The notes beneath the pieces are model-generated. The model was not told the origin of the DNA and made no database searches. It worked only from the letters and a program-made list of their open reading frames with translations. A program made the position numbers and the translations under genes. 63,187 bases of DNA from Chloroflexota bacterium. GTDB taxonomy: Bacteria; Chloroflexota; Limnocylindria; Limnocylindrales; CSP1-4. The stretch covers positions 1 to 63,187 of the forward strand of contig JAJZRQ010000008.1 in NCBI GenBank assembly GCA_021802585.1. The letters run 5' to 3'. This document shows, in pieces, positions 1 through 63,187 of this stretch (positions are counted from its first letter, which is position 1; every line of letters begins with the position of its first letter).

Positions 1-9
1 CGCGACCAT
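1..9 (-). CDS. Start of a divergent gene running off the left edge (partial)
   Basis: Only the first three codons (ATG GTC GCG on the minus strand) are inside the window, so no product can be named. The case for a start is positional. A GAGGG ribosome-binding site lies at 14-18, and a well-spaced sigma70-type promoter lies at 60-88, so transcription would enter this ATG after a leader of about 45 nt. It is divergent from the Fur-family gene and is therefore a natural target of that regulator, for example a metal transporter or an oxidative-stress gene. That is inference only. Confidence 0.4.
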
Positions 10-59
10 CGATCCCTCGCAGCAGGCCGGCGAGGCATCCCTCGTCCTCGCCGGCCCCG

Positions 60-88
60 ATTGTAGACGCATCGAGTCTCTGCTACAA
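60..88 (-). promoter_or_regulatory. Sigma70-type promoter for the leftward gene, with overlapping operator-like repeats
   Basis: On the minus strand TTGTAG (83-88) and TACAAT (60-65) are separated by exactly 17 nt. The same stretch contains an inverted repeat, TTGTAG (61-66) with CTACAA (83-88), and a 9-bp palindrome ACAACTTGT (85-93). This is one of the few AT-rich spots nearby and lies between the Fur-family gene and the leftward gene, so it is a plausible Fur-family operator. Confidence 0.55.
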
Positions 89-124
89 CTTGTCGCATTA
101 GTGGCCCGACGCCGCCGTCGGCCC

Positions 125-130
125 TATACT
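125..130 (+). promoter_or_regulatory. Leaderless -10 box of the Fur-family gene
   Basis: TATACT is followed by 6 nt (CCGGAC) and then the ATG at 137. The transcript would begin at or next to the start codon. There is no Shine-Dalgarno sequence in front of this ATG, which fits a leaderless message. Confidence 0.6.
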
Positions 131-136
131 CCGGAC

Positions 137-601
137 ATGAGCCTGTCCGGACCCTCCGTCTCCGCGGGGCCCGCCGACCCGCACGTCTGGGACTCGGTGC
201 GGGACCGCCTCCACGATCGCGGCCTCCGCTGGACGCCCCAGCGACGCGTGCTCGTCGCCGTGCTCGCCGAGACCCGCGGCCACGTGACCGGGGCCGAGCT
301 CGTCGAGCGCTGCCGAGAGCGCGACCCGGCGACGATCCCCTCGACCGTCTACCGGACGCTCGACGTCCTCGAGGACCTGGGGATCGTGCGCCATGGGCAC
401 GGGCCGGACGGCCGCGAGGAGTACCACGTCCTGCCGGACGCGATCCACGGCCACCTCCACTGCAAGGCCTGCGGGTCCACCTGGGAGCTCGAGGCGACGG
501 ACGTCACGGCGCTCGTCCGGGCCCTCGACGACGAGCACGGCTTCGAGGTCGACCTCTCCCACGTGACGATCGTCGGGCGCTGCCGCCGCTGCCGCGACTG
601 A
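137..601 (+). CDS. Fur-family metal-responsive transcriptional repressor
   Basis: A 154-residue protein with the Fur layout: a winged helix at about residues 20-90 (recognition segment STVYRTLDVLEDLG at 69-82) and a metal-binding dimerisation domain at about 95-154. Likely metal ligands are the HGHLHC run at 104-109, the pair C109/C112 and the C-terminal pair C149/C152, the structural zinc arrangement of the family. A longer GTG start at 101 exists, but it would put the TATACT box inside the gene, so ATG 137 is preferred. Zur, PerR and Fur cannot be separated from sequence alone. The protein probably controls itself and the divergent gene at the left edge. It is convergent with fabI across a hairpin. 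Confidence 0.85.
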   Translation: MSLSGPSVSAGPADPHVWDSVRDRLHDRGLRWTPQRRVLVAVLAETRGHVTGAELVERCRERDPATIPSTVYRTLDVLEDLGIVRHGHGPDGREEYHVLPDAIHGHLHCKACGSTWELEATDVTALVRALDDEHGFEVDLSHVTIVGRCRRCRD

Positions 602-624
602 CCTTGGGGCGCCCCGGCCGGGTC

Positions 625-655
625 GCGTCCCCGGGCGGGGATGCGCCGGGGACGC
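625..655. terminator. Hairpin between convergent fur-like gene and fabI
   Basis: A perfect 10-bp inverted repeat (GCGTCCCCGG at 625-634, CCGGGGACGC at 646-655) fills the gap between the two convergent stop codons. There is no T tract. It could act in both directions. Confidence 0.55.
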
Positions 656-1438
656 TCAGCCCTCGGGCGTCGGCACGCCGAGGACGTTGAACCCGCCGTC
701 GACGTGGACGACCTCGCCGGTCACCTGGCGGGCGAGGTCGCTCGCGAGCCAGACCGCGGTCCCGGCGACATCCTCGATCGTGATGTTCGACCGCAGCGGC
801 GCGACGTCGCGGAAGCTGCCGTACATCGTCCGGAACCCGGCGATCCCCTGCGCCGCGAGCGTGCGCACCGGGCCGGCCGAGATTGCGTTCACCCGGACGC
901 CCGCCGGCCCGAGGTCGACCGCAAGGTAGCGGACGCACGCCTCGAGGGCGGCCTTCGCGACGCCCATGACGTTGTAGTGGGCGACGACCTTCTCGGCGCC
1001 GTAGTACGTCAGGGTCACGATGCTCGCACCGGGGCGGAGGTGGGGGCGCGCCTCGCGGGCGAGGGCGACGAGGGAGTAGGCCGAGACGTCGAGGGCGAGC
1101 GCGAAGCCCGCGCGCGACGTCTCGACGAAGGCGCCGTCGAGGTCGTCGCGGTTCGCGAAGGCGAGGGCGTGGACGAGGATGTCGAGGCCGCCGACCTCGG
1201 CCCCCCAGCGGTCGAAGACGGCGCGGACGGCGTCGTCGTCGCGGACATCGCAGGGCTCGACGAACGTGCTCCCGATGCTCGCCGCGAGTGGACGGACGCG
1301 CTTCTCGAGGAGGCTCTCCACCGAGCTGAGCCCGACGCGCGCCCCGTGCTCGTGGAGCGCCCTCGCGATCCCCCAGGCGATCGAGTGGTCGTTCGCCACC
1401 CCGAACACGAGCGCATTCTTGCCGTCCAGCAGGCCCAT
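656..1438 (-). CDS. fabI: Enoyl-[acyl-carrier-protein] reductase (NADH), FabI type
   Basis: This 260-residue short-chain dehydrogenase catalyses the last reduction of each fatty-acid elongation cycle in the cytoplasm. The FabI-type nucleotide-binding signature GVANDHSIAWGIA is at 13-25. The catalytic pair is Y155 and K162 (Y-x6-K), the spacing specific to FabI rather than to ordinary short-chain reductases (Y-x3-K). The typical C-terminal segment with ITIEDVAGTAVWLASD and VDGG is present. The ATG is preceded by GGAGAGGAG at a good distance. The gene is divergent from the HAD phosphatase gene, and their -10 boxes almost touch. Length matches the family. Confidence 0.93.
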   Translation of the reverse strand: MGLLDGKNALVFGVANDHSIAWGIARALHEHGARVGLSSVESLLEKRVRPLAASIGSTFVEPCDVRDDDAVRAVFDRWGAEVGGLDILVHALAFANRDDLDGAFVETSRAGFALALDVSAYSLVALAREARPHLRPGASIVTLTYYGAEKVVAHYNVMGVAKAALEACVRYLAVDLGPAGVRVNAISAGPVRTLAAQGIAGFRTMYGSFRDVAPLRSNITIEDVAGTAVWLASDLARQVTGEVVHVDGGFNVLGVPTPEG

Positions 1439-1479
1439 CGGTCGTCTCCTCTCCCGCCTCGCGCCCGGCGCGCCGGGAC

Positions 1480-1498
1480 ATCGTAGCCGCGCTACGCT
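1480..1498. promoter_or_regulatory. Divergent -10 boxes of fabI and the HAD phosphatase gene
   Basis: TACGAT on the minus strand (1480-1485) serves fabI, which has a leader of about 35 nt with a Shine-Dalgarno sequence. TACGCT on the plus strand (1493-1498) is followed by 6 nt and the ATG at 1505, a leaderless arrangement. The two boxes are only 7 nt apart, so the promoters should compete. Confidence 0.5.
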
Positions 1499-1504
1499 CC
1501 GGCG

Positions 1505-2371
1505 ATGACGACCTCCACCCCCGCGGAACTCCGGGCCTCCCTCGGCGGCATCCGGGCCCTCGTCCTCGACGCCGACGGCGTCCTCCAGCTCCGCGGGCAG
1601 GCCCTCCCCGGCGCGGTCGCGGCCGTCGCCGCGCTGCGGACGCGGCGGATCCCGTTCCGCGTCGCGACGAACATCTCGGCGGTCCACCGTGAGACCCTCG
1701 CCGCCCGGTTCGCCCGGATCGGCCTCGACATCCCCCCGGAGCAGATCGTCACCGCCCTCTCCGCGACCGCCGACCACGTCCGGCGGGCGCACCCGGGCGC
1801 GCCGGTGTTCGTGATCACCCGGCCGGACGGCCTCCGCGAGTTCGGCGACCACCCCCTCCTCTCCGCCGCGGAGGCCGACGCGGACGGGGCGGCCGCGGCC
1901 GCCGTCGTGATCGGCGACGGGGAGCGCGACCTGAGCTTCGAGAACATGGACCGCGCGTTCCGCCTCGTCCGGCGGGGAGCTGCCCTCGTCGCGATGCACC
2001 GCAACCCGTGGTGGTACACGCCGAACGGCGTGACGATCGACAGCGGCGCATTCGTCGCGGCCCTGGAGTACGCGACCGGCGTCCGGGCGATCCTCACCGG
2101 CAAGCCGGGGCCGCTCATGTTCCGGGCGGCGGTCGCGGGGCTCGCCGCGGACGTCGCGGCCGCGGGCGGCCGGCGCCTCACCCGACGGGAAGTGGCGATG
2201 GTCGGCGACGACCCCGGGGCGGACCTCGGCGGGGCCCGCCGCGCCGGCCTCCGCGGGGTCCTCGTCCTCACCGGGAAGACGGCCGTCGCCGAGGTGGGAG
2301 CCCTCCGCGCCGCCGGCCGGGTGGGCGCCGTCGCGGCGACCGTGGAGGACGTCGTCGCCGCGCTAGACTGA
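1505..2371 (+). CDS. HAD-superfamily phosphatase, NagD/PGP-like
   Basis: A 288-residue haloacid dehalogenase-type hydrolase. Motif I is LVLDADGVL with nucleophile D22 and acid/base D24, and the C-terminal acidic motif is VGDDPGADLGGARRAG. The central part has the size of a C2-type cap, as in NagD, p-nitrophenyl phosphatase and phosphoglycolate phosphatase proteins. The end GVLVLTGKT resembles the NagD/PGP subgroup. The substrate is probably a small phosphorylated metabolite and cannot be specified. The start is supported by a leaderless -10 box 6 nt upstream. A TAGACT box overlapping its stop codon may start the next gene. Confidence 0.8.
   Translation: MTTSTPAELRASLGGIRALVLDADGVLQLRGQALPGAVAAVAALRTRRIPFRVATNISAVHRETLAARFARIGLDIPPEQIVTALSATADHVRRAHPGAPVFVITRPDGLREFGDHPLLSAAEADADGAAAAAVVIGDGERDLSFENMDRAFRLVRRGAALVAMHRNPWWYTPNGVTIDSGAFVAALEYATGVRAILTGKPGPLMFRAAVAGLAADVAAAGGRRLTRREVAMVGDDPGADLGGARRAGLRGVLVLTGKTAVAEVGALRAAGRVGAVAATVEDVVAALD
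2364..2369 (+). promoter_or_regulatory. Possible -10 box of the aldehyde dehydrogenase gene
   Basis: TAGACT overlaps the end of the HAD gene. Transcription from it would give a leader of about 95 nt before the ATG at 2473. No clear -35 element is visible. The leader contains a GC-rich palindrome (GCCCCGCGCGGGGC) at about 2413-2426. Confidence 0.3.
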
Positions 2372-2472
2372 CCGCACGAGACCGGATCGCGACCGAGCCG
2401 GCCGGCCGCGGCGCCCCGCGCGGGGCCGCGCGCCTCCCGGCCCCGCGGGACACGCGCAGCGAGGAGCACCCG

Positions 2473-4041
2473 ATGGCCGAGCGGATCAAGATCACGTATG
2501 CCACCCTCCGCAACGACAACGAAGAGCTCCACGCGCAGTACGACGCGGGGATCTCGAAGGCCCGGGCGCGCCTCGGCGCGTACCACCCGAACTGGATCGG
2601 GGGCCGGGAGCGGGACGGCGACGGGACGTTCGAGCTGCGGTCGCCGATCGACCGGAAGATCGTCGTCGGGACGTTCGCTCGCGGGACTCGGGCCGACGTG
2701 CGGGACGCGGTCGGGGCGGCGCGGGCCGCGCACCCGGCCTGGCGGGCGACGCCGTGGCGCGATCGGCTCGCCCTTCTCCGGCGGACCGCCGAGATCATCT
2801 CGGAGCGCCACATGGAGTACGGCGCCCTCATGGGGTTCGAGGTCGGGAAGAGCCGCCTCGAGGCGCTCGGCGAGGCCGAGGAGGCGGCCGACCTCCTCCG
2901 CTACTACTCGGACGTCTTCGAGCGGAACAACGGCTACGTCGTGCCGATGGGCAACCTCGGGGACGCCGCCGTCCACACCCGCTCGACGCTCCGGCCGTTC
3001 GGCGTGTTCGCGGTCATCAGCCCATTCAACTTCCCGATGGCGCTCGCTGCCGGGCCGGCCGGCGCCGCGCTCATGGCCGGCAACACCGTCGTCTTCAAGC
3101 CGGCAACGGCGTCGGCCCTCAGCGGCGTGCTCCTCGCCGAGTCGTTCCGTGCCGCCGGCCTGCCGGACGGCGTCTTCAACCTCGTCATGGGCCCGGGCGA
3201 CACGGTCGGCCAGGAGATCCAGGAGAACCCCGGCGTCGACGGGATCGTGTTCACGGGCTCGTACGAGGTCGGGATGGGCCTCTTCCGGACCTTCTCGCGG
3301 CAGTGGCCGAAGCCCTGCATCGTCGAGATGGGCGGGAAGAACCCCGCGATCGTCACGGCGAGGGCCGACCTCGACGAGGCGGCCGAGGGGATCATGCGGA
3401 GCGCCTTCGGCTTCGGCGGGCAGAAGTGCTCGGCGAACAGCCGCGTCTACGTCGAGCGCCCCGTCCACGACGAGCTCGTCCGGCTCCTCGTCCAGAAGAC
3501 GGAGAAGCTGGCGATCGGCGACCCGCTCCTCCGCGAGACGTGGCTCGGCCCGATCATCGACGAGCGCGCCGTCGGCCGGTACGAGGCGGCGGTGGCGGAG
3601 GCGCGCCGCGACGGGCGGGTCTTCATCGGCGGCGAGCGCCTCGGGGACGGCGGGCTGGAGCGCGGCTTCTTCGTCGAGCCCACGGTCGTCGGCGGCCTGC
3701 CGGCCGGCCACCGCCTCTTCCAGGACGAGCTCTTCGTGCCGTTCACGGCCGTCCACGCCGTCGACTCGCTCGAGGAAGCCCTCCGGCTCGCGAACGACAG
3801 CACGTACGGCCTCACGGCCGGCGTCTACAGCGAGGACCCGGCCGAGGTCGACCGCTTCCTCGACGAGATCGAAGCCGGCGTCCTCTACGTGAACCGCCGG
3901 GCCGGCGCGACGACGGGCGCGTGGCCGGGCGTCCAGCCGTTCGGGGGCTGGAAGGGGTCGGGCTCCACCGGGAAGGCCGGCCTGAGCCTCTACTACCCGG
4001 CCCAGTTCCTCCGCGAGCAGAGCCACACGATCGTCGACTGA
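2473..4041 (+). CDS. L-glutamate gamma-semialdehyde (1-pyrroline-5-carboxylate) dehydrogenase, PruA-like
   Basis: A 522-residue NAD-dependent aldehyde dehydrogenase. The catalytic cysteine is C319 within FGFGGQKCSANSR, and the general base is E285 in VEMGGKNP. The FGGQKCSA-SR signature and the C-terminal block GAWPGVQPFGGWKGSGSTGKAG are those of the proline-degradation P5C dehydrogenase family rather than of succinate-semialdehyde dehydrogenases. It would oxidise glutamate semialdehyde to glutamate in the cytoplasm. No proline dehydrogenase gene is in the window. The aminotransferase downstream suggests that the semialdehyde may come from ornithine or a related amine. GAGGAG precedes the ATG. 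Confidence 0.85.
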   Translation: MAERIKITYATLRNDNEELHAQYDAGISKARARLGAYHPNWIGGRERDGDGTFELRSPIDRKIVVGTFARGTRADVRDAVGAARAAHPAWRATPWRDRLALLRRTAEIISERHMEYGALMGFEVGKSRLEALGEAEEAADLLRYYSDVFERNNGYVVPMGNLGDAAVHTRSTLRPFGVFAVISPFNFPMALAAGPAGAALMAGNTVVFKPATASALSGVLLAESFRAAGLPDGVFNLVMGPGDTVGQEIQENPGVDGIVFTGSYEVGMGLFRTFSRQWPKPCIVEMGGKNPAIVTARADLDEAAEGIMRSAFGFGGQKCSANSRVYVERPVHDELVRLLVQKTEKLAIGDPLLRETWLGPIIDERAVGRYEAAVAEARRDGRVFIGGERLGDGGLERGFFVEPTVVGGLPAGHRLFQDELFVPFTAVHAVDSLEEALRLANDSTYGLTAGVYSEDPAEVDRFLDEIEAGVLYVNRRAGATTGAWPGVQPFGGWKGSGSTGKAGLSLYYPAQFLREQSHTIVD

Positions 4042-4091
4042 CCCGGCGCCCGGGGCCCGCCCCCGAGCGGGCACACGCTCCCGAGCGGGCC

Positions 4092-4109
4092 TGGCCGTTC
4101 GGCTATACT
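4092..4109 (+). promoter_or_regulatory. Promoter of the class III aminotransferase gene, with a degenerate DevR-like box
   Basis: The -10 box TATACT lies at 4104-4109, with a second AT-rich spot (CATAAT) about 20 nt further on. Immediately before the -10 box is GGCCGTTCGGC (4093-4103), the core of the palindrome seen upstream of hypF, but its right half is degraded here. The leader of about 70 nt ends in AGGAGGAGG before the GTG. Confidence 0.45.
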
Positions 4110-4183
4110 CGGCACTATCCAGACTGCATAATCCGTATGCGTCCCCGCGCGCCGCGCCGGCGCCACCAGGAGGAGGTCCCCGC

Positions 4184-5503
4184 GTGAGCACGACGCTCCG
4201 GGCGCGCCCCGTGCCGAACATCGTGACCGAGCTGCCGGGCCCGCGGGCCCGCGCCCACATCGCGTTCGACGAGGCATGGACGAGCCCGAGCCTCCCGCGG
4301 GCGTACCCGATCGTGCCCGCGCGCGGCGAGGGCTGCACGATCGAGGACATCGACGGCAACGTCTTCCTCGACTTCGCCGCGGGGATCGCGGTGAACTCCA
4401 CGGGGCACGCCCACCCGCGGGTCGTCGCGGCGATCGCCCGCCAGGCCGCCGAGCTCATCCACTTCAGCGCCTCCGACTTCTACCTCCCGATCTACGCCCA
4501 TGCGGCGGAGCGGCTGGCGCGGATCGCGCCGATGAGCGGGCCGAAGCGCGTCTTCATCGGCAACTCGGGGGCCGAGGCCGTCGAGGCGGGCCTCAAGCTC
4601 GCCCGGTATCACACCCGCCGCCAGAACGTCGTGGCCTTCGTCGGCGCGTTCCACGGCCGGACGATGGGCGCCCTGAGCCTCACCGGGAGCAAGGCGAAGT
4701 ACCACGCCCACTTCGGGCCGCTCCTCCCCGGCGTCTACCACGTCCCGTTCGGGAGCGCCGGCCTCGACGAGCTCGAGGACCGTGTGTTCCGGCGCCTCAT
4801 GCCCCCCGACGAGTTCGCCGCGGTCATCGTCGAGCCGATCCAGGGCGAGGGCGGGTACGTCGTCCCGGACGCGGCGTTCCTCCCCCGCCTCCGCGAGATC
4901 TGCGACCGGCACGGGATCCTCCTCATCGCCGACGAGGTCCAGTCGGGCGCCGGCCGGACCGGGCGGATGTGGGCGATCGAGCACTGGGGCGTCGAGCCCG
5001 ACATCCTCCTCACCGCGAAGGGGATCGCCTCCGGGATGCCGATCGGGGCGATGGTCGCGAAGGAGGAGGTCATGAGCTGGACGCCCGGCGCGCACGGCTC
5101 CACGTACGGCGGGAACCCCGTCGCGCTCGCCGCGCTCCTCGAGACGATCGACCTCCTCGAGGAGGGGCTCGTGGTGAACGCCGCGGAGCGCGGCGAGCAG
5201 GGGCTCCGCGGCCTCCGCCCGCTCCTCGAGCACTACCCGGGCCTCGTCCGCGACGTCCGGGGCAAGGGCCTCATGATCGGCGTCGAGCTCGACTCGAAAG
5301 AGACGGCCGAGGCCGTCCAGAGGCAGGCGTTCGAGCGCGGCCTCCTCGTCCTCGAGGCCGGCGAGGACTGCGTCCGGATGTCGCCTCCGCTCGTCGTCAC
5401 CGCCGAGGAGATGGAGACGGGAATCCGGATCTTCGGTGAGGCGGTCGCCCACGTCGCCGGCCACCGCGGCGCCGCCGTCGCGGAGGTCGGGGTGGCCGGG
5501 TAG
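4184..5503 (+). CDS. Class III aminotransferase (4-aminobutyrate/ornithine/acetylornithine type)
   Basis: A 439-residue fold-type I PLP enzyme. The cofactor-contacting acidic motif IADEVQSGAGRTG has D250 and E251, and the Schiff-base lysine is K279 in LTAKGIASG. FAAGIAVNSTGHAHPRV near residues 64-80 and the GNSGAEAVEAGLKLA helix are typical of GabT/ArgD/RocD-like enzymes. It moves the terminal amino group of a diamine or omega-amino acid to a keto acid. The neighbouring PruA-like dehydrogenase could oxidise the semialdehyde product, and a CoA-transferase follows. The GTG start is supported by a strong AGGAGGAGG. GabT and ornithine aminotransferase cannot be told apart here. Confidence 0.82.
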   Translation: MSTTLRARPVPNIVTELPGPRARAHIAFDEAWTSPSLPRAYPIVPARGEGCTIEDIDGNVFLDFAAGIAVNSTGHAHPRVVAAIARQAAELIHFSASDFYLPIYAHAAERLARIAPMSGPKRVFIGNSGAEAVEAGLKLARYHTRRQNVVAFVGAFHGRTMGALSLTGSKAKYHAHFGPLLPGVYHVPFGSAGLDELEDRVFRRLMPPDEFAAVIVEPIQGEGGYVVPDAAFLPRLREICDRHGILLIADEVQSGAGRTGRMWAIEHWGVEPDILLTAKGIASGMPIGAMVAKEEVMSWTPGAHGSTYGGNPVALAALLETIDLLEEGLVVNAAERGEQGLRGLRPLLEHYPGLVRDVRGKGLMIGVELDSKETAEAVQRQAFERGLLVLEAGEDCVRMSPPLVVTAEEMETGIRIFGEAVAHVAGHRGAAVAEVGVAG

Positions 5504-5578
5504 CATCCGCGCGGCGCCCGGGGACGATCCGCGCGGGCGCCGGCGGCGAACCCGCGCGGTCGGGAGGGAGAGAGAGGC

Positions 5579-6496
5579 GTGAGCTCGAAGGTCGCCACGA
5601 TGCGGGACGCCGTCGCGGAGCTCGTCCGCGACGGTGACACGGTCGCGATCGAAGGGTTCACCCACCTCATCTCGTTCGCGGCCGGCCACGAGATCATCCG
5701 CCAGCGCCGGCGCGACCTCGTCCTGGCCCGGATGACGCCCGACCTCATCTACGACCAGATGGTGGCCGCCGGCGTCGCTCGCAGGCTGGTCTTCAGCTGG
5801 CTCGGGAATCCCGGCGTCGGCGGCCTCAACGCGATCCGCCGCGTGACCGAGGGAGCGAACGCGACCCTCGAGCTCGAGGAGTACAGCCACTTCGGGATGG
5901 TGGCGCGCTACGCCGCGGGCGCGGCGAACCTCCCGTTCATGCCGCTCCGCTCGTACTTCGAGACCGACCTGCCGAAGGTGAACCCGCGCATCCGCCCGAT
6001 CGAGAGTCCGTACGGCGACGGGGTCGTCTACGCCGTGCCGCCCCTGCGCCCCGACGTCACCGTGATCCACGCCCAGCGCGCCGACGCGTCGGGCAACACC
6101 CAGGTCTGGGGCCTCCTCGGGTCCCAGAAGGAGGCCGCCTTCGCCGCCGAGCGCGTGATCGTCGTCGTCGAGGAGCTCGTCGACGAGGCGGTCGTCCGGG
6201 CGGACCCGAACCGCACGATCATCCCGGGGATCATCGTCGACGCGGTCGTCGTCGAACCGTGGGGCGCCCATCCCTCGTACGTCCAGGGCCATTACGATCG
6301 CGACAACCGCTTCTACCGCGACTGGGACCCGATCAGCCGGGATGCCGCCGCGACCGAGGCGTGGCTGCGCGACTGGGTCTACGACCTCGACGGGCGGGCG
6401 GCGTACGCCGAGAAGCTCGGGGTGGAGCGGCTCGCCGCCCTCCGGCCCTCCGGCCCGGCGCCCTCGGGTGTCGTCGACTACGGGGAGTACCGCTGA
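5579..6496 (+). CDS. CoA-transferase family I, alpha subunit (glutaconate CoA-transferase/IpdA-like)
   Basis: A 305-residue CoA-transferase subunit A. It begins with the DGDTVAIEGFTHLISFAAGHEIIRQ region typical of the glutaconate-CoA-transferase/IpdA group, not of the short AtoD/ScoA type. RDWVYDL and the GRAAYAEKLG region at the C-terminus also fit. It has a GTG start after GGGAGGGAG. Its stop overlaps the start of the beta subunit by one base (TGATG), so the two are translationally coupled. The reaction is transfer of CoA between two carboxylic acids. The acid is unknown. The context of amino-acid catabolism suggests a dicarboxylic or branched acid. Confidence 0.82.
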   Translation: MSSKVATMRDAVAELVRDGDTVAIEGFTHLISFAAGHEIIRQRRRDLVLARMTPDLIYDQMVAAGVARRLVFSWLGNPGVGGLNAIRRVTEGANATLELEEYSHFGMVARYAAGAANLPFMPLRSYFETDLPKVNPRIRPIESPYGDGVVYAVPPLRPDVTVIHAQRADASGNTQVWGLLGSQKEAAFAAERVIVVVEELVDEAVVRADPNRTIIPGIIVDAVVVEPWGAHPSYVQGHYDRDNRFYRDWDPISRDAAATEAWLRDWVYDLDGRAAYAEKLGVERLAALRPSGPAPSGVVDYGEYR

Positions 6497-7326
6497 TGGC
6501 GCAGCCGAAGGGCCCGGCGCCGGACGCCGTCCCGGCGGGCGCCGGGGCCGGGGCGCCGGCGTTCAGCAAGTCCGAGATGATGATCGTGGCGGCCGCCCGC
6601 GAGCTCGCGGGCCAGCGCGTCTGCTTCGTCGGGGTCGGTCTCCCGAACATCGCCGTCAACCTCGCGAAGCGGACGGTCGCCCCGGAGATGGAGCTCGTCT
6701 ACGAGGCCGGCGTCTTCGGGGCCGAGCCGGCCCGCCTCCCGCTCTCGATCGGCGACCCGACGATCGTGACGGGCGCGACCGCGGTCGTCTCGATGTGGGA
6801 GCTGTTCGCCTACTACCTCCAGGGCGGCCTCGTCGACGTCGGCTTCCTCGGCGCGGCCCAGATCGACCGCTTCGGGAACATCAACACGACGGTCATCGGC
6901 GACTACGCCGCCCCGAAGACCCGCCTGCCGGGCTCCGGCGGGGCGTGCGAGATCGCGATCAACGCCCGCCAGATCTTCGTGATCATGCGCCAGTCGGCGC
7001 GCTCGTTCGTCGAGCGGATCGACTTCCGGACGTCGCCGGGCAACCTCGGCGGGGCGGCGAAGGCGGAGCGGATCCGGCGCGAGCAGGGCTGGCTCGGCCG
7101 CGGCCCCTCGGTCGTCGTCACCGACCTCGGGATCTGGCACTTCGACGAGGACGGCGAGATGCGCCTCGACGCGCTCCACCCCGGGGCGACGCTCGAGGAG
7201 GTCCGGGCGACGATCGGCTGGGAGCCGAAGGTCTCCCCGGCGCTCGCGGTCACCCCGGCCCCGACCGCGGCCGAGCTGCGGCTCATCCGCGAGGAGCTCG
7301 ACCCGGACGGGATGTACACGAAGTAG
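6496..7326 (+). CDS. CoA-transferase family I, beta subunit (glutaconate CoA-transferase/IpdB-like)
   Basis: A 276-residue partner of the preceding subunit. The segment VYEAGVFGAEP places E70 where the catalytic glutamate of the family forms the glutamyl-CoA thioester. GDPTIVTGATAVVSMWELFAYYLQGG and LGAAQIDRFGNINTTVIGDY are conserved family blocks. The first 22 residues are a Pro/Gly/Ala-rich extension of no obvious function. It forms a heterodimer or heterotetramer with the alpha subunit in the cytoplasm. The gene is convergent with the universal stress protein gene; the 61-nt gap between them is one GC-rich self-complementary stretch that could terminate both. Confidence 0.82.
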   Translation: MAQPKGPAPDAVPAGAGAGAPAFSKSEMMIVAAARELAGQRVCFVGVGLPNIAVNLAKRTVAPEMELVYEAGVFGAEPARLPLSIGDPTIVTGATAVVSMWELFAYYLQGGLVDVGFLGAAQIDRFGNINTTVIGDYAAPKTRLPGSGGACEIAINARQIFVIMRQSARSFVERIDFRTSPGNLGGAAKAERIRREQGWLGRGPSVVVTDLGIWHFDEDGEMRLDALHPGATLEEVRATIGWEPKVSPALAVTPAPTAAELRLIREELDPDGMYTK

Positions 7327-7387
7327 CGGCCGGCCGGCGCCCGCGGCGCGGGCCCGCGGCCGCGCGCGGCGGCCGCCGGCGCGGCGG

Positions 7388-7807
7388 TCAGCCCGTCGCG
7401 GTCCCGCCGACGACCCGCGCCGGGCGGACGACCATGACCGGGCACGTCGCGTGGCGGACGACGTAGTCGGAGACGCTCCCGAGGAAGAGCCGGCCGACCG
7501 CCCCGCGCTCGTGGGTCCCGACGACGATGAGGTCGGCCCCCTCCGCCTCGGCGACCTCGACGATCGACTCGCCCGCGTCGCCGGCCCACGTGATCCCGGT
7601 GGCCTCGGCGCCGACCGCCCGGGCGCGCTGGACGACCCCCTCGATCGCGACGTCGCGGGTCGACCGGGCGCTCGGCGCACCGGCGACGACGGAGAGGACG
7701 AGGAGCCGGACGCCGAGGCGCGACGCCAGCTCGATCGCCTGCTCCTCGGCGGCGTGCGAGGCCGGCGAGGCGTCGGTGGCGAGAAGGACCGTCTCGATCC
7801 GGGTCAT
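7388..7807 (-). CDS. Universal stress protein (UspA domain, ATP-binding type)
   Basis: A single 139-residue Usp domain. It starts with VLLATDASPAS (D12 near the nucleotide) and carries the ATP-binding loop VVGTHERGAVGRLFLGSVSDYV with the G-x2-G-x9-G-S pattern near residue 100. It follows the multicopper oxidase gene on the same strand with a 42-nt gap and is probably co-transcribed. In mycobacteria, Usp proteins are classic members of the DosR hypoxia regulon. The same pairing with a DevR-like regulator occurs here just upstream. Confidence 0.9.
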   Translation of the reverse strand: MTRIETVLLATDASPASHAAEEQAIELASRLGVRLLVLSVVAGAPSARSTRDVAIEGVVQRARAVGAEATGITWAGDAGESIVEVAEAEGADLIVVGTHERGAVGRLFLGSVSDYVVRHATCPVMVVRPARVVGGTATG

Positions 7808-7849
7808 GGGCGGGCTCCGGGCGACCGCGCGCCCGGGGCGCCTCCTTTC

Positions 7850-9247
7850 CTAGCCGATGCCGAGGGCCTTGTAGATCGCGTCGACGTGGGCCTTCTCGGG
7901 GACGACAACAAGGGCCGTGACCATGCCGAACATGCCGTCGAGGCCCTCCACGTGGGGGAGGATGTGGCAGTGGAAGGCCCACAGGCCGGCGCGCTCGGCC
8001 GTGATCACCGCATCCCAGCGCTCGCCCGGGTTGACGCCGAGGGTGTCGCAGTCGAAGGAGGCGGACCCCAGGGGCCGGCCGTCGCGAGCGACGACCCGCA
8101 TCGTGTTCCCGTGGCTGTGCCACGGGTGCATCATGATCCCCTCGTTCATGAAGCGGATGAGGACCTTCTCGCCGACCGCGGCGATGACCGGCACGGTGGC
8201 CGGGAAGCCGTGGCCGTTGATCGTGAACCCGCCGGGCTGCGTGTCGTTCGAGATCCAGGTGTACTCGCGGTCGTAGCCGACGCCGTACTTCTTCGCGTAG
8301 GCCGCCCGCGGGTCGCGGTCGTCCTTGGGGTCGATGATGAACGCCGCCAGGAGGCCGCGGCCGACCTGGTCGGTGGCGTTGTGGTGGGAGTGGTACATCA
8401 TCGAGCCGGCCGGGCTCGCCGTGAACTCGTAGGTGAACGTCTCGCCGGGCGGGATCGGCTTCTGGGTCACGAACGGGACGCCGTCCATGAAGAAGTCCTC
8501 GAAGTCGATCCCGTGGAAGTGGACCCCGGTGGTCTCCTTGAGGTTGTTCGTGAACTTCACGCGCAGCCTCTCGCCCTCGGTGGCCCGGATCGTCGGACCC
8601 GGCCAGGCCTTGTTGTAGCCGAGGACCTGCACGGGCGCCATCTTCTCGTCGATCCGGTGCTCGATCTCGTCGACCGTGATCTCGAAGACCTTCACGTCGC
8701 CGTCGAGCGTCGGCGTCAGCGGGCTCGTGAGGTCGGTCAGGACGACCTGCGGCACCTGGGCGAAGGCGGGCGGCTGGGACAGCTCCGGGTAGTTGTCGGC
8801 GGCGCCGAGGATGTCGGCGAGCCTGGCGAACGCGGCGTCGCCATAGATCCCCTTGAGGGCCGGGGCGAGGTTCCCGATGAACCGTCGCACGACGGTGCGG
8901 GCGGCGACGTCGTGCTCGCTCCAGCCCGCCGGGATGTCGCCGGTCGGCTGGGACGGGGCCGGGGTGGGGGAGGCCGGACCCATCGACATCGTGGGCGTGG
9001 CCGCCGGCGTCGGGGCGGGGGTCGGCGTCGCCGGTGCGGGCAGGGGGTTCGACGTGGCGAACGTCCACGTCGGGGCGGCGGCCGGCGCGCACGCGGCGAC
9101 GGTCGCCGCGACGAGGCCGGTCCCCGCGAGCGCGGCGCCGCGGAGGAAGCCGCGGCGCGACAGCGACGCGTCGAGCGCGCCGGGCTCGGGGGCTCCGGGT
9201 TCGGGCAGAGACGGCGGGAGGAGGTCCTGGGGCGTCGTCGTGTCCAT
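7850..9247 (-). CDS. Two-domain multicopper oxidase, Tat-exported lipoprotein
   Basis: A 465-residue copper oxidase. The N-terminus has a twin-arginine signal, SRRGFLRG (30-37), ending in a lipobox-like AAC with C53, then a Pro/Thr/Ala linker (about 65-105). Copper motifs are HFHG (243-246) and HSHH (286-289) in the first cupredoxin domain, and HPWHSH (374-379) and HCHILPH with a downstream Met (426-442) in the second. This is a complete type 1 plus trinuclear set in a two-domain architecture. It would oxidise a phenol, metal ion or other reductant with O2 outside the membrane; nitrite reduction is less likely. The ATG at 9247 has a TACCAT box 8 nt upstream. A longer start at 9340 would swallow the promoter. 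Confidence 0.87.
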   Translation of the reverse strand: MDTTTPQDLLPPSLPEPGAPEPGALDASLSRRGFLRGAALAGTGLVAATVAACAPAAAPTWTFATSNPLPAPATPTPAPTPAATPTMSMGPASPTPAPSQPTGDIPAGWSEHDVAARTVVRRFIGNLAPALKGIYGDAAFARLADILGAADNYPELSQPPAFAQVPQVVLTDLTSPLTPTLDGDVKVFEITVDEIEHRIDEKMAPVQVLGYNKAWPGPTIRATEGERLRVKFTNNLKETTGVHFHGIDFEDFFMDGVPFVTQKPIPPGETFTYEFTASPAGSMMYHSHHNATDQVGRGLLAAFIIDPKDDRDPRAAYAKKYGVGYDREYTWISNDTQPGGFTINGHGFPATVPVIAAVGEKVLIRFMNEGIMMHPWHSHGNTMRVVARDGRPLGSASFDCDTLGVNPGERWDAVITAERAGLWAFHCHILPHVEGLDGMFGMVTALVVVPEKAHVDAIYKALGIG

Positions 9248-9255
9248 GAGACGGG

Positions 9256-9261
9256 ATGGTA
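9256..9261 (-). promoter_or_regulatory. Leaderless -10 box of the multicopper oxidase gene
   Basis: On the minus strand TACCAT is followed by 8 nt and the ATG at 9247. There is no Shine-Dalgarno sequence. The DevR-like half-palindrome at 9285-9298 would sit around position -45 of this promoter. Confidence 0.5.
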
Positions 9262-9284
9262 CGGCCGGGGGCACGGTCTCCGTC

Positions 9285-9298
9285 GTGACATTCGGCCC
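9285..9298. promoter_or_regulatory. DevR-like box (degenerate) upstream of the multicopper oxidase/usp genes
   Basis: GTGACATTCGGCCC fits GGGNC-N4-GNCCC with one mismatch. Its right part, CATTCGGCCC, also occurs in the nifJ-operon and arsR-operon promoters. It lies in the divergent region between the copper oxidase and the DevS-like kinase gene, so it could serve either side. Confidence 0.45.
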
Positions 9299-9332
9299 CT
9301 TCGCGGCGGGCCGAGCGGCCACACGTTCACAA

Positions 9333-9345
9333 ATGCGCATGTGTC
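9333..9345. promoter_or_regulatory. ATGCGCATGTGTC element, shared with the arsR-dsrE promoter
   Basis: This 13-mer occurs identically at 31685-31697, directly before the arsR gene. It contains the palindrome ATGCGCAT. Here it lies between the copper oxidase and the kinase genes. An ArsR-family operator is the natural suggestion. Confidence 0.45.
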
Positions 9346-9412
9346 AGGGATCGCGCCCGAGTCGCGCGCGACCGCGCACGCGGACGTGCGCACGGATGCG
9401 GGCGCGCCCTGC

Positions 9413-9418
9413 TACGCT
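9413..9418 (+). promoter_or_regulatory. -10 box of the DevS-like kinase gene
   Basis: TACGCT is followed by 8 nt and the ATG at 9427, and no ribosome-binding site intervenes. This is another leaderless-type arrangement. Confidence 0.45.
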
Positions 9419-9426
9419 CGCTCGCC

Positions 9427-11004
9427 ATGACCCCGTCCACGCGGCCGACCGCCGGTCCGGCGGCGATGGTCGACGCCCTCGCCGCCCTCGAGGCGTGGTC
9501 GGCGTCGCCGACCGGGCCGCGCCGCCTCCTGGCCGCGGGCCTCGAGCGTCTTGCCCGCGCATGCGGGGCGACCGGGGCGCACCTCGAGGCGTCGGTCGCG
9601 CCATCGGTCGTGGTCGGGGCGGGGTGGGGCACGCTGGCGCGGCGCCCCGGTCGCGCCCGCCGCGCCGAGGTCGTCGAGGTCGCCCTGCGGGCGGGAGCCG
9701 GGCTGGACCCGGGGTCGTCCGGCGGCGAGGTTGTCGGCACGCTCTGGCTCGACGGGCCCCGCGAGGCTCCGGAGCTTGCCGGACGGGTCATGGAGCTCGC
9801 CCTCGCCGGGGCCCGCGGCCGCGCCGCGGCGGCCGGCGCCACCCTCCGCCTCGACGGGCTCGACGAGGCGATCCGGGCGATGGCCGGCGTCCTCTCCGTC
9901 GACCGGGTCCTCCAGGTGATCGTCGACCGCGTCCGGGCCCTCACGGGCGCCCGCTACGCCGCGCTCGGGATCAGCGACCCGGCCGGCGTCATCGAGCAGT
10001 TCATGACGAGCGGGATCAGCCGCGTCGAGCGGGCCCGGATCGGCGCGCCGCCGCGCGGCCACGGGATCCTGGGGGTGATCATCCGGGAGAACCGGACGAT
10101 CCGGCTCCCCGACCTCATGGTCGACCCGCGGGCGGTCGGCTTCCCCCCGAACCACCCCGAGATGCACCCCTTCCTCGGGGTCCCCGTCGTCGTCCGCGGC
10201 CGGACGATCGGGAACCTCTACCTCACGGAGAAGGACGGCGGGTTCACCGCTGAGGACGAGCGGATCGTCGAGAGCTTCGCCCGGCACGCCGCGATCGCCA
10301 TGGAGAACGCCCGCCTCCACGAGCAGGTCCAGCGGCTGGCGATCGTCGAGGAGCGGGAGCGGATCGGGAAGGACCTCCACGACAGCGTCATCCAGGCGAT
10401 CTACGCGGTCGGCCTCTCGCTGAACGACGTCCCCGAGATCATGGACGACGATCCGGACGAGGCCCGGCGGCGCGTCGAGCGCGCGATCGACAGCCTCGAC
10501 CAGACGATCCGCGACATCCGGAACTTCATCTTCGGCCTCCGGCCGGCGCTCGTCGACGGCGCCGACGTCGTCGAGGGGCTCGCGGCCCTCGCCGACGAGT
10601 TCCGGGTGAACACGATGATCGACGTCGAGCTGCGGGCCGGGCCCACCGTCTCGGCGCCGGTCATCGGCCCCGACCGGACCGCCGAGATCCTCTCGATCGC
10701 CCGCGAGGCGCTCAGCAACATCGCCCGCCACGCGCGCGCGACGCGGGCCGAGCTCGTCGTCGAGCCCGACCCCGCGATCGCCGGGCTGGAGGTCGTCATC
10801 GCCGACAACGGGACCGGCTTCGACCCCGCCGCGCCGCGAGGGCTCGGGCACCAGGGCCTCCGGAACATGCGGACGCGGGCGGTCTCCATCGGGGCGACGC
10901 TCGTCATCGACAGCCGGCCCGGCGCCGGGACGCGTATCATCGTCCACGTGCCCGGCGCCCGGTCCGAGGGAGACGAGCCCGACGACGAGCCGTCCGGCAC
11001 CTGA
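9427..11004 (+). CDS. GAF-domain sensor histidine kinase, DevS/DosS-like
   Basis: A 525-residue cytoplasmic kinase without membrane segments. Residues about 150-295 form a GAF domain with the block VGFPPNHPEMHPFLGVPV...GNLYLTEK (about 238-269), which is highly characteristic of DevS/DosS/DosT. Residues 1-140 look like a second, poorly conserved GAF-like region. The HisKA_3 box ERERIGKDLHDSVIQAIYAVGLSL contains phosphorylated H318. The ATPase domain shows REALSNIARHA, DNGTGFD and GLGHQGLRNM. Known DevS proteins bind haem and sense O2, NO and CO. Whether this GAF binds haem cannot be decided by eye. It should phosphorylate the response regulator encoded 68 nt downstream. Confidence 0.88.
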   Translation: MTPSTRPTAGPAAMVDALAALEAWSASPTGPRRLLAAGLERLARACGATGAHLEASVAPSVVVGAGWGTLARRPGRARRAEVVEVALRAGAGLDPGSSGGEVVGTLWLDGPREAPELAGRVMELALAGARGRAAAAGATLRLDGLDEAIRAMAGVLSVDRVLQVIVDRVRALTGARYAALGISDPAGVIEQFMTSGISRVERARIGAPPRGHGILGVIIRENRTIRLPDLMVDPRAVGFPPNHPEMHPFLGVPVVVRGRTIGNLYLTEKDGGFTAEDERIVESFARHAAIAMENARLHEQVQRLAIVEERERIGKDLHDSVIQAIYAVGLSLNDVPEIMDDDPDEARRRVERAIDSLDQTIRDIRNFIFGLRPALVDGADVVEGLAALADEFRVNTMIDVELRAGPTVSAPVIGPDRTAEILSIAREALSNIARHARATRAELVVEPDPAIAGLEVVIADNGTGFDPAAPRGLGHQGLRNMRTRAVSIGATLVIDSRPGAGTRIIVHVPGARSEGDEPDDEPSGT

Positions 11005-11072
11005 GCCGCGACCGCGCCCCCGCTCCGCGGATGGCCGGCCGCGGGGCGAGACACGGAGGTGCTGAGCACGCG

Positions 11073-11747
11073 ATGACCGAGCAGCCAGAGCCGCGTCCCC
11101 TCCGCCTGCTCGTCGTCGACGACCACGAGGTGGTCCGCCAGGGCCTCGTCTCGCTCCTCGAGCGACGCGAGCGCTTCCAGGTCGTCGCCGAGGCCGGCAC
11201 CGTCGAGGAGGCCCTCGAGGAGGCCCGCCGCTTCCAGCCCGACCTCGTCGTCATGGACGTCCGGCTCCCGGACGGGTCCGGGATCGAGGCCTGCCGCGAC
11301 ATCCGCTCCGAGCTCCCCGGGACCCGGGTCGTCATGCTCACGAGCTACCCCGACGAGGAGGCGGTCCTCTCGGCGATCATCGCCGGCGCGTCCGGCTACC
11401 TCCTGAAGCAGATCCGGTCCCGTGACCTCGTCGCGGCCCTCGAGTCCGTCGGGCGGGGCGAGTCGCTCCTCGATCCGGCGGTCACGGAGAAGGTCCTCGA
11501 GCGGGTCCGCCGGATCGCCTCGGGCACGTACACCGACGAGCTCGCCCAGCTCACCGCGCAGGAGCAGAAGATCCTCCAGCTCGTCGCCGAGGGGAAGACG
11601 AACAAGGAGATCGCCCAGGAGGTCTTCCTCTCCGACAAGACGGTGAAGAACTACGTCAGCTCGATCCTCTCGAAGCTGAACCTCCAGCGCCGGGCGCAGG
11701 CCGCGGCGTTCGTGGCGAAGCATCGCCTCCCGGGCGCCGGAACGTAG
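11073..11747 (+). CDS. NarL-family response regulator, DevR/DosR-like
   Basis: A 224-residue regulator with an N-terminal receiver (acidic pair D16/D17, phosphorylated D62 in VVMDVRLPDG, T90/S91, K112) and a C-terminal LuxR-type helix-turn-helix. The stretches TSYPDEEAVLSAIIAGASGY and SLLD, and the recognition helix DKTVKNYVSSILSKL (188-202) followed by RRAQAAAF, match my memory of DosR closely. The KTVKNYV segment contains the lysines and asparagine that contact DNA in DosR. The gene lies 68 nt after the DevS-like kinase gene, behind GGAGGT. It is the best candidate to bind the GGGCC-N4-GGCCC palindromes found elsewhere in the window. Confidence 0.9.
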   Translation: MTEQPEPRPLRLLVVDDHEVVRQGLVSLLERRERFQVVAEAGTVEEALEEARRFQPDLVVMDVRLPDGSGIEACRDIRSELPGTRVVMLTSYPDEEAVLSAIIAGASGYLLKQIRSRDLVAALESVGRGESLLDPAVTEKVLERVRRIASGTYTDELAQLTAQEQKILQLVAEGKTNKEIAQEVFLSDKTVKNYVSSILSKLNLQRRAQAAAFVAKHRLPGAGT

Positions 11748-11789
11748 CGCCCGCCCCGCCCGCCGACGGGGCTCCGGCCCCGCCCGGGG

Positions 11790-12851
11790 CTACGCGCGGA
11801 CCTCCTGGCGGAGGAACGTCACGTACGCGAGCCCGAACGACACGACGGTGAGGGCGACGAGCGCGACGACCTGCGGCCACACGACGAGCACGCTCTGGGG
11901 GAGCGAGAGGACCGTCGACGGCAGCGCGCCCTGGGACTGGCTCGCGAGTGCGGCGTCGATCCCGAACCCCGTGACCCGCGGGTCGAGGATCGCCCGCGTC
12001 GCCTGCAGGTAGAGGGTGTCCGGGCTCAGCCGCTCGAGGGTCTCGCGCAGGCGGAGGTTCGCGAGCTGGTCGGCGCTCGTCGAGCCCGGCGGGCTGAGGA
12101 GGTTCGCCACGAGCGTCGCGAGGAGGACCCCGAAGAGGGTGAGGCCGATCCACAGGGCGATCGCCACGAGCGCCGACGAGGCCGCGCGCCGGAAGGCGAC
12201 GGAGCAGAACGTCGCGAACGCCAGCCAGAAGCCGACGTAGACGACGGTGAGGGCGACCCACAGGACGAGCCGGACGACGTCCTCGACGGTCGGCGGGATC
12301 CCGATCCGGATGAGCCCGATCCCGGCGACGAAGGCGACGACCGCGACGAGGACCGTCGCGACGGCGAGGAGCCCGGCCACGAACTTCCCGTTCACGACAT
12401 CGTCGCGGTAGATCGGCTGGGCGAGGAGGCGCGGGAGCGTCCGGTCGGCCCGCTCCCCGTTCACCGCGTCGAAGCCGAAGGCGATCCCGAGGAGCGGCGC
12501 GAGGAACCCCACGAGCGTCACGAACGCGGGCACCGGGTCCGCCCCGCCGGTGAAGAGGGCGAGGAAGAGGCTCCGATAGCCGGTCGCGTCCGCGGCGGCG
12601 CCGCGGATGACCTGCGACATGGAGTAGATCGCGGCGACGCCGGCGATCGTGAGGACGACCGCGAGGACGTAGAGCCGGACGCTGCCGAGGTGATCGGCCG
12701 TCTCCTTCGCGGCGACGACCCGCCAGCCGTGACTCGGCGGGCGCTCCTCGGCGCGGGCCGGCGCGGCGCTCCGGGGCCGGGCCGGAGGCGGCTCGGGGGA
12801 GGGACGGAGCGCCCGCCGGGGGCGGATGCGGGAGCCCGGTGCGGCGCTCAT
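11790..12851 (-). CDS. ABC-2 type transporter permease
   Basis: A 353-residue membrane protein with a disordered, Arg/Pro-rich N-terminus of about 45 residues. About six hydrophobic segments follow (for example [39 protein letters not shown] and [17 protein letters not shown]). [32 protein letters not shown] is a strong match to ABC-2/NosY-type permeases, where it links helices in the cytoplasm. Its start overlaps the stop of the ATPase gene (ATGA), so the two are coupled. With the ATPase it forms an exporter in the cytoplasmic membrane. The cargo is unknown; the NEW3-like secreted protein encoded first in the operon may be related. Confidence 0.85.
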
Positions 12852-13927
12852 CGGGAGCCCTCGCCGCGGTGGGACGGCAGCGGATCGCCGGGGGCGTCGG
12901 CGGGTCGCCCGGCCGGGAGGTCCGCGGCGGCGGCGTGGACGAGGCGCCGGTAGATCGCGTCGAGGCGATCCTCGCGGACGCGGAGGTGGACGGGGGCGAA
13001 ACCCGCGGCGACGAGGTCCGCCGCGAGGGATGCCCCGCCGCCGGCCGCGACGCGGACGAGGAGCCGGCCGGGCGCCGCGGGGTCGGAGGACACGTCGCCC
13101 ACGGACGGCGCCGAGCGCAGCCAGCCCGTCGGGTCGGCCCCACCAGCCACCGCGAGCTCGACGACGTCGTCGGCGGCCCCGCCGCGCGCGGCGAGCTCGA
13201 CGACCGTCCCGGCGGCGATGAGCCGCCCGGCGTAGAAGATGCCCACCCGCCCGCAGACCGCCTGGACCTGGTCGAGGAGGTGGCTGGAGAGGAGGATCGC
13301 GATCCCCCGCTCGACCGCGATCCGGGCGATGAGGGCGAGGATCTCGGCGACGCCCTCGGGGTCGAGCGAGACGGTCGGCTCGTCGAGGATGAGGACTGCG
13401 GGGTCCTTCACGAGGGCGTCGGCGATCCCGAGGCGCTGGCGCATCCCCCGGGAGTACGTCTCGACCCGCTCGTCGGCGACGTCGGCGAGCCCGACCCGGG
13501 CCAGGAGGCCGTCGATCCGGCCGGCGGCCTCGCGCGCCGGGATCCGGTTGAGGCGGGCCGTGTAGGCGAGGTTCGCCCGGCCGCTCAGCCCGTCGTAGAA
13601 GCCGACGCTGTCGGGGAGGTAGCCCACGCGGCGCTTCACCTCGAGCGGGTCGCGGGTCGGGTCGACCCCGACGACCCGCGCCCGGCCGGCCGTCGGCTCG
13701 GTGAGCCCGAGGAGCATGAGGACCGTCGTCGTCTTGCCGGCGCCGTTCGGGCCGAGGAGCCCGAAGACCTCGCCGGGCCGGACCTCGAACGTCAGGTCCT
13801 CGACTGCGGTCCGGCGGCCGTACCGCTTCGTGAGGCCGATCGCTTCGATGACCGGTGCGCCGGCCGGGCGGGCGCCGGGCGCGGCGGGGCCGTCCGCCTC
13901 GGCCGGGAGGGGCGTCGCGCTCGCCAT
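12848..13927 (-). CDS. ABC transporter ATP-binding protein (ABC-2 exporter)
   Basis: A 359-residue ATPase. It has Walker [10 protein letters not shown], a signature motif [15 protein letters not shown], Walker [15 protein letters not shown] and the switch SSHLLDQV. The order and the C-terminal extension of about 100 residues are those of CcmA/NatA-type exporters. It energises the permease encoded immediately downstream. It lies 4 nt after the NEW3-like gene, so the three genes form one transcription unit. The first 25 residues are low-complexity. Confidence 0.9.
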
Positions 13928-13931
13928 CGCG

Positions 13932-15167
13932 TCAGCGCCGGCCGTACTTGGAGAAGACCCAGCCGAGCCCGACGAGGACGAGGACGATGAGGGCGACGCC
14001 GACGATCGCCCAGGTGAGCGACGTGTTGACCGTGACCCGGATCGTCTCGCTCGCCGATGCCTCGGCCCCCGTCGCCGAGAACGCGACGTTGTAGTCGCCG
14101 GCGACGGCGTTCGCGGCCGGGGTGATCGTCGCGTTGACCGTGGCGTCCGCGCCGGCCGCGATCGACGAGATCGTCGGCGGGTCGAAGGCCACGTTCCAGC
14201 CCGTGGCCGGGCTCGCCGCGAGGCGGACGCTCGTGACGGGGGCGGAGCCGGTGTTCCGCACGACGAGCTGGAACGGCCGCCCCTGGCCGGCGGTGGCGTC
14301 CGTGGAGAGAACCTGGTCGGGCGTCGTGAGGACCATCGTGTACGTGCCCGTGATGACGATCGTCAGCTGGGCCTGGGCAGAGACGGTGCCGCCGTCGGCG
14401 GTGACGGTGATCGGGTACTCCCCGGCGGCCGCGTCGGTCGCGGGCGTGACGGTGACGCTGACGCTCCCCGTCGACCCCGACCCCACCGTGAGGCTCGTCG
14501 CCTGCGACGAGCCGGCGGGCCGGACGTCGACGGTCCAGCCGGCCGGCGCCTGGCCGGCGAGGGCGAACGTGGCCTCGGCCGGGGTGTCGTTCCGGAGCGT
14601 CAGCTGGAACGGGAACGTCGCGCTCGAGGGACCGCGGAGGCTCGGATAGGCGGCCTCGAGGGCGACGTTGCCGCCCGCCTCGGTCGCGACCCGCACGGTG
14701 AGCGGGAGTTCATCCGAGCCGCCCGCCGCCCGCGCGGCGACGACGAGGTCGGCGCGCCCGGTCGCGTCGGCGGGGATGCTGAGGTCGAGGCTCAGCGCCC
14801 CGTCCTGCTTCGGCCCCGCGAGGACCCCGTCGACGGTGAGGCCGCCGCCGGTGAACCGGGCGCTCCAGCCCTGTGGGAGGCCCCGCACGGCGAGCGCGAC
14901 GACCGCGGTCGTCGCGCTCGCGACGGTGAGCGGGAACGTGACGCTCGAGCCGGGCTCGACCGCGACGAGCGGGAACGGCGTCGTGACCGTCACGCCCCCG
15001 GCGGCGAGGGCAGGCGGCGCGCCGCCCGCGAGGAGGAGCGGCACGAGGATGGCCGCGGCCGCCGGGCCCGCGCGGAGCAGCCGCCGCCGAGCGGTCGGAG
15101 CGACCCGGGAGGGAGATCCCCCAGGGGCGGGGTGCGACGTCGATGCGTGCGGCCGGCTGCGTCCCAT
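13932..15167 (-). CDS. Secreted, membrane-anchored NEW3/CARDB-like beta-sandwich protein
   Basis: A 411-residue protein with a signal segment (about residues 32-57, [20 protein letters not shown]), three or four immunoglobulin-like repeats of about 90 residues, and a C-terminal membrane helix ([23 protein letters not shown]) followed by a short basic tail. Repeats contain the NEW3 features [30 protein letters not shown] and [14 protein letters not shown]. The family is often encoded beside ABC-2 exporters and is thought to present an external adhesion-like domain. The start is chosen at MGRSRPH because GAGGAGG precedes it; a longer ORF reaches 15236. Confidence 0.75.
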
Positions 15168-15234
15168 GCGACCTCCTCGGCGGGTCGGTCCCGCGCCGGC
15201 CCGGGACCGCCGCGTCGCCCTCGAATCGGGCGGC

Positions 15235-15240
15235 ACGATA
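15235..15240 (-). promoter_or_regulatory. -10 box of the NEW3/ABC operon
   Basis: TATCGT on the minus strand lies about 68 nt upstream of the ATG at 15167, inside a GC-rich palindromic stretch. No clear -35 element is seen. Confidence 0.3.
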
Positions 15241-15383
15241 GCCGCCCGCGATCAGGACCCGGCAAAGGCGAGGTGATGTTTCCGCAACCTCCGGGCGGCG
15301 CCGCCGGGTTCGTGCCCGATGGGCGCGCCAATCGGTCCGGTCGGCACGGTCGGCCGCGGCGGGCCCCCTCCCAGACTGCGTCC

Positions 15384-16655
15384 ATGCAGATCGTCACCGC
15401 CGACGAGGCGGTCGCGGGCATCCGCTCCGGCGACCAGGTCTACGTCCAGTGCGCCGCCGCGGCGCCCTCGGTCCTCCTCGATGCGCTCGTGGAGCGGGCG
15501 CCGGAGCTCCACAACGTGAGCATGGTCCACCTCCACACGGAGGGCCCCGGCCCGCACCTCGCACCCGAGATGGCGCCGCACTTCCGGCACCGCGCGCTCT
15601 TCATCGGGCCGAACGCCCGGCAGGCGATCAACGAGGGGCGGGCCGAGTACATCCCGGCCTTCCTCTCCGACGTCCCGCGCCTCTTCTCGAGCGGGCGACT
15701 GCCCCTCGACGCCGTCCTCTGCAACGTCTCGCCGCCCGACGCCCACGGCTACTGCTCGCTCGGGACGTCCGTCGAGGCGATGCAGGAGGCGATCCAGGCG
15801 GCCGGCATGGTCATCGCCCAGGTCAACCGGGCGATGCCGCGGACCCTCGGGGAGAGCTTCGTCCACGTCGACGACATCGACTACGGCGTCGAGGTGGACG
15901 TCCCGCCCTACCTGTACCTGCCGCCGGTGATCGGCGAGGTCGAGCGCCGGATCGGCGAGTTCGTCGCCGACCTCGTCCCGGACGGGGCGACGCTCCAGAT
16001 GGGGATCGGCGCGATCCCGACCGCGGTGGCGAAGTGCCTCGGCGACAAGAAGGACCTCGGGATCCACACCGAGATGATGACCGACTCCGTCGTCGACCTC
16101 GTCGAGGCGGGCGTCGTCACGGGGATGGCGAAGGAGCGCAACCGCGGCAAGGTCCTCTGCACGTTCATGATGGGGACCGAGAAGCTCTACCGCTTCGCTC
16201 ACGACAACCCGATGGTCGAGATGCGGGCCTGCGACTTCACGAACGACACCCACGTGATCCGCGGCTTCCGCCGGATGACCGCGATCAACTCGGCGATCTC
16301 GATCGACCTCACCGGCCAGGTCTGCGCGGACTCGATCGGCTGGCACCTCTACAGCGGGGTCGGCGGGCAGATGGACTTCATCCGCGGCGCCGCGCTCGCG
16401 CCCGAAGGCCGGGCGATCATCGCCCTCCCCTCGACCGCCGCCGGGGGCCGCGTGTCGCGGATCGTGCCGTTCCTCGCCGAGGGCGCGGGGGTCGTGACGA
16501 CGCGGGCCCACGTCCGCACGGTCGTGACGGAGTGGGGCGTGGCGGAGCTCGACGGGAAGTCGATCCGGGAGCGGGCCCAGGAGCTCATCGCGATCGCCCA
16601 CCCGGACTTCCGGGACGAGCTGACCGCCCAGGCCCGCCGGACGCACTACCTGTAG
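15384..16655 (+). CDS. Acetyl-CoA hydrolase/4-hydroxybutyrate CoA-transferase family protein
   Basis: A 423-residue single-chain CoA-transferase (family with AbfT and Cat1). Conserved blocks include YVQCAAAAPSVLLDAL, NVSPPDAHGYCSLGTSVE, LQMGIGAIPTAVAKCL and HTEMMTDSVVDLVEAGVV, in which the first Glu is the expected catalytic residue; SGVGGQMDFIRGA follows. It exchanges CoA between acetyl-CoA and a short-chain acid such as 4-hydroxybutyrate or acetate. It lies directly upstream of the NifJ operon, so it may convert acetyl-CoA made by that enzyme. CAGACT stands 6 nt before the ATG, a weak leaderless promoter. Tandem hairpins follow its stop. Confidence 0.85.
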   Translation: MQIVTADEAVAGIRSGDQVYVQCAAAAPSVLLDALVERAPELHNVSMVHLHTEGPGPHLAPEMAPHFRHRALFIGPNARQAINEGRAEYIPAFLSDVPRLFSSGRLPLDAVLCNVSPPDAHGYCSLGTSVEAMQEAIQAAGMVIAQVNRAMPRTLGESFVHVDDIDYGVEVDVPPYLYLPPVIGEVERRIGEFVADLVPDGATLQMGIGAIPTAVAKCLGDKKDLGIHTEMMTDSVVDLVEAGVVTGMAKERNRGKVLCTFMMGTEKLYRFAHDNPMVEMRACDFTNDTHVIRGFRRMTAINSAISIDLTGQVCADSIGWHLYSGVGGQMDFIRGAALAPEGRAIIALPSTAAGGRVSRIVPFLAEGAGVVTTRAHVRTVVTEWGVAELDGKSIRERAQELIAIAHPDFRDELTAQARRTHYL

Positions 16656-16699
16656 CGTTCGCGGCAGGCAGCGCCCGCGGTCCGGGCGCACTCCACCGC

Positions 16700-16755
16700 C
16701 GGGGCCGGCGCCTCGGCCCCGCCACGACCCCCGGGCCGCGCCGCCCAGGCGGCGC
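16700..16755 (+). terminator. Two tandem GC hairpins after the CoA-transferase gene
   Basis: CGGGGCCG and CGGCCCCG form one stem at about 16700-16721. GCGCCGCC (16738-16745) and GGCGGCGC (16748-16755) form a second, perfect stem with a 2-nt spacer. There is no T tract. They separate the CoA-transferase gene from the nifJ operon. Confidence 0.45.
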
Positions 16756-16761
16756 GAATCA

Positions 16762-16798
16762 GTGGTGGACGCCGCGCGTCCCCTGCGACGTCCACCAC
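16762..16798. repeat. Perfect 10-bp inverted repeat upstream of the receiver-nifJ operon
   Basis: GTGGTGGACG (16762-16771) and CGTCCACCAC (16789-16798) flank a 17-nt loop. It is less GC-biased than the neighbouring terminator hairpins. It lies about 110 nt before the receiver gene, so it may be an operator or an attenuator. Confidence 0.4.
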
Positions 16799-16834
16799 GG
16801 CTGGAAGTGTCGCCGCCCTTCACGACCGGTGGCA

Positions 16835-16848
16835 GGGCCGAATGGCCC
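16835..16848. promoter_or_regulatory. DevR-like box upstream of the receiver-nifJ operon
   Basis: GGGCCGAATGGCCC is a perfect GGGCC-N4-GGCCC palindrome. It matches the box before hypF (read on its other strand) at 13 of 14 positions. Flanking bases extend the symmetry (A before, T after). TAGGTT directly follows and may be the -10 box, so the site could overlap the core promoter. Confidence 0.55.
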
Positions 16849-16905
16849 TAGGTTTCGGGACGGAGCGGGGGTCCGGCCGGGGCGCCCGCGGGGGACGCTT
16901 CGCGC

Positions 16906-17292
16906 ATGTTCCGCCCGCGTCCCGACTCGGTCCGGCGCCTGCTCATCGTGAGCGACCACCTGGCCGCCAGCGATGCGCTCGCCGCCCACCTCGGCCGGCA
17001 CGGCTTCGTCGTCGTCGGCGAGGTCCGCTCGGCGCGCTCCGCGGCCCTCGCCGCCCGCACCTGCGAGCCCGACCTCGTCCTCGTGGACGGGGCCCTGCAC
17101 GACGGCTGGAGGGCCGTCGCCGAGGCCCTCGACGGGGTCGTCCCGCGCAGCCGGATCGTCGTCCTCGAGGCGTACCTCGGAGCGGACGAGGCCCGGCGCG
17201 CCCGCGATGCCGGGATCGGCGCCACAATTCTCAAGCACGTCGAGGGCGACACGCTCGCGAGTCGCCTGCGCGCCATCGGAGGTCCCGCATGA
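16906..17292 (+). CDS. Stand-alone receiver-domain protein
   Basis: A 128-residue protein with only a response-regulator receiver fold. D61 in LVLVDGALHDG is at the phosphorylation position, K110 in TILKH matches the conserved lysine, and SD at 16-17 partly replaces the usual acidic pair. The switch Thr/Ser position appears to hold Glu (VVLEAY), so phosphorylation-dependent switching may be altered. There is no output domain. Its stop overlaps the nifJ start (ATGA), an unusual coupling of a receiver to a metabolic enzyme. It may relay or buffer signalling to NifJ expression or activity. That is inference. Confidence 0.7.
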   Translation: MFRPRPDSVRRLLIVSDHLAASDALAAHLGRHGFVVVGEVRSARSAALAARTCEPDLVLVDGALHDGWRAVAEALDGVVPRSRIVVLEAYLGADEARRARDAGIGATILKHVEGDTLASRLRAIGGPA

Positions 17293-20200
17293 CCCTGCTC
17301 CCGCCGCCGGAGCGGCCGCTCACCGACCCGGATCCCGCCGCCGCGTCCGCGGGACGTCCCCACCGGTTCGAATGCCTCGATGGCAACGAGGCCGCCGCAC
17401 GGGTGGCCTACGCCCTGAGCGAGGTCATCTCGATCTTCCCGATCACTCCGGCCTCGCCGATGGCCGAGCACGCCGACGACTGGGCCGCGGCCGGCCGCCC
17501 CAACCTCTGGGGCACCGTCCCGGACGTCGTCGAGATGCAGTCCGAGGGCGGCGCTGCCGGCGCGATGCACGGCGCGCTCCAGAAGGGCGCGCTGGCGACG
17601 ACGTTCACGGCGTCGCAGGGCCTCCTCCTCATGATCCCCAACATGTTCAAGATCGCGGGCGAGCTGACGCCGGCGGTCATCCACGTCGCCGCCCGGACGA
17701 TCGCGACCCACGCGCTCTCGATCTTCGGCGACCACAGCGACGTCATGCACGCCCGCGCGACGGGCTGGGCGATGCTCGCCGCGGGCTCGGTGCAGGAGGC
17801 CCACGACTTCGCCCTCGTCTCCCACGCGGCGACGCTCCGGGCGCGGGTGCCGTTCCTTCACTTCTTCGACGGGTTCCGGACCTCCCACGAGGTGAACAAG
17901 ATCGCGATGCTCGAGGAGGACGTCGTGCGGGCCCTCGTCCGCGACGAGGAGGTCCTCGCCTTCCGGGCCCGGGGGCTCACTCCCGAGGCGCCCGTCGTCC
18001 GCGGCACCGCCCAGAACCCGGACGCGTTCTTCCAGGCCCGCGAGGCCGCGAACCCGTACTACGCCGCGGTCCCCGGCATCGTCGAGGACGTGCTCGACGA
18101 GCTCGCCGAGCACACCGGCCGCCGCTACGGCCTCGTCGACTACGCGGGCGCGCCGGACGCGGAGCGTGTCATCGTGGTCATGGGCTCGGGCGCCGGCGCC
18201 GTCGCCGAGACCGTGGCGACGCTCGTCGCGGCCGGGGAGCGGGTCGGGATGCTCCAGGTCCGCCTCTTCCAGCCGTTCCCGGCCGAGCAGCTCCTCGCGG
18301 CCCTCCCGGCCACGGTGCGCGCGATCGCCGTCCTCGACCGGACGAAGGAGCCGGGGGCCGTGGGGGAGCCTCTCTACCAGGCCGTCGTCACGGCGCTCGC
18401 CGAGCACATGGACGCGCCCGCGCCGCGGTTCGCCGCCGCGCCCCGGGTGATCGGCGGCCGGTACGGCCTCTCCTCGAAGGAGTTCACGCCGGCGATGGTG
18501 AAGCCGGTCTTCGACGAGCTCGCCGCCGAGCGGCCGAAGCGGCATTTCACCGTCGGGATCTACGACGACGTCACCCACCTCAGCCTCCCGATCGACGAGG
18601 AGTTCCGGGCGCCCCGCCCGGCCGGCGAGGTCCAGGCGCTCTTCTTCGGGCTCGGCTCCGACGGGACGGTCGGGGCCAACAAGGCCTCCGTGAAGATCAT
18701 CGGCGAGGGCACCGACCTCTTCGCCCAGGGCTACTTCGTCTACGACTCGAAGAAGTCGGGCGGCCAGACGGTCTCGCACCTCCGGTTCGGGCCGCAGCCG
18801 ATCGTGTCCTCGTACCTCATCGACCGCGCCGACTTCCTCGCCTGCCACCAGTTCGGCCTCCTCGAGAAGGCGAAGGTCCTCGAGTACGCGAAGCCCGGCG
18901 CGACGTTCCTCCTCAATGCGCCGTACCGGCCCGACGAGGTGTGGGACCACCTCCCCCGCGTCGTCCAGCAGCAGCTCATCGACAAGGCGATCGACCTCTG
19001 GGCCATCGACGCGTTCGCGGTCGCCAGCGAGGTCGGGATGGGCAACCGGATCAACACGGTCATGCAGCCGTGCTTCTTCAAGCTGTCCGGCGTCCTCCCG
19101 CCCGACGAGGCCGTCGCCCGGATCAAGAAGAACGTCGAGAAGACGTACGCGAAGCGCGGCCAGGCCGTCGTCGAGCGGAACTTCGCGGCGATCGACCGCT
19201 CGCTCGAGCGCCTCGCCCGGGTGCCCCTCGGGACGGTCGCCACGGGCCACGAGCTCCCGCCCGTCGTCCCGGACGGCGCGCCGGACTTCGTGAAGAAGGT
19301 CACCGCGGTCCTCATGGCCGGCGACGGCGACCGCCTCCCGGTGTCGGCGTTCCCGGTCGACGGGACGTTCCCCACCGGCACGACGAAGTACGAGAAGCGG
19401 GCGATCGCCCACGAGATCCCGATCTGGGACCCGGCGATCTGCATCGACTGCGGCAAGTGCGCGATGGTCTGCCCCCACGCGGCGATCCGGATGAAGGTCT
19501 TCCCGGCGGCGGCGGTCGAGGGCGCGCCCGCCGGCTACCAGAGCAAGGAGTTCAAGTCCCGCGAGCTCGCCGAGCACCGGATCACGATCCAGGTGGCCCC
19601 CGACGACTGCACCGGCTGCGGCGTCTGCGTCGACGTCTGCCCGGCGAAGAGCAAGACCGAGGTCCGCCACAAGGCGATCAACATGGAGCCGGCGGCCGAG
19701 CACCGCGACGCGGAGCGCCCGCGCTGGGAGTTCTTCCAGTCGATCGCCCCGCTCGACCGGACCCTCATCGCCCCCGACACCGTCAAGGGCTCGCAGGTCC
19801 GCGAGCCGCTCTTCGAGTTCTCCCTCGCCTGCAGCGGCTGCGGCGAGACGCCGTACCTCAAGCTCGTGTCGCAGCTCTTCGGCGACCGGATGATCGTGGC
19901 GAACGCGACCGGCTGCTCGTCGATCTACGGCGCGAACCTGCCGACGACGCCGTGGACGGTCGACGCGGCCGGCCGCGGGCCAGCCTGGAACAACTCGCTC
20001 TTCGAGGACAACGCGGAGTTCGGGCTGGGGATGCGCCTCGCGCTCGATGCCCAGTCGGGCCACGCCCGGCGTCTCCTCGAGCGGCTCGCGCCCGCGGTCG
20101 GGAACGGCCTCGTCGGCGAGATCCTCGACGCCGCCCAGGAGACGGAGGGCGAGATCGCCCTCCAGCGCGAGCGCGTCGCCCGCCTGCGCGAGGCGCTCCT

Positions 20201-20999
20201 CCGGGTCGACGGCGCCGGTGCCTCGGACGCCCGGCACCTCCTCGCCCTCGCCGACGACCTCGTCCGCAAGGGGATCTGGATCGTCGGTGGCGACGGCTGG
20301 GCATACGACATCGGGTACGGCGGCCTCGACCACGTCCTCGGCTCGGGCCGCAACGTCAACATCCTCGTCCTCGACACGGAGGTCTACTCGAACACCGGCG
20401 GGCAGGCCTCGAAGGCGACCCCGCGGGCCGCGGTCGCGAAGTTCGCGGCCGCCGGCAAGGCGCGGGGGAAGAAGGACCTCGGCGCCGTCGCCCGGGCCTA
20501 CGGCGACGTCTACGTCGCCCAGATCTCGATGGGCGCGAACGACGCCCAGGCGGCGCGGGCCCTCCTCGAGGCGGACGCCTGGCCGGGGCCCTCGCTCGTC
20601 ATCGCGTACAGCACGTGCATCGCCCACGGCATCGACATGTCGAAGTCGATGTCGCACCAGAAGGACGCCGTCCGGAGCGGCTACTGGCCGCTCTACCGGT
20701 TCCACCCGAGCGAGATCGAGGACGGCCAGCCGTTCAAGCTCGACTCGGCGAAGCCGACGATCCCGGTGAGCGAGTTCGCCGCCGGGGAGACCCGGTTCGC
20801 GATCCTCGCCCGGACGCAGCCCGAGCGAGCCGCGGAGCTCGCCGACCTCGCCCAGGCCGACGTCGAGGAGCGCTGGCGGTACTACGAGCAGCTCGCCGCG
20901 ATGCGGCGGAGCGTCCCCCACGCCCACCACGGCCCCGGGGCCCTGCCGCAGTCCGCGGCGGACGCCGGGGCGGCCGACGACAAGGGGGACGAGGCGTGA
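17289..20999 (+). CDS. nifJ: Pyruvate:ferredoxin (flavodoxin) oxidoreductase
   Basis: A single-chain 1236-residue 2-oxoacid oxidoreductase with the full domain set: pyrimidine-binding and transketolase-like N-terminal domains, the gamma domain (GLGSDGTVGANK region), a two-cluster ferredoxin domain and the TPP domain. Cysteine motifs are CIDCGKCAMVCP from C718 and CTGCGVCVDVCP from C774. CSGCGETPY from C848 begins the proximal-cluster and TPP region, with GGDGWAYDIGYGGLDHVL as the TPP/Mg signature. It converts pyruvate and CoA to acetyl-CoA, CO2 and reduced ferredoxin or flavodoxin in the cytoplasm. Length matches NifJ. It is coupled to the receiver gene upstream and to the dihydroorotate-dehydrogenase-like gene downstream. 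Confidence 0.96.
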   Translation: MTLLPPPERPLTDPDPAAASAGRPHRFECLDGNEAAARVAYALSEVISIFPITPASPMAEHADDWAAAGRPNLWGTVPDVVEMQSEGGAAGAMHGALQKGALATTFTASQGLLLMIPNMFKIAGELTPAVIHVAARTIATHALSIFGDHSDVMHARATGWAMLAAGSVQEAHDFALVSHAATLRARVPFLHFFDGFRTSHEVNKIAMLEEDVVRALVRDEEVLAFRARGLTPEAPVVRGTAQNPDAFFQAREAANPYYAAVPGIVEDVLDELAEHTGRRYGLVDYAGAPDAERVIVVMGSGAGAVAETVATLVAAGERVGMLQVRLFQPFPAEQLLAALPATVRAIAVLDRTKEPGAVGEPLYQAVVTALAEHMDAPAPRFAAAPRVIGGRYGLSSKEFTPAMVKPVFDELAAERPKRHFTVGIYDDVTHLSLPIDEEFRAPRPAGEVQALFFGLGSDGTVGANKASVKIIGEGTDLFAQGYFVYDSKKSGGQTVSHLRFGPQPIVSSYLIDRADFLACHQFGLLEKAKVLEYAKPGATFLLNAPYRPDEVWDHLPRVVQQQLIDKAIDLWAIDAFAVASEVGMGNRINTVMQPCFFKLSGVLPPDEAVARIKKNVEKTYAKRGQAVVERNFAAIDRSLERLARVPLGTVATGHELPPVVPDGAPDFVKKVTAVLMAGDGDRLPVSAFPVDGTFPTGTTKYEKRAIAHEIPIWDPAICIDCGKCAMVCPHAAIRMKVFPAAAVEGAPAGYQSKEFKSRELAEHRITIQVAPDDCTGCGVCVDVCPAKSKTEVRHKAINMEPAAEHRDAERPRWEFFQSIAPLDRTLIAPDTVKGSQVREPLFEFSLACSGCGETPYLKLVSQLFGDRMIVANATGCSSIYGANLPTTPWTVDAAGRGPAWNNSLFEDNAEFGLGMRLALDAQSGHARRLLERLAPAVGNGLVGEILDAAQETEGEIALQRERVARLREALLRVDGAGASDARHLLALADDLVRKGIWIVGGDGWAYDIGYGGLDHVLGSGRNVNILVLDTEVYSNTGGQASKATPRAAVAKFAAAGKARGKKDLGAVARAYGDVYVAQISMGANDAQAARALLEADAWPGPSLVIAYSTCIAHGIDMSKSMSHQKDAVRSGYWPLYRFHPSEIEDGQPFKLDSAKPTIPVSEFAAGETRFAILARTQPERAAELADLAQADVEERWRYYEQLAAMRRSVPHAHHGPGALPQSAADAGAADDKGDEA

Positions 21000-22030
21000 C
21001 CGTCGATCTCCGGACCCGATACCTCGGCCTCGAGCTGCGCTCGCCGCTCGTGGCCTCGCCCTCCCCGCTCACCGGGGAGCTCGAGTCCGCCCTCGCGCTC
21101 GCCGACGCGGGCGCCGGGGCGCTCGTGCTCCCCTCGCTCTTCGAGGAGGAGATCCTCCACGAGGAGCTCGAGATCAACCGCTCGCTCGACGCAGGCACCG
21201 ACGAGTTCGCGGAGGCCCTCGACTACTTCCCGGCGGTCGAGACGCTCGCCTTCGCCGGGGATCGGTACCTCGCCCACCTCCGCCGCCTGAAGGCGGCGGT
21301 CGCGATCCCGGTCATCGGCAGCCTCAACGCCGCGACACCCGGCGGGTGGATCCGCTACGCGCGGCTCATGGAGGACGCCGGCGCCGACGCCCTCGAGCTC
21401 AACCTCTACCACCTCGCCGCGGACCCGTCGCGGACGGCCGCCGAGATGGAGGCCCGCGACCTCGACCTCGTCGGCGCGGTCCGGGCGGCGGTGACGATCC
21501 CCCTTGCGGTGAAGCTCAGCCCGTACTACTCCGCGTTCGCGGGCTTCGCCCGCCGCGCCGTCGAGGAGGGCGCCGACGGGCTCGTCCTCTTCAACCGGTT
21601 CTACCAGCCGGACCTCGACCTCGAGACGCTCGACGTCGTCGCGCGGATCGAGCTGAGCGGGCCGGCGGAGCTCCGCCTGCCCCTCCGCTGGACGGCGATC
21701 CTCCGCCCCCAGCTGGGGCCGGACGTCTCGCTCGCCACGAGCTCCGGGATCCACGCCGGGACCGACGCGGTGAAGGCGCTCATGGTGGGCGCCGACGTCG
21801 CGATGTCGACCTCGGCCCTCCTCCGGCACGGCCCCCGGCGGCTCCGGCTCATCGAGCAGGAGCTCGTCGCCTGGATGACGGAGCACGAGTACGAGTCCGT
21901 CGCGCAGCTCCGGGGCTGCGCGACCCAGGCCGCGGTCGAGGATCCGTCGGCGTACGAGCGGGTGAACTACATGCGCACACTGCGCTCATGGGCTCCCACC
22001 CGGGACCTCGCGGCGGCGCCCCCGCGCTGA
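20996..22030 (+). CDS. Dihydroorotate dehydrogenase-like flavoprotein
   Basis: A 344-residue TIM-barrel protein of the FMN-binding dihydroorotate dehydrogenase superfamily. SPLVASPSPLT, PVIGSLNAATPGGWIRYARLMEDAGADALELNLYH, IPLAVKLSPYY and LATSSGIHAGTDAVKALMVGADV follow the barrel strands in order. The active-site loop differs from true PyrD, so pyrimidine synthesis is not assumed. The GTG start overlaps the nifJ stop (GTGA). Proteins of this type are often encoded beside NifJ, and a role in ferredoxin-linked redox chemistry is likely but undefined. Confidence 0.8.
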   Translation: MTVDLRTRYLGLELRSPLVASPSPLTGELESALALADAGAGALVLPSLFEEEILHEELEINRSLDAGTDEFAEALDYFPAVETLAFAGDRYLAHLRRLKAAVAIPVIGSLNAATPGGWIRYARLMEDAGADALELNLYHLAADPSRTAAEMEARDLDLVGAVRAAVTIPLAVKLSPYYSAFAGFARRAVEEGADGLVLFNRFYQPDLDLETLDVVARIELSGPAELRLPLRWTAILRPQLGPDVSLATSSGIHAGTDAVKALMVGADVAMSTSALLRHGPRRLRLIEQELVAWMTEHEYESVAQLRGCATQAAVEDPSAYERVNYMRTLRSWAPTRDLAAAPPR

Positions 22031-22103
22031 CCTGCGGGCCGGAGCCCGGCCGCGGGACGCGCGCGCCGGCTCGCCGGGCCTCGCCGAGCCATCGCCGTAC
22101 CGA

Positions 22104-22130
22104 CCGGCCGGGCGCCCGACGCCCGGCCGG
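22104..22130 (+). terminator. Hairpin ending the receiver-nifJ operon
   Basis: An 11-bp perfect inverted repeat (CCGGCCGGGCG, loop CCCGA, CGCCCGGCCGG) lies 74 nt after the last stop. No T run follows, as for the other hairpins of this GC-rich genome. Confidence 0.5.
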
Positions 22131-22182
22131 CCCGTTCCCGCATACTTGGTCCGCCCAGCACCGTTCGAGGAGCCGACCGCCG

Positions 22183-22776
22183 ATGGAGCCGATCGCGAGG
22201 ATGTGCCGCAGCGTCTGGTGGGCGTTCGCCGTGTCCGGCGCGCTCGCCCTCGTCGCCGCGGCCGCGGCGCTCGCCGGGGCCGTCGGGATCTCGCGTGCGG
22301 TCGGGGCATGGCAGCTCACCTCGGGCGTGCTCCTGTTCGTGGCCGCGTTCCGCGCCCCGGGCGGGGTCAAGAGCGCCATCCCGTTCGTCGGCGCCGCGAT
22401 CGCCGGTCTCATCTTCGGCCTGCTGGGGATCCTCCTCGCGACGCCCGATGTCGCGGTCTCCCTGCTCTCCACGGGCATCTTCGGGCTCGTCGCAGGGGCC
22501 GGGTTCCTCGCCGTGGCGCGGGTCGCGAGGGACCTCCACGTGCCGGACGGCGGGCTCTTCCTCGTCGCGTACGCGGCGATCGGGGCGGGGGTCGTCGTCA
22601 CGACCCTGACCGTCTTCCGCCTCGCAACAGGGCAGCTTGCGGCGGCGATCGGGGTGGCCGTCGTCGGCGGGATCGCGATCGTCGCCGCGCTCCGCCTCCG
22701 GGTCCTGCCCGACGGGGCGCCGGAGGTCGTCTCGAACCGCGAGCTCCGCCGCCGCGAGCGCGCCGGGCGCGGGTAG
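22183..22776 (+). CDS. DUF308/HdeD-like membrane protein
   Basis: A 197-residue protein with six predicted membrane segments (for example VWWAFAVSGALALVAAAAALAGAV, WQLTSGVLLFVAAF, LIFGLLGILLATP, GLVAGAGFLAVA, LVAYAAIGAGVVVTTLTVF and IGVAVVGGIAIVAALRL) and a short charged C-terminus. This size and topology resemble HdeD/DUF308 proteins linked to acid or membrane stress. GAGGAG precedes the ATG, and a CATACT box lies about 37 nt upstream. A GGGAC-N4-GCGCC near-match to the DevR-like box lies at 22054-22067, but it is weak. Confidence 0.6.
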   Translation: MEPIARMCRSVWWAFAVSGALALVAAAAALAGAVGISRAVGAWQLTSGVLLFVAAFRAPGGVKSAIPFVGAAIAGLIFGLLGILLATPDVAVSLLSTGIFGLVAGAGFLAVARVARDLHVPDGGLFLVAYAAIGAGVVVTTLTVFRLATGQLAAAIGVAVVGGIAIVAALRLRVLPDGAPEVVSNRELRRRERAGRG

Positions 22777-22788
22777 CCGCGGACGCGG

Positions 22789-23364
22789 TCAGGCGGGAAC
22801 GGTCACCCGGTCCTCGTGGGGCCGCCGCCGGGCGCCGACGCGGTGGCCGGCATCGAACGCCGCGAGGTCCGCGGCGAGCACGTCCGGCCGTCTTGCCCCG
22901 ACGACCTCGCGAATCGCGGCCCGGATCGACGCCGGGCGGACGAGCCCGAGGTAGCCGACGAGCGCCCCGAGCGCGACGACGCTCACGAGCGAGTCGTCGC
23001 CGGCGTCCTTCGCGAGGCGGGTGCAGGGGATCCGCAGCTCGTGGACGTCACCGCGCTCCGCGGCCTCCCCGACGAGGGTCTCGTTCACGACGAGGAGCCC
23101 GCCCGGGGCGACGTGGGCCGCGAACTTCGCGTACGAGGGCGGGTTGAGGACGACCGCGGCGTCGGGCTCGTCGACGATCGGCGAGCCGATCGGCTCGTCG
23201 CCGACGATCACCGTGCACGACGCGGTGCCGCCGCGCATCTCCGGCCCGTACGAGGGAATCCAGAACACCTCGCGGTCCTCGGCCATCGCCGCGCGGGCGA
23301 GGACCTTGCCGGCGAAGAGGATCCCCTGGCCGCCGAAGCCGGCGAAGACGATCGACCGCTCCAT
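22789..23364 (-). CDS. korC: 2-oxoacid:acceptor oxidoreductase, gamma subunit
   Basis: A 191-residue gamma subunit. FAGFGGQGILFAGKVLARAAM at the N-terminus, WIPSYGPEMRGGTASCTVIV and NETLV are the conserved blocks that help bind CoA. It is the last gene of the korDABC operon and starts 2 nt after the stop of the beta gene. With the other three subunits it oxidises a 2-oxoacid (2-oxoglutarate or a branched-chain keto acid) to the acyl-CoA, reducing ferredoxin. The exact substrate is not readable from sequence. Confidence 0.9.
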   Translation of the reverse strand: MERSIVFAGFGGQGILFAGKVLARAAMAEDREVFWIPSYGPEMRGGTASCTVIVGDEPIGSPIVDEPDAAVVLNPPSYAKFAAHVAPGGLLVVNETLVGEAAERGDVHELRIPCTRLAKDAGDDSLVSVVALGALVGYLGLVRPASIRAAIREVVGARRPDVLAADLAAFDAGHRVGARRRPHEDRVTVPA

Positions 23365-23366
23365 CG

Positions 23367-24218
23367 TCAGCGCTCCGCCGGCGCGTCCGGCTCGCCCGGC
23401 GCCGCGCCCCCGGCGGCGGTCGCGCCCGCGGCGGGGGCCGGCGCCGCCGGCGCGCTCGCGGTCCGGTCGACGATGACGCCCGGCGGGTACGCCGTCGCGA
23501 CGACCTCCTTGAGCCGCTCGATCGAGGCCTGCGGGGTCATCCCCCAGCCGACCGGGCAGTTGCTGATGACCTCGACGATGGCGAAGCCGCGCCCCTCGAG
23601 CTGGACCTCGCACGCCCGCCGGAGGTAGCGCTTCGTGCGCCCGATCGCCACCGAATCGGCGACGGACCCGCGCGCCGCATAGGCGACGCCGGGCAGGACG
23701 GCGAGCATCTCGGTCATCGGGACGGGGTAGCCGTGGAGCGACGCCTCGCGGCCGAGCGGGGTCGAGGTCGAGCGCTGGCCGAGGAGCGTCGTCGGGGCCA
23801 TCTGCCCGCCGGTCATCCCGTAGATCCCGTTGTTCACGAAGACGGCCGTGAGGAGCTCGCCCCGCGCGGCCGCGTGGACGATCTCCCCGGTCCCGATCGC
23901 CGCGAGGTCACCGTCGCCCTGGTAGGTGAGGACGAACGCCTCCGGGCGGACGCGGCGGATCCCCGTCGCCACCGCCGGCGCGCGACCGTGGGGCGCCTCG
24001 ACGAAGTCGACGCCGAGGTACTCGTAGGCAAAGACCGCGCAGCCCACGGGCGCGACGGCGATCGTCCGCGGCCCGAGCCCGAGCTCGCCGAGGACCTCGG
24101 CGACGAGGCGGTGGACGACGCCGTGGCCGCAGCCCGGACAATAGTGGGTCGTCCGGTCGAGGAGCAGCTCGGGCCGCCCGAAGACGACCCGGGCCCCCTC
24201 GGGGATCGTGACGCTCAT
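23367..24218 (-). CDS. korB: 2-oxoacid:acceptor oxidoreductase, beta (TPP-binding) subunit
   Basis: A 283-residue TPP subunit. HYCPGCGHGVVHRL near residue 28 supplies cluster cysteines, and YQGDGDLAAIGTGEIVHAAARGE followed by FVNNGIYGMTGGQMAPTT is the TPP/Mg-binding signature of Kor/Vor proteins. CPVGWGMTPQASIERLKE is the conserved C-terminal block. A Pro/Ala-rich tail of about 35 residues follows. The start overlaps the alpha-subunit stop (ATGA). Confidence 0.92.
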   Translation of the reverse strand: MSVTIPEGARVVFGRPELLLDRTTHYCPGCGHGVVHRLVAEVLGELGLGPRTIAVAPVGCAVFAYEYLGVDFVEAPHGRAPAVATGIRRVRPEAFVLTYQGDGDLAAIGTGEIVHAAARGELLTAVFVNNGIYGMTGGQMAPTTLLGQRSTSTPLGREASLHGYPVPMTEMLAVLPGVAYAARGSVADSVAIGRTKRYLRRACEVQLEGRGFAIVEVISNCPVGWGMTPQASIERLKEVVATAYPPGVIVDRTASAPAAPAPAAGATAAGGAAPGEPDAPAER

Positions 24219-25360
24219 CGGGACGCCTCCCGGGTCCGCGGGCCCGTCGCCGCGTCGAGCCGCCGGAGCGCCGCCACGACCTCCGCCGGGGAGGGCACGA
24301 TCCCGCCCGTCCGGCCGGTGAATGCGACCGGGACCCGGCCCTCGACGGCGAGGCGGACGTCCTCGACCATCTGGCCGGCGGAGAGCTCGACGACGAGGGC
24401 GCCGCGGACGCGGGTCGCGACCTCCGCGATCGCGGCCGAGGGGAACGGCCAGAGCGTGATCGGCCGGAGGAGTCCGGCCCGGATGCCCTCGGCTCGCGCC
24501 CGCGCGACCGCCGTCCGGGCGACGCGGGCGGCCGTCCCGTACGCGACGACCGCGAGGTCTGCGTCCTCGAGGTGCTCGCCCGCGGAGCGGACCTCGCGGT
24601 CGGTGATCGTGGCGAACTTCGCCTGCAGGTGGACGTTGTGACGCTCGAGGTCCTCGGGCAGGAGGTGGAGCGAACGGACGACGCGCGGCGGCCGCCCGGC
24701 GGCGCCGCCGAGGACCCAGTCCGGGTCGAGCCGCGGCGGGGCGCGGAAGGCGAGCTCCACGGGCTCCATCGCCTGGCCGAGGATCCCGTCGGCGAGGATC
24801 ATCACCGGCGTCCGGTAGCGCTCGGCGATCTCGAACGCGTCGGCGGTCAGCTCCATCGCCTCGGCGATCGAGGCCGGCGCGAGGACCGGGACGCGGTAGT
24901 CCCCGTGCCCGTGACCCTTCGTCGCCTGGAAGTAGTCCGACTGGCTCGGCCCGATGCTCCCGAGGCCCGGCCCGCCGCGCATGACGTTCACGAGGACGAC
25001 GGGGACCTCGGAGCCGGCCATGTAGCTCATCGCCTCGGCCATGAGGCTGATCCCCGGCGAGGACGAGCTCACGAGGACCCGCGCCCCGGCCGCAGCCGCC
25101 CCGAGCGCCATGTTGATCGCCCCGAGCTCCGATTCCGCCTGGACGAAGGCGCGACCCTCCTCCGGCATCCGGCGGGCCATCCACTCGAGGAGCTCCGCCT
25201 GGGGGGTGATCGGGTAGCCGAAGTAGGCGTCGCAGCCGGCCTGGATCGCGGCCTCGGCGATCGCCTCGTTGCCCTTCATGAGGACGCGCCGCCCGTGGCG
25301 GCGGACCGCGACGCCGACCGGCGTCGGGGCCGGCCGGACGGGGACCGGGGCGGTGGTCAT
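24215..25360 (-). CDS. korA: 2-oxoacid:acceptor oxidoreductase, alpha subunit
   Basis: A 381-residue alpha subunit. The block LMKGNEAIAEAAIQAGCDAYFGYPITPQAELLEWMARRMPE is the signature of KorA/VorB. SSSPGISLMAEAMSYMAGSEVPVVLVNVMRGGPGLGSIGPSQSDYFQ is the pyrimidine-binding region. The C-terminal transketolase-like domain ends with LSAGQMVEDVRLAV. Its start overlaps the delta-subunit stop, so the whole operon is translationally coupled. Confidence 0.92.
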   Translation of the reverse strand: MTTAPVPVRPAPTPVGVAVRRHGRRVLMKGNEAIAEAAIQAGCDAYFGYPITPQAELLEWMARRMPEEGRAFVQAESELGAINMALGAAAAGARVLVSSSSPGISLMAEAMSYMAGSEVPVVLVNVMRGGPGLGSIGPSQSDYFQATKGHGHGDYRVPVLAPASIAEAMELTADAFEIAERYRTPVMILADGILGQAMEPVELAFRAPPRLDPDWVLGGAAGRPPRVVRSLHLLPEDLERHNVHLQAKFATITDREVRSAGEHLEDADLAVVAYGTAARVARTAVARARAEGIRAGLLRPITLWPFPSAAIAEVATRVRGALVVELSAGQMVEDVRLAVEGRVPVAFTGRTGGIVPSPAEVVAALRRLDAATGPRTREASR

Positions 25361-25689
25361 GCCGGGACCCCGCGGGCGGGCCTGGGCCGGGCGAGGATGA
25401 TGAGGACGCAGTCCGGGCAGACCCGTGCGCAGTGGGCGTCGGAGGTGCACGCCTCGGGGTTCGTGAGGTGGACCGGGTGGTAGCCCTGGACGTTCACCCG
25501 CGTCTCGTCGAGGGCGAGGATCCCCTTCGGGCAGGCGGCGACGCAGAGCGCGCAGCCCTTGCAGCGGTCGACGTCGATGAGGACGGGCTGGAACGGCGCC
25601 TCCGCGGCCCGGCCTGCCCCGGCCAGGTCCGCAGCGCCGCCTAACGACAGGTCGTCGAGTTCCGGTTCCACGACGGCGATCATCCCCAT
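25357..25689 (-). CDS. korD: 2-oxoacid:acceptor oxidoreductase, delta (ferredoxin) subunit with a CxxDxxC cluster
   Basis: A 110-residue ferredoxin-like subunit and first gene of the operon. Cluster motif 1 is complete (C43, C46, C49, C53 in CKGCALCVAACP). In motif 2 the second cysteine is replaced by aspartate: C81-x2-D84-x2-C87-x3-C91. The codon is clearly GAC. Asp at this position is known from Pyrococcus furiosus ferredoxin, where it ligates a [4Fe-4S] cluster that can interconvert with [3Fe-4S]. The subunit should pass electrons out of the complex. The start is backed by GAGGA. Confidence 0.85.
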   Translation of the reverse strand: MGMIAVVEPELDDLSLGGAADLAGAGRAAEAPFQPVLIDVDRCKGCALCVAACPKGILALDETRVNVQGYHPVHLTNPEACTSDAHCARVCPDCVLIILARPRPARGVPA

Positions 25690-25707
25690 CCGTTCCTCGT
25701 GCAGTCG

Positions 25708-25742
25708 CCCGATGGCCCGAGCGTCCCTCCCGGGCCATCGGG
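25708..25742. promoter_or_regulatory. 12-bp inverted repeat with a DevR-like half, upstream of korD
   Basis: CCCGATGGCCCG (25708-25719) and CGGGCCATCGGG (25731-25742) are perfect arms around 11 nt. Within it, GGCCCGAGCGTCCC (25714-25727) fits GGGNC-N4-GNCCC with one mismatch. GAACGGCCC, the right half of the hypF box, lies further upstream at 25777-25785. It could instead terminate the gene upstream on the same strand. Confidence 0.4.
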
Positions 25743-25805
25743 GCGGGCAGTGCCGAAGGATTGCGATTCGGTGTCGGAACGGCCCCTTGAGGCCCTCGCG
25801 GCGGG

Positions 25806-26303
25806 TCAGCGCGCGGTCGCGTTCGCCGGCAGCTGCCGCTCGGGGACGGTCCCGCTCAGCGTCCGCCAGCGGGCGCGGAGCTGGCGTTCCGTGAGCGGCG
25901 TGGCCGGCGCGTCCTCGACCGACCGACCGCGCCGGTGGTGCACGTCGGCGAGCCGCAGCTCGTGGGCGAGCCGCGCGTGGAGCGGACCGGGCCCGATGAC
26001 GACGACCCGGTCCTCGTCCGGGACGAGGGCCGCGACCCGGCGCAGGTAGAGCGCCACGAGGTGCTCGCGGCGGCGTTCGACGAGGTCGTCCGGGTCCGCC
26101 CCCCCGCCCGACCGTACCCGGGGGTCGTGGTGGACGTGGCCGGTGGCCCGCCGGTGCGGCGGGACCTGCGAGACGACCCGCTCCACGGCCGGCTCGTCCC
26201 TGCCGTCGCCGGCGGGCTCCTCCGCGCGGAGCAGGATCGCCTCGTCGGCGTCGAGCCAGACGAGCGTGACGGGCCGATGCTGGCGCTCGCGCTGGAGCCT
26301 CAT
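25806..26303 (-). CDS. Predicted eRF1-like (BaeRF/host-attachment-type) protein, function unknown
   Basis: A 165-residue soluble protein. The N-terminus PVTLVWLDADEAILLRAE, the His-rich middle (PPHRRATGHVHHDPR) and VPDEDRVVVIGPGPLHARLAHEL followed by a C-terminal TPLTERQLRA helix resemble small bacterial proteins related to a central domain of archaeal/eukaryotic release factor eRF1. The similarity is by pattern only. The start is supported by GGAGG at a proper distance. It sits between the kor operon (same strand) and hypF (opposite strand), so it may be co-regulated with either. A release-factor-like activity is not claimed. Confidence 0.5.
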   Translation of the reverse strand: MRLQRERQHRPVTLVWLDADEAILLRAEEPAGDGRDEPAVERVVSQVPPHRRATGHVHHDPRVRSGGGADPDDLVERRREHLVALYLRRVAALVPDEDRVVVIGPGPLHARLAHELRLADVHHRRGRSVEDAPATPLTERQLRARWRTLSGTVPERQLPANATAR

Positions 26304-26423
26304 CGGATCGCCTCCGGGCATGTCGCCGCGGGCCGGGGCGGCCCGCGCTCCATCGTCGAGGGTGCGCTCCGCCTCCCCGAGGCGCCAGTGTCGACCGTCA
26401 CGAACGGGCGTCCGGCGGGCAAC

Positions 26424-26443
26424 GATGGGCCGTTCGGCCCATC
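26424..26443. promoter_or_regulatory. DevR-like box upstream of hypFCDE
   Basis: GATGGGCCGTTCGGCCCATC is a perfect inverted repeat with 9-bp arms and a 2-nt centre. Its core GGGCCGTTCGGCCC (26427-26440) has the GGGNC-N4-GNCCC geometry of the DosR box. The centre is 37 to 43 nt before the possible starts of hypF (26471 or 26477), a class II activator position if the transcript is leaderless. Confidence 0.6.
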
Positions 26444-26470
26444 CGGCGGGCCTCCCGCGCACGGCAGCCT

Positions 26471-28933
26471 ATGCGCATGGCTCCATCCGTGGAGCCGGGC
26501 GCGCGCGTCCCCGCCGCCGCGACGGGGACGCCGGCCGCGGCTCGCATGATCGTCGTCGAGGGGGTGGTCCAGGGCGTCGGGTTCCGCCCCTTCGTCTGGC
26601 GCCTTGCGACCGAGCTGGGCCTCGCCGGGCGGGTCCGGAACGCGGCCGGGCGCGTGGAGATCGAGGCAGCGGGCGAGCCCGCCGCGCTCGACGCCTTCGC
26701 CCGCCGCCTCCGCGCCGACGCGCCCCCGCGCGCCCGCGTCGACCGCGTCGTGGCCACGCCCCTCGGACCCGACCGGGTCGCGCTCGGCGCCGAGGGCACG
26801 ACCGGCCTGCCGCGACCCTTCGTCATCGACGAGAGCGTCGCCGCCGTGTCGGCCGAGCGGCTCTTCCCGCCCGACATCGCGACCTGCGACGACTGCCTCC
26901 GCGAGGTCCGCGACCCCGGCGACCGGCGCCACCGGTACCCGTTCACGAACTGCACGAACTGCGGCCCCCGGGCGACGATCATCGACGAGCTCCCGTACGA
27001 CCGCGCCCGCACGACGATGCGGGCGTTCCCCCTCTGCCCGGCATGCGCCGCCGAGTACGCCGACCCGGCGAACCGGCGCTTCCATGCCGAGCCGGTGGCG
27101 TGCCCGGAGTGCGGACCGCGCCTCGCCTACCGCCCGACCGCTGCGACCGCGCCGGCGGCGCGCGACGAGGCCGCGCTCGCGGCGGCCGCGGCCGACCTCC
27201 GGGCGGGGCGGATCGTCGCCGTGAAGGGCCTCGGCGGGTATCACCTCGCCTGCGACGCGACCGACGAGGCGGCCGTCCAGCGGCTCCGCGACCGGAAGCG
27301 GCGCTGGGCGAAGCCGTTCGCGGTCATGGTCGCCGACGTGCCCGCCGCCGAGCGGCTCGCGCGGGTCGGGGCCGCGGAGCGCCGGCTCCTCGCCGGGCCG
27401 GAGCGGCCGATCGTCCTCCTCGAGGCGCGCCGTCGCGCCGAGCCGCCGCTCGCGCCGGGCGTCGCCGCTGGGAACCGGCGGCTGGGGATCTTCCTCCCGT
27501 ACACGCCCCTCCACCACCTCCTCCTCGCGGAGGTCGGACGGCCGATCGTCCTCACCTCGGGGAACCTCGCGGACGAGCCGCTCGCGACCGACGACGGCGA
27601 TGCCGCCGAGCGTCTCGCCGGGCTCGCCGACGCGTTCCTCGTCCACGACCGCGAGATCCGGGCGCGCTACGACGACTCGGTGAGCCGCGTCGTCGCGGGT
27701 CAGGTCTCGATCGTCCGGCGCGGCCGCGGGCATGCCCCGGAGGCGCTTCCGCTCGCGGTCCCGGCGGCGCACCCGCTCCTCGCGGTCGGGGCGGAGCTGA
27801 AGCACACGTTCACCCTCGCCCGCGGGTCCCGCGCCCACGTCGCCCCGCACAACGGTGACCTCGAGGACCTCCCGACGTACCGCGCCTTCACCGACGGCCT
27901 GGCCCACCTCGGGCGGCTCCTCGCCCTCGAGCCGGAGGTCGTCGCCCACGACCTCCACCCGGAGTACCTCTCGACGAAGTACGCCGTCGCCGGCTTCCCG
28001 CCGGAGCGCCGGGTCGCGGTCCAGCACCACCACGCCCACGTCGCCTCGTGCGCGGCGGAGCACGGGATCACCGACCCGTTCATCGGCGTCGCGTACGACG
28101 GGCTCGGGATGGGGGACGACGGCACGCTGTGGGGCGGCGAGGTGCTCGCCGCCGACCTCGTGGGGTACCGCCGGGTCGCCCGGTTCGGCCGCGCGCCGCT
28201 CCCCGGCGGGGCGCTCGCCGTCCGGCGTCCGTGGCGGATGGCTCTCGGCTACCTCCTCGGGGCCGAGCGGCTGCCGGGCTCGGACCGCCCCGCCACCGCC
28301 GCGGGAGCCGTCGCGGACCCCGACCTCGTCGCGGCGCTCGCCGCGCGCCTCGACCCGCGCGAGGTGGCAGTCGTACGGACCCAGGTCGCGCGGCGCCTCA
28401 ACGCTCCCCTCGCCTCGTCGGCGGGCCGCCTCTTCGACGCCGCTGCGGCGATCCTCGGCCTCCGCGACGTCGCCGAGTACGAGGCGCAGGCCGCGATCGA
28501 CCTCGAGATGGCGGCCGGCGAGCGGCGCGCCGACCCGCTGGCGGCTCGCCTCGAGCGGGTCGACGGGCTCATCGTCTACGACCCGCGCCCGACGCTGCGG
28601 GCGCTCCTCGAGGGCGTCGCCGCCGGGCGCCCGACCGGGATCCTCGCCGCGGCGTTCCACGAGACGATCGCCGAGGTCACCCGCGAGCTCGTTGCCGGCG
28701 CGGTGGCCGAGACCGGCTTCCGGACCGTCTGCCTCTCCGGCGGGGTCTTCCAGAACCGCCGCCTCGTCTCGACGCTCGTGCGGCGCCTCGCCCGCGACGG
28801 GCTCGAGGTCTTCGTCAACCGCCGCGTCCCGGTGAACGACGGCGGGATCAGCTATGGTCAGGCGGCCGTCGCCGCCGCGAGGATGGCGGCCGCCGAGGCC
28901 GGGGACGGCGACGCCCCCCGCCAGCGCGCCTGA
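26471..28933 (+). CDS. hypF: [NiFe]-hydrogenase carbamoyltransferase HypF
   Basis: An 820-residue maturation protein that turns carbamoyl phosphate into a carbamoyl-adenylate for transfer to HypE, on the way to the CN ligands of [NiFe] hydrogenase. Domains in order: acylphosphatase (VVQGVGFRPFVWRLA, about 31-45), zinc-finger-like repeats (CDDC, CTNCG, CPAC, CPECG, about 138-218), YrdC-like domain (GRIVAVKGLGGYHLACDA, about 250-270), and Kae1/carbamoyltransferase domain with HHHAHVASC and the C-terminal CLSGGVFQNRRL. It is slightly longer than usual because about 25 residues precede the acylphosphatase domain. ATG 26477 is an alternative. ATGCGCATG covers the start. Confidence 0.94.
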   Translation: MRMAPSVEPGARVPAAATGTPAAARMIVVEGVVQGVGFRPFVWRLATELGLAGRVRNAAGRVEIEAAGEPAALDAFARRLRADAPPRARVDRVVATPLGPDRVALGAEGTTGLPRPFVIDESVAAVSAERLFPPDIATCDDCLREVRDPGDRRHRYPFTNCTNCGPRATIIDELPYDRARTTMRAFPLCPACAAEYADPANRRFHAEPVACPECGPRLAYRPTAATAPAARDEAALAAAAADLRAGRIVAVKGLGGYHLACDATDEAAVQRLRDRKRRWAKPFAVMVADVPAAERLARVGAAERRLLAGPERPIVLLEARRRAEPPLAPGVAAGNRRLGIFLPYTPLHHLLLAEVGRPIVLTSGNLADEPLATDDGDAAERLAGLADAFLVHDREIRARYDDSVSRVVAGQVSIVRRGRGHAPEALPLAVPAAHPLLAVGAELKHTFTLARGSRAHVAPHNGDLEDLPTYRAFTDGLAHLGRLLALEPEVVAHDLHPEYLSTKYAVAGFPPERRVAVQHHHAHVASCAAEHGITDPFIGVAYDGLGMGDDGTLWGGEVLAADLVGYRRVARFGRAPLPGGALAVRRPWRMALGYLLGAERLPGSDRPATAAGAVADPDLVAALAARLDPREVAVVRTQVARRLNAPLASSAGRLFDAAAAILGLRDVAEYEAQAAIDLEMAAGERRADPLAARLERVDGLIVYDPRPTLRALLEGVAAGRPTGILAAAFHETIAEVTRELVAGAVAETGFRTVCLSGGVFQNRRLVSTLVRRLARDGLEVFVNRRVPVNDGGISYGQAAVAAARMAAAEAGDGDAPRQRA

Positions 28934-28946
28934 GGAGGAACGCCCG

Positions 28947-29318
28947 ATGTGCCTTGGGATCCCCGGCCGCGTGATCGAGATCCGCGACGACGCCGGCCTG
29001 CCGATGGGGAAGGTCGACTTCGGCGGCGTCCGCAAGGAGGCCTGCCTCGCCTACATCCCGGAGGTCCGGCTCGGGGACTACGTCATCGTCCACGTCGGGT
29101 TCGCGATCAGCCGGGTCGACGAGGAGGAGGCGCTGAAGACGCTCGAGATCCTCGCCACGATGGGCGACATGGTCCGCCAGGAGCTCGCGACGATGGGCCC
29201 CGGGATGGACGAGCCGGCGGTCGTCTCCGACGACGGGACCCCGGCCGAGGGCGCGTTCGCGGGGACCGCGGCCACGCCGCCCGCGGAGCCCGGCGCCGCG
29301 TCGAGGGGCGCGTCGTGA
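28947..29318 (+). CDS. hypC: HypC/HupF-family hydrogenase maturation chaperone with a long C-terminal tail
   Basis: A 123-residue protein starting [12 protein letters not shown]. The Cys at position 2 is the residue that, after Met removal, binds the iron ligand precursor in HypC. The core ends near residue 80, which is the usual family length. The last 40 residues (from about [10 protein letters not shown]) are Ala/Pro/Gly/Glu-rich and look disordered. A GAGGAGGAA site overlaps the hypF stop. Its own stop overlaps the hypD start (GTGA). Confidence 0.92.
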
Positions 29319-30484
29319 AGTACCTCGACGAGTACCGCGACCCTGTTCTCGCGAGGAAGCTCGTCGCGGAGATCCACCGCGTCGTGACGCGCCCGTGGAC
29401 GCTCATGGAGGTCTGCGGCGGGCAGACGCACACGATCGTGAAGCAGGGGATCGACGAGGCGCTCCCGGCGGGCGTGCGGATGATCCACGGGCCGGGCTGC
29501 CCGGTCTGCGTCACGCCGCTCGAGCAGGTGGACAAGGCGCTCGCGATCGCGGTCCGCCCGGACGTCGTCTTCACGAGCTACGGCGACATGCTCCGGGTGC
29601 CGGGCTCGACGACCGACCTCCTCGCCCTCAAGGCGCGCGGCGCCGACGTGCGGATCGTCTACTCGCCCCTCGACGCGCTCCGGATCGCGGTCGCGAACCC
29701 CGACCGGCAGGTCGTCTTCTTCGCGGTCGGCTTCGAGACGACGGCGCCGGCGAACGCGATGGCCGTCGCGGAGGCGGCCCGCCGCGGCGTCGACAACTTC
29801 AGCGTCCTCGTCAGCCACGTCCTCGTGCCGCCGGCGATGACCGCGCTCCTCGAGTCGCCGAACAACCAGGTCCAGGCGTTCCTCGCCGCCGGGCACGTCT
29901 GCGCGGTCATGGGCTGGACGGAGTACGAGCCGATCGCCGCGAGGTACCACGTCCCGATCATCGTCACCGGCTTCGAGCCGCTGGACCTCCTCGAGGGGAT
30001 CCTCATGGCCGTCCGGCAGCTCGAGGAGGGGCGCGCGGAGGTCGAGAACCAGTACGCGCGGGCCGTCCGGCGCGAGGGCGTGCCCCTCGCCCAGCGCCAG
30101 ATCTTCGAGGTCTTCGAGGTCGGCGAGCGGAAGTGGCGCGGGGTGGGGGAGATCCCGCGGTCGGGGTACCGGCTCCGCGACCCGTATGCCCGCTTCGACG
30201 CGGAGCGGCGGTTCGACGTCGGCGAGATCCGAACGAACGAGCACCCGGCCTGCGTCGCCGGGGCGATCCTCACCGGCGAGAAGGTCCCCCTCGACTGCAC
30301 GGCCTACGGGACCCTCTGCTCGCCGCAGCGCCCGCTCGGCGCCCCGATGGTGAGCTCGGAGGGCACCTGCGCGGCGTTCTACGCCGCCGGCCGCGGGCTC
30401 GGAGTGACCCGGACGCCCCTGCCGGTGACGCCCCTCGTGCAGGTGGCATCCCTCCCGGCCCGCGGGGCGGAGGGCACCCCATGA
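29315..30484 (+). CDS. hypD: Hydrogenase maturation Fe-S scaffold protein HypD
   Basis: A 389-residue protein of the expected length. [16 protein letters not shown] near residue 30 carries the essential first cysteine. [10 protein letters not shown] is the redox cysteine pair next to it, followed by [18 protein letters not shown] and GHVCAVMG. The C-terminal cluster-binding cysteines appear in [20 protein letters not shown] and [13 protein letters not shown]. HypD with HypC assembles Fe(CN)2CO before insertion. The GTG start overlaps the hypC stop. Confidence 0.95.
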
Positions 30485-31584
30485 TCGGCGACGGCGAACC
30501 GTTCGTCGCGACGGACGGTTCGTCCGCGCCGACGATCGATCCGGCGGGCACGGCCTGCCCGGTCCCGATCGCCGAGGGCGAGCGGGTGATCCTCGGCCAC
30601 GGCTCCGGCGGCCAGCTCTCCGCCGCCCTCCTCCGCGACGTCATCGCGCCGGCCCTCGTGCCGGCCGCGCCCGGCGGGCCGCTGAACGACGCGGCCGTCG
30701 TCGCGGTCGGCGGGACGCGCCTCGCCTTCACGACGGACTCGTTCGTCGTCAGCCCGATCCGGTTCCCCGGCGGCGACATCGGGGAGCTCGCCGTGAACGG
30801 GACGGTCAACGACCTCGCGATGATGGGCGCGCAGCCGCTCGCGATCTCCCTGGCGTACGTCATCGAGGAGGGGCTGCCGCTCGAGGAGCTCGCCGCGGTC
30901 ACCGCCTCGGCGGCGCGCGCGGCGGCGGCGGCAGGAGCCAGGATCGTGACCGGCGACACGAAGGTCGTCGGGCGCGGGGCGGCGGACCGGCTGTTCGTCA
31001 ACACCGCCGGGATCGGCGTCGTGCCGGACGGCGTCGCGCCGTCGGCCGAGCGGGCCCGGGCTGGTGACGTGGTCCTCCTCTCGGGGCCGATCGGCCTCCA
31101 CGGCGTGGCGATCATGTCCGTCCGCGAGGGCCTCGAGTTCGAGGTGGAGATTGCCTCCGACACGCAGGCCCTGAACAATCTCGTGGCGGCCATCCTCGCC
31201 GTCGAGCCCGGTGTCCGGGTCCTCCGCGACCCGACCCGGGGCGGCCTCTCCTCCGCCCTCAACGAGATCGCCGCGACGTCGGGCGTGGGAATCGTCCTCG
31301 ACGAGGGCGCGATCCCGGTCCCGGGGCCCGTCCGTGCCGCCTGCGAGATGCTCGGGCTCGACCCGTTCCACGTGGCGAACGAGGGGAAGCTCGTGGCGAT
31401 CGTGCCGGCCGGCTCGGCCGCCGCTGTCGTCGATGCGATGCAGGCACTGCCGGAGGGGGCCGACGCGGCCCTCATCGGCGTCGTCGTGGCCGACCACCCC
31501 GGGATGGTCACGATCCGGACACTCGTCGGGAGCGAGCGGATCGTCGACATGCTCGTGGGGGAGCAGCTGCCCCGGATCTGCTGA
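30481..31584 (+). CDS. hypE: Hydrogenase maturation dehydratase HypE
   Basis: A 367-residue PurM-like ATPase that dehydrates the HypF-derived thiocarbamate to a thiocyanate. It has [12 protein letters not shown] near residue 39, [38 protein letters not shown] and [16 protein letters not shown], and ends in PRIC, so the C-terminal modified cysteine is present. It is coupled to hypD (ATGA). No hypA, hypB or hydrogenase structural genes are in the window, so the hydrogenase served must lie elsewhere. Confidence 0.96.
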
Positions 31585-31615
31585 GGCCGGGCGAGGCGCG
31601 GCCCCGGCCCGGACC

Positions 31616-31629
31616 CTGCCATTCGGCCC
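31616..31629. promoter_or_regulatory. Degenerate DevR-like box between hypE and the arsR-dsrE operon
   Basis: CTGCCATTCGGCCC shares CATTCGGCCC with the nifJ-operon and copper-oxidase sites but has only two of the four fixed bases in its left half. It lies about 85 nt before the arsR start. A weak GGCCGGG/CCCGGCC stem (31585-31609) after hypE precedes it. Confidence 0.35.
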
Positions 31630-31684
31630 TCCGCGCCCCCTGCCGGCTGGGGCCGCCAATGGTCCATCCGGCAATGATGCGCAG

Positions 31685-31712
31685 ATGCGCATGTGTCCAC
31701 AATACGCACATG
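31685..31712. promoter_or_regulatory. Candidate ArsR operator overlapping the arsR start
   Basis: ATGCGCATGTGTC (31685-31697) is identical to 9333-9345. It is followed by ATACGCACATG, giving an inverted pair CATGTG...CACATG (11-nt spacer) that runs into the ATG of arsR. An autoregulatory operator in this position would block both transcription and a leaderless start. Confidence 0.55.
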
Positions 31713-32075
31713 GACCCGATCTGGGGCCTCCAGTCGGAGGTCATGAAGATCCTCGCGAGCCCCCGCCGGCTGCAGATCCTCCACCTCCTCGCCGGAGAGC
31801 CGAAGGAAGTCGGCCGTCTCGCCGAGGAGATGGGGATCACCCAGCCGAACGTCTCCCAGCATCTCGCCGTCATGCGGGCCGCCGGGATCGTCGAGGCCGA
31901 GCGCGACGGACGGGAGGTCAGGTACCACCTGACAGACCCCGAGGTCATCGACGCGTGCAACCTCATGCGCGGGGTCCTCATGCGCCGCCTCGCCCGGCTT
32001 GGCGAGCTGACAGAACGCCCGAACCCGTCCGACGAGCGGCCGATGCCTGCCGCCTCGCCCGCCGGCGCCGGCTAA
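31710..32075 (+). CDS. ArsR/SmtB-family transcriptional regulator
   Basis: A 121-residue winged-helix regulator. The helix-turn-helix spans about residues 35-60 (VGRLAEEMGITQPNVSQHLAVMRAAGI), followed by the wing VEAERDGREVRYHL. It has a single cysteine (C83 in DACNLMR), so it cannot use the dithiol sensing known from SqrR/BigR and shows no arsenic-type CxCxxC. It is first in an operon of sulfur-carrier proteins and probably controls it. The start at 31710 is preferred because an upstream in-frame ATG at 31659 would include the operator-like sequence. Confidence 0.82.
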   Translation: MDPIWGLQSEVMKILASPRRLQILHLLAGEPKEVGRLAEEMGITQPNVSQHLAVMRAAGIVEAERDGREVRYHLTDPEVIDACNLMRGVLMRRLARLGELTERPNPSDERPMPAASPAGAG

Positions 32076-32084
32076 GGAGAACGC

Positions 32085-32501
32085 GTGGACGACGAGCCCC
32101 TCAACATCGTGCTCTTCTCGGGGACCGAGGACCGCCTGCAGGCGGCGGCCGTCATGGCCAGCGGCGCGGCGGCGCTCGGCCGCAAGGTGAACATCTTCCT
32201 GCAGTACTGGGCCCTCGACGCCTTCCGCAAAGACCGGATCTCCGCCAGCCTCGGCCTCGCGCCGGAGGCCGGCGAGCGCGGCGCGACCCTCGTCCGGGAG
32301 GCGGCGGCCGCCGGCCAGCAGCCGTGGCACGCCACCCTCCGCGTCGCGAAGGAGCTCGGTGAGATCGACATCCAGGCCTGCTCGCTCTCGATGGACGTCC
32401 TCAAGATCGAGGAGCAGGACCTCGACGCGCTCGTCGACGGCGTAGAGGGCGTGACCGCCTTCTATCTCAACGCCGGCGACGGCCACATCCTCTTCATCTG
32501 A
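32085..32501 (+). CDS. DsrE-family sulfur carrier protein
   Basis: A 138-residue DsrE-like protein with a GTG start after AAGGAGA, 9 nt downstream of arsR. The alternating pattern NIVLFSGTEDRLQAAAVMASGAAALGRKVNIFLQYWAL is the DsrE/F fold. C99 in IDIQACSLSMDVL is at the position that carries persulfide in DsrE-type proteins. It probably accepts or donates sulfane sulfur in the cytoplasm together with the TusA protein encoded next. The C-terminus GDGHILFI matches the ending of the second DsrE protein (DAPLFI). Confidence 0.82.
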   Translation: MDDEPLNIVLFSGTEDRLQAAAVMASGAAALGRKVNIFLQYWALDAFRKDRISASLGLAPEAGERGATLVREAAAAGQQPWHATLRVAKELGEIDIQACSLSMDVLKIEEQDLDALVDGVEGVTAFYLNAGDGHILFI

Positions 32502-32548
32502 CCGATGCTCCGCGGCCGCCGAGGGCGGCCGACCGAAAGGAAGAGATC

Positions 32549-32785
32549 ATGTCCCCCGAGCAGATCGCGCAGGTCGTGGACGCCAAGGGGCTGTCCTGCC
32601 CGATGCCGATCGTGAAGACGGCCCAGGCCATCAAGGGCCTCGCCTCCGGCCAGCTCCTCGAGGTCCTCGCGACCGATCCGGGCTCCGTGAAGGACTTCAC
32701 GGCCTGGGCGAAGACGACCGGGAACCCCATCGTCGAGCAGTCCGTCGAGGGAAGCGTCTACCGCTTCGTCCTCCGGAAGAAGTGA
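32549..32785 (+). CDS. TusA-family sulfurtransferase (first copy)
   Basis: A 78-residue TusA/SirA-like protein with the CPxP signature: GLSCPMPIVKTAQAIKG, active C17. The fold is beta-alpha-beta-alpha-beta-beta and the length is typical. It should carry persulfide between donors and acceptors. It is flanked by the two DsrE-type genes, and GAAAGGAAGAG precedes the ATG. Confidence 0.92.
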   Translation: MSPEQIAQVVDAKGLSCPMPIVKTAQAIKGLASGQLLEVLATDPGSVKDFTAWAKTTGNPIVEQSVEGSVYRFVLRKK

Positions 32786-32796
32786 GGAGCGTCCCG

Positions 32797-33354
32797 ATGA
32801 CCGTCGTCGCCGAGCCCGACATTCCCGCCGTCCCCGCCACGGAGCCCGCCGCCGCGGCGGCGCCCGAGGCCGAGGCCAAGCCCCGCGACATCCTCATCAT
32901 CTGCTACAGCGGCGAACTCGAGAAGACCTGGGCCACGATGATCCTCGCGACCACCGGGGCCGCGATGGGCGCCAAGGTCCGGATCTTCCTGACGTTCTGG
33001 GGCCTCCAGACGTTCGTGAAGGACCAGAAGCGCATCACCGGCGACAACGTGATGCAGAAGATGATGTCCTTCATGCAGCGCCCGGGTATCTCCCAACGCA
33101 AGCTCAGCAAGATGAACTTCCTGGGCATGGGCCCCTGGATGATGCGCAAGCTCGCGAAGCAGTACAACGTCGCCAGCCCGAAGGAGCTCCTCGAGATCGC
33201 CCAGGCGATGGGCGTGGAGTTCATGCCCTGCCAGATGACGATGGACATGTTCGGCCTCAAGAGGGAGGACATGATCGACGGGCTCGGCGAGCCGGTCGGC
33301 GCCGCCACCGTCATCTCCCTCCTCCAGGAAGGCGACGCGCCGCTCTTCATCTGA
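32797..33354 (+). CDS. DsrE2-type sulfur carrier protein
   Basis: A 185-residue DsrE/DsrF/PRX-like protein. An acidic and Ala-rich N-terminal tail (about 30 residues) precedes ILIICYSGELEKTWATMILATTGAAMGAKVRIFLTFWGL. The long amphipathic insertion VMQKMMSFMQRPGISQRKLSKMNFLGMGPWMMRKL is the mark of the DsrE2 subgroup, and C145 (EFMPCQMTMDMFG) is the expected active cysteine; C36 is a second one. The start is chosen at 32797 because GAGGAG overlaps the tusA stop at the right distance. Confidence 0.85.
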   Translation: MTVVAEPDIPAVPATEPAAAAAPEAEAKPRDILIICYSGELEKTWATMILATTGAAMGAKVRIFLTFWGLQTFVKDQKRITGDNVMQKMMSFMQRPGISQRKLSKMNFLGMGPWMMRKLAKQYNVASPKELLEIAQAMGVEFMPCQMTMDMFGLKREDMIDGLGEPVGAATVISLLQEGDAPLFI

Positions 33355-33370
33355 TCCTCCCCCGGGGCAC

Positions 33371-33398
33371 GGCGGGCCGCTTTCCCCGGCGGCCCGCC
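33371..33398 (+). terminator. Hairpin inside the sulfur-carrier operon
   Basis: GGCGGGCCGC (33371-33380) and GCGGCCCGCC (33389-33398) form a perfect 10-bp stem in the 118-nt gap after dsrE2. It may partly stop transcription so that the last two genes are expressed at another level. Confidence 0.5.
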
Positions 33399-33421
33399 GG
33401 ACGCCCTCCCTCCCCCGACGA

Positions 33422-33454
33422 GACGCGTCCCGACGCCGGTCCGACGCGTCCCGA
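33422..33454. repeat. Direct repeat GACGCGTCCCGA, two copies 21 bp apart
   Basis: Identical 12-mers at 33422-33433 and 33443-33454 are spaced by two helical turns, just before the second tusA gene. This spacing is typical of regulator sites on one DNA face. Each copy contains the palindrome ACGCGT. Confidence 0.4.
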
Positions 33455-33472
33455 GCCGAAAGGAACACTCGC

Positions 33473-33709
33473 ATGGCACCCCCGATCTCCCGCACGATCG
33501 ATGCCCGCGGCAGCTTCTGCCCGGGCCCCCTCATGGAGCTCATCCGCGCGATCAAGGAGTCCGAGGTCGGCGACACGATCGCCGTCTGGTCGGCCGACAA
33601 GGGCAGCAAGATCGACATCCCGAAGTGGGTCGACAAGGCCGGCCACACGCTCGTCGGGATCGAGACGAAGGACGGGTACGACGAGATCGTCGTCACGAAG
33701 GCCCGGTAG
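33473..33709 (+). CDS. TusA-family sulfurtransferase (second copy)
   Basis: Another 78-residue TusA protein, with ARGSFCPGPLMELIRAIKE and active C16 (CPGP rather than CPMP). It differs widely from the first copy, so the two are not a recent duplication and may serve different partners. It lies 9 nt before the SQR-like gene and probably receives sulfur produced by that flavoprotein, or supplies it. Confidence 0.92.
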   Translation: MAPPISRTIDARGSFCPGPLMELIRAIKESEVGDTIAVWSADKGSKIDIPKWVDKAGHTLVGIETKDGYDEIVVTKAR

Positions 33710-33718
33710 GAGCGATTG

Positions 33719-34912
33719 ATGCAGCGCGTCGTCATCCTCGGCGGCGGAGTCGGCGGCACGCTGACCGCGAACCTCGTCGCCCGCAAGCTCAAGGCCCGGA
33801 TCGCGAAGGGCGAGGCGAAGGTCACCGTCGTCGACGCGACGGGCAAGCACGCCTACCAGCCCGGGTACATGTACATCGCCATGGGGAACGAGCGGCCCGA
33901 GAAGCTCGTGAAGCCCGAGAAGTCGCTCCTCGACGCCAACGTCGACCTCGTCGTCGACGAGGTCCGGCGGATCGACGTCGCGGGATCGCGGGTCGAGCTC
34001 GGGTCCGGCGAGGTCCTCGTCTACGAGCAGCTCGTGATCGCGACCGGCTCGCGGATCGTCCCTGAGGCGATCGAGCACTTCGACGAGGAGGCTCACCACT
34101 TCTACACGGCCGAGGCGTCGGCGAAGCTCCGCCGGGCGCTGGACGCCTTCACCGGCGGCAAGATCGTCATCGGCATCGCCGGGATCCCGTACAAGTGCCC
34201 CCCGGCGCCCCTCGAGGTCGCCTTCCTCGTCGAGTCCGAGCTGCGCGAGCGCGGCCTGCGCGAGAAGACCGAGCTCCAGTTCCTCTCGCCGATCAACCGC
34301 GCCTTCACGATCGAGAGCGTCAGCGAGATGGCGACGCCGATCTTCGCGGAGAAGGGGATCGACCTCCAGCTCCTCGCCGGCGTCGACTCGATCGACGCGG
34401 AGCGGAAGGTCGTCGTGACCGACGCGATGGAGGAGTACCCGTACGACCTCCTCATCTGCGTCCCGCCCCACAAGGGCGCCCAGGTGGTCGTCGATTCCGG
34501 GCTCGCCCCGAAGTCCGGCTGGCTCCCGACCGACCGCCACACGCTGCAGGTCAAGAAGATGGCGGCGTCGGGGACGAAGGACGAGGAGATCGAGCGCTAC
34601 CCGAACATCTATGCGCTCGGGGACGCGACCGACCTGCCGCTCTCGAAGGCGGGCTCGACCGCCCATTTCGAGGCCCCGATCGTGGCCGAGCGGGTCGCGG
34701 CCGCGGTTCTCGGCCGGAAGCCCTCCGGGAAGCACGCTCTCTACACCGGCAAGGTCATGTGCTTCTTCGAGGTCGGCGACGGGAAGGGGACGCTCCTCTC
34801 GTTCGACTATGACAACCCGCCGAAGCCGCCGAAGCCGGGGAAGCTCTGGCACCTCGGCAAGATGGTCTTCAACAAGACGTACTGGCAGACCGTCCCGAAG
34901 GGACGCGTCTAG
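33719..34912 (+). CDS. Sulfide:quinone oxidoreductase-like FAD-dependent disulfide reductase
   Basis: A 397-residue flavoprotein. The FAD-binding motif is VVILGGGVGGTLTANLV (4-20), the second dinucleotide strand reads IATGS (107-111), and the FAD-closing motif is YALGDATDLP (298-307). Cysteines C160 (GIPYKCPPAP) and C348 (KVMCFFEVG) sit where the catalytic pair of sulfide:quinone reductases lies; C247 is a third. It probably oxidises sulfide or a protein persulfide and passes electrons to quinone at the membrane. The C-terminus is amphipathic (GKLWHLGKMVFNKTYW), fitting membrane attachment. ATG 33719 is preferred over the adjacent TTG. Confidence 0.85.
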   Translation: MQRVVILGGGVGGTLTANLVARKLKARIAKGEAKVTVVDATGKHAYQPGYMYIAMGNERPEKLVKPEKSLLDANVDLVVDEVRRIDVAGSRVELGSGEVLVYEQLVIATGSRIVPEAIEHFDEEAHHFYTAEASAKLRRALDAFTGGKIVIGIAGIPYKCPPAPLEVAFLVESELRERGLREKTELQFLSPINRAFTIESVSEMATPIFAEKGIDLQLLAGVDSIDAERKVVVTDAMEEYPYDLLICVPPHKGAQVVVDSGLAPKSGWLPTDRHTLQVKKMAASGTKDEEIERYPNIYALGDATDLPLSKAGSTAHFEAPIVAERVAAAVLGRKPSGKHALYTGKVMCFFEVGDGKGTLLSFDYDNPPKPPKPGKLWHLGKMVFNKTYWQTVPKGRV

Positions 34913-34990
34913 CGCTCGTTCCCGCGTCCCCATCGGCGGCGGCCCTCCGCCGCCGACCGCCGCGCCGCGGGCACGGTCCCGCGACCTCGG

Positions 34991-35020
34991 AAGGCGCCCG
35001 GCCCGCAGGCCGGGCGCCTT
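34991..35020 (+). terminator. Strong hairpin ending the sulfur-carrier operon
   Basis: A 13-bp perfect stem AAGGCGCCCGGCC / GGCCGGGCGCCTT with loop CGCA. The stem ends in a CTT-like run on either strand. It is followed at once by the promoter of the next gene. Confidence 0.65.
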
Positions 35021-35022
35021 CG

Positions 35023-35028
35023 TACAAT
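35023..35028 (+). promoter_or_regulatory. Leaderless -10 box of the second class III aminotransferase gene
   Basis: TACAAT is followed by exactly 6 nt and the ATG at 35035. No ribosome-binding site is present. Confidence 0.6.
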
Positions 35029-35034
35029 CGGCGC

Positions 35035-36396
35035 ATGAGCGAGCTGCATCCCGGCCGGGCACCCGGCCGCGTCTTTCCCCGCGTCTTCGGGCGCCGCCTC
35101 CCCGTCGCCGTCCGCGCCGCCGGCGCGACGATCTGGGACGCGGACGGCCGGGCCTACCTCGACGCGGCCGGCGGTGCCGTCGTCGTCGGGATCGGCCACG
35201 GGCGGGCCGAGGTCGCGGCGGCGATGGCGGCCCAGGCGGGCCGGATCGCCTATGCCCACGGGACCGCGTTCACGACGGAGGCCCTCGAGGCGTACGCGGC
35301 GGAGCTGGCGGAGGTCCTGCCCCTCGACGCCCCGGCCGTCTACCCGGTCTCCGGCGGCTCCGAGGCGATCGAGACCGCGCTGAAGATGGCGCGCGCCTAT
35401 CACCTCGCGCGCGGCGAAACCGGGCGCGACGTCGTCATCGCGCGCTGGGGGAGCTACCACGGGAACACGCTCGGCGCTCTCGACCTCTCGGGCCGCGAGC
35501 CGCTCCGCCGCCCGTACGCCCCGTGGCTGGGGCGATTCCCGCATGTCTCGGCGCCGTACCCGTATCGCGCCGGCCAGGCGGCGGCCCACGCCCTCGGGGA
35601 CCCTGCGACGCTCGCCGCGGAGCTCGAGGCGGCGATCATCGCCGCCGGCCCCGGGCGCGTCGCCGCGTTCGTCGCCGAGCCGATCGTGGGGGCGACGCTC
35701 GGGGCGGTCGTCCCGCCGGACGGCTACTGGGACACCGTCGCCGCGGTCTGCCGGCGGCACGGCGTCCTCGTCGTCGCCGACGAGGTGATGACGGGCTTCG
35801 GGCGGACGGGGCGCTGGTTCGCGAGCGACCACTGGGGGCTCCGCCCGGACCTCCTCGTCGCGGCGAAGGGCGCGACATCGGGCTACTGGCCGTTCGGGTT
35901 CGTCGCGGCCGGCGGTCCGGTCTACGAGGCGATCGCCGCCGCCGGCTTCGTCCACGGGTTCACGTTCAGCCACTCCGCGGTGGGGGCCGCGGTCGCCCGC
36001 GAGGTGCTCCGGATCCTCCGCGAGGAGGAGCTCGTCGCCGCGTCGGAGGCGAAGGGCGAGCGGCTCCGGGGCCTCCTCCTCGATCGCCTCGGCGGCCACC
36101 CGCACGTCGGCGAGATCCGCGGCCGCGGGCTCCTGGTCGGGCTCGAGGTCGTGGCCGACCGCGCGACGACGGCGCCCTTCCCGCGCGCGGAACGGCGGAC
36201 GGAGGCGATCGTCGCCGCGGCGCGCGAGGCCGGCGTCCTCGTCTACTCGGGCACCGGCGCCGCGAACGGCGTGGACGGCGACACGATCCTCCTCGGGCCG
36301 CCGTTCGTCGCGACGGACGACGAGCTCGCGCGGATCGCGGACGGCGTCGCCGGGGCGCTGGCGGCGGCGACGGCGCTCCCCGCGGGGACGCGGTAG
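35035..36396 (+). CDS. Class III aminotransferase (omega-aminotransferase/BioA-like group)
   Basis: A 453-residue PLP enzyme. PVSGGSEAIETALKMARAYH binds the cofactor phosphate, VVADEVMTGFGRTGRWFASDHW holds the ring-contacting Asp, and LLVAAKGATSGYWPFG contains the Schiff-base lysine. TFSHSAVGAAVAREVL is the usual arm. Substrate range in this group is broad (omega-amino acids, diamines, S-adenosylmethionine), and no biotin genes are near. The gene is monocistronic between a terminator and a convergent membrane-protein gene. Confidence 0.85.
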   Translation: MSELHPGRAPGRVFPRVFGRRLPVAVRAAGATIWDADGRAYLDAAGGAVVVGIGHGRAEVAAAMAAQAGRIAYAHGTAFTTEALEAYAAELAEVLPLDAPAVYPVSGGSEAIETALKMARAYHLARGETGRDVVIARWGSYHGNTLGALDLSGREPLRRPYAPWLGRFPHVSAPYPYRAGQAAAHALGDPATLAAELEAAIIAAGPGRVAAFVAEPIVGATLGAVVPPDGYWDTVAAVCRRHGVLVVADEVMTGFGRTGRWFASDHWGLRPDLLVAAKGATSGYWPFGFVAAGGPVYEAIAAAGFVHGFTFSHSAVGAAVAREVLRILREEELVAASEAKGERLRGLLLDRLGGHPHVGEIRGRGLLVGLEVVADRATTAPFPRAERRTEAIVAAAREAGVLVYSGTGAANGVDGDTILLGPPFVATDDELARIADGVAGALAAATALPAGTR

Positions 36397-36426
36397 GGGC
36401 GCGGTCGCTCCGACCCGCGCGGGCCG

Positions 36427-37230
36427 CTACGACCCGCGGAACCCCCGCCGGAGGACGGCGACGCCGACGAGGACGAGGACGAGGGGCACGACGAGATCGC
36501 CGAGCGTCGGGAAGCCGGGGATCGTCGCCCCGAGGACGCCCCACCCGCCGAAGAGCGCGAGCGCCCCGCCGGCCCAGGCCTGCCAGCGGATCCCCTCGCC
36601 CCGCGCGGCGCGGACGACCGCGATCGCGAGGAGGCCGAGCCCCGCGCCGAGCGTCCCCCAGCCGGCCGGCGGGAGGTCCGCGACGGCGGCGACGAGGCGG
36701 AGGGCCCCGAACCCGGCGAGGACGGCCCCGCCATGGACGGCCCACGCCCCGGCCCGTCCGGCGAGGTGCCAGGCGACGAGGGAGCCGCCGAGGATCGCGA
36801 GGACGAGCGAGCCGACGAGCGAGATCCCCGGCACGAGCTGCGCGAGGACGAGGTAGCCGCCGAAGCCGACGAGGACGAGGCCGATCCACAGGCCGAGACG
36901 GCCGGCCTCGGCCTGGGTGATCCCCCAGGAGACGATCCGGGTGCCGGCCCCCGGCCCCGCGGCGGACGCAAGGCCCGGGATCCCGGCCGCGCCGCCGCGC
37001 CCCGCGCCGCTCGCCGGGCCGCCCCGCGGCGACGGCCGTCGTCCGCCGTCCTCGATGACCTCGCCGCGCAGCGCGGGAGGCTCGTCCGGTTCACCGGCGG
37101 CTGGCTTCTCGACCCGGCCGCGCGCCCCGGGGGACGGGCTGAACGAAGCCGGATCCGCCCCGGCCTTGAGCGCGGCGAGGCGGCGCTCGACCTCGTCGTC
37201 GGCGGGCGGGGGCGTTGCGGGCCCGGTCAT
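36427..37230 (-). CDS. Hypothetical membrane protein with a disordered N-terminal half
   Basis: A 267-residue protein. Residues 1-100 are Pro/Gly/Ala/Arg-rich and hydrophilic, beginning with a short charged segment (DDEVERRLAALKAG). Residues about 110-260 hold seven or eight hydrophobic stretches (LGLWIGLVLVGFGGYLVLA, SLVGSLVLAILGGSLVAWHLA, LLAIAVVRAA, LVVPLVLVLVGVAVLRRGF). No family is recognised. The start is supported by TAGGCT 6 nt upstream of the ATG, a leaderless promoter. It is convergent with the aminotransferase gene. Confidence 0.6.
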   Translation of the reverse strand: MTGPATPPPADDEVERRLAALKAGADPASFSPSPGARGRVEKPAAGEPDEPPALRGEVIEDGGRRPSPRGGPASGAGRGGAAGIPGLASAAGPGAGTRIVSWGITQAEAGRLGLWIGLVLVGFGGYLVLAQLVPGISLVGSLVLAILGGSLVAWHLAGRAGAWAVHGGAVLAGFGALRLVAAVADLPPAGWGTLGAGLGLLAIAVVRAARGEGIRWQAWAGGALALFGGWGVLGATIPGFPTLGDLVVPLVLVLVGVAVLRRGFRGS

Positions 37231-37236
37231 GGCCGC

Positions 37237-37242
37237 AGCCTA
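37237..37242 (-). promoter_or_regulatory. Leaderless -10 box of the hypothetical membrane protein gene
   Basis: On the minus strand TAGGCT is followed by GCGGCC (6 nt) and the ATG at 37230. Confidence 0.5.
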
Positions 37243-37273
37243 GCGCGTCGGCGCGGCGCGCGGGCCCGCGCCC

Positions 37274-38113
37274 CTACTTGTTGAGGAGCCGGGCGAGGAA
37301 CTTCGCGGTCCGCGGGTCGCGCGGCGAGTCGATGACCTGGGCCGGCGGCCCGACCTCGAGGAAGACGCCCTGGTCGATGTAGTAGACGCGGTCGGCGGCC
37401 TCCTTCGCGAACGCCATCTCGTGGGTCACGACGAGCATCGTCGCGCCCTCGTGCGCGAGCTCCGCCATCACCTTGAGGACCTCGCCAACGAGCTCCGGGT
37501 CAAGGGCCGAGGTCGGCTCGTCGAAGAGGAGGACCTTCGGCTCCATCGTGAGCGCCCGCGCGATCGCGACCCGCTGCTTCTGTCCGCCGGAGAGGCGCGC
37601 GGGGTATTCGTCCCGCTTCTCGGAGAGGCCGACCTTCGCGAGGTACTTCTCGGCGGTGGCGATCGCCTGGTCGCGCGGGACGCGCTTCACCCGGACCGGC
37701 GCCTCGATCAGGTTGTCGATCACCTTCATGTGCGGGAACAGGTTGAACTCCTGGAAGACCATCTGGGCCCGCATCCGGATCTGGCGGATCGACTCGCGGT
37801 GGCCGGAGCCCCGCGAGCGGAGGGGGTCGGCCTCGACCCGGAGGCCGTCGATCTCGACCGCCCCGGACGTCGGCTCCTCGAGGAAGTTCAGGCAGCGGAG
37901 GAGCGTGCTCTTCCCTGACCCCGAGCGGCCGATGAGGCAGATCGTCTCGCGGGGATAGACCTCGAGCGTGCAGCCCCGGAGGACATGGTTGCTCCCGAAG
38001 TACTTCTCGAGCGCGAGGGCTCGCACGATCGGGGTCGCACCGGCGGGCGTGAGGGCGCCCGGCGCCGCGAACGGGTCGCGGACGCCGGCGAAGGGGTCGC
38101 TGGCCGCGGTCAT
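37274..38113 (-). CDS. Polar amino-acid ABC transporter ATP-binding protein (GlnQ-like)
   Basis: A 279-residue ATPase with an extra N-terminal tail of about 30 residues. Walker A is [19 protein letters not shown], the Q-loop is [12 protein letters not shown], the signature is [19 protein letters not shown], and Walker B is [20 protein letters not shown]. This is the PAO/polar amino-acid importer subgroup. It is the last gene of glnH-glnP-glnQ order, and an AGGAGG site precedes the ATG. Confidence 0.93.
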
Positions 38114-38124
38114 CGTCGACCTCC

Positions 38125-38982
38125 TCAGATCCGCCGGTCGCTCTCGGCCATCCGCTTCTCGAGGCGGTCCTGGACGAGCGAGAGGACGATCGTCAGGCCC
38201 CAGTAGATCGCCGCCGCGATCATGAGCGTCTCGAGCGTCCGGAAGTTCGACTGCCCGACGCGCTGGGCCCGCCAGAGGAGCTCCGGGACGGCGATCACGG
38301 AGACGAGCGACGAATCCTTGATCATCGAGATGAACTCGTTGCCAATCGCCGGGGTGATGATCCGAATCGCCTGGGGGAGCACGATCCGGCGCATTCGGGT
38401 GCGCCCCGGCATGCCCAGCGCCTCGGCCGCCTCGGTCTGGCCGCGGGGCACGGCCTGGATCCCGGCCCGGAACGTCTCCGTCATGTAGGCGCCGTAGTTG
38501 AACGAGAGGGCGAAGATGCCGAGCGCGATCGCCGGGACCTCGGAGACGCCCGGGATGATCTGGGGCAGGGCGAGGTAGATGAAGAGGATCTGGACGAGGA
38601 GCGGCGTCCCGCGGACGAGGGAGACGTAGAGCGTCGAGACGGAGAAGAGGACCGGGTTCGAGCTCAGCCGGCCGAGGGCGCCGACGATGGCGAAGAGGAT
38701 TGCGATCGTGATCGAGCAGACGGCGACGAAGATCGTCGTCCAGACCCCGCCGAGGATGTACGGCCCCCATTCGCGGATGAACGGGAAGTCGATCCGGCCG
38801 GCGGCGACGAGCGCCCCGAGGAGGCCACCGATGAGGACCGCCCAGGTGGCGACGAAGATGATCCGGAACCGCCGGGTCTGGCGGCGTCGCTGGGCGGCGA
38901 TCGCGGCGACGATCGGGTTCGGCTCCGGCGGCGCGAGGCCTCCGGCCCGTGTGCCGAATCCGCCGGTGGATGCGACGGTCAC
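38125..38982 (-). CDS. Polar amino-acid ABC transporter permease (GlnP-like)
   Basis: A 285-residue inner-membrane protein. An extended cytoplasmic N-terminus of about 40 residues precedes the first helix ([22 protein letters not shown]). The His/Glu/Gln permease core contains [36 protein letters not shown] and the EAA loop [22 protein letters not shown], which contacts the ATPase. It lies 11 nt before the ATPase gene and 84 nt after the binding-protein gene. Confidence 0.92.
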
Positions 38983-39014
38983 TGCGGTCCTCCTCCCTCC
39001 CGACCGGAAACGTC

Positions 39015-39045
39015 GACGGGGGCGCCCGCGATGGACGCCCCCGTC
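39015..39045 (-). terminator. Hairpin between the binding-protein and permease genes
   Basis: GACGGGGGCG (39015-39024) and CGCCCCCGTC (39036-39045) form a perfect 10-bp stem. In this position such stems usually stabilise or limit transcripts so that the binding protein is made in excess over the membrane parts. Confidence 0.55.
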
Positions 39046-39066
39046 GGGAACATGTGCGGTCGGGTG

Positions 39067-39984
39067 CTACTGCCCGGGGCCGACCGTCATGTCGGCACCG
39101 AACCACTTCTCGGAGAAGCCCTTGAGCGTCCCGTCCGCGCGCATCGCGTCGAGGATCTCGTTGACCTTCGCCACCATGCTCGTCGGGTCGGGGCCGCTCT
39201 TGTCGAAGGCGACGCCGAGCGGCTCGTAGTAGACAGGGTCGCCGACCTTGACGAGCGGCAGCTTGTCCTTGATCGCCTGGTCGACCGTCGTCGACGAGCT
39301 GAGCCAGCCCTGGAAGTCGTTGCGGCCGGCCTTCCAGGCCTCGGCGCAGAGCCGGTCCGTGCTCAGCGTCGTTGCCGTCGATCCCGCCGGCGGCTTCGTC
39401 GTCGGGGTGTACGAGCCGAGGTCGAGGTTGCCGGTGAGCCAGTCGTAGTACGTCGTCGCCTCGCCCGCGCAGATCACCTTGCCCGCGAGCCCGTCGAGGG
39501 TCGTGATCCCCGACGCGGTCGAGGCGGCCATCTGCGCCGGCGTGTAGTAGTACGGGTTGCTGAAGTCGAGGACCTTCTGGCGCGGCGTCGTGATCGTCAT
39601 CGAGCCGACGCTGAAGTCCCAGCGCCCGCCCCACGAGCCGGCCGTGATGAGGTTCCAGTCCGGGGTCGTGAACTCGATCTTCACGCCGAGGCGCTTCGCG
39701 ATCTCGGTCCCGACGTCGATGTCGAAGCCCTCGTACGTGCCGTCGGACTTCAGGGACGACTGGGGCGGGTACTGAGGATCGGTCGACATGACGATCTTGC
39801 CCGCGGCGAGGACCTTGCCGAGGAGCGAGCTGGGGTCGACGGTCGGCGCTTCGCTCGCCGGAGCCTGGCTGGCCGGCGCCTGCGTCGGGGTCGCCGTCGG
39901 CGTGGTCGTCGCACCGCCCGAGCACGCGGCGAGCGCGATCCCGAGCACGGTCGCGAACGCCGCGAACCTTCGGGTCGTCTGCAT
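39067..39984 (-). CDS. Amino-acid ABC transporter substrate-binding lipoprotein
   Basis: A 305-residue extracytoplasmic solute receptor. The signal peptide ends with the lipobox LAAC (Cys about 20), followed by a Thr/Ala/Pro linker. [38 protein letters not shown] is the type 3 (SBP_bac_3) signature, and [31 protein letters not shown] and [12 protein letters not shown] follow. It is likely specific for a polar or acidic amino acid. GAGGAGG precedes the ATG. It is the first gene of the transporter operon. Confidence 0.92.
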
Positions 39985-40146
39985 GGAGTGCGTCCTCCTC
40001 CTGGGGCGGGCGACGCGTGCCGCCCGCGGTTGCGCCGGCGCCGGCGGCCGGGATCCGGCCGCGGCGCGTGGCGGGATCATGGCACGATCCCGGGGGGCTC
40101 ACAACGCACGGGCGCACGGGGCGAACGGCGGGCCTCGGCGGCGGCG

Positions 40147-40152
40147 GATAAT
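40147..40152 (+). promoter_or_regulatory. Leaderless -10 box of the phosphotriesterase-like gene
   Basis: GATAAT is followed by CCGGAC (6 nt) and ATG 40159. The same six spacer bases occur between the -10 box and the ATG of the Fur-family gene. Confidence 0.6.
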
Positions 40153-40158
40153 CCGGAC

Positions 40159-41118
40159 ATGGCCCCCTTCGTCCAGACCGTCCTCGGCCGGATCGACCCC
40201 GCCGGGCTCGGCTTCACCCTGCCCCATGAGCACACCCAGTGCCAGCTCTGGACGATCCCCGAGCGGTTCGACTACTGGGAGCTCACGGCGGACGAGGAGC
40301 TCGTCGCGGCCGAGCTCGAGCGGTTCCGCGCGGGGGGCGGGACCTGCCTCGTCGATGTCACCCTGCCAGGGATCGGGCGCGACCCGGCATGGCTCCGGGG
40401 CCTCGCCGCGCGCACCGGGCTCCACCTCGTCATGGGAACCGGCTGGTACCGCGAGCCGTACTACCCGCCCGACGCGCTCGTCGACCGGCGGAGCGTCGCG
40501 GAGCTCGCCGCCGTGATGGTCGCCGAGTTCGAGGAGGGGGTCCCCGGCAGCGAGGGACCCGACGGGGCCCGGGTCCGCCCGGGGATCATCGGCGAGATCG
40601 GGGTCCACAAGCCGTGGGTCTCGGCCCAGGAGGAGCGCGTCCTCCGCGCCTGCGGGCGGGCAGCGCGGGCGACCGGGATGGCCGTCACGACCCACGCCGT
40701 CCTGTCACCGGTCGGGCTCCGCCAGCTCGACATCCTCGAGGACGCCGGCGCCGACCCCCGGCGCGTCGTCATCGGCCATGCCGATTCGTACCCCGTGCTC
40801 GACCACTGGCTCGCGATCGTCGCGCGCGGCGCCTCGATCGAGTGCGACTTCCTGGGGATGGCCTTCACGCCGATGGAGCGGAAGGGCGAGCCGCGGGTCA
40901 TCGAGCTCATCCTCCGCCTGCTCGAGCGGGGGCACGTCGACCGGATCCTCCTCTCGCAGGACGTCTGCGACAACAGCCAGCTCGTCTTCTACGGCGGGAA
41001 CGGCTACGCGTACCTCCAGGAGGCGTTCCTGCCGCGCCTCCGCGCCGCCGGGGTGGGGGAGGAGGAGATCCGCCGGATCACAGTGGACAACCCACGCCGG
41101 ATCCTCTCGATCGGGTAG
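40159..41118 (+). CDS. Phosphotriesterase-family metal-dependent hydrolase (PHP/PLL-like)
   Basis: A 319-residue TIM-barrel amidohydrolase. Metal ligands read in order: H23 and H25 (LPHEHTQ), E146 (IGEIGVHK), H179 (TTHA), H207 (IGHAD) and D268 (LSQDVC). In true phosphotriesterases and many lactonases the bridging ligand is a carboxylated lysine. Here it is glutamate, as reported for the E. coli phosphotriesterase homology protein. A lactonase or other ester hydrolase role is more likely than organophosphate degradation. A hairpin begins directly after the stop. Confidence 0.85.
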
Positions 41119-41136
41119 GGAGCCGCGAGCGGCTCC
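41119..41136 (+). terminator. Hairpin immediately after the phosphotriesterase-like gene
   Basis: GGAGCCGC / GCGGCTCC is a perfect 8-bp stem with a 2-nt spacer starting at the base after the stop codon. Confidence 0.5.
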
Positions 41137-41182
41137 GCCGGCCGCGCGCCGGGGTTGGGCGCTGCCGGCCCGGCCGGCGGCG

Positions 41183-41626
41183 TCAGCCGTCGAGCGTCGC
41201 CTCGACCGAGAGCGCGACGTTGCCCTTCAGCGCCTGGCTGATCGGGCAGCCGTCCTTCGCCGCGTCGGCGAGCCGGGCGAACGCCGCGGCGTCGAGGCCG
41301 GGGACGGTGCCGCGGACCGCGAGCGCCGAGGACACGACCCGCCAGCCGGCCTCGAGGCGGTCGAACGTCACCGTGGCCCTCACCGCGAGCGAGGCGGGGG
41401 GCGTCCCGTTCCGCGCCAGGCTCCCCGAGAACGCCATCGCGAAGCACGAGGCGTGGGCCGCCGCGAGGAGCTCCTCGGGGCTCGTCCGCCCGTCGGCCGC
41501 CTCCGTGCGGGAGGCCCAGGTGACGGGAAGGCGGGCCAGCGCCCCGCTCGTCACGCCGTCGATCGTGCCCGTCCCCTCGATGAGCGAGCCGTTCCAGCTC
41601 ACCTCGGCGGTGCGGATGGCAGCCAT
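41183..41626 (-). CDS. OsmC/Ohr-family peroxidase
   Basis: A 147-residue OsmC-like protein. The two catalytic cysteines are in AAAHASCFAMAFS and KDGCPISQAL, the canonical positions for thiol-dependent reduction of organic hydroperoxides. Its sequence ISQALKGNVALSVEATL at the C-terminus places it in the OsmC rather than the Ohr branch. A GGAGGGG site precedes the ATG. It lies downstream of the YcaQ-like glycosylase gene on the same strand with a 73-nt gap. Confidence 0.9.
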   Translation of the reverse strand: MAAIRTAEVSWNGSLIEGTGTIDGVTSGALARLPVTWASRTEAADGRTSPEELLAAAHASCFAMAFSGSLARNGTPPASLAVRATVTFDRLEAGWRVVSSALAVRGTVPGLDAAAFARLADAAKDGCPISQALKGNVALSVEATLDG

Positions 41627-41699
41627 GGATCCCCTCCGGTGTGGCGGTGCCCGTCCGGGCGCAGCGCGCCCGGACCGCCGCAGATCGTACGCGGACCCG

Positions 41700-42974
41700 T
41701 CAGCCCGCGCGCGCGACCGCCCCGGCAAGGGCCCGCGCCGCGCGGTCCCGCGGGAACGTGACCCGGGTGGCGCCGTGGAAGCGGCGATACGCGTCGAGCG
41801 CCGCGGCGAGGGCGGGCACGAAGCCGGCGGTGGCGCGCGGGTCGAAGCCGTCCTCCCACCAGAGGCCGAGGACGCGCACGGCGCGGGCGGCCCGGTCGGA
41901 TCGCGGCTCGACCCGGCCGACGAGCCGGTCGCCGAAGAGGAGGGGGAGCACGTAGTAGCCCCACCGGCGGCGGGCCGCCGGGACGTAGACCTCCCAGCGG
42001 TAGTCGAAGCCGAAGAGCGAGCGGAGGAGATCGCGGTCCCACACGAGCGGGTCGAGGGGCGCGAGGAACGTGACGCCGGCGCCCTCGCCGCCCGGCGGAT
42101 GGCCCGCGGCGACCTCCCGCTCGGCCTGGGCGACGAGCGGCAGTTCGTCGGTGACGACGTGGCGGAGGCCGCGGACCCCCTCGACCGCCACGGGGACGAC
42201 CTCGCCGCGCTCGACGAGCTCGGCGAGGAGCGCGGCCTTCCGCGGACGGGGCGACCCGTCGGCGAGCGTCTCCTCGCGACCGAGGCCGAGGAAGATCTCG
42301 GCCTGGCCGGTGGCTCCCAGGAGCCCGTGGGCGCGGTAGCGGCTGAGGAGCCGGTGGAGGAGCTGCTCGCGCTCCGGGACGCGCTCCGCGAGGAGCCCGG
42401 CGGGGAGGAGCCGCTCGACGAGGTCGTAGATGCGGCGGTTGCCCTCGCGCCGGGCGATCCCGAGGATCCCGGCCTCGGCGAGCGCCTCGAGGACGGCCCG
42501 GGATTTCAGCGTCGGCCCCCAGTACCAGTCGATCGCCTCGCCGCGCTCGAGGTCCGCGGTGGAGGTCGGGCCGTCGCGGCGGATCCGGTCGAGGAGCTCG
42601 GCGACGTGGTCGCCATGGTCGCGGAAGACGCCATCCTCGTGGATCCGCCGCGCGCGGTCCCACGCGAAGCGGTGCCACGGCAGCTCGCGGGCCGGGAGGA
42701 TGCTCAGGCCCTTGTTGTACGCCTCGAAGAGGAGCCGCCGCTCGTACAGGAGGTGGTCCGTCCATGGTCGCCGGTAGCCGGCGACCCGGGCGTGGAGGAC
42801 GAGGTCGTGGTTCCGTCCGGCAACCTCGAGGGGGTCGAACTGGAGCGACCCGAGGCGGTCGACGACGGCGAGGATGCTCTCCTCGCGCGCCGGGAGCGAC
42901 CGCGGAGGCGCGAGGAGGTGGCGGAGGACGAGGAAACGCCGCGCGACGGCGGCCGCGAGGGTGCGCTCGGGCAT
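41700..42974 (-). CDS. YcaQ/AlkX-like DNA glycosylase (HTH_42 winged-helix family)
   Basis: A 424-residue winged-helix protein. RLGSLQFDPLEVAGRNHDLVLHARV near residues 41-65 carries the Q-phi-D motif (QFD) that marks YcaQ-type enzymes unwinding interstrand crosslinks, as opposed to the Q-phi-Q motif of AlkZ. The conserved WGPTLKSRAVLEALAEAGIL, TFLAPLDPLVWDRDLLRSLFGFDYRWEVYVP and RRWGYYVLPLLFGDRLVGRVEP blocks complete the family. It likely repairs alkylated or crosslinked DNA. The start has TACCAT 6 nt upstream. Confidence 0.85.
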   Translation of the reverse strand: MPERTLAAAVARRFLVLRHLLAPPRSLPAREESILAVVDRLGSLQFDPLEVAGRNHDLVLHARVAGYRRPWTDHLLYERRLLFEAYNKGLSILPARELPWHRFAWDRARRIHEDGVFRDHGDHVAELLDRIRRDGPTSTADLERGEAIDWYWGPTLKSRAVLEALAEAGILGIARREGNRRIYDLVERLLPAGLLAERVPEREQLLHRLLSRYRAHGLLGATGQAEIFLGLGREETLADGSPRPRKAALLAELVERGEVVPVAVEGVRGLRHVVTDELPLVAQAEREVAAGHPPGGEGAGVTFLAPLDPLVWDRDLLRSLFGFDYRWEVYVPAARRRWGYYVLPLLFGDRLVGRVEPRSDRAARAVRVLGLWWEDGFDPRATAGFVPALAAALDAYRRFHGATRVTFPRDRAARALAGAVARAG

Positions 42975-42980
42975 GGCCGG

Positions 42981-42986
42981 ATGGTA
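42981..42986 (-). promoter_or_regulatory. Leaderless -10 box of the YcaQ-like gene
   Basis: TACCAT on the minus strand is followed by CCGGCC (6 nt) and the ATG at 42974. Confidence 0.55.
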
Positions 42987-43040
42987 GCGGGGTCGGCGAC
43001 GCGGGCGCCGGACGTCGTCCGCGACGGCCGGGTCGGGAAG

Positions 43041-43050
43041 GGCATATGCT
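43041..43050. promoter_or_regulatory. -10 box and palindrome upstream of marR
   Basis: GGCATATGCT contains TATGCT (43045-43050) as the likely -10 box and the 8-bp palindrome GCATATGC. The palindrome is flanked by GGG and CCC, so a MarR-type autoregulatory operator over the -10 is plausible. Confidence 0.45.
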
Positions 43051-43063
43051 CCCGCGGAGCCGA

Positions 43064-43609
43064 ATGATTTGCATGGAGCGAACGATCTTGCCCCAACCCG
43101 ACCCCGCGCCGCGCCCGGTCCCCGAGACCCGCCGCGCGACGATCGACCGGATCGCGCGGCTGACCGACGACCTCGTGCACCGCGTGGCGACGGCCCACGC
43201 CCGGGAGTTCGTCGAGATCCGGGCGACGATGTCGCAGGCGAAGGTTCTCCACCTCGTGAACGCCGACCCGGGCGTCCGGATGTCCGAGCTCGCGGGCCGC
43301 CTCGGCGTGTCGCTCTCCACGCTGAGCGGCGTCGTCGACCGCATGGTCGAGCAGGGCTACCTCCGCCGCAGCGATGATCCCGCCGACCGGCGCCACGTCG
43401 TCCTCCGCCTCACGGAGCTCGGCGACGACCAGCTCCTCGAGCTGCGCACCCTCAGCGAGCGCCACTTCGCGCCCATCCTCGCCGAGATCGACGACGCCGG
43501 CCTGGCGGTCGTCGAGCAGGCCTTCGGCATCCTCGCCGCCGCGGCGGCCGCCGCGAGCGCGCGCGCGGCCGCATCCCCGACTCCGTCGAAGGAAGGATCT
43601 CGCCCATGA
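43064..43609 (+). CDS. MarR-family transcriptional regulator
   Basis: A 181-residue winged-helix regulator. The DNA-binding part reads MSELAGRLGVSLSTLSGVVDRMVEQGYLRRSDDPADRRHVVLRLTELG, with the wing residues DPADRR typical of MarR. Its stop overlaps the start of the RND permease gene (ATGA), so it almost certainly controls the pump, with a drug or metabolite as ligand. ATG 43073 is an alternative start three codons later. The C-terminus is Ala-rich. Confidence 0.88.
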   Translation: MICMERTILPQPDPAPRPVPETRRATIDRIARLTDDLVHRVATAHAREFVEIRATMSQAKVLHLVNADPGVRMSELAGRLGVSLSTLSGVVDRMVEQGYLRRSDDPADRRHVVLRLTELGDDQLLELRTLSERHFAPILAEIDDAGLAVVEQAFGILAAAAAAASARAAASPTPSKEGSRP

Positions 43610-46600
43610 GTCGCCTCACCGAGCTCTCCGTCGCGAAGCGGAGCGTCACGCTCCTCCTCGCCTTCGGGCTGTTCTTCGCCGGCGTCTCGGCGTGGGGAAG
43701 CCTGAAGCAGGAGCTCCTCCCCGACATCGACTTCCCGGTCATCACGGTCATCGCGCCGTATCCGGGCGTGGGCGCCGCCGACGTCGCGGAACAGGTCACG
43801 AAGCCGATCGAGCGGTCGGTCGCGAGCGTGCCGGGCCTGAAGTCGCTCTCGTCGTCGTCGGCGAACTCGATCGCGATCGTCGTCGCCCAGTTCGCCTTCG
43901 GCACCAACGTCAAGGAGACGCGGGCGACGATCGAGCAGGGTCTCCCGGCAGCCGGGCTCCCGGCGGGCGTCTCCCCGCAGGTCTCCGCGCTGAACATCAA
44001 CGCCGCACCGGTGATCATCGCGTCGGTCGCCGGGACGAGCCAGGACGGTCTCGATGCGGCGGCGCAGGTCGCGCGCTCGCAGGTCGTGCCCGCGCTCCAG
44101 GGCCTCGACGGCGTCGCGACGGTCGACCTCACCGGCGGGCTCGAGACCCGGGTTCTCGTGACCCTCGACCCGGCGAAGCTCGCCGCGAGCCGGGTCTCGG
44201 TCGGCCAGGTGACGGGGGTCCTCGCCGCGAACAACCTCACCGTGCCGTCGGGCCAGATCACGACGGATGGCACGAACATCCCGGTCTCGACGATCGGCCG
44301 GATCGCCTCGCTCGACGAGATCCGGAACCTCGTCGTCGGGGTGGAGTTGCCGGCGGGCGCGGGCGCCGGCGCGGGCGGGGGCGCGGCCCCCGGCGCGGGC
44401 GCCGGCGCGGCCCCCGGCGCGGGCACGGGCACGACCGTGCCGCCGACGCCGACCCCGGTCCTCCTCCGTGATGTCGCGACGGTCGAGGAGGCCGGCGTTC
44501 CGACCACCGGCTTCGCCCGGACCGATGGCGTCCCGTCGCTCACGCTCACCGTCACGAAGGCGTCGACGGCGAACACCGTCGAGGTGGCCGACGCGGTGAT
44601 CGCGAAGCTCGACGAGATCGGGGCGGCGAACGCCTCGACCGTGAGGGTCACGATCATCTCGGACCTCTCGACGTTCATCAAGGAGTCTCGCGACGGGCTC
44701 CTCCGCGAAGGCGGCCTCGGCGCCCTCTTCGCGATCCTCACGATCTTCCTGTTCCTCTTCAGCCTCCGTTCGACGCTCGTCGCGGCCGTGAGCATCCCCC
44801 TCTCCGTCCTCACCGCCCTCGTGGTCATGCAGATCGCGGGGGTCACGATCAACGTCATGACGCTCGGCGGGCTCGCCGTCGCCGTCGGCCGGGTCGTCGA
44901 CGACGCGATCGTCGTCCTCGAGAACATCTACCGCCACCGCGCACTCGGGGAGGATCGCCGGAGCGCCGTCCTCCGCGGCCCGCGCGAGGTCGCGGGGGCG
45001 ATCACCTCGGCGACCCTCACGACGGTGGCCGTCTTCCTGCCCCTCGGCCTCGTCGGCGGGATCGTGAGCCAGCTCTTCCTGCCGTTCGCCCTCACGGTCA
45101 CCTTCGCCCTCCTCGCCTCCCTCGTCGTCGCCCTCACGGTCGTCCCGGTCCTCGCCTACCTCTTCATCGGCCGGGTGAAGCTCAACGTCGACGAGGACGG
45201 CGAGCCGCGGAGCTCCCTATGGATTCGCGCTTACACCCCGACGATCCGCCTCGCGCTCCGGAGCCGGGTCACGAAGTGGGGCGTCCTCCTCGTGGCGACG
45301 ATCCTCTTCGGCGGCTCGATGGCGATCGCGCCGCTCCTCCCGACGCAGTTCATCAACGCCGGCTCGGAGAAGCTCCTTCAGGTCACGGTCGCGCCCCCTG
45401 CCGGGACGAGCTCCGCTGCGGTCCTCGACCGAGCCGTTGCCGCGGAGACGATCCTCCTGGCCGACCCGCAGGTCGAGCACGTGCAGACGAGCGTCCCCGG
45501 CGAGGGCGACACCGGCTTCGGCACGATCACCTCCGCCCTCTCCGGGCGGCCGGCGAACAGCGCGACGCTCACCGTCCGGCTGGCGAACGACGTCGACCTC
45601 ACCGCCTCCGCCCAGAAGCTCTCGGCCGACCTCGCGCCGGTCAAGGTCGACGGCTACGACGTCGCCGTGGCCCAGGCGGCCGGGTTCACCTCGAACAGCC
45701 TGAGCGTCGTCGTCAGCTCCGACGACCCGGCTGCCATGGCCGCGGGCGCCGACGCGGTCCTCGCCGCCCTCCGCGGCGATGCCGACCTCCTCAACCTGAA
45801 GTCGGACCTCTCGAAAGGGACGCCCGAGGTCGAGGTCGTCGTCGACCCGAACCGGGCGATCGGCGCCGGGCTCACGGCCGCGCAGGTCGCCGGGGAGATC
45901 CGGACGACGCTCGTGGGCCAGACGGCGACGAGCGTCGAGCTCGCCGCCGGGGGCGCGCCGGTGCCGGTCTTCGTGCAGGTCGATCCGACCCTGGTCACGA
46001 GCGTCGAGGCGCTCCGCCGGCTGCCCGTCGGGACCGCGACGACGGTCCCGCTCGGGACGATCGCGGCGGTCGAGGAAGTCGCCGCCCAGGGGAGCATCAC
46101 CCGGGTCGACCAGGCGCCGGCGGCCACGATCTCCGCCGAGATCGCGAGCAAGGACACCGGCGCGGTCTCGCGCACGGTCCAGCAGACGGTCGACCGCCTC
46201 GTCGCCGACGGGACGATCCCGGCGGGGGTCACGGTCCGGCTCACCGGCGTCACCCAGCAGCAGAACGAGGCCTTCGGCAGCCTCTTCACGTCGATGGCCG
46301 TCGCCATCCTCCTCGTCTACGTGATGATGGTCCTGACCTTCAACTCGCTCGTCACCCCGTTCGTCATCCTCTTCAGCCTGCCGCTCGCGACGATCGGCGC
46401 CTTCCCGGCGCTTCTCGTCTCCGGCCGGCCGATCGGCGTGAGCGCCCTCATCGGGTTCCTCATGCTCATCGGGATCGTCGTGACGAATGCGATCGTCCTC
46501 CTCGACCTCGTCGAGCGGCTGCGGGCGGACGGCCACTCGACGACCGAGGCCCTCGTGGAGGGCGGCCGGACCCGCGTCCGGCCGATCCTCATGACGGCGA

Positions 46601-46842
46601 TCGCGACGATCCTCGCCCTCATCCCGCTCGCGGCGGGCCTCTCGGAGGGCTCGATCATCGCGGCGGAGCTCGGCACCGTCGTCATCGGCGGGCTCTTCAG
46701 CTCGACGTTCCTCACGCTCCTCGTCATCCCGGTCCTCTACTCGCTCGTGGACGGCGGCCGATCCGGGCTCGCCCGGCGCCTCCGCGGGTCCGGCGAGGGC
46801 GGGACGGCGCCGGCCGCCACGGGCGAGGCTCCGGCCGGCTGA
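43606..46842 (+). CDS. RND-family efflux transporter permease (AcrB/MdtB-like)
   Basis: A 1078-residue inner-membrane pump with twelve predicted helices. The first helix (KRSVTLLLAFGLFFAGVSAWGSL) is followed by QELLPDIDFPVITVIAPYPGV. The second cluster is FLFLFSLRSTLVAAVSIPLSVLTALVVMQIAGVTINVMTLGGLAVAVGRVVDDAIVVLENI, with the proton-relay Asp pair (VVDDAIV). The late cluster has PIGVSALIGFLMLIGIVVTNAIVLLD. A Gly/Ala/Pro repeat of about 40 residues (near 250-285) is inserted in the first extracytoplasmic loop. No membrane-fusion or outer-membrane gene adjoins it, which fits a monoderm cell. Confidence 0.9.
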   Translation: MSRLTELSVAKRSVTLLLAFGLFFAGVSAWGSLKQELLPDIDFPVITVIAPYPGVGAADVAEQVTKPIERSVASVPGLKSLSSSSANSIAIVVAQFAFGTNVKETRATIEQGLPAAGLPAGVSPQVSALNINAAPVIIASVAGTSQDGLDAAAQVARSQVVPALQGLDGVATVDLTGGLETRVLVTLDPAKLAASRVSVGQVTGVLAANNLTVPSGQITTDGTNIPVSTIGRIASLDEIRNLVVGVELPAGAGAGAGGGAAPGAGAGAAPGAGTGTTVPPTPTPVLLRDVATVEEAGVPTTGFARTDGVPSLTLTVTKASTANTVEVADAVIAKLDEIGAANASTVRVTIISDLSTFIKESRDGLLREGGLGALFAILTIFLFLFSLRSTLVAAVSIPLSVLTALVVMQIAGVTINVMTLGGLAVAVGRVVDDAIVVLENIYRHRALGEDRRSAVLRGPREVAGAITSATLTTVAVFLPLGLVGGIVSQLFLPFALTVTFALLASLVVALTVVPVLAYLFIGRVKLNVDEDGEPRSSLWIRAYTPTIRLALRSRVTKWGVLLVATILFGGSMAIAPLLPTQFINAGSEKLLQVTVAPPAGTSSAAVLDRAVAAETILLADPQVEHVQTSVPGEGDTGFGTITSALSGRPANSATLTVRLANDVDLTASAQKLSADLAPVKVDGYDVAVAQAAGFTSNSLSVVVSSDDPAAMAAGADAVLAALRGDADLLNLKSDLSKGTPEVEVVVDPNRAIGAGLTAAQVAGEIRTTLVGQTATSVELAAGGAPVPVFVQVDPTLVTSVEALRRLPVGTATTVPLGTIAAVEEVAAQGSITRVDQAPAATISAEIASKDTGAVSRTVQQTVDRLVADGTIPAGVTVRLTGVTQQQNEAFGSLFTSMAVAILLVYVMMVLTFNSLVTPFVILFSLPLATIGAFPALLVSGRPIGVSALIGFLMLIGIVVTNAIVLLDLVERLRADGHSTTEALVEGGRTRVRPILMTAIATILALIPLAAGLSEGSIIAAELGTVVIGGLFSSTFLTLLVIPVLYSLVDGGRSGLARRLRGSGEGGTAPAATGEAPAG

Positions 46843-46845
46843 GAT

Positions 46846-46872
46846 GCCGCCGCAGGCCCCCGGGGCGGCGGC
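46846..46872. terminator. Hairpin between convergent RND and C39-like genes
   Basis: GCCGCCGC (46846-46853) and GCGGCGGC (46865-46872) form a perfect 8-bp stem. It lies between two convergent stops. Confidence 0.45.
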
Positions 46873-46904
46873 TCGGGGATCGCGGGCCGCCGGGGCATGC
46901 CGGC

Positions 46905-48395
46905 CTACGGCCCGGCGGTGCCGACCTCGCTGATCGCCCGCAGCCCGAGAGCCTGGGCCGAGGCGACGAAGTGGTAGTTCACGCCCTCGGCAATCGGGAA
47001 CGTCGCCACCTGGACCGGTGCCCCGTCGAGGAGGGCCGCCTCGATCGAGGGCGCCACGTGCAGCTGCCCGGTCGGGCTGCCGGCATCCCAGTACTGGAGG
47101 AACGGCGTGGCGCCGTCGGGGGCCCTGAAGATCACCTGCATGAGGTCGCCGCCGATCGGGTTGGCGTAGAGGAGGTCGACGAGCGGGACCTTCAGCGGCG
47201 GCAGCGTGGGGGCGGCGGCCGACGGCAGGACGCCGATGATCCCGGCGGGGCACCAGGCCGCCGGCGGGCTCGTCACGCAGGCCGTGAGGATCGGGTTCAG
47301 GACGACGCCGCCCTTGAGGACGTCGCGCCAGTGTGGGAACCACCAGTCGGGGGGCGTGGCGGGCGGCGTGTCGCCGGACGGCGGGATCGACGCCGGCGCC
47401 GCCGGGGTCGGGAGCGGGGGCGACGTGACCGCCGGGGAGGCCGAGGCGCCCGGGCTCGTCGACGGGCCCGGGGACGCCGAGGGTCCCGGCGACGTGCCGG
47501 GCTCCGCGCCGGCACCGGGGAAGGCGCCTGCCGGGAGGGCAGGCGGGTTCGCCGGGGTCGTCCCGCCGGGGAAGGCCCACGCCGTGTACGCTGCGCCGCC
47601 CCCGAAGTCGAGCGCCGCCGCCTCGACGACGTCGGCCGGCCACCACGCGCCGCGGTAGCCGGCCCACGTCGGGCCGAGCGGGTCGATGACGTAGTAGCCG
47701 GCCGGCCCGTCGATCCCCGCCGCGCGGAACCCGTCGAGGTAGACCGCGTGCCCGCCGGTGAAGTCGGCCTGGAGCCGCAGCGAGGCGGGGATCCGCTCGT
47801 AGCTGACCTGGACGACGGCCCCGGCGCCAGCGTAGAGGAGCGCGCGGAGTTGGAGCGGGGTGATCGCCCCGAGGTTGAACGAGACGCTCCAGCGCCCGAT
47901 CGCGGCCTCCAGGTCGCTCAGCGAGGTGCCGCCCTCCTGGTCCGCCTGCTGGGCCCGCAGCTGGGACCCCGTGGCGACGATCCCGAACCCGAGGCGGGCG
48001 AGCATCGCTCCCGATGCCATCGTGCAGTTCGCGCTCGCGAGGGGCCCGCCGTCGAACTGGCTGATCGCGGGGACCCGTGGATGGCCGCCGGGAAGGAGCC
48101 ACCCCGCGCCCGCCCCGCTCCCGCCGGGGATGGTGCCCGGCTCGACGAAGGCGACGAGCTGGAGGGTCGAGCTGTCGGGCAGCGCCGTCAGCGCGACCGG
48201 GGTGGCGTCGGGGACGCTCGTGAGGCCGAAGGGGACGACGTCGTCGCCCGTGTCGGCCGTCAGCTCGAAGGTCGTCGAGGGCGCCGGCAGCAGGCTCGAC
48301 GCCGGCGGAGCGGTCGCCGCGCCCACGGCGAGCGCGCCGCCGAGGCCGATGACGGCGGCGAGGGCGAAGCGGGTGACGAGCCCGAGGATCGGCAT
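46905..48395 (-). CDS. Secreted C39/papain-like cysteine peptidase domain protein
   Basis: A 496-residue exported protein. The signal peptide is residues 1-30. The middle domain (about 105-270) shows a papain-type triad: Cys in LASANCTMASGAMLARLG, His in FTGGHAVYLDGFRA and Asp in GYYVIDPLGPTWAGY. This is the peptidase_C39_2 layout. A 60-residue Pro/Ser/Thr/Gly linker follows, then a C-terminal domain of about 150 residues (from WWFPHWRDVL) that I do not recognise. It lies 6 nt after the SH3/Ig-like protein gene, so the two form an operon of extracellular proteins. Confidence 0.7.
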   Translation of the reverse strand: MPILGLVTRFALAAVIGLGGALAVGAATAPPASSLLPAPSTTFELTADTGDDVVPFGLTSVPDATPVALTALPDSSTLQLVAFVEPGTIPGGSGAGAGWLLPGGHPRVPAISQFDGGPLASANCTMASGAMLARLGFGIVATGSQLRAQQADQEGGTSLSDLEAAIGRWSVSFNLGAITPLQLRALLYAGAGAVVQVSYERIPASLRLQADFTGGHAVYLDGFRAAGIDGPAGYYVIDPLGPTWAGYRGAWWPADVVEAAALDFGGGAAYTAWAFPGGTTPANPPALPAGAFPGAGAEPGTSPGPSASPGPSTSPGASASPAVTSPPLPTPAAPASIPPSGDTPPATPPDWWFPHWRDVLKGGVVLNPILTACVTSPPAAWCPAGIIGVLPSAAAPTLPPLKVPLVDLLYANPIGGDLMQVIFRAPDGATPFLQYWDAGSPTGQLHVAPSIEAALLDGAPVQVATFPIAEGVNYHFVASAQALGLRAISEVGTAGP

Positions 48396-48401
48396 CTCAG
48401 G

Positions 48402-50018
48402 TCACCCCTTGCACGAGGAGTAGACGGAGAACTGGGCCGTCGTGGTGCCGCTCCGGCTCGTCCCGCCGTAGACGTCCGTGCTCGTCGCGGTGAGCGAGAT
48501 CGAGTACAGGCCGGCGACCCACCCGACGGTCGGGATCGACGCCAGGAACGCGGTGCCCTTCTGGAACGTGGCCACGGTCTCCCCGGAGTAGCTCACGAAC
48601 CCACGAAGGTTGCTCGCCTTCCAGGACAGGACGACGCGGAGGCGCGAGCTGTCGGAGTAGCCCGCGAGCCGGTCGTCCGGGTCGGCGGCGTTGAGGGGGA
48701 CGGCGAGCGCGCTGGGCACGCACGCCGGGTCGGCGTAGACGGAGCGCGTGACGCCGGCGAAGTCGAAGCTCGCCGGGCTGTCGCAGTAGACGACCGTGAT
48801 CGACCCCACCGCCGATTTCCTCGCCTTCCCCTTGCCGTCGGTTGCGACGGCGTACCAGCTGATCGTGCCGGGCCGGGTGATGTCGTCGACCGAGGCGACG
48901 GTGTTGATGAAGCTGTACCAGGTGCTCCCGTCGGCGCTGAAGGGCCGGGACTCGTACGTCGTCGAGCCGGGACGCCGCCAGAAGAGCTGGACCGACGTGA
49001 CGCCGTCCGGGTCGGTCGCCTGGGCGGTCAGCTCCGAGAGCGTCGAGCCACCGCATCCGGCGTTCGACGGGTCGGCCACGATCGTCGTGGGCGAAGCCTG
49101 GAGGAGGGTGAACGTGGGACCGCTGTTCGCGCAGACCTTGACCGTCACCGCGAGCGTGCCGGAGGCCGGCGAACGTGTCGACTTCGGGCGGGCGTTCGCG
49201 TCGCGCGCCACGACGTAGTAGGCGAGCCGCCCGGCGCCCGTGATCCCGTCGGCCTTCGTGTCGAGCGTGGCCGCATAGCGGCCGCCGGAGAGCGTCATCG
49301 GCCGCGCGGCGTAGTTCGTCGCGCCCGGCTTCTTCCAGTACAGCGTCACGCTCGCGATGCCGTCCGCGTCCGAGGCGGTCACCGAGATCGTGACCGCCTT
49401 GCGGGCCGTCGGGCAGTACGAGCCCTGGTCGTACGAGACGGTCGTCGTATCGGCCCGCAGGTCGGAGACCGTCGGCGCCGCGTTGGGGATCAGGGTGGGG
49501 GAGGGGGTGGGGCGCGCCGTCGCGGTGGGTGTCGGGCCCGGGCTGGGGGTCGGGCTCGCGGTCACGACCGGAGTCGGCGCGGCGGTCGGCGTCGGCTCCT
49601 CGGTCGGGCGCGGGGTGGCCGTCGGCGGCGCCGCGCACGCCGCGACCGGGAGGCTCGCCGCGTCGCCGTCGAGTCGCAGGACGCCGGCCCGCGTCCAGGC
49701 GCGCTCGAGGCCCGGCCCCGGCCAGTAGAGCTGGAGCCAGCCGCCGTCGGCCGAGCGGCCGGTGACGAGGACCTTCTGGTCGGCCGCGACCGTCCCGAGC
49801 ACCGGTCCCTGGTCGGGGCACGGGACGACCTGGAGGCCCGGGCCGTTCGCCGCGCCGGGGGGCCCGCCCGCGGTCGCCGTGTGGCCCCCGAAGCGGACGG
49901 CGCCGCTCGCGACGAGGACGCCGCCCCCGACGGCGCCCGCGAGGAGGCCGGTCCCGAGCACGGCGAGGCTCTTGCCCGCGAACAGGCCGCCTCCGCCCAG
50001 CGCCCCGAGTCCTGCCAT
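48402..50018 (-). CDS. Exported multi-domain protein with SH3-like and Ig-like repeats
   Basis: A 538-residue protein. A hydrophobic N-terminal helix (SLAVLGTGLLAGAVGGGVLVASGAV) may anchor it. A domain of about 70 residues resembles a bacterial SH3 (LGTVAADQKVLVTGRSADGGWLQLYW). A linker of about 60 residues, rich in Pro and Thr with Pxx-type repeats, follows. Three similar repeats of about 90 residues come next, with DADGIASVTLYWKKPGATNY and DPDGVTSVQLFWRRPGSTTY as matching segments, and a related C-terminal repeat. Each carries paired cysteines. It probably acts at the cell surface or wall. GGAGGGG precedes the ATG, and a TAGACT box lies at 50056-50061. Confidence 0.65.
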   Translation of the reverse strand: MAGLGALGGGGLFAGKSLAVLGTGLLAGAVGGGVLVASGAVRFGGHTATAGGPPGAANGPGLQVVPCPDQGPVLGTVAADQKVLVTGRSADGGWLQLYWPGPGLERAWTRAGVLRLDGDAASLPVAACAAPPTATPRPTEEPTPTAAPTPVVTASPTPSPGPTPTATARPTPSPTLIPNAAPTVSDLRADTTTVSYDQGSYCPTARKAVTISVTASDADGIASVTLYWKKPGATNYAARPMTLSGGRYAATLDTKADGITGAGRLAYYVVARDANARPKSTRSPASGTLAVTVKVCANSGPTFTLLQASPTTIVADPSNAGCGGSTLSELTAQATDPDGVTSVQLFWRRPGSTTYESRPFSADGSTWYSFINTVASVDDITRPGTISWYAVATDGKGKARKSAVGSITVVYCDSPASFDFAGVTRSVYADPACVPSALAVPLNAADPDDRLAGYSDSSRLRVVLSWKASNLRGFVSYSGETVATFQKGTAFLASIPTVGWVAGLYSISLTATSTDVYGGTSRSGTTTAQFSVYSSCKG

Positions 50019-50111
50019 CGCCCCTCCGCGCCGCCGCCCCGGCCGTGACGGCGGGAGTCTAGCCCGCCGGGAAGCGGCCGGGAAGAGGGACGTTCGGGCA
50101 GACGTGCACGG

Positions 50112-50155
50112 TTGACGGGATCGTGCCGATATCCGACAATCCAACTCGGAATTCG
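50112..50155 (+). promoter_or_regulatory. Upstream sufB promoter P1 with operator-like palindrome
   Basis: TTGACG (50112-50117) and GACAAT (50135-50140) are 17 nt apart. Overlapping the -10 box is TCCGA-N9-TCGGA, an inverted repeat that would let a repressor block the polymerase. This is the only clear sigma70-type pair of this quality with its duplicate in the window. Confidence 0.7.
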
Positions 50156-50263
50156 GCCGGGCCGGGCGTCCTCACCGGGCAGCGTCCCGGGCGGTCCCAT
50201 CCGGCAGCGTCCCACCGGCCGAACTCCGCCGACGCGCGGCGGTCCGCGGCGCGACGCACGCGG

Positions 50264-50307
50264 TTGACGCGCGAGGCACTAAATCCGATAATCCAACTCG
50301 GAATTCG
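50264..50307 (+). promoter_or_regulatory. Downstream sufB promoter P2 with the same operator-like palindrome
   Basis: TTGACG (50264-50269) and GATAAT (50287-50292) are again 17 nt apart, and TCCGA-N9-TCGGA overlaps the -10 in the same register. P2 is closer to consensus than P1. An Rrf2-type (IscR/SufR-like) or Fur-type repressor is a reasonable guess. Confidence 0.72.
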
Positions 50308-50446
50308 GCCGGGTCCGGACGGCCGCCTCGGGTCTCCCGCCCGAGGTGCCCATCCGGCAGCGTCCCACCGGCCGAACTCCCGTCGTCCGCCGTCACCGCG
50401 GCGCCGGCCTCGCTGGCGCCGACGCCTCCCGCCACGAGGAGCGTCC

Positions 50447-51853
50447 ATGACCGCCACCCGCGGGGAGATCGTCTCCCAGGAGTACAAGTACGGGTTCCAC
50501 GACGAGGTCGCGTACCTCGCGGAGACGAAGCGCGGGCTGACGCGGGCCACGGTGGAGGAGATCAGCGCGATCAAGGAGGAGCCGGAGTGGATGCTCCAGT
50601 TCCGCCTCCGCGCGTACGAGCACTTCCTCAGGCGCTCGATGCCGACGTGGGTGCCCGAGAGCGTCCAGCGGATCGACTTCGACCGGATCGTCTACTACCG
50701 GAAGCCGTCCGAGCGCGAGGAGAAGTCGTGGGACGACGTCCCCGACCAGATCAAGCAGACGTTCGAGAAGCTGGGGATCCCCGAGGCCGAGCGCAAGTTC
50801 CTCGCGGGCGTGGGGGCCCAGTACGACTCGGAGGTCGTCTACCACTCCGTCCGCGAGGAGCTGGCGAAGATCGGGGTCGTCTTCATGGGGATGGACCAGG
50901 GGCTCCGCGAGTACCCCGACCTCGTGAGGAAGTACTTCGCGACCGTCGTCCCGCCGGAGGACAACAAGTTCGCGGCGCTCAACAGCGCGGTCTGGTCGGG
51001 CGGCTCCTTCGTCTACGTCCCAAAGGGCGTCGAGGTCCCGCTCCCCCTCCAGGCCTACTTCCGGATCAACGGCGAGAACACGGGGCAGTTCGAGCGGACC
51101 CTCATCCTCGCGGACGAGGGCTCGAAGGTCCACTACATCGAGGGGTGTACGGCTCCCATCTACACCACCGACGCCCTCCACGCGGCGGTCGTCGAGGTCA
51201 TCGCCCTCCCGGGCGCCCAGATCCGCTATACGACGATCCAGAACTGGAGCCGCGACGTCTTCAACCTCGTGACGAAGCGGGCCCACGCCCACGCCCGCTC
51301 CACGGTCGAGTGGGTCGACGCGAACACGGGCTCCCGCGCGACCGTGAAGTACCCCGCGATCTACCTCCGCGGCGAGGGGGCGACCGCCGAGGTCATCAGC
51401 GTCGCCTTCGCCGGCCACGGCCAGCACCAGGACACCGGGGCGAAGGCGGTCCACCTCGCCCCGAACACGCGGAGCCGGATCGTCTCGAAGTCGGTGAGCA
51501 AGGACGGCGGGCGGGGGACGTACCGCGGCACCCTCAAGGTGGCGCCCGGCGCGACCGGGGTCGTGGCGAGCGTCCGCTGCGACGCCCTCCTCCTCGACGA
51601 GGCGAGCCGCTCCGACACGTACCCCTACATCGACGTCCAGGAGGACGACACGACGATGACCCACGAGGCCACCGTCGGGAAGGTCTCCGCGGACCAGATC
51701 TTCTACCTCATGAGCCGCGGGCTCACGGAGAACGAGGCCACGAACCTCGTCGTGCAGGGCTTCCTCGAGGTCTTCACGAAGGAGCTCCCGATGGAGTACG
51801 CGATCGAGTTCAACCGCCTCGTCAAGCTCGAGATGGAGGGGTCGCTCGGATGA
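50447..51853 (+). CDS. sufB: Fe-S cluster assembly scaffold protein SufB
   Basis: A 468-residue SufB of normal length. Conserved blocks include QEYKYGFHDEV at the N-terminus, FAALNSAVWSGGSFVYVPKGVEVPLPLQAYFRIN, IEGCTAPIYTTDALHAAVVEV, QNWSRDVFNLVTKRA and SDTYPYIDVQEDDTTMTHEATVGKVSADQIFYLMSRG. It scaffolds [Fe-S] cluster assembly in the SufBCD complex in the cytoplasm. GAGGAG precedes the ATG. Its stop overlaps the sufD start. It is driven by the duplicated promoter upstream. Confidence 0.96.
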   Translation: MTATRGEIVSQEYKYGFHDEVAYLAETKRGLTRATVEEISAIKEEPEWMLQFRLRAYEHFLRRSMPTWVPESVQRIDFDRIVYYRKPSEREEKSWDDVPDQIKQTFEKLGIPEAERKFLAGVGAQYDSEVVYHSVREELAKIGVVFMGMDQGLREYPDLVRKYFATVVPPEDNKFAALNSAVWSGGSFVYVPKGVEVPLPLQAYFRINGENTGQFERTLILADEGSKVHYIEGCTAPIYTTDALHAAVVEVIALPGAQIRYTTIQNWSRDVFNLVTKRAHAHARSTVEWVDANTGSRATVKYPAIYLRGEGATAEVISVAFAGHGQHQDTGAKAVHLAPNTRSRIVSKSVSKDGGRGTYRGTLKVAPGATGVVASVRCDALLLDEASRSDTYPYIDVQEDDTTMTHEATVGKVSADQIFYLMSRGLTENEATNLVVQGFLEVFTKELPMEYAIEFNRLVKLEMEGSLG

Positions 51854-53271
51854 CGACCCCCCCGGAGGCGCCCGCCGGCTCGCCGGCCCCGGCCCCCGCC
51901 GCGCCCCGTGCACGCCGCGCGCCGGCCGACCTCCCCTTCGCCTTCGCCGACGCGGCCCTCGCCGCGACGCTCGGCGCGGAGCGCGACGAGCCGGCCTGGC
52001 TCCGCGACGATCGCCGCGCCGCGGCCGAGGCGTTCGCACGCCTCCCCGTGGAATCGAACGAGCTCTACACGACGTACGTCGACTTCCGCGGCGCCGACCT
52101 CTCCGCCGCGCGGCCCCACGTCCGCACGGCGACCGCGCCGGCGGTCGCGGGCGAGCCCCCGGCGGACGCCGACGGGATCATCGAGCTCCGCGAGGACGCC
52201 GTCCTCCGGCTCGCCCTCGCCCCCGGGCTTGCCGAGCGTGGCGTCGTCCTCGAGACGCTCGGCGAGGCGCTGGCGCGCGGTGCGGCCGGCGTCCGGGAGG
52301 CCCTCACTGGGACGGCGCTCCCCGCCGACGAGAAGCTCGCCTGGCTCTCCCGCGGCTTCTGGAGCCAGGGGATCCACCTCCACGTCCCGGCCGGCGTCCG
52401 GCTCGAGCGGCCGATCGTCCTCCGCTGGGCCGCCGGCGTGCCGGAGCGGGCCCTCCTCACACGGACCCTCATCCGCCTCGACGAGGGCGCCGAGGCGTCG
52501 CTCGTCGAGGAGCTCGTCGCGGCCGGCCCGGCGATCGGCTGCGCCGCGGGCGAGCCTGTCCCGCAGGCGCTGTTCGGCGGGACGAGCGAGATCGCCCTCG
52601 GGCCGGGGGCCGTCCTCCGGTTCGCCTCGGTCCAGGATCTGCCCGGCGGCACGACCGCCCTCCAGCAGCGCACGGCGCGGATCGGCGCGGGGGCCTCGCT
52701 CCGCTTCGCGATCGCCCAGCTCGGCGGGCGGGTCGTCCGCTCGCGGATCGACAACCGCCTCGAGGGCGACGGCAGCGAGGTGGAGCAGGTCGAGATCGTC
52801 TTCGGTGGCCGCGACCAGCTCTTCGACCTCACCGCGTACACCCGCCACGTGGGGCGGGACACGACCGGGAACCTCCTCTCGAAGGCCGTCCTCCAGCACG
52901 GGGCTCGGGCCTACATCAAGGGCCTCATCTCGATCGAGAAGACGGCCCGCGGGACCGATAGCTTCCTCGGGGAGTTCGGGATGCTCCTCGACAAGCAGAG
53001 CCGCTCGGTGACGATCCCGAGCCTCGAGATCGACCAGCCGGACTGCCGCCGGGCGGCCCACAGCTCGTCCGTCGGCCCGATCGACCCGGCCCAGCTGTTC
53101 TACCTCGAGAGCCGCGGGATCACCCCGGACGAGGCCCGCAAGTTCATCACCCTCGGCTTCCTCGAGCCCGTCGTCGCGCGCGTGCCGCTCGAATCCGAGC
53201 AGGAGCGCCTCTGGGCGATCCTCGAGGCGAAGTGGGCGGACTCGCTCGAGTCGGCGGCACCGGCCGCCTGA
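51850..53271 (+). CDS. sufD: Fe-S cluster assembly protein SufD
   Basis: A 473-residue SufD. The N-terminus is a Pro/Ala-rich tail of about 25 residues, followed by a helical region. The beta-helix core includes FWSQGIHLHVPAGVRLERPIVLRW, GGRDQLFDLTAYTRHVGRDTTGNLLSKAVLQHGARAYIKGLI and CRRAAHSSSVGPIDPAQLFYLESRGITPDEARKFITLGFLEPV. It pairs with SufB and with the ATPase SufC. sufC, sufS and sufU are not in the window, so the set is split. Confidence 0.94.
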   Translation: MTTPPEAPAGSPAPAPAAPRARRAPADLPFAFADAALAATLGAERDEPAWLRDDRRAAAEAFARLPVESNELYTTYVDFRGADLSAARPHVRTATAPAVAGEPPADADGIIELREDAVLRLALAPGLAERGVVLETLGEALARGAAGVREALTGTALPADEKLAWLSRGFWSQGIHLHVPAGVRLERPIVLRWAAGVPERALLTRTLIRLDEGAEASLVEELVAAGPAIGCAAGEPVPQALFGGTSEIALGPGAVLRFASVQDLPGGTTALQQRTARIGAGASLRFAIAQLGGRVVRSRIDNRLEGDGSEVEQVEIVFGGRDQLFDLTAYTRHVGRDTTGNLLSKAVLQHGARAYIKGLISIEKTARGTDSFLGEFGMLLDKQSRSVTIPSLEIDQPDCRRAAHSSSVGPIDPAQLFYLESRGITPDEARKFITLGFLEPVVARVPLESEQERLWAILEAKWADSLESAAPAA

Positions 53272-53275
53272 CGTC

Positions 53276-53593
53276 GTGGCGCGGCGGATCGACGTCGGCC
53301 CCCTCGCCGACCTCGCCGAGGGGACGATGCGGATGACCTGGGTCGACGGGACCGAGCCGATCCTCCTCGTGAACGTCGGCGGCACGGTCCGCGCCGTCCA
53401 GGGCATCTGCAGCCACGAGTACTTCGAGCTGGACCGCGGCTTCCTGACCGCGGGAACGCTCACCTGCGCCCTCCACCTCTCGCGGTTCGATCTCGCCACG
53501 GGCGACCCCCTCGACCCGCCGGCCGACGAGCCGCTCGCCGTCTACCCCGTCGCCGTCGAGGACGGCCGGATCATCGTCGACTGGCCAGGCTGA
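53276..53593 (+). CDS. Rieske [2Fe-2S] ferredoxin
   Basis: A 105-residue soluble Rieske domain. Cluster ligands are CSH (CxH) in VQGICSHEYFELDRG and CALH (CxxH) in LTCALHLSRFDLATG. It has a GTG start 4 nt after sufD. Rieske ferredoxins in suf operons are common in Gram-positive-type clusters and probably supply electrons for assembly. Alternatively it serves an oxygenase. It is the last gene of the unit. Confidence 0.9.
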   Translation: MARRIDVGPLADLAEGTMRMTWVDGTEPILLVNVGGTVRAVQGICSHEYFELDRGFLTAGTLTCALHLSRFDLATGDPLDPPADEPLAVYPVAVEDGRIIVDWPG

Positions 53594-53642
53594 GCCTCCG
53601 CGATCTGGCGCGGACGTGCAGCCCCGTGCCGACCGGCCCTTG

Positions 53643-53660
53643 CCGCCCTTCGGGGGGCGA
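53643..53660 (+). terminator. UUCG-loop hairpin after the suf genes
   Basis: GCCGCCC-TTCG-GGGGGGC forms a stem with one mismatch capped by a stable TTCG tetraloop, 50 nt after the Rieske stop. A small palindrome CCGAATTTCGG lies nearby at about 53699. Confidence 0.45.
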
Positions 53661-53772
53661 CCGAGAGTGGGCGGGTTGCGGGGCGGCGTCGACGCGCGGT
53701 CCGAATTTCGGCCGCCGGGGCCGCGCTGAGCCACTGGCGAGCCCGCGCCCGCACGCTCGTGGGGAGGTCGCG

Positions 53773-54228
53773 ATGCGACGCATCTTCGCGGTGGCCACGG
53801 CTCTCGTTCTCGTGCTGGGCCTCGCCGGCCCGGCCGGCGCCTACGACGGGGGGCCGCAGATCGCCTACGTCACGATCGGCACCGCAACGGTCGACCGGTC
53901 TGGCAACGTCCACATCCAGGGCACCCTCTGGTGCTCGCAGCCCATGGATGTGCAGATCCAGTGGGGCCAGGTGGAACAGGTCGTCGGCCGGACGACCACC
54001 GTCCGGGGCGGCTTCGGGGGCTGGTATCCGTGCAACGGCACGACCCCCTGGGAGTCCTGGGCGCGGGCCGAGAACGGGAAGTTCGTCCCCGGCTGGGCGA
54101 CGATCAGCGTCCAGTTCGAGGGCGCCTACTGGTGCGACGAGGACCCGAACGTCAATCCCAACACGTACTGCGGCCCGCACGCCTGGGGCGGAGGCCAGCA
54201 GTACCTGAAGATCGGCCGCGCGAAGTAG
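53773..54228 (+). CDS. Small secreted protein of unknown function
   Basis: A 151-residue protein with a clear signal peptide (MRRIFAVATALVLVLGLAGPAGA, cleavage before YDGG). The mature part is rich in Gly, Trp and Tyr and has four cysteines in two pairs (TLWCSQ, YPCNGT, YWCDED, TYCGP), so two disulfides are likely. A beta-rich domain with VTIGTATVDRSGNVHIQGTLWC suggests an Ig-like or lectin-like fold. No family is recognised. GGGGAGGT stands at the right distance before the ATG. A GC hairpin follows its stop. Confidence 0.65.
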   Translation: MRRIFAVATALVLVLGLAGPAGAYDGGPQIAYVTIGTATVDRSGNVHIQGTLWCSQPMDVQIQWGQVEQVVGRTTTVRGGFGGWYPCNGTTPWESWARAENGKFVPGWATISVQFEGAYWCDEDPNVNPNTYCGPHAWGGGQQYLKIGRAK

Positions 54229-54250
54229 ACGAGCGGACGGCCGCGTAGAC

Positions 54251-54281
54251 GCGGGGGTCGACCGGCCTCGTCGGCCCCCGC
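54251..54281. terminator. Hairpin between the secreted protein and penicillin acylase genes
   Basis: GCGGGGG (54251-54257) and CCCCCGC (54275-54281) with partly paired bases between, located between convergent stops. Confidence 0.45.
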
Positions 54282-54315
54282 TCCGCCAGAAGATGCTGGT
54301 CCGGGCCGCCGCCGC

Positions 54316-56985
54316 TCATGGCTCGAGGACGAGGCGGGTCGACGTGGCCGCTTCCACCGCGGCCCGCGAGAAGGGCAGGGGAACCGTCCGGCCCGCGATC
54401 CAGTCCGCGACGAGGTCGCTGTAGTGGCGCCCGCCGGGGTTGCCGCCCTGGCCGGTGCTGATGACGATCCGGGCCGCGTCGAGCCGGTCGGGCGTCATCT
54501 CGATGGCGAGGCGGTACGAGGGGTGGTTCGTCATCGTGAACGCGTCGCGGAGCGTGCCCGGCGTCGACCGCGGGTCCTCGGGGTCGGGGTACCAGCCGCG
54601 GAGGTTCGTGTTGGCGTTGTTCACGGCATCGCTCGTCCCCGGCACGCCGAGGGGTCCGACGTTGAAGAGGCCCTCGAGGATGCCGATCCCGCTCCGCCCG
54701 AACGTCTGCTCCCGGAAGACCGTCGTGTGGACGCGCGCCCAGGACCAGCGGGACGGCGTGCCGAGCGCAGTCCGCAGCTCGGCCCCCGCGGCGTCGAGCG
54801 CGGCCCCGAGGCGGCCGTCGCGAGTCTCGAGCGTCGTCGTGTGGGGGTCGTCCCAGAACGGGAAGGCGGGGTCGGCGACGGCGGCCCGGACCGCGAGGCG
54901 GGACGGCTCGCTCCCGACGTACGTCGCGGCGAGCGTGCCGAGCCACGGGTCGAAGACGGCCCGGATGAGGTGCCACTCGGTGACCTCGTACGCCGCGCAG
55001 CCCCGGCTGTCGAGGTCGCAGCGGCGGTCCCAGGCGCGCACGAGGCGCTGGACCTCGGCGCCGTCGGCGGTCGTCGGGCGGGCCGCGACGAGCGCGGGGG
55101 CGAGGTCGTCGGCCCGGAGGAGGCGCGTGTCGAGCTGGATCGCCGACAGGTCCGCCTGCGTCACCCCGCCGTTCGCGACTGCCTCGTCGAGGAGCTGCCG
55201 GATCCGGGTCGCCCGCCAGCCGGAGTCCCACTCGGTTCCGAGGTGGTACGGGTAGGCGCCGTCGACGGGCTTGTTGTTGGCGGTGACGATGAGGCCGTCC
55301 GGCGGGTTGTCGAGGGCCGGCAGGTCCTCGTACGGGACGTAGCCGGTCCAGTCGTGGGTGCCCGACGCGCCGTCGACCGGGCGCCGGCCGTCGTCGCCAG
55401 CAGGCCGGAGGGGAATCCGGCCGGGGACCTGGAGCCCGATGTTCCCGTCGACGTCGGCGTAGACGAAGTTCTGGGCCGGCGCCACGTAGTCGCGGAGGGC
55501 CGCCCGGACGTCGGCGGATGACGCCGCGGCATCGAGCCTGAGGAACGCGCCGATGAGCCCGTCGGTCTCGACGAGCGCCGTCCAGTGGAGGGCGTAGAGC
55601 CGCGCGCTGCCGGCGAGGTCCTCGACGACGTCGTTGAGGATCGGGCCATGGACGGTCTCGCGGACCGTGATCGTCAGGGGGTCGCCGCCGGCGACGGCGA
55701 TCGTCTCCTCGCGGGTCGTGAACGGGATCGACGCCCCCCGGTACAGGTAGTGGTCCGGGTTCGCCGGGTCCGGGGTCTCGACGAAGAGGTCCTGGACGTC
55801 GGGCCCGGTGTTCGTGGCCCCCCAGGCGATCCGGGCGTTGTGCCCGAGGATGACCCCCGGCGCGCTCGGGAAGGAGACGCCGGCGACGTCGTACGGGCAG
55901 GCCGCCGAGACGACCCGGCAGTGGAGGCCGTTCATGTACCAGATGCTCGGCAACTGGACGCCGAGGTGCGGGTCGTTCGCGAGGAGCGCGGCGCCCGTGG
56001 CGCTCTTCGAGGGTGCCACGACCCAGTTGTTCGACCCGACGCCGGGATGCCCGAGCGCGCTGCCGGCCTCGTCGAACCCGGCAATCGCCCCGATCGCATC
56101 GCCGAGGTCCGCGAGCCGGGCGAGCCCGGCCGCCTCGCGCGCGTCGAGGGCGGGCACGTCCGCAGTCCCGGCCGGCGACGCGGCGGACGTGGCGCCGGCG
56201 TCGATCTCCTCCGGCGCCGGGGGCCCCGCGGCCGACGCCCCCGGGTCGGCGGCGCGGACGAGATCGGCGCTCGTCGTGATCGTCGGGGCCCCGTCCGGGT
56301 ACGCGGGGAAGAGCGCGTCGGTGAGGGCGGGATCGCCGAGGCGGCCGTCGGCGAGGAGCCGGAACAGCTCGGCGTCGTAGTTGCCCCCGAGCGACCAGGC
56401 CTGGAGCTTGCCGAACGCCACCGAGTCGAGGGGCGTCCACGGCTCGGGCTCGTAGCCGTCGAGGCCGCCGCCCTGGCCGGACTGGATCCCGGCGACGACG
56501 AAGGCGAGGCTCCGCCGGCCCCGGCCGTGGGCCAGCCAGGCGTTGACGCCGTCGGCATACCGCTGGAGGGCCCGGACGGTCGTCGCGTCGAGCGCGGCGA
56601 GGTCGCGCTCGGCGGCCCGTCGCCAGCCGAGCGTCCGGAGGAAGCGGTCGGTCTCCAGCTGGGACGCCCCGAAGAGCTCGCTCAGCCGTCCGGCCCCGAC
56701 GCGGCGGAAGACCTCCATCTGCCACATCCGCTCGGACGCGTGGACGAACCCCTGGGCGAAGAAGAGGTCGTCCGGCGTGTCGGCGTAGACGTGGGCGATC
56801 CCGGCCCGGTCGCGGATCACCTCGACCGGCGCGGCCAGTCCCGCCACCCGGAGCGTCCCGGCGACCTGCGGCTGGGAGCGGAGCGCAACCCACCCGAGGA
56901 GGCTCCCGACGAGGCCCGCCCCGACGAGGGCCGCGACGAGGGCCACGACGAGCAGCCCCGCCAGCAGGCGGCCGATGATGCGCAC
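54316..56985 (-). CDS. Penicillin acylase (amidase)-family Ntn hydrolase
   Basis: An 889-residue exported enzyme. An N-terminal hydrophobic helix (LLAGLLVVALVAALVGAGLVGSLLGW) anchors or exports it. The alpha chain has VIRDRAGIAHVYADTPDDLFFAQGFVHASERMWQMEVFRRVGAGRLSE. Autocleavage should occur before S318 in HPGVGSNNWVVAPSKSATGAALLANDPHL, giving the catalytic N-terminal serine of the beta chain. A Pro/Ala/Thr-rich spacer of about 50 residues precedes the cleavage site. Family members hydrolyse amides, including acyl-homoserine lactones and beta-lactam side chains. The start is a GTG after AGGAGGAG. Confidence 0.9.
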   Translation of the reverse strand: MRIIGRLLAGLLVVALVAALVGAGLVGSLLGWVALRSQPQVAGTLRVAGLAAPVEVIRDRAGIAHVYADTPDDLFFAQGFVHASERMWQMEVFRRVGAGRLSELFGASQLETDRFLRTLGWRRAAERDLAALDATTVRALQRYADGVNAWLAHGRGRRSLAFVVAGIQSGQGGGLDGYEPEPWTPLDSVAFGKLQAWSLGGNYDAELFRLLADGRLGDPALTDALFPAYPDGAPTITTSADLVRAADPGASAAGPPAPEEIDAGATSAASPAGTADVPALDAREAAGLARLADLGDAIGAIAGFDEAGSALGHPGVGSNNWVVAPSKSATGAALLANDPHLGVQLPSIWYMNGLHCRVVSAACPYDVAGVSFPSAPGVILGHNARIAWGATNTGPDVQDLFVETPDPANPDHYLYRGASIPFTTREETIAVAGGDPLTITVRETVHGPILNDVVEDLAGSARLYALHWTALVETDGLIGAFLRLDAAASSADVRAALRDYVAPAQNFVYADVDGNIGLQVPGRIPLRPAGDDGRRPVDGASGTHDWTGYVPYEDLPALDNPPDGLIVTANNKPVDGAYPYHLGTEWDSGWRATRIRQLLDEAVANGGVTQADLSAIQLDTRLLRADDLAPALVAARPTTADGAEVQRLVRAWDRRCDLDSRGCAAYEVTEWHLIRAVFDPWLGTLAATYVGSEPSRLAVRAAVADPAFPFWDDPHTTTLETRDGRLGAALDAAGAELRTALGTPSRWSWARVHTTVFREQTFGRSGIGILEGLFNVGPLGVPGTSDAVNNANTNLRGWYPDPEDPRSTPGTLRDAFTMTNHPSYRLAIEMTPDRLDAARIVISTGQGGNPGGRHYSDLVADWIAGRTVPLPFSRAAVEAATSTRLVLEP

Positions 56986-57104
56986 CGATCCCTCCTCCTC
57001 TCCCGGCCTGCGGTGGACCGCGCCGATCCTCGCAGTGTGCCGAACGCCGGGGGTGGAGCGCAACGCGGGCGCGCCACGCGGGCGCCCGTCGCGGGAGCAA
57101 CCGC

Positions 57105-58106
57105 TCAGCGTGCGAGGAGCGTCCCGATCCCGCGGGCGCGCGCGGCGGCGACGATCGCGTCGGCGAAGACGAGGTCCGCCAGCCCGACGCCGAGGTGCGT
57201 GACGACGACCCGTCCCGCCTCCGGCCGGCCGGTGCCGGCGAGGATCGCCGACCCGAGGACCGTCGCCGGGTCCGGGTAGCCGTCGAAGAGGCCGGCCCCG
57301 CGGCTCGCCCGGAACTGCTCCTCCTCGTCGACGAGGAAGAGACCGGCCCGGCGCGCCACGTCGGCCGCCACCGAGGTCGCGTAGTCGACCGCGACGACGA
57401 GGGCGTCAGGAGCGAACCACCCGTCCGTCATCACCTGGCGGACCGGCCCGAAGGAGACGCACGTGACGACGACGTCGGCGTCGGCCACCGCCGACCGAGC
57501 GTCGGCGGCCACCACCGCCGCCCCGATCCCCGGCACCTCAGCCGCGTCGGCGGCGAGCGCGGCGGCCCGCCGGGCGTCGCGGTCGTGGATCGCGAGGCGG
57601 ACGCCCGGCAGGAGGTGGCCGAGCACCGGGACGTGGGCGCGCCCCTGGACCCCGGCCCCGACGATGGCGCCCCGCGGGCCGCGGCCGGGGGTCGGCGGCG
57701 CCCACCGGGCGACGGCCGTGCCGGAGACCGCCGCCGTCCGCTCCGCGGTGATCGGCCCGCCGTCGAGGATCGCGACGGGCGCGCCGGTTCCTGGATCGTT
57801 GACGACGACGACGGCGTGGAGGGCGGGAAGCCCCGCCGCGGCGTTCCCGGGGACGCCGGCGATCCACTTCACGCCGAGGAGGTCGCCACAGCCGTCCGGG
57901 TCCCGGCCCGCGAGGTAGGCGGGCATCGCATGGGCGAACGACCCCGGCGGGCGCGGGTGGACGCCGATCTTCGGCGGCAGCTGGGCCCCCGCGACGAGGC
58001 CGACGAGCGTCCGCTCGGCGAGACGCAGGCGCTCGGGGAGGGGCGGCATGCAGGCCGTGACGTCGGCGGCGTCGAGGTAGCGGAGAGCCGGTCGGTCCTC
58101 GGGCAC
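57105..58106 (-). CDS. Ornithine cyclodeaminase/mu-crystallin-family protein
   Basis: A 333-residue NAD(P)-binding protein. LGVKWIAGVPGNAAAGLPALHAVVVVNDPGTGAPVAILDGGPITAERTAAVSGTAVARW is the substrate and active-site region of the family, and GAIVGAGVQGRAHVPVL is the dinucleotide-binding motif. It could be an ornithine cyclodeaminase, a ketimine reductase or an alanine dehydrogenase. GTG 58106 is preferred to GTG 58115 because TATCGT (58114-58119) lies 7 nt upstream of it. It is upstream of the penicillin acylase gene on the same strand with a 119-nt gap. Confidence 0.82.
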   Translation of the reverse strand: MPEDRPALRYLDAADVTACMPPLPERLRLAERTLVGLVAGAQLPPKIGVHPRPPGSFAHAMPAYLAGRDPDGCGDLLGVKWIAGVPGNAAAGLPALHAVVVVNDPGTGAPVAILDGGPITAERTAAVSGTAVARWAPPTPGRGPRGAIVGAGVQGRAHVPVLGHLLPGVRLAIHDRDARRAAALAADAAEVPGIGAAVVAADARSAVADADVVVTCVSFGPVRQVMTDGWFAPDALVVAVDYATSVAADVARRAGLFLVDEEEQFRASRGAGLFDGYPDPATVLGSAILAGTGRPEAGRVVVTHLGVGLADLVFADAIVAAARARGIGTLLAR

Positions 58107-58113
58107 GGGGGGC

Positions 58114-58174
58114 ACGATAGCACCTGCATCCGGGCCACCCGGACTGGGCGACGATGACGGCGGTTCGCTACGAT
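58114..58174. promoter_or_regulatory. Divergent leaderless -10 boxes (cyclodeaminase-like and VIT1 fusion genes)
   Basis: TATCGT on the minus strand (58114-58119) is 7 nt before GTG 58106. TACGAT on the plus strand (58169-58174) is followed by CTCGGG (6 nt) and GTG 58181. Both choices shorten the longest ORFs. Confidence 0.5.
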
Positions 58175-58180
58175 CTCGGG

Positions 58181-59407
58181 GTGATCCCCCCGGCTCCCCT
58201 CGACCCTGCCGCCGGCGAGCAGGCGCTCGTGGCCCTGCGCCTCGAGCGCGACGCGATTCATCTCTACGACGGCCTGGCCGCGATCGATCGCGACCCGCAC
58301 CGCGCGGACGCGTTCCACGCGATCGCGGCCGACGAGCGCCGCCACGCCGCGATCTGGGAGCGGCTCATCGTCGAGGGCGGGGCGGCCCTCCCGCCGGGGG
58401 CCGGCCCCGGTCCGCGGGTCCGGTTCGTCCTCCTCGTCGCCCGCCTCTTCGGGACGAAGGCCGTGACGGACATGGTGCGGGCTCTCGAGGCGAAGGACGA
58501 GCGGCGCTACACCGAGAGCGCGACCGCGCCGCCCGCGCCGGCGATGACCGCCGCGATCGCCGGCATGGCGGCCGACGAACAGCGCCACGGCGAGATCTGG
58601 CGGAAGCTCGGGGCGAAAGAGGCGCCCGAAGCGCGCGCGGCGGCCGGCGGCGCGGCGGCGGCGGTGATCCCGCGGCCAGGCCGCGGGGTGCCGAGCCCGG
58701 CGGACATCGCGAAGGCCGAGAGCTGGCATCGCGGCGGCGCCGGCACGCTGCGCGCCATCGTCTTCGGCGCCTCGGACGGGCTCGTGAGCAACCTCTCGCT
58801 CGTCATGGGCGTCGCCGGCGCGACGGCCGAGCCGTCGATCATCCTCCTCTCCGGGATCGCCGGGCTCCTCGCCGGCGCCTTCTCGATGGCGGCCGGGGAG
58901 TACATCTCGGTCCGCTCCCAGGTCGAGGTGCTGGAGCGGCAGATCGCGCTCGAGCGCGCCGAGCTCGAGGCGATGCCCGAGGAGGAGCTCGAGGAGCTCG
59001 TGGGGATCTACCGGTCGAAGGGGCTCCCCGAGGCGGACGCCCGCCGCTTCGCGGAGCACATCTTCCAGGACCCGGACGTCGCCCTCCAGACCCTCGTCCG
59101 CGAGGAGCTCGGCCTCGACCAGAACGGGATGAGCTCGCCGTGGGCGGCCGCCGCCGGCTCGTTCCTCGCCTTCACCGTCGGCGCGATCATCCCCGTCGTC
59201 CCGTACCTCTTCGGCGGCGGCGACGCCGTCATGGCCGTGAGCTTCGGGGCCAGCCTCCTCGCCCTCTTCGCCCTCGGGGCGATGGTCAGCATGCTCACCG
59301 GCCGGAGCCTCGCCTACTCGGGGCTCCGCCAGGTCGGGATCGGCGCTGCGGCCGCGATCGTCACGTTCCTCGTTGGCCGGCTCATCGGCGCGAACATCGG
59401 CGGCTGA
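58181..59407 (+). CDS. Rubrerythrin-VIT1/CCC1 fusion (iron/manganese transporter-like)
   Basis: A 408-residue fusion. The N-terminal 140 residues are a ferritin-like rubrerythrin domain with iron-binding motifs LRLERDAIHLYDGLA, ADERRHAAIWERL and AADEQRHGEIWRKL. The C-terminal part is a VIT1/CCC1 membrane domain with SWHRGGAGTLRAIVFGASDGLVSNLSLVMGV, AGLLAGAFSMAAGEYISVRSQVEVLERQI and three late helices ending IVTFLVGRLIGANI. It probably moves Fe2+ or Mn2+ across the membrane after binding at the ferritin-like part. GTG 58181 is chosen by the -10 box; ATG 58154 is an alternative. Confidence 0.88.
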   Translation: MIPPAPLDPAAGEQALVALRLERDAIHLYDGLAAIDRDPHRADAFHAIAADERRHAAIWERLIVEGGAALPPGAGPGPRVRFVLLVARLFGTKAVTDMVRALEAKDERRYTESATAPPAPAMTAAIAGMAADEQRHGEIWRKLGAKEAPEARAAAGGAAAAVIPRPGRGVPSPADIAKAESWHRGGAGTLRAIVFGASDGLVSNLSLVMGVAGATAEPSIILLSGIAGLLAGAFSMAAGEYISVRSQVEVLERQIALERAELEAMPEEELEELVGIYRSKGLPEADARRFAEHIFQDPDVALQTLVREELGLDQNGMSSPWAAAAGSFLAFTVGAIIPVVPYLFGGGDAVMAVSFGASLLALFALGAMVSMLTGRSLAYSGLRQVGIGAAAAIVTFLVGRLIGANIGG

Positions 59408-59512
59408 GCGGGAAGCGCGGCGCTCGCCGACCACGCCGCCCTCCCGGCCGGGACGCCGGTTCCGGCGCCGGGTGCGCCGCGCCGCGGGCGGCCGGTGGCT
59501 CCGGACACGGAC

Positions 59513-59537
59513 GAGGCCCCCGGGCGTCGGGGGCCTC
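59513..59537. terminator. Bidirectional hairpin between the VIT1 fusion and a small membrane protein gene
   Basis: GAGGCCCCCG / CGGGGGCCTC with a 5-nt loop is a perfect 10-bp stem. It lies between two convergent genes. The rest of 59408-59603 holds nothing else I can support. Confidence 0.6.
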
Positions 59538-59603
59538 GGATCGCTAGGCTATGCGGACCGCGGCAGCCCGGAGGGCCCGGGCACCGGCGGCTCGTCGCGG
59601 CGG

Positions 59604-59738
59604 TCAGCGCAGGCCGAACCGAGCCCAGGTGGGGAGCTTGTCGCGCGGATCGGCCTCGGGCAGCTCGTCGTCGCCGCTCAGCAGGATGCTGATGAAGGAG
59701 AAGAGCGCGAGGAGGCCGATCACGGTGGCGAGAACCAT
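59604..59738 (-). CDS. Small single-span membrane protein (44 residues)
   Basis: The minus strand encodes MVLATVIGLLALFSFISILL, then an acidic segment SGDDELPEADPRD, then KLPTWARFGLR and stop. The first half is one membrane helix with its N-terminus probably outside; the tail would be cytoplasmic or the reverse. GGAGGT lies 8 nt before the ATG, and TATTCT (about 59787-59792, minus strand) gives a -10 box with a leader of about 45 nt. A hairpin follows the stop. It has full expression signals although short. No family is recognised. Confidence 0.65.
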   Translation of the reverse strand: MVLATVIGLLALFSFISILLSGDDELPEADPRDKLPTWARFGLR

Positions 59739-59845
59739 CGCCTGTACCTCCGATGATGTGAGACCCAGCAATCGCTGGTCGACAGATAGAATAGCCTAAC
59801 GAACAGCGTGTGTCAAGGCAGCTTCGCCTAACGTAGTGGTGCTAC

Positions 59846-60355
59846 ATGGCCGGTGACCCCAGGATCGACCCCGTCGACGCCCGGATCCTCGACATCCTCC
59901 AGCGCGAGGGGCGGCGACCGTATGCGGAGATTGGCGCGGAGGTCGGGATGAGCGGCCCGTCGGCCCACGAGCGGGTGAAGAAGCTCGAGGGGCGCGGGAT
60001 CGTGCGCGGCTACTCCGCCCAGGTCGACCCCGCCGCCGTCGGGCTCGGCGTCCTCGCGTTCATGTGGGTCACGCAGGCGCCGGGGAGCATCGCCGACGAC
60101 ATCACCGACGCGTTCGCCGAGATCGCCGAGGTCGAGGCGTGCCACCGGATCGCCGGCGAGGGGGACTACCTCCTGAAGATCCGGGCGCGGGACACCGCGG
60201 ACCTCGAGCGGGTCGTCCGGCGGGTCCAGGCCACCCGCCACGTCTACCGGACGGAGACGGACGTCGTCTTCTCGACGCCGTTCGAGCGGCGGCCGCTCCC
60301 GATCCTCGCCGACGCCGGCGGGGCCGCGAAATCCGGCGGCCGCCCGGCTCCGTAA
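59846..60355 (+). CDS. Lrp/AsnC-family transcriptional regulator
   Basis: A 169-residue regulator with an N-terminal helix-turn-helix (IDPVDARILDILQREGRRPYAEIGAEVGMSGPSAHERVKKLEGRGIVRGYSAQVD) and a C-terminal RAM/effector domain (FAEIAEVEACHRIAGEGDYLLKIRARDTADLERVV). It likely senses an amino acid. The sequence GCCTAACG occurs twice in the 60 nt upstream (about 59796 and 59827), a possible operator. It lies 2 nt before the ECF sigma gene, with which it may be co-transcribed. Confidence 0.88.
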   Translation: MAGDPRIDPVDARILDILQREGRRPYAEIGAEVGMSGPSAHERVKKLEGRGIVRGYSAQVDPAAVGLGVLAFMWVTQAPGSIADDITDAFAEIAEVEACHRIAGEGDYLLKIRARDTADLERVVRRVQATRHVYRTETDVVFSTPFERRPLPILADAGGAAKSGGRPAP

Positions 60356-60357
60356 CG

Positions 60358-61065
60358 ATGGCCGAGGGGCGAGCCGCGCCGCCTCCCGCCGACGCCGCCC
60401 TCGTGGCGGCGGTCGCGGCGGGCTCCGAGGATGCCCTCGCCGAGCTCTACGACCGCCATGCCGCGGCCATCCACGCGACGGTCCTCCGGATCACCGGGGA
60501 CCGTCAGGTGGCGGAGGAGGTGGTGCAGGAGGTGTTCCTGGCGCTCTGGAACCGGGCCGAGCGCTTCGACCCGGCGGTGGGGTCGCTCTCCGCGTGGCTG
60601 GGCACGATCGCGCGGCACCGGGCGGTGGACCGCCTGCGCGCCGCCGGCCGGCGACCCCGGCTCGCGTCGCTCGCGCCCTCCGACGACGAGCCCGCCGCCG
60701 ATGCCCTCGAGCGCGCCGCCGCCGGGCGCCCCGGCCGGGGTTCCTTCGACGCGGCCGATCCCGTCGCCGCCAGCGAGGCGGCCGAGGCCCGGGCGGCGAT
60801 CAACCGCGCCCTCGCGACGATGCCCGAGCCGGAGCGCGAGGTGATCCTCCTCGCCTATCGCGACGAGCTGTCCCAGAGCGAGATTGCGACCCGGCTCGGG
60901 TGGCCGCTCGGGACGGTGAAGACCCGGACCCGTCGCGCCCTCGCCCGGCTGCGCGAGGCGCTCGCCGAGGCGTACGGTCCGGAGGTCGCCCCGCTGCGGC
61001 CCGACGAGCCCGCGGAGGCCCGCGGAGCGGGCGCGCCGGCGCGACGCGGCGGAGGGGAACGATGA
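60358..61065 (+). CDS. ECF-type RNA polymerase sigma factor (SigK-like)
   Basis: A 235-residue sigma factor. Region 2 reads LYDRHAAAIHATVLRITGDRQVAEEVVQEVFLALWNRAERFDPAVGSLSAWLGTIARHRAVDRLRA. Region 4 reads MPEPEREVILLAYRDELSQSEIATRLGWPLGTVKTRTRRALARLREAL. A Pro/Ala/Asp linker and tail are extra. Its stop overlaps the start of the anti-sigma gene (ATGA), the usual arrangement for membrane-tethered control. Confidence 0.93.
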   Translation: MAEGRAAPPPADAALVAAVAAGSEDALAELYDRHAAAIHATVLRITGDRQVAEEVVQEVFLALWNRAERFDPAVGSLSAWLGTIARHRAVDRLRAAGRRPRLASLAPSDDEPAADALERAAAGRPGRGSFDAADPVAASEAAEARAAINRALATMPEPEREVILLAYRDELSQSEIATRLGWPLGTVKTRTRRALARLREALAEAYGPEVAPLRPDEPAEARGAGAPARRGGGER

Positions 61066-61916
61066 TCGAGCACCGCGAGGTCCGCGAGGCCCTCGAGCTG
61101 GCGGCCGTCGAGCCCGGCGGCCTCGACCGGCTCGACGCGGGCGACACGGCGGAGGCGGTGGCGATCGCCGGCCACCTCGCCGGATGCCCGTCCTGCCTCG
61201 AGGAGCTCGGGAGGCTCCGCCGCGCCGACGCGATCCTCCGGCCGATCCTCGCGGCAGAGCCCGATCCGGCCCTCCGGGAGCGGACGCTCGCGCTCGTCCG
61301 GGCCGTGGGCGCCCCGCGCGGAGGCGCGGAATCGCGGGGGGACGTCGCCGCGCCGGGCGCGCCCGCCGCCGGGTCGCCGGAGCGGTCCGCCGTGCGACCG
61401 TCCGGCGCGGTGCCCCGGGGCCGCCGCCCCGGCCGCCCGCGGACGCCGGCCTGGATCGGCGCGCTCGCCGCCGTCCTCGTCATCGGCCTCGTCGGCGGGG
61501 CCCTCATCGCGGGCGGCTCCCGCCTCGGCCCCGGCGCCGACCCGGCGGCGGCCCTCGACCGCATCGCGCGGGAGACGGCCGCGCTCCTCGCCGTCGGCGA
61601 CGCCCGCCAGGTCGTCCTCCGCGACCCGGCCGGCCGGACCGCCGGCACGCTCGTCCTCTCGCCGTCCGCCGGGCGGATCGTCGTGACCGCGACCGGCCTG
61701 GACGCCCCGGCGTCCGGCACGGAGTACCGGTGCTGGGTCGAGGTCGGCGGCAGCCGCTCCATCCTCGGGACGATGTGGTGGGCGGGCGGGGTGGCGTGGT
61801 GGACCGGCGCGGTGGTGATCCCCGCCAACCTGCCCGCGGGCGTCGTCTACGGGGTGTCGCTCGCGGCGGCGGGCTCCTCGGCCCCGGGCAGCGTCGTCCT
61901 CACCGGGGGGCTCTGA
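61062..61916 (+). CDS. Anti-sigma factor, RskA-like
   Basis: A 284-residue protein with an N-terminal zinc-binding anti-sigma domain (AIAGHLAGCPSCLEELGRLRRAD, H-x3-C-x2-C). A basic linker follows, then one membrane helix (TPAWIGALAAVLVIGLVGGALIAGG, about 128-152) and an extracytoplasmic RskA/anti-sigma-K domain with VLRDPAGRTAGTLVLSPSAGRIVVTATGLDAPASGTEYRCWVE. It should hold the sigma factor at the membrane until its outer domain senses stress. Its 3' end overlaps the small convergent gene by 70 nt. Confidence 0.9.
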   Translation: MIEHREVREALELAAVEPGGLDRLDAGDTAEAVAIAGHLAGCPSCLEELGRLRRADAILRPILAAEPDPALRERTLALVRAVGAPRGGAESRGDVAAPGAPAAGSPERSAVRPSGAVPRGRRPGRPRTPAWIGALAAVLVIGLVGGALIAGGSRLGPGADPAAALDRIARETAALLAVGDARQVVLRDPAGRTAGTLVLSPSAGRIVVTATGLDAPASGTEYRCWVEVGGSRSILGTMWWAGGVAWWTGAVVIPANLPAGVVYGVSLAAAGSSAPGSVVLTGGL

Positions 61917-62089
61917 CGGGTCGGGGGGGCCGCCGGCGCGGCCCCGCGCCCCTCGGCCGCCGGGAGCTCGTCCGCGTCCCGGGCCGGCTCGTCCCCGATC
62001 TCGGGGACGGGACCGAGCGCGAGGTACGCGATCGAACCCCCGCCGACGAGCAGGAGCACGACGAGCCACCACAGGTACTCCGCGTCCAT
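61847..62089 (-). CDS. Small single-span membrane protein, convergent with the anti-sigma gene
   Basis: An 80-residue protein starting MDAEYLWWLVVLLLVGGGSIAYLALG, one membrane helix, then an acidic stretch (VPEIGDEPARDADELP) and a Pro/Ala/Thr-rich tail. GATACT (62099-62104, minus strand) lies 9 nt before the ATG and mirrors the promoter of lgt. The last 70 nt are antisense to the anti-sigma gene. No family is recognised. Confidence 0.55.
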   Translation of the reverse strand: MDAEYLWWLVVLLLVGGGSIAYLALGPVPEIGDEPARDADELPAAEGRGAAPAAPPTRQSPPVRTTLPGAEEPAAASDTP

Positions 62090-62098
62090 CCGGCGCGG

Positions 62099-62136
62099 AG
62101 TATCGCATGCCGCTCCGGCGCCGCCGCCGCTACACT
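62099..62136. promoter_or_regulatory. Divergent -10 boxes of the small membrane protein gene and lgt
   Basis: GATACT (minus, 62099-62104) and TACACT (plus, 62131-62136) each lie 9 nt before their ATG, and neither gene has a Shine-Dalgarno sequence. Confidence 0.5.
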
Positions 62137-62145
62137 CCGCGGGCG

Positions 62146-63075
62146 ATGATCAACTGGACCCCCGACCCGATCGCCTTCGCGATCGGCCCCCTCGCGATCC
62201 ACTGGTACGGCGTCATGTACGCCCTCGGCCTCGCCGCGACGTACGTCGTCGTCGAGCGCGAGGCGCGCCGCCGCGGCCTCGACACGGGCCTCCTCGTGAA
62301 CGGGATGATCGTCATCGCCGTGGCGGCGCTCATCGGGGGGCGGCTCTACCACGTCATCGACCAGTGGGACCGCTACCGGGACGACCTCCTCGCGATCGTC
62401 CTGCCGCCGTACACGGGGCTCGGGGTCTACGGCGGCATCCTCACCGGCTTCCTGGCCGGCGTCGCCTACGCTCGCTGGAAGAGGCAGTCGATCGTCGCGT
62501 GGGCCGACGTGGCGGCGCCGGGGATCCTCACGATGCAGGCGATCGCCCGCTGGGGGAACTTCTTCAACCAGGAGCTCTACGGTCCGCCGACGAACCTGCC
62601 GTGGGGGATCGCGATCGACTGCGCCCACCGCACCGCGACGTGGGCCTGCCCGCCCCTCGGGACGACGCCGCCCGACGCCCACTTCCACCCGCTCTTCCTC
62701 TACGAGTCGATCTCGGGCGCCATCGGCGCGCTCGTCCTCCTCACCCTCGCCCGGCGGGCCCGGTGGCTCCGGCCCGGCGACCTCGTCCTCCTCTTCTTCG
62801 CCTGGTACGGGACGACCCGCTTCGTCCTCGAGGCGATGCGCACGAACAACTGGACGTTCTTCGGGATCCCGACGGCGTCGATCATCAGCGCCGCCGTCGT
62901 CCTCGCCGCGCTCGCCGTCCTCGCCTGGCGCCACCGGCCCGGCGCCGCGCCCGCCGGGGCCGACGGCGCGGGACCCCCGGGGCCCGGTGCCGCGGAAGCC
63001 GTCGCGCCGGTCTGGTCGGGCGCGCCGGACGACCTCCCCGCTCCCGCCCCGGATCCGCCCGCCCCGCCGCGATGA
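62146..63075 (+). CDS. lgt: Prolipoprotein diacylglyceryl transferase
   Basis: A 309-residue membrane enzyme that adds diacylglycerol to lipobox cysteines. PLAIHWYGVMYALG at the N-terminus, HVIDQWDRYRDD, GGILTGFLAG, and the signature APGILTMQAIARWGNFFNQELYGPPTNLPWG (with the conserved Arg and Asn) are all present, and LYESISGAIGALVLL and TRFVLEAMRTNNW follow. The last 40 residues are a Pro/Ala/Gly tail not usual in the family. The true start is ATG 62146; an upstream in-frame ATG (62107) would include the promoter. It fits the lipoproteins encoded in this window (copper oxidase, amino-acid binding protein). Confidence 0.94.
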   Translation: MINWTPDPIAFAIGPLAIHWYGVMYALGLAATYVVVEREARRRGLDTGLLVNGMIVIAVAALIGGRLYHVIDQWDRYRDDLLAIVLPPYTGLGVYGGILTGFLAGVAYARWKRQSIVAWADVAAPGILTMQAIARWGNFFNQELYGPPTNLPWGIAIDCAHRTATWACPPLGTTPPDAHFHPLFLYESISGAIGALVLLTLARRARWLRPGDLVLLFFAWYGTTRFVLEAMRTNNWTFFGIPTASIISAAVVLAALAVLAWRHRPGAAPAGADGAGPPGPGAAEAVAPVWSGAPDDLPAPAPDPPAPPR

Positions 63076-63187
63076 CCGGCCGGCGGCGGCGAGCCGCCGC
63101 GAACATCCGGCTCGAGGAGATCCGGCGGGCCCGGGACGTGGCCCGGGAGGGCCTCGACTGGCTCGGCCGGCCGCCGGAGGTCCGCGC
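63072..63187 (+). CDS. Start of a further gene, cut by the right edge
   Basis: The ATG overlaps the lgt stop (ATGA). The first 38 codons give a basic, helical N-terminus (MTGRRRRAAANIRLEEIRRA, then RDVAREGLDWLGRPPEVR). The translational coupling to lgt supports a real gene. The product cannot be named from this fragment. Confidence 0.5.
   Translation, partial: MTGRRRRAAANIRLEEIRRARDVAREGLDWLGRPPEVR

Follow-up and report, generated by a model that had tools for sequence, protein, structure and literature searches.

A tandemly duplicated promoter-operator-leader cassette upstream of sufB in a Chloroflexota genome, and its candidate IscR-like Rrf2 repressor

The window, i.e., the whole 63,187-nucleotide stretch of DNA analysed here, carries a sufB-sufD operon on its forward strand. 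The sufB gene (50447–51853; Pfam SUFBD_core, 289 bits) is followed by sufD (51850–53271; SUFBD_core, 181 bits), which overlaps the sufB stop codon (ATGA), and by a gene for a Rieske-type [2Fe-2S] ferredoxin (53276–53593, also forward; Pfam Rieske). The spacing of the genes suggests that the last is co-transcribed, which would probably make it the operon's third gene. A Shine-Dalgarno-like GAGGAG (50436–50441, forward strand) lies 5 nt before the sufB ATG. Two minus-strand genes (46905–50018), one of which matches the Ig-like Big_7, sit between sufB and an RND-type transporter gene recognised by eye at 43606–46842; in several relatives, what directly precedes the suf promoter resembles the end of an RND-type transporter gene.

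Upstream of sufB is a tandem direct repeat of two ∼127-bp copies, at 50101–50227 and 50253–50380, with an offset of 152/153 bp. Its first part (50101–50166 against 50253–50318, offset 152) has 77% identity between the copies and its second (50159–50227 against 50312–50380, offset 153) has 75%. The original prediction had described ∼152 bp as repeated in tandem; the tandem repeat is there, but 152 bp is the offset, made up of a ∼127-bp copy and a 25-bp spacer. On comparing the repeats, each copy was resolved into a cassette on the forward strand, comprising a promoter, an operator and a predicted leader hairpin (P1, O1 and hairpin 1 in copy 1; P2, O2 and hairpin 2 in copy 2). A consensus promoter scan of the region found two promoters, compared with 0.0 ± 0.1 in the shuffled region: P1, TTGACG-N17-GACAAT at 50112–50140, and P2, TTGACG-N17-GATAAT at 50264–50292, both forward. 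The -10 of P1 is also found in two congeners (G002 and G005), while that of P2 is the commonest across the family. The operators, which have no assigned strand, are O1, ATATCCGACAATCCAACTCGGAATT (50129–50153), and O2, AAATCCGATAATCCAACTCGGAATT (50281–50305), with exact TCCGA-N9-TCGGA cores at 50132–50150 and 50284–50302, respectively. Each overlaps the -10 and the predicted start site of its promoter, and the proposed layout of TTGACG-N17-GAYAAT with the inverted repeat over the -10 was thereby borne out for both copies.

The further proposal that the functional blocks are kept identical while the remainder has diverged also agrees with the alignment. Among clustered mismatches, the two copies share an identical run of 24 nt, covering the operator and a leader arm, and another of 28 nt, covering a second block; when the positions of the mismatches between the copies were permuted 20,000 times, two identical runs that long never arose. 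Although the window genome is in 141 contigs, it is scarcely credible that the duplication is an assembly artefact of a fragmented draft, given that roughly one position in four differs between the copies where misassembly would yield near-identical ones, and that they lie inside a 63-kb contig, each with an intact promoter and operator.

The second block had been described as a 30-bp shared element ∼60 nt downstream of each -10, falling in the leader and perhaps acting as an additional control site. It begins 57–59 nt after the -10, lies in the leader and is indeed conserved between the copies; rather than a separate site, it supplies a predicted hairpin with its 3′ arm. It was also rejected as a further operator, as it is no palindrome on its own and pairs with the operator flank. 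Hairpin 1 (50148–50227, forward strand; arms 50148–50160 and 50215–50227) and hairpin 2 (50300–50380, forward strand; arms 50300–50312 and 50368–50380) each enclose an inner stem, and these inner stems differ in sequence, yet both are predicted to pair. The arms are GGAATTCGGCCGG and CCGGCCGAACTCC, with one A·C mismatch, the 5′ arm being the right flank of the operator. Predicted fold z-scores were -2.1 for copy 1, -4.4 for copy 2, -3.3 for G005 and -4.2 for G002, and in G002 two pairs of the hairpin are changed on both sides (C-G to A-U and G-C to C-G). These compensatory changes and the re-paired inner stems are suggestive of a real leader hairpin, across four sequences. A leader structure common to the whole family found no support, as the mean z-score over 30 leaders was -0.6 and strong values occurred only in the genus; the hairpin is therefore to be regarded as a genus-level feature. 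No Rfam cis-regulatory RNA matched at E ≤ 1 within 49900–50700, and a scan of the region for an intrinsic terminator or attenuator found none, with the Shine-Dalgarno-like sequence lying outside both hairpins. It is doubtful, though conceivable, that the hairpin provides a second, RNA-level control of suf, as a protein- or cluster-responsive element or a switch of 5′-end stability, such that a dual-level cassette has been duplicated. If that were true, a single DNA segment would serve as promoter, operator and RNA arm.

The whole window genome (G000; 2.65 Mb, 141 contigs) was scanned for the operator. Exact TCCGA-N9-TCGGA occurs in five places. When extended to the 25-bp motif AWTYCCGA-N9-TCGGRAWT, four sites were found at zero to one mismatch, none at two and a background level at three. 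The four sites are the two at sufB, one before an rrf2-sufC-sufS operon (G000:C42:1825-1849) and one before a gene for an FTR1 iron permease (G000:C116:21325-21349), after which come cupredoxin and ferritin-like genes. The genome-wide search that had been proposed, including the neighbourhood of Rrf2 genes, thus returned a site at an rrf2 gene, and the rrf2 and FTR1 sites directly follow a TTGAC(C/G)-type promoter, as at sufB. One exact site, on contig C30, was dismissed as chance, being within an ABC ATPase gene and without AT flanks. On contig C116 (L020 3537-6304), a divergent DtxR/FeoA-domain gene and the FTR1-cupredoxin-ferritin-like cluster have one common operator region, and dual iron control of the two is possible.

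The operator is conserved among relatives. A single copy is present 5′ of sufB at the same -10 position in 35 of the 36 relatives from the order, and exactly one precedes sufB in each of the 37 named loci from GTDB, which belong to MAGs of Chloroflexi, Candidatus Limnocylindrales and the like; the two sets partly overlap and together provide 64 distinct operator regions, which rules out a chance inverted repeat. The upstream regions of the relatives' sufB genes carry AATYCCGATAATNNNNNTCGGRATT, in which the -10 GATAAT is embedded. Within the window genome's own family, TTGACG usually lies 17 nt 5′ of this -10. The order relative without a full operator is G009, where the left half-site has been lost. 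Upstream of sufB in that genome (G009:C7, L058), ACTCGGAATT is kept and CGCGTTGACGGT is present in two copies, a minor duplication of the -35 region that arose independently. Further operator sites were found 5′ of sufU (G001, G002, G005, G008, G020 and G024), at a FeS_assembly_P (SufT-like) gene in G012, at an FTR1-like gene in G013, and 5′ of a gene for an ABC solute-binding protein in G022 that looks to be of the iron type. In line with the original prediction, the inverted repeat is a conserved operator: it accompanies an Rrf2 regulator gene and recurs both at orthologous suf promoters and at further Fe-S and iron genes.

Two perfect operators precede open reading frames of other kinds. 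One (G011:C24:35717-35741, L275) is ∼14 nt before a frame that by eye resembles an RNA polymerase sigma factor and, if real, would extend the regulon to a sigma factor in that species. The other (G006:C81:58763-58787, L286) is ∼60 nt before a frame that by eye resembles an aldehyde dehydrogenase, which is not an obvious Fe-S target.

As a feature of the family, the duplication has so far found no support in the comparison with sister genomes. No second copy of the cassette was found at sufB in the 36 order relatives or the 37 named loci, leaving the window genome as the only one with two; the only two congeners in which the region 5′ of sufB is assembled (G002 and G005) are both single-copy.

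The gene preceded by the operator on contig C42 encodes a protein with an Rrf2 domain (PF02082, 103 bits against a cut-off of 30) that matches the solved structures of IscR and CymR by sequence. It is linked to Fe-S cluster assembly, as rrf2-sufC-sufS in the window genome and by linkage to sufC in relatives, whose Rrf2 genes are of two kinds, those linked to sufC and paralogues without that link. The operator stands before all 27 of the sufC-linked genes (24 with the strict motif and three with a relaxed motif), and in promoter context before none of the 20 unlinked paralogues, where there was one weak match with two mismatches and without AT flanks. Furthermore, three cysteines are invariant in the 27 sufC-linked proteins, spaced C-x10-C-x5-C in that of the window genome. 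With the operator also lying 5′ of the regulator's own gene, both at G000:C42:1825-1849 and in 27/27 linked rrf2 genes, the best reading is that an autoregulated, IscR-like repressor controls a suf and iron regulon.

The operator might instead be read by a DtxR-like iron repressor encoded beside FTR1, as the site there has FTR1 on one side and the divergent DtxR/FeoA-domain gene on the other. However, the operator tracks the sufC-linked rrf2 in 27 of 27 cases, and it is not confined to genomes with a DtxR-type gene: five genomes of 88–95% completeness without a PF02742 match (G007, G011, G012, G022 and G033) keep it at sufB, and G007, G012, G022 and G033 also keep it at rrf2. The motif is unlike DtxR/IdeR boxes. 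We consider a DtxR-like reader quite improbable.

Comparison with known systems favours the Rrf2 protein. A 19-bp palindrome of 5-N9-5 layout is described as canonical for Rrf2 operators (PMC9218516), and this is likewise the layout here. Against the Type-1 motif of Pseudomonas aeruginosa IscR (PMC6599224), the operator matches 15.8 of 19 specified positions, compared with 9.9 ± 1.9 for shuffles. The two systems also share an Rrf2 protein with a cluster site beside cluster-assembly genes, autoregulation, and a site of ∼25 bp with AT-rich ends; moreover, the P. aeruginosa isc promoter carries two IscR sites, a precedent for two per promoter (PMC6599224). Unlike that system, the regulator here belongs to an rrf2-sufCS operon and has the C-x10-C-x5-C arrangement, and the whole promoter and leader are doubled rather than the binding site alone. 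The closest solved sequence to the Rrf2 protein is IscR of Thermincola potens (PDB 4cic; E = 4e-23), by sequence alignment only.

In Myxococcus xanthus, RisR is an Rrf2 repressor of both suf and isc operons, with palindromic sites that extend over the -10 at isc and over both the -35 and the -10 at suf (PMC9973013). The Rrf2 factor and the palindrome over the -10 are as found here, whereas RisR recognises the motif T(t/g)GAC-N7-GTCC(t/a) and the portion of that account available does not describe a tandem promoter duplication. Cluster-loaded IscR represses in Rhodobacter sphaeroides (PMC4618611), where an Rrf2 repressor joins Fe-S assembly with iron uptake and several promoters drive the isc-suf operon (PMC4618611, PMC6956336), as here. 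The portions of these accounts available do not describe the promoters as tandem copies, and the R. sphaeroides protein has a single-cysteine cluster site, as opposed to the three cysteines here. The E. coli-type IscR activates suf via another type of site (PMC9973013), and the sign of regulation was for that reason deduced here from the overlap with the -10. Repression is the natural reading of an operator that covers both the -10 and the predicted start.

On the basis of the sequence, its conservation, the gene linkage and the cysteines, we consider it very probable that the sufB-sufD-Rieske operon is read from a tandemly doubled promoter-operator-leader cassette, the operators of which are bound by the sufC-linked, IscR-like repressor Rrf2 (G000:C42). 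As regards binding, cluster sensing and the direction of regulation, we infer that each operator would be a binding site for this protein, with its putative three-cysteine cluster site. The cluster-loaded dimer would sit over the -10 and the start site at each of P1, P2, its own rrf2-sufCS promoter and that of the FTR1 iron permease. When clusters or iron become scarce, apo-Rrf2 would leave and all of the target promoters would be induced. The function of the hairpin with which the leaders begin is likewise a matter of interpretation; it probably protects the 5′ end of the mRNA.

The effect of the duplication can be reasoned from its arrangement. Doubling of the cassette in this lineage would have created two independently repressed promoters, and since transcripts from P1 also cross O2, repression may stay tight while induced output can rise. 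Higher induced output with repression kept would be the likeliest gain, more so than the steeper repression of the original prediction, in which the two operators would act jointly through looping or cooperative binding. Joint action would accord with the presence of two intact operators and with P. aeruginosa, where both IscR sites of the isc promoter are needed for full repression (PMC6599224). Looping is nonetheless disfavoured by the centre-to-centre spacing of 152 bp, or ∼14.5 helical turns, which leaves the two sites out of phase by half a turn. Each operator by itself already overlies its promoter, and the relatives manage with one. Steeper repression through joint action therefore seems to us rather unlikely.

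Neutrality of the duplication is possible and has a better claim, although we still hold it to be the less probable outcome: Rrf2 control would be real, the copies young or homogenised, and the second promoter would add little. The restriction of the duplication to one genome fits with this, as do derived bases common to both operators (e.g., CCAAC), which hint at a recent origin or conversion. Against it, the copies are more diverged from each other (74% identity) than copy 1 is from G005 (82%; copy 2 against G005, 77%), and the operator and hairpin arms fall in long identical runs while the inner stem differs yet still pairs. The informative sites among the four sequences split 3/4/3, a pattern that leaves room for neutrality as it has no power to date the duplication.

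The preferred reading, control of a doubled cassette by the sufC-linked Rrf2 protein, is well supported as a system of a known kind, namely suf under an IscR-like Rrf2 regulator. The cassette duplication, found in one genome, is lineage-specific, and nothing here is categorically new. A literature search on Rrf2 or suf regulation in Chloroflexi or Limnocylindrales returned nothing relevant. For Limnocylindrales-type Chloroflexota, the analysis provides a sequence-defined Fe-S and iron regulon, in which the operator is clean and one gene stands out as the candidate for the regulator. Furthermore, the window genome and its single-copy congeners amount to a natural experiment of one cassette versus two, in which output may be set against sharpness of response.
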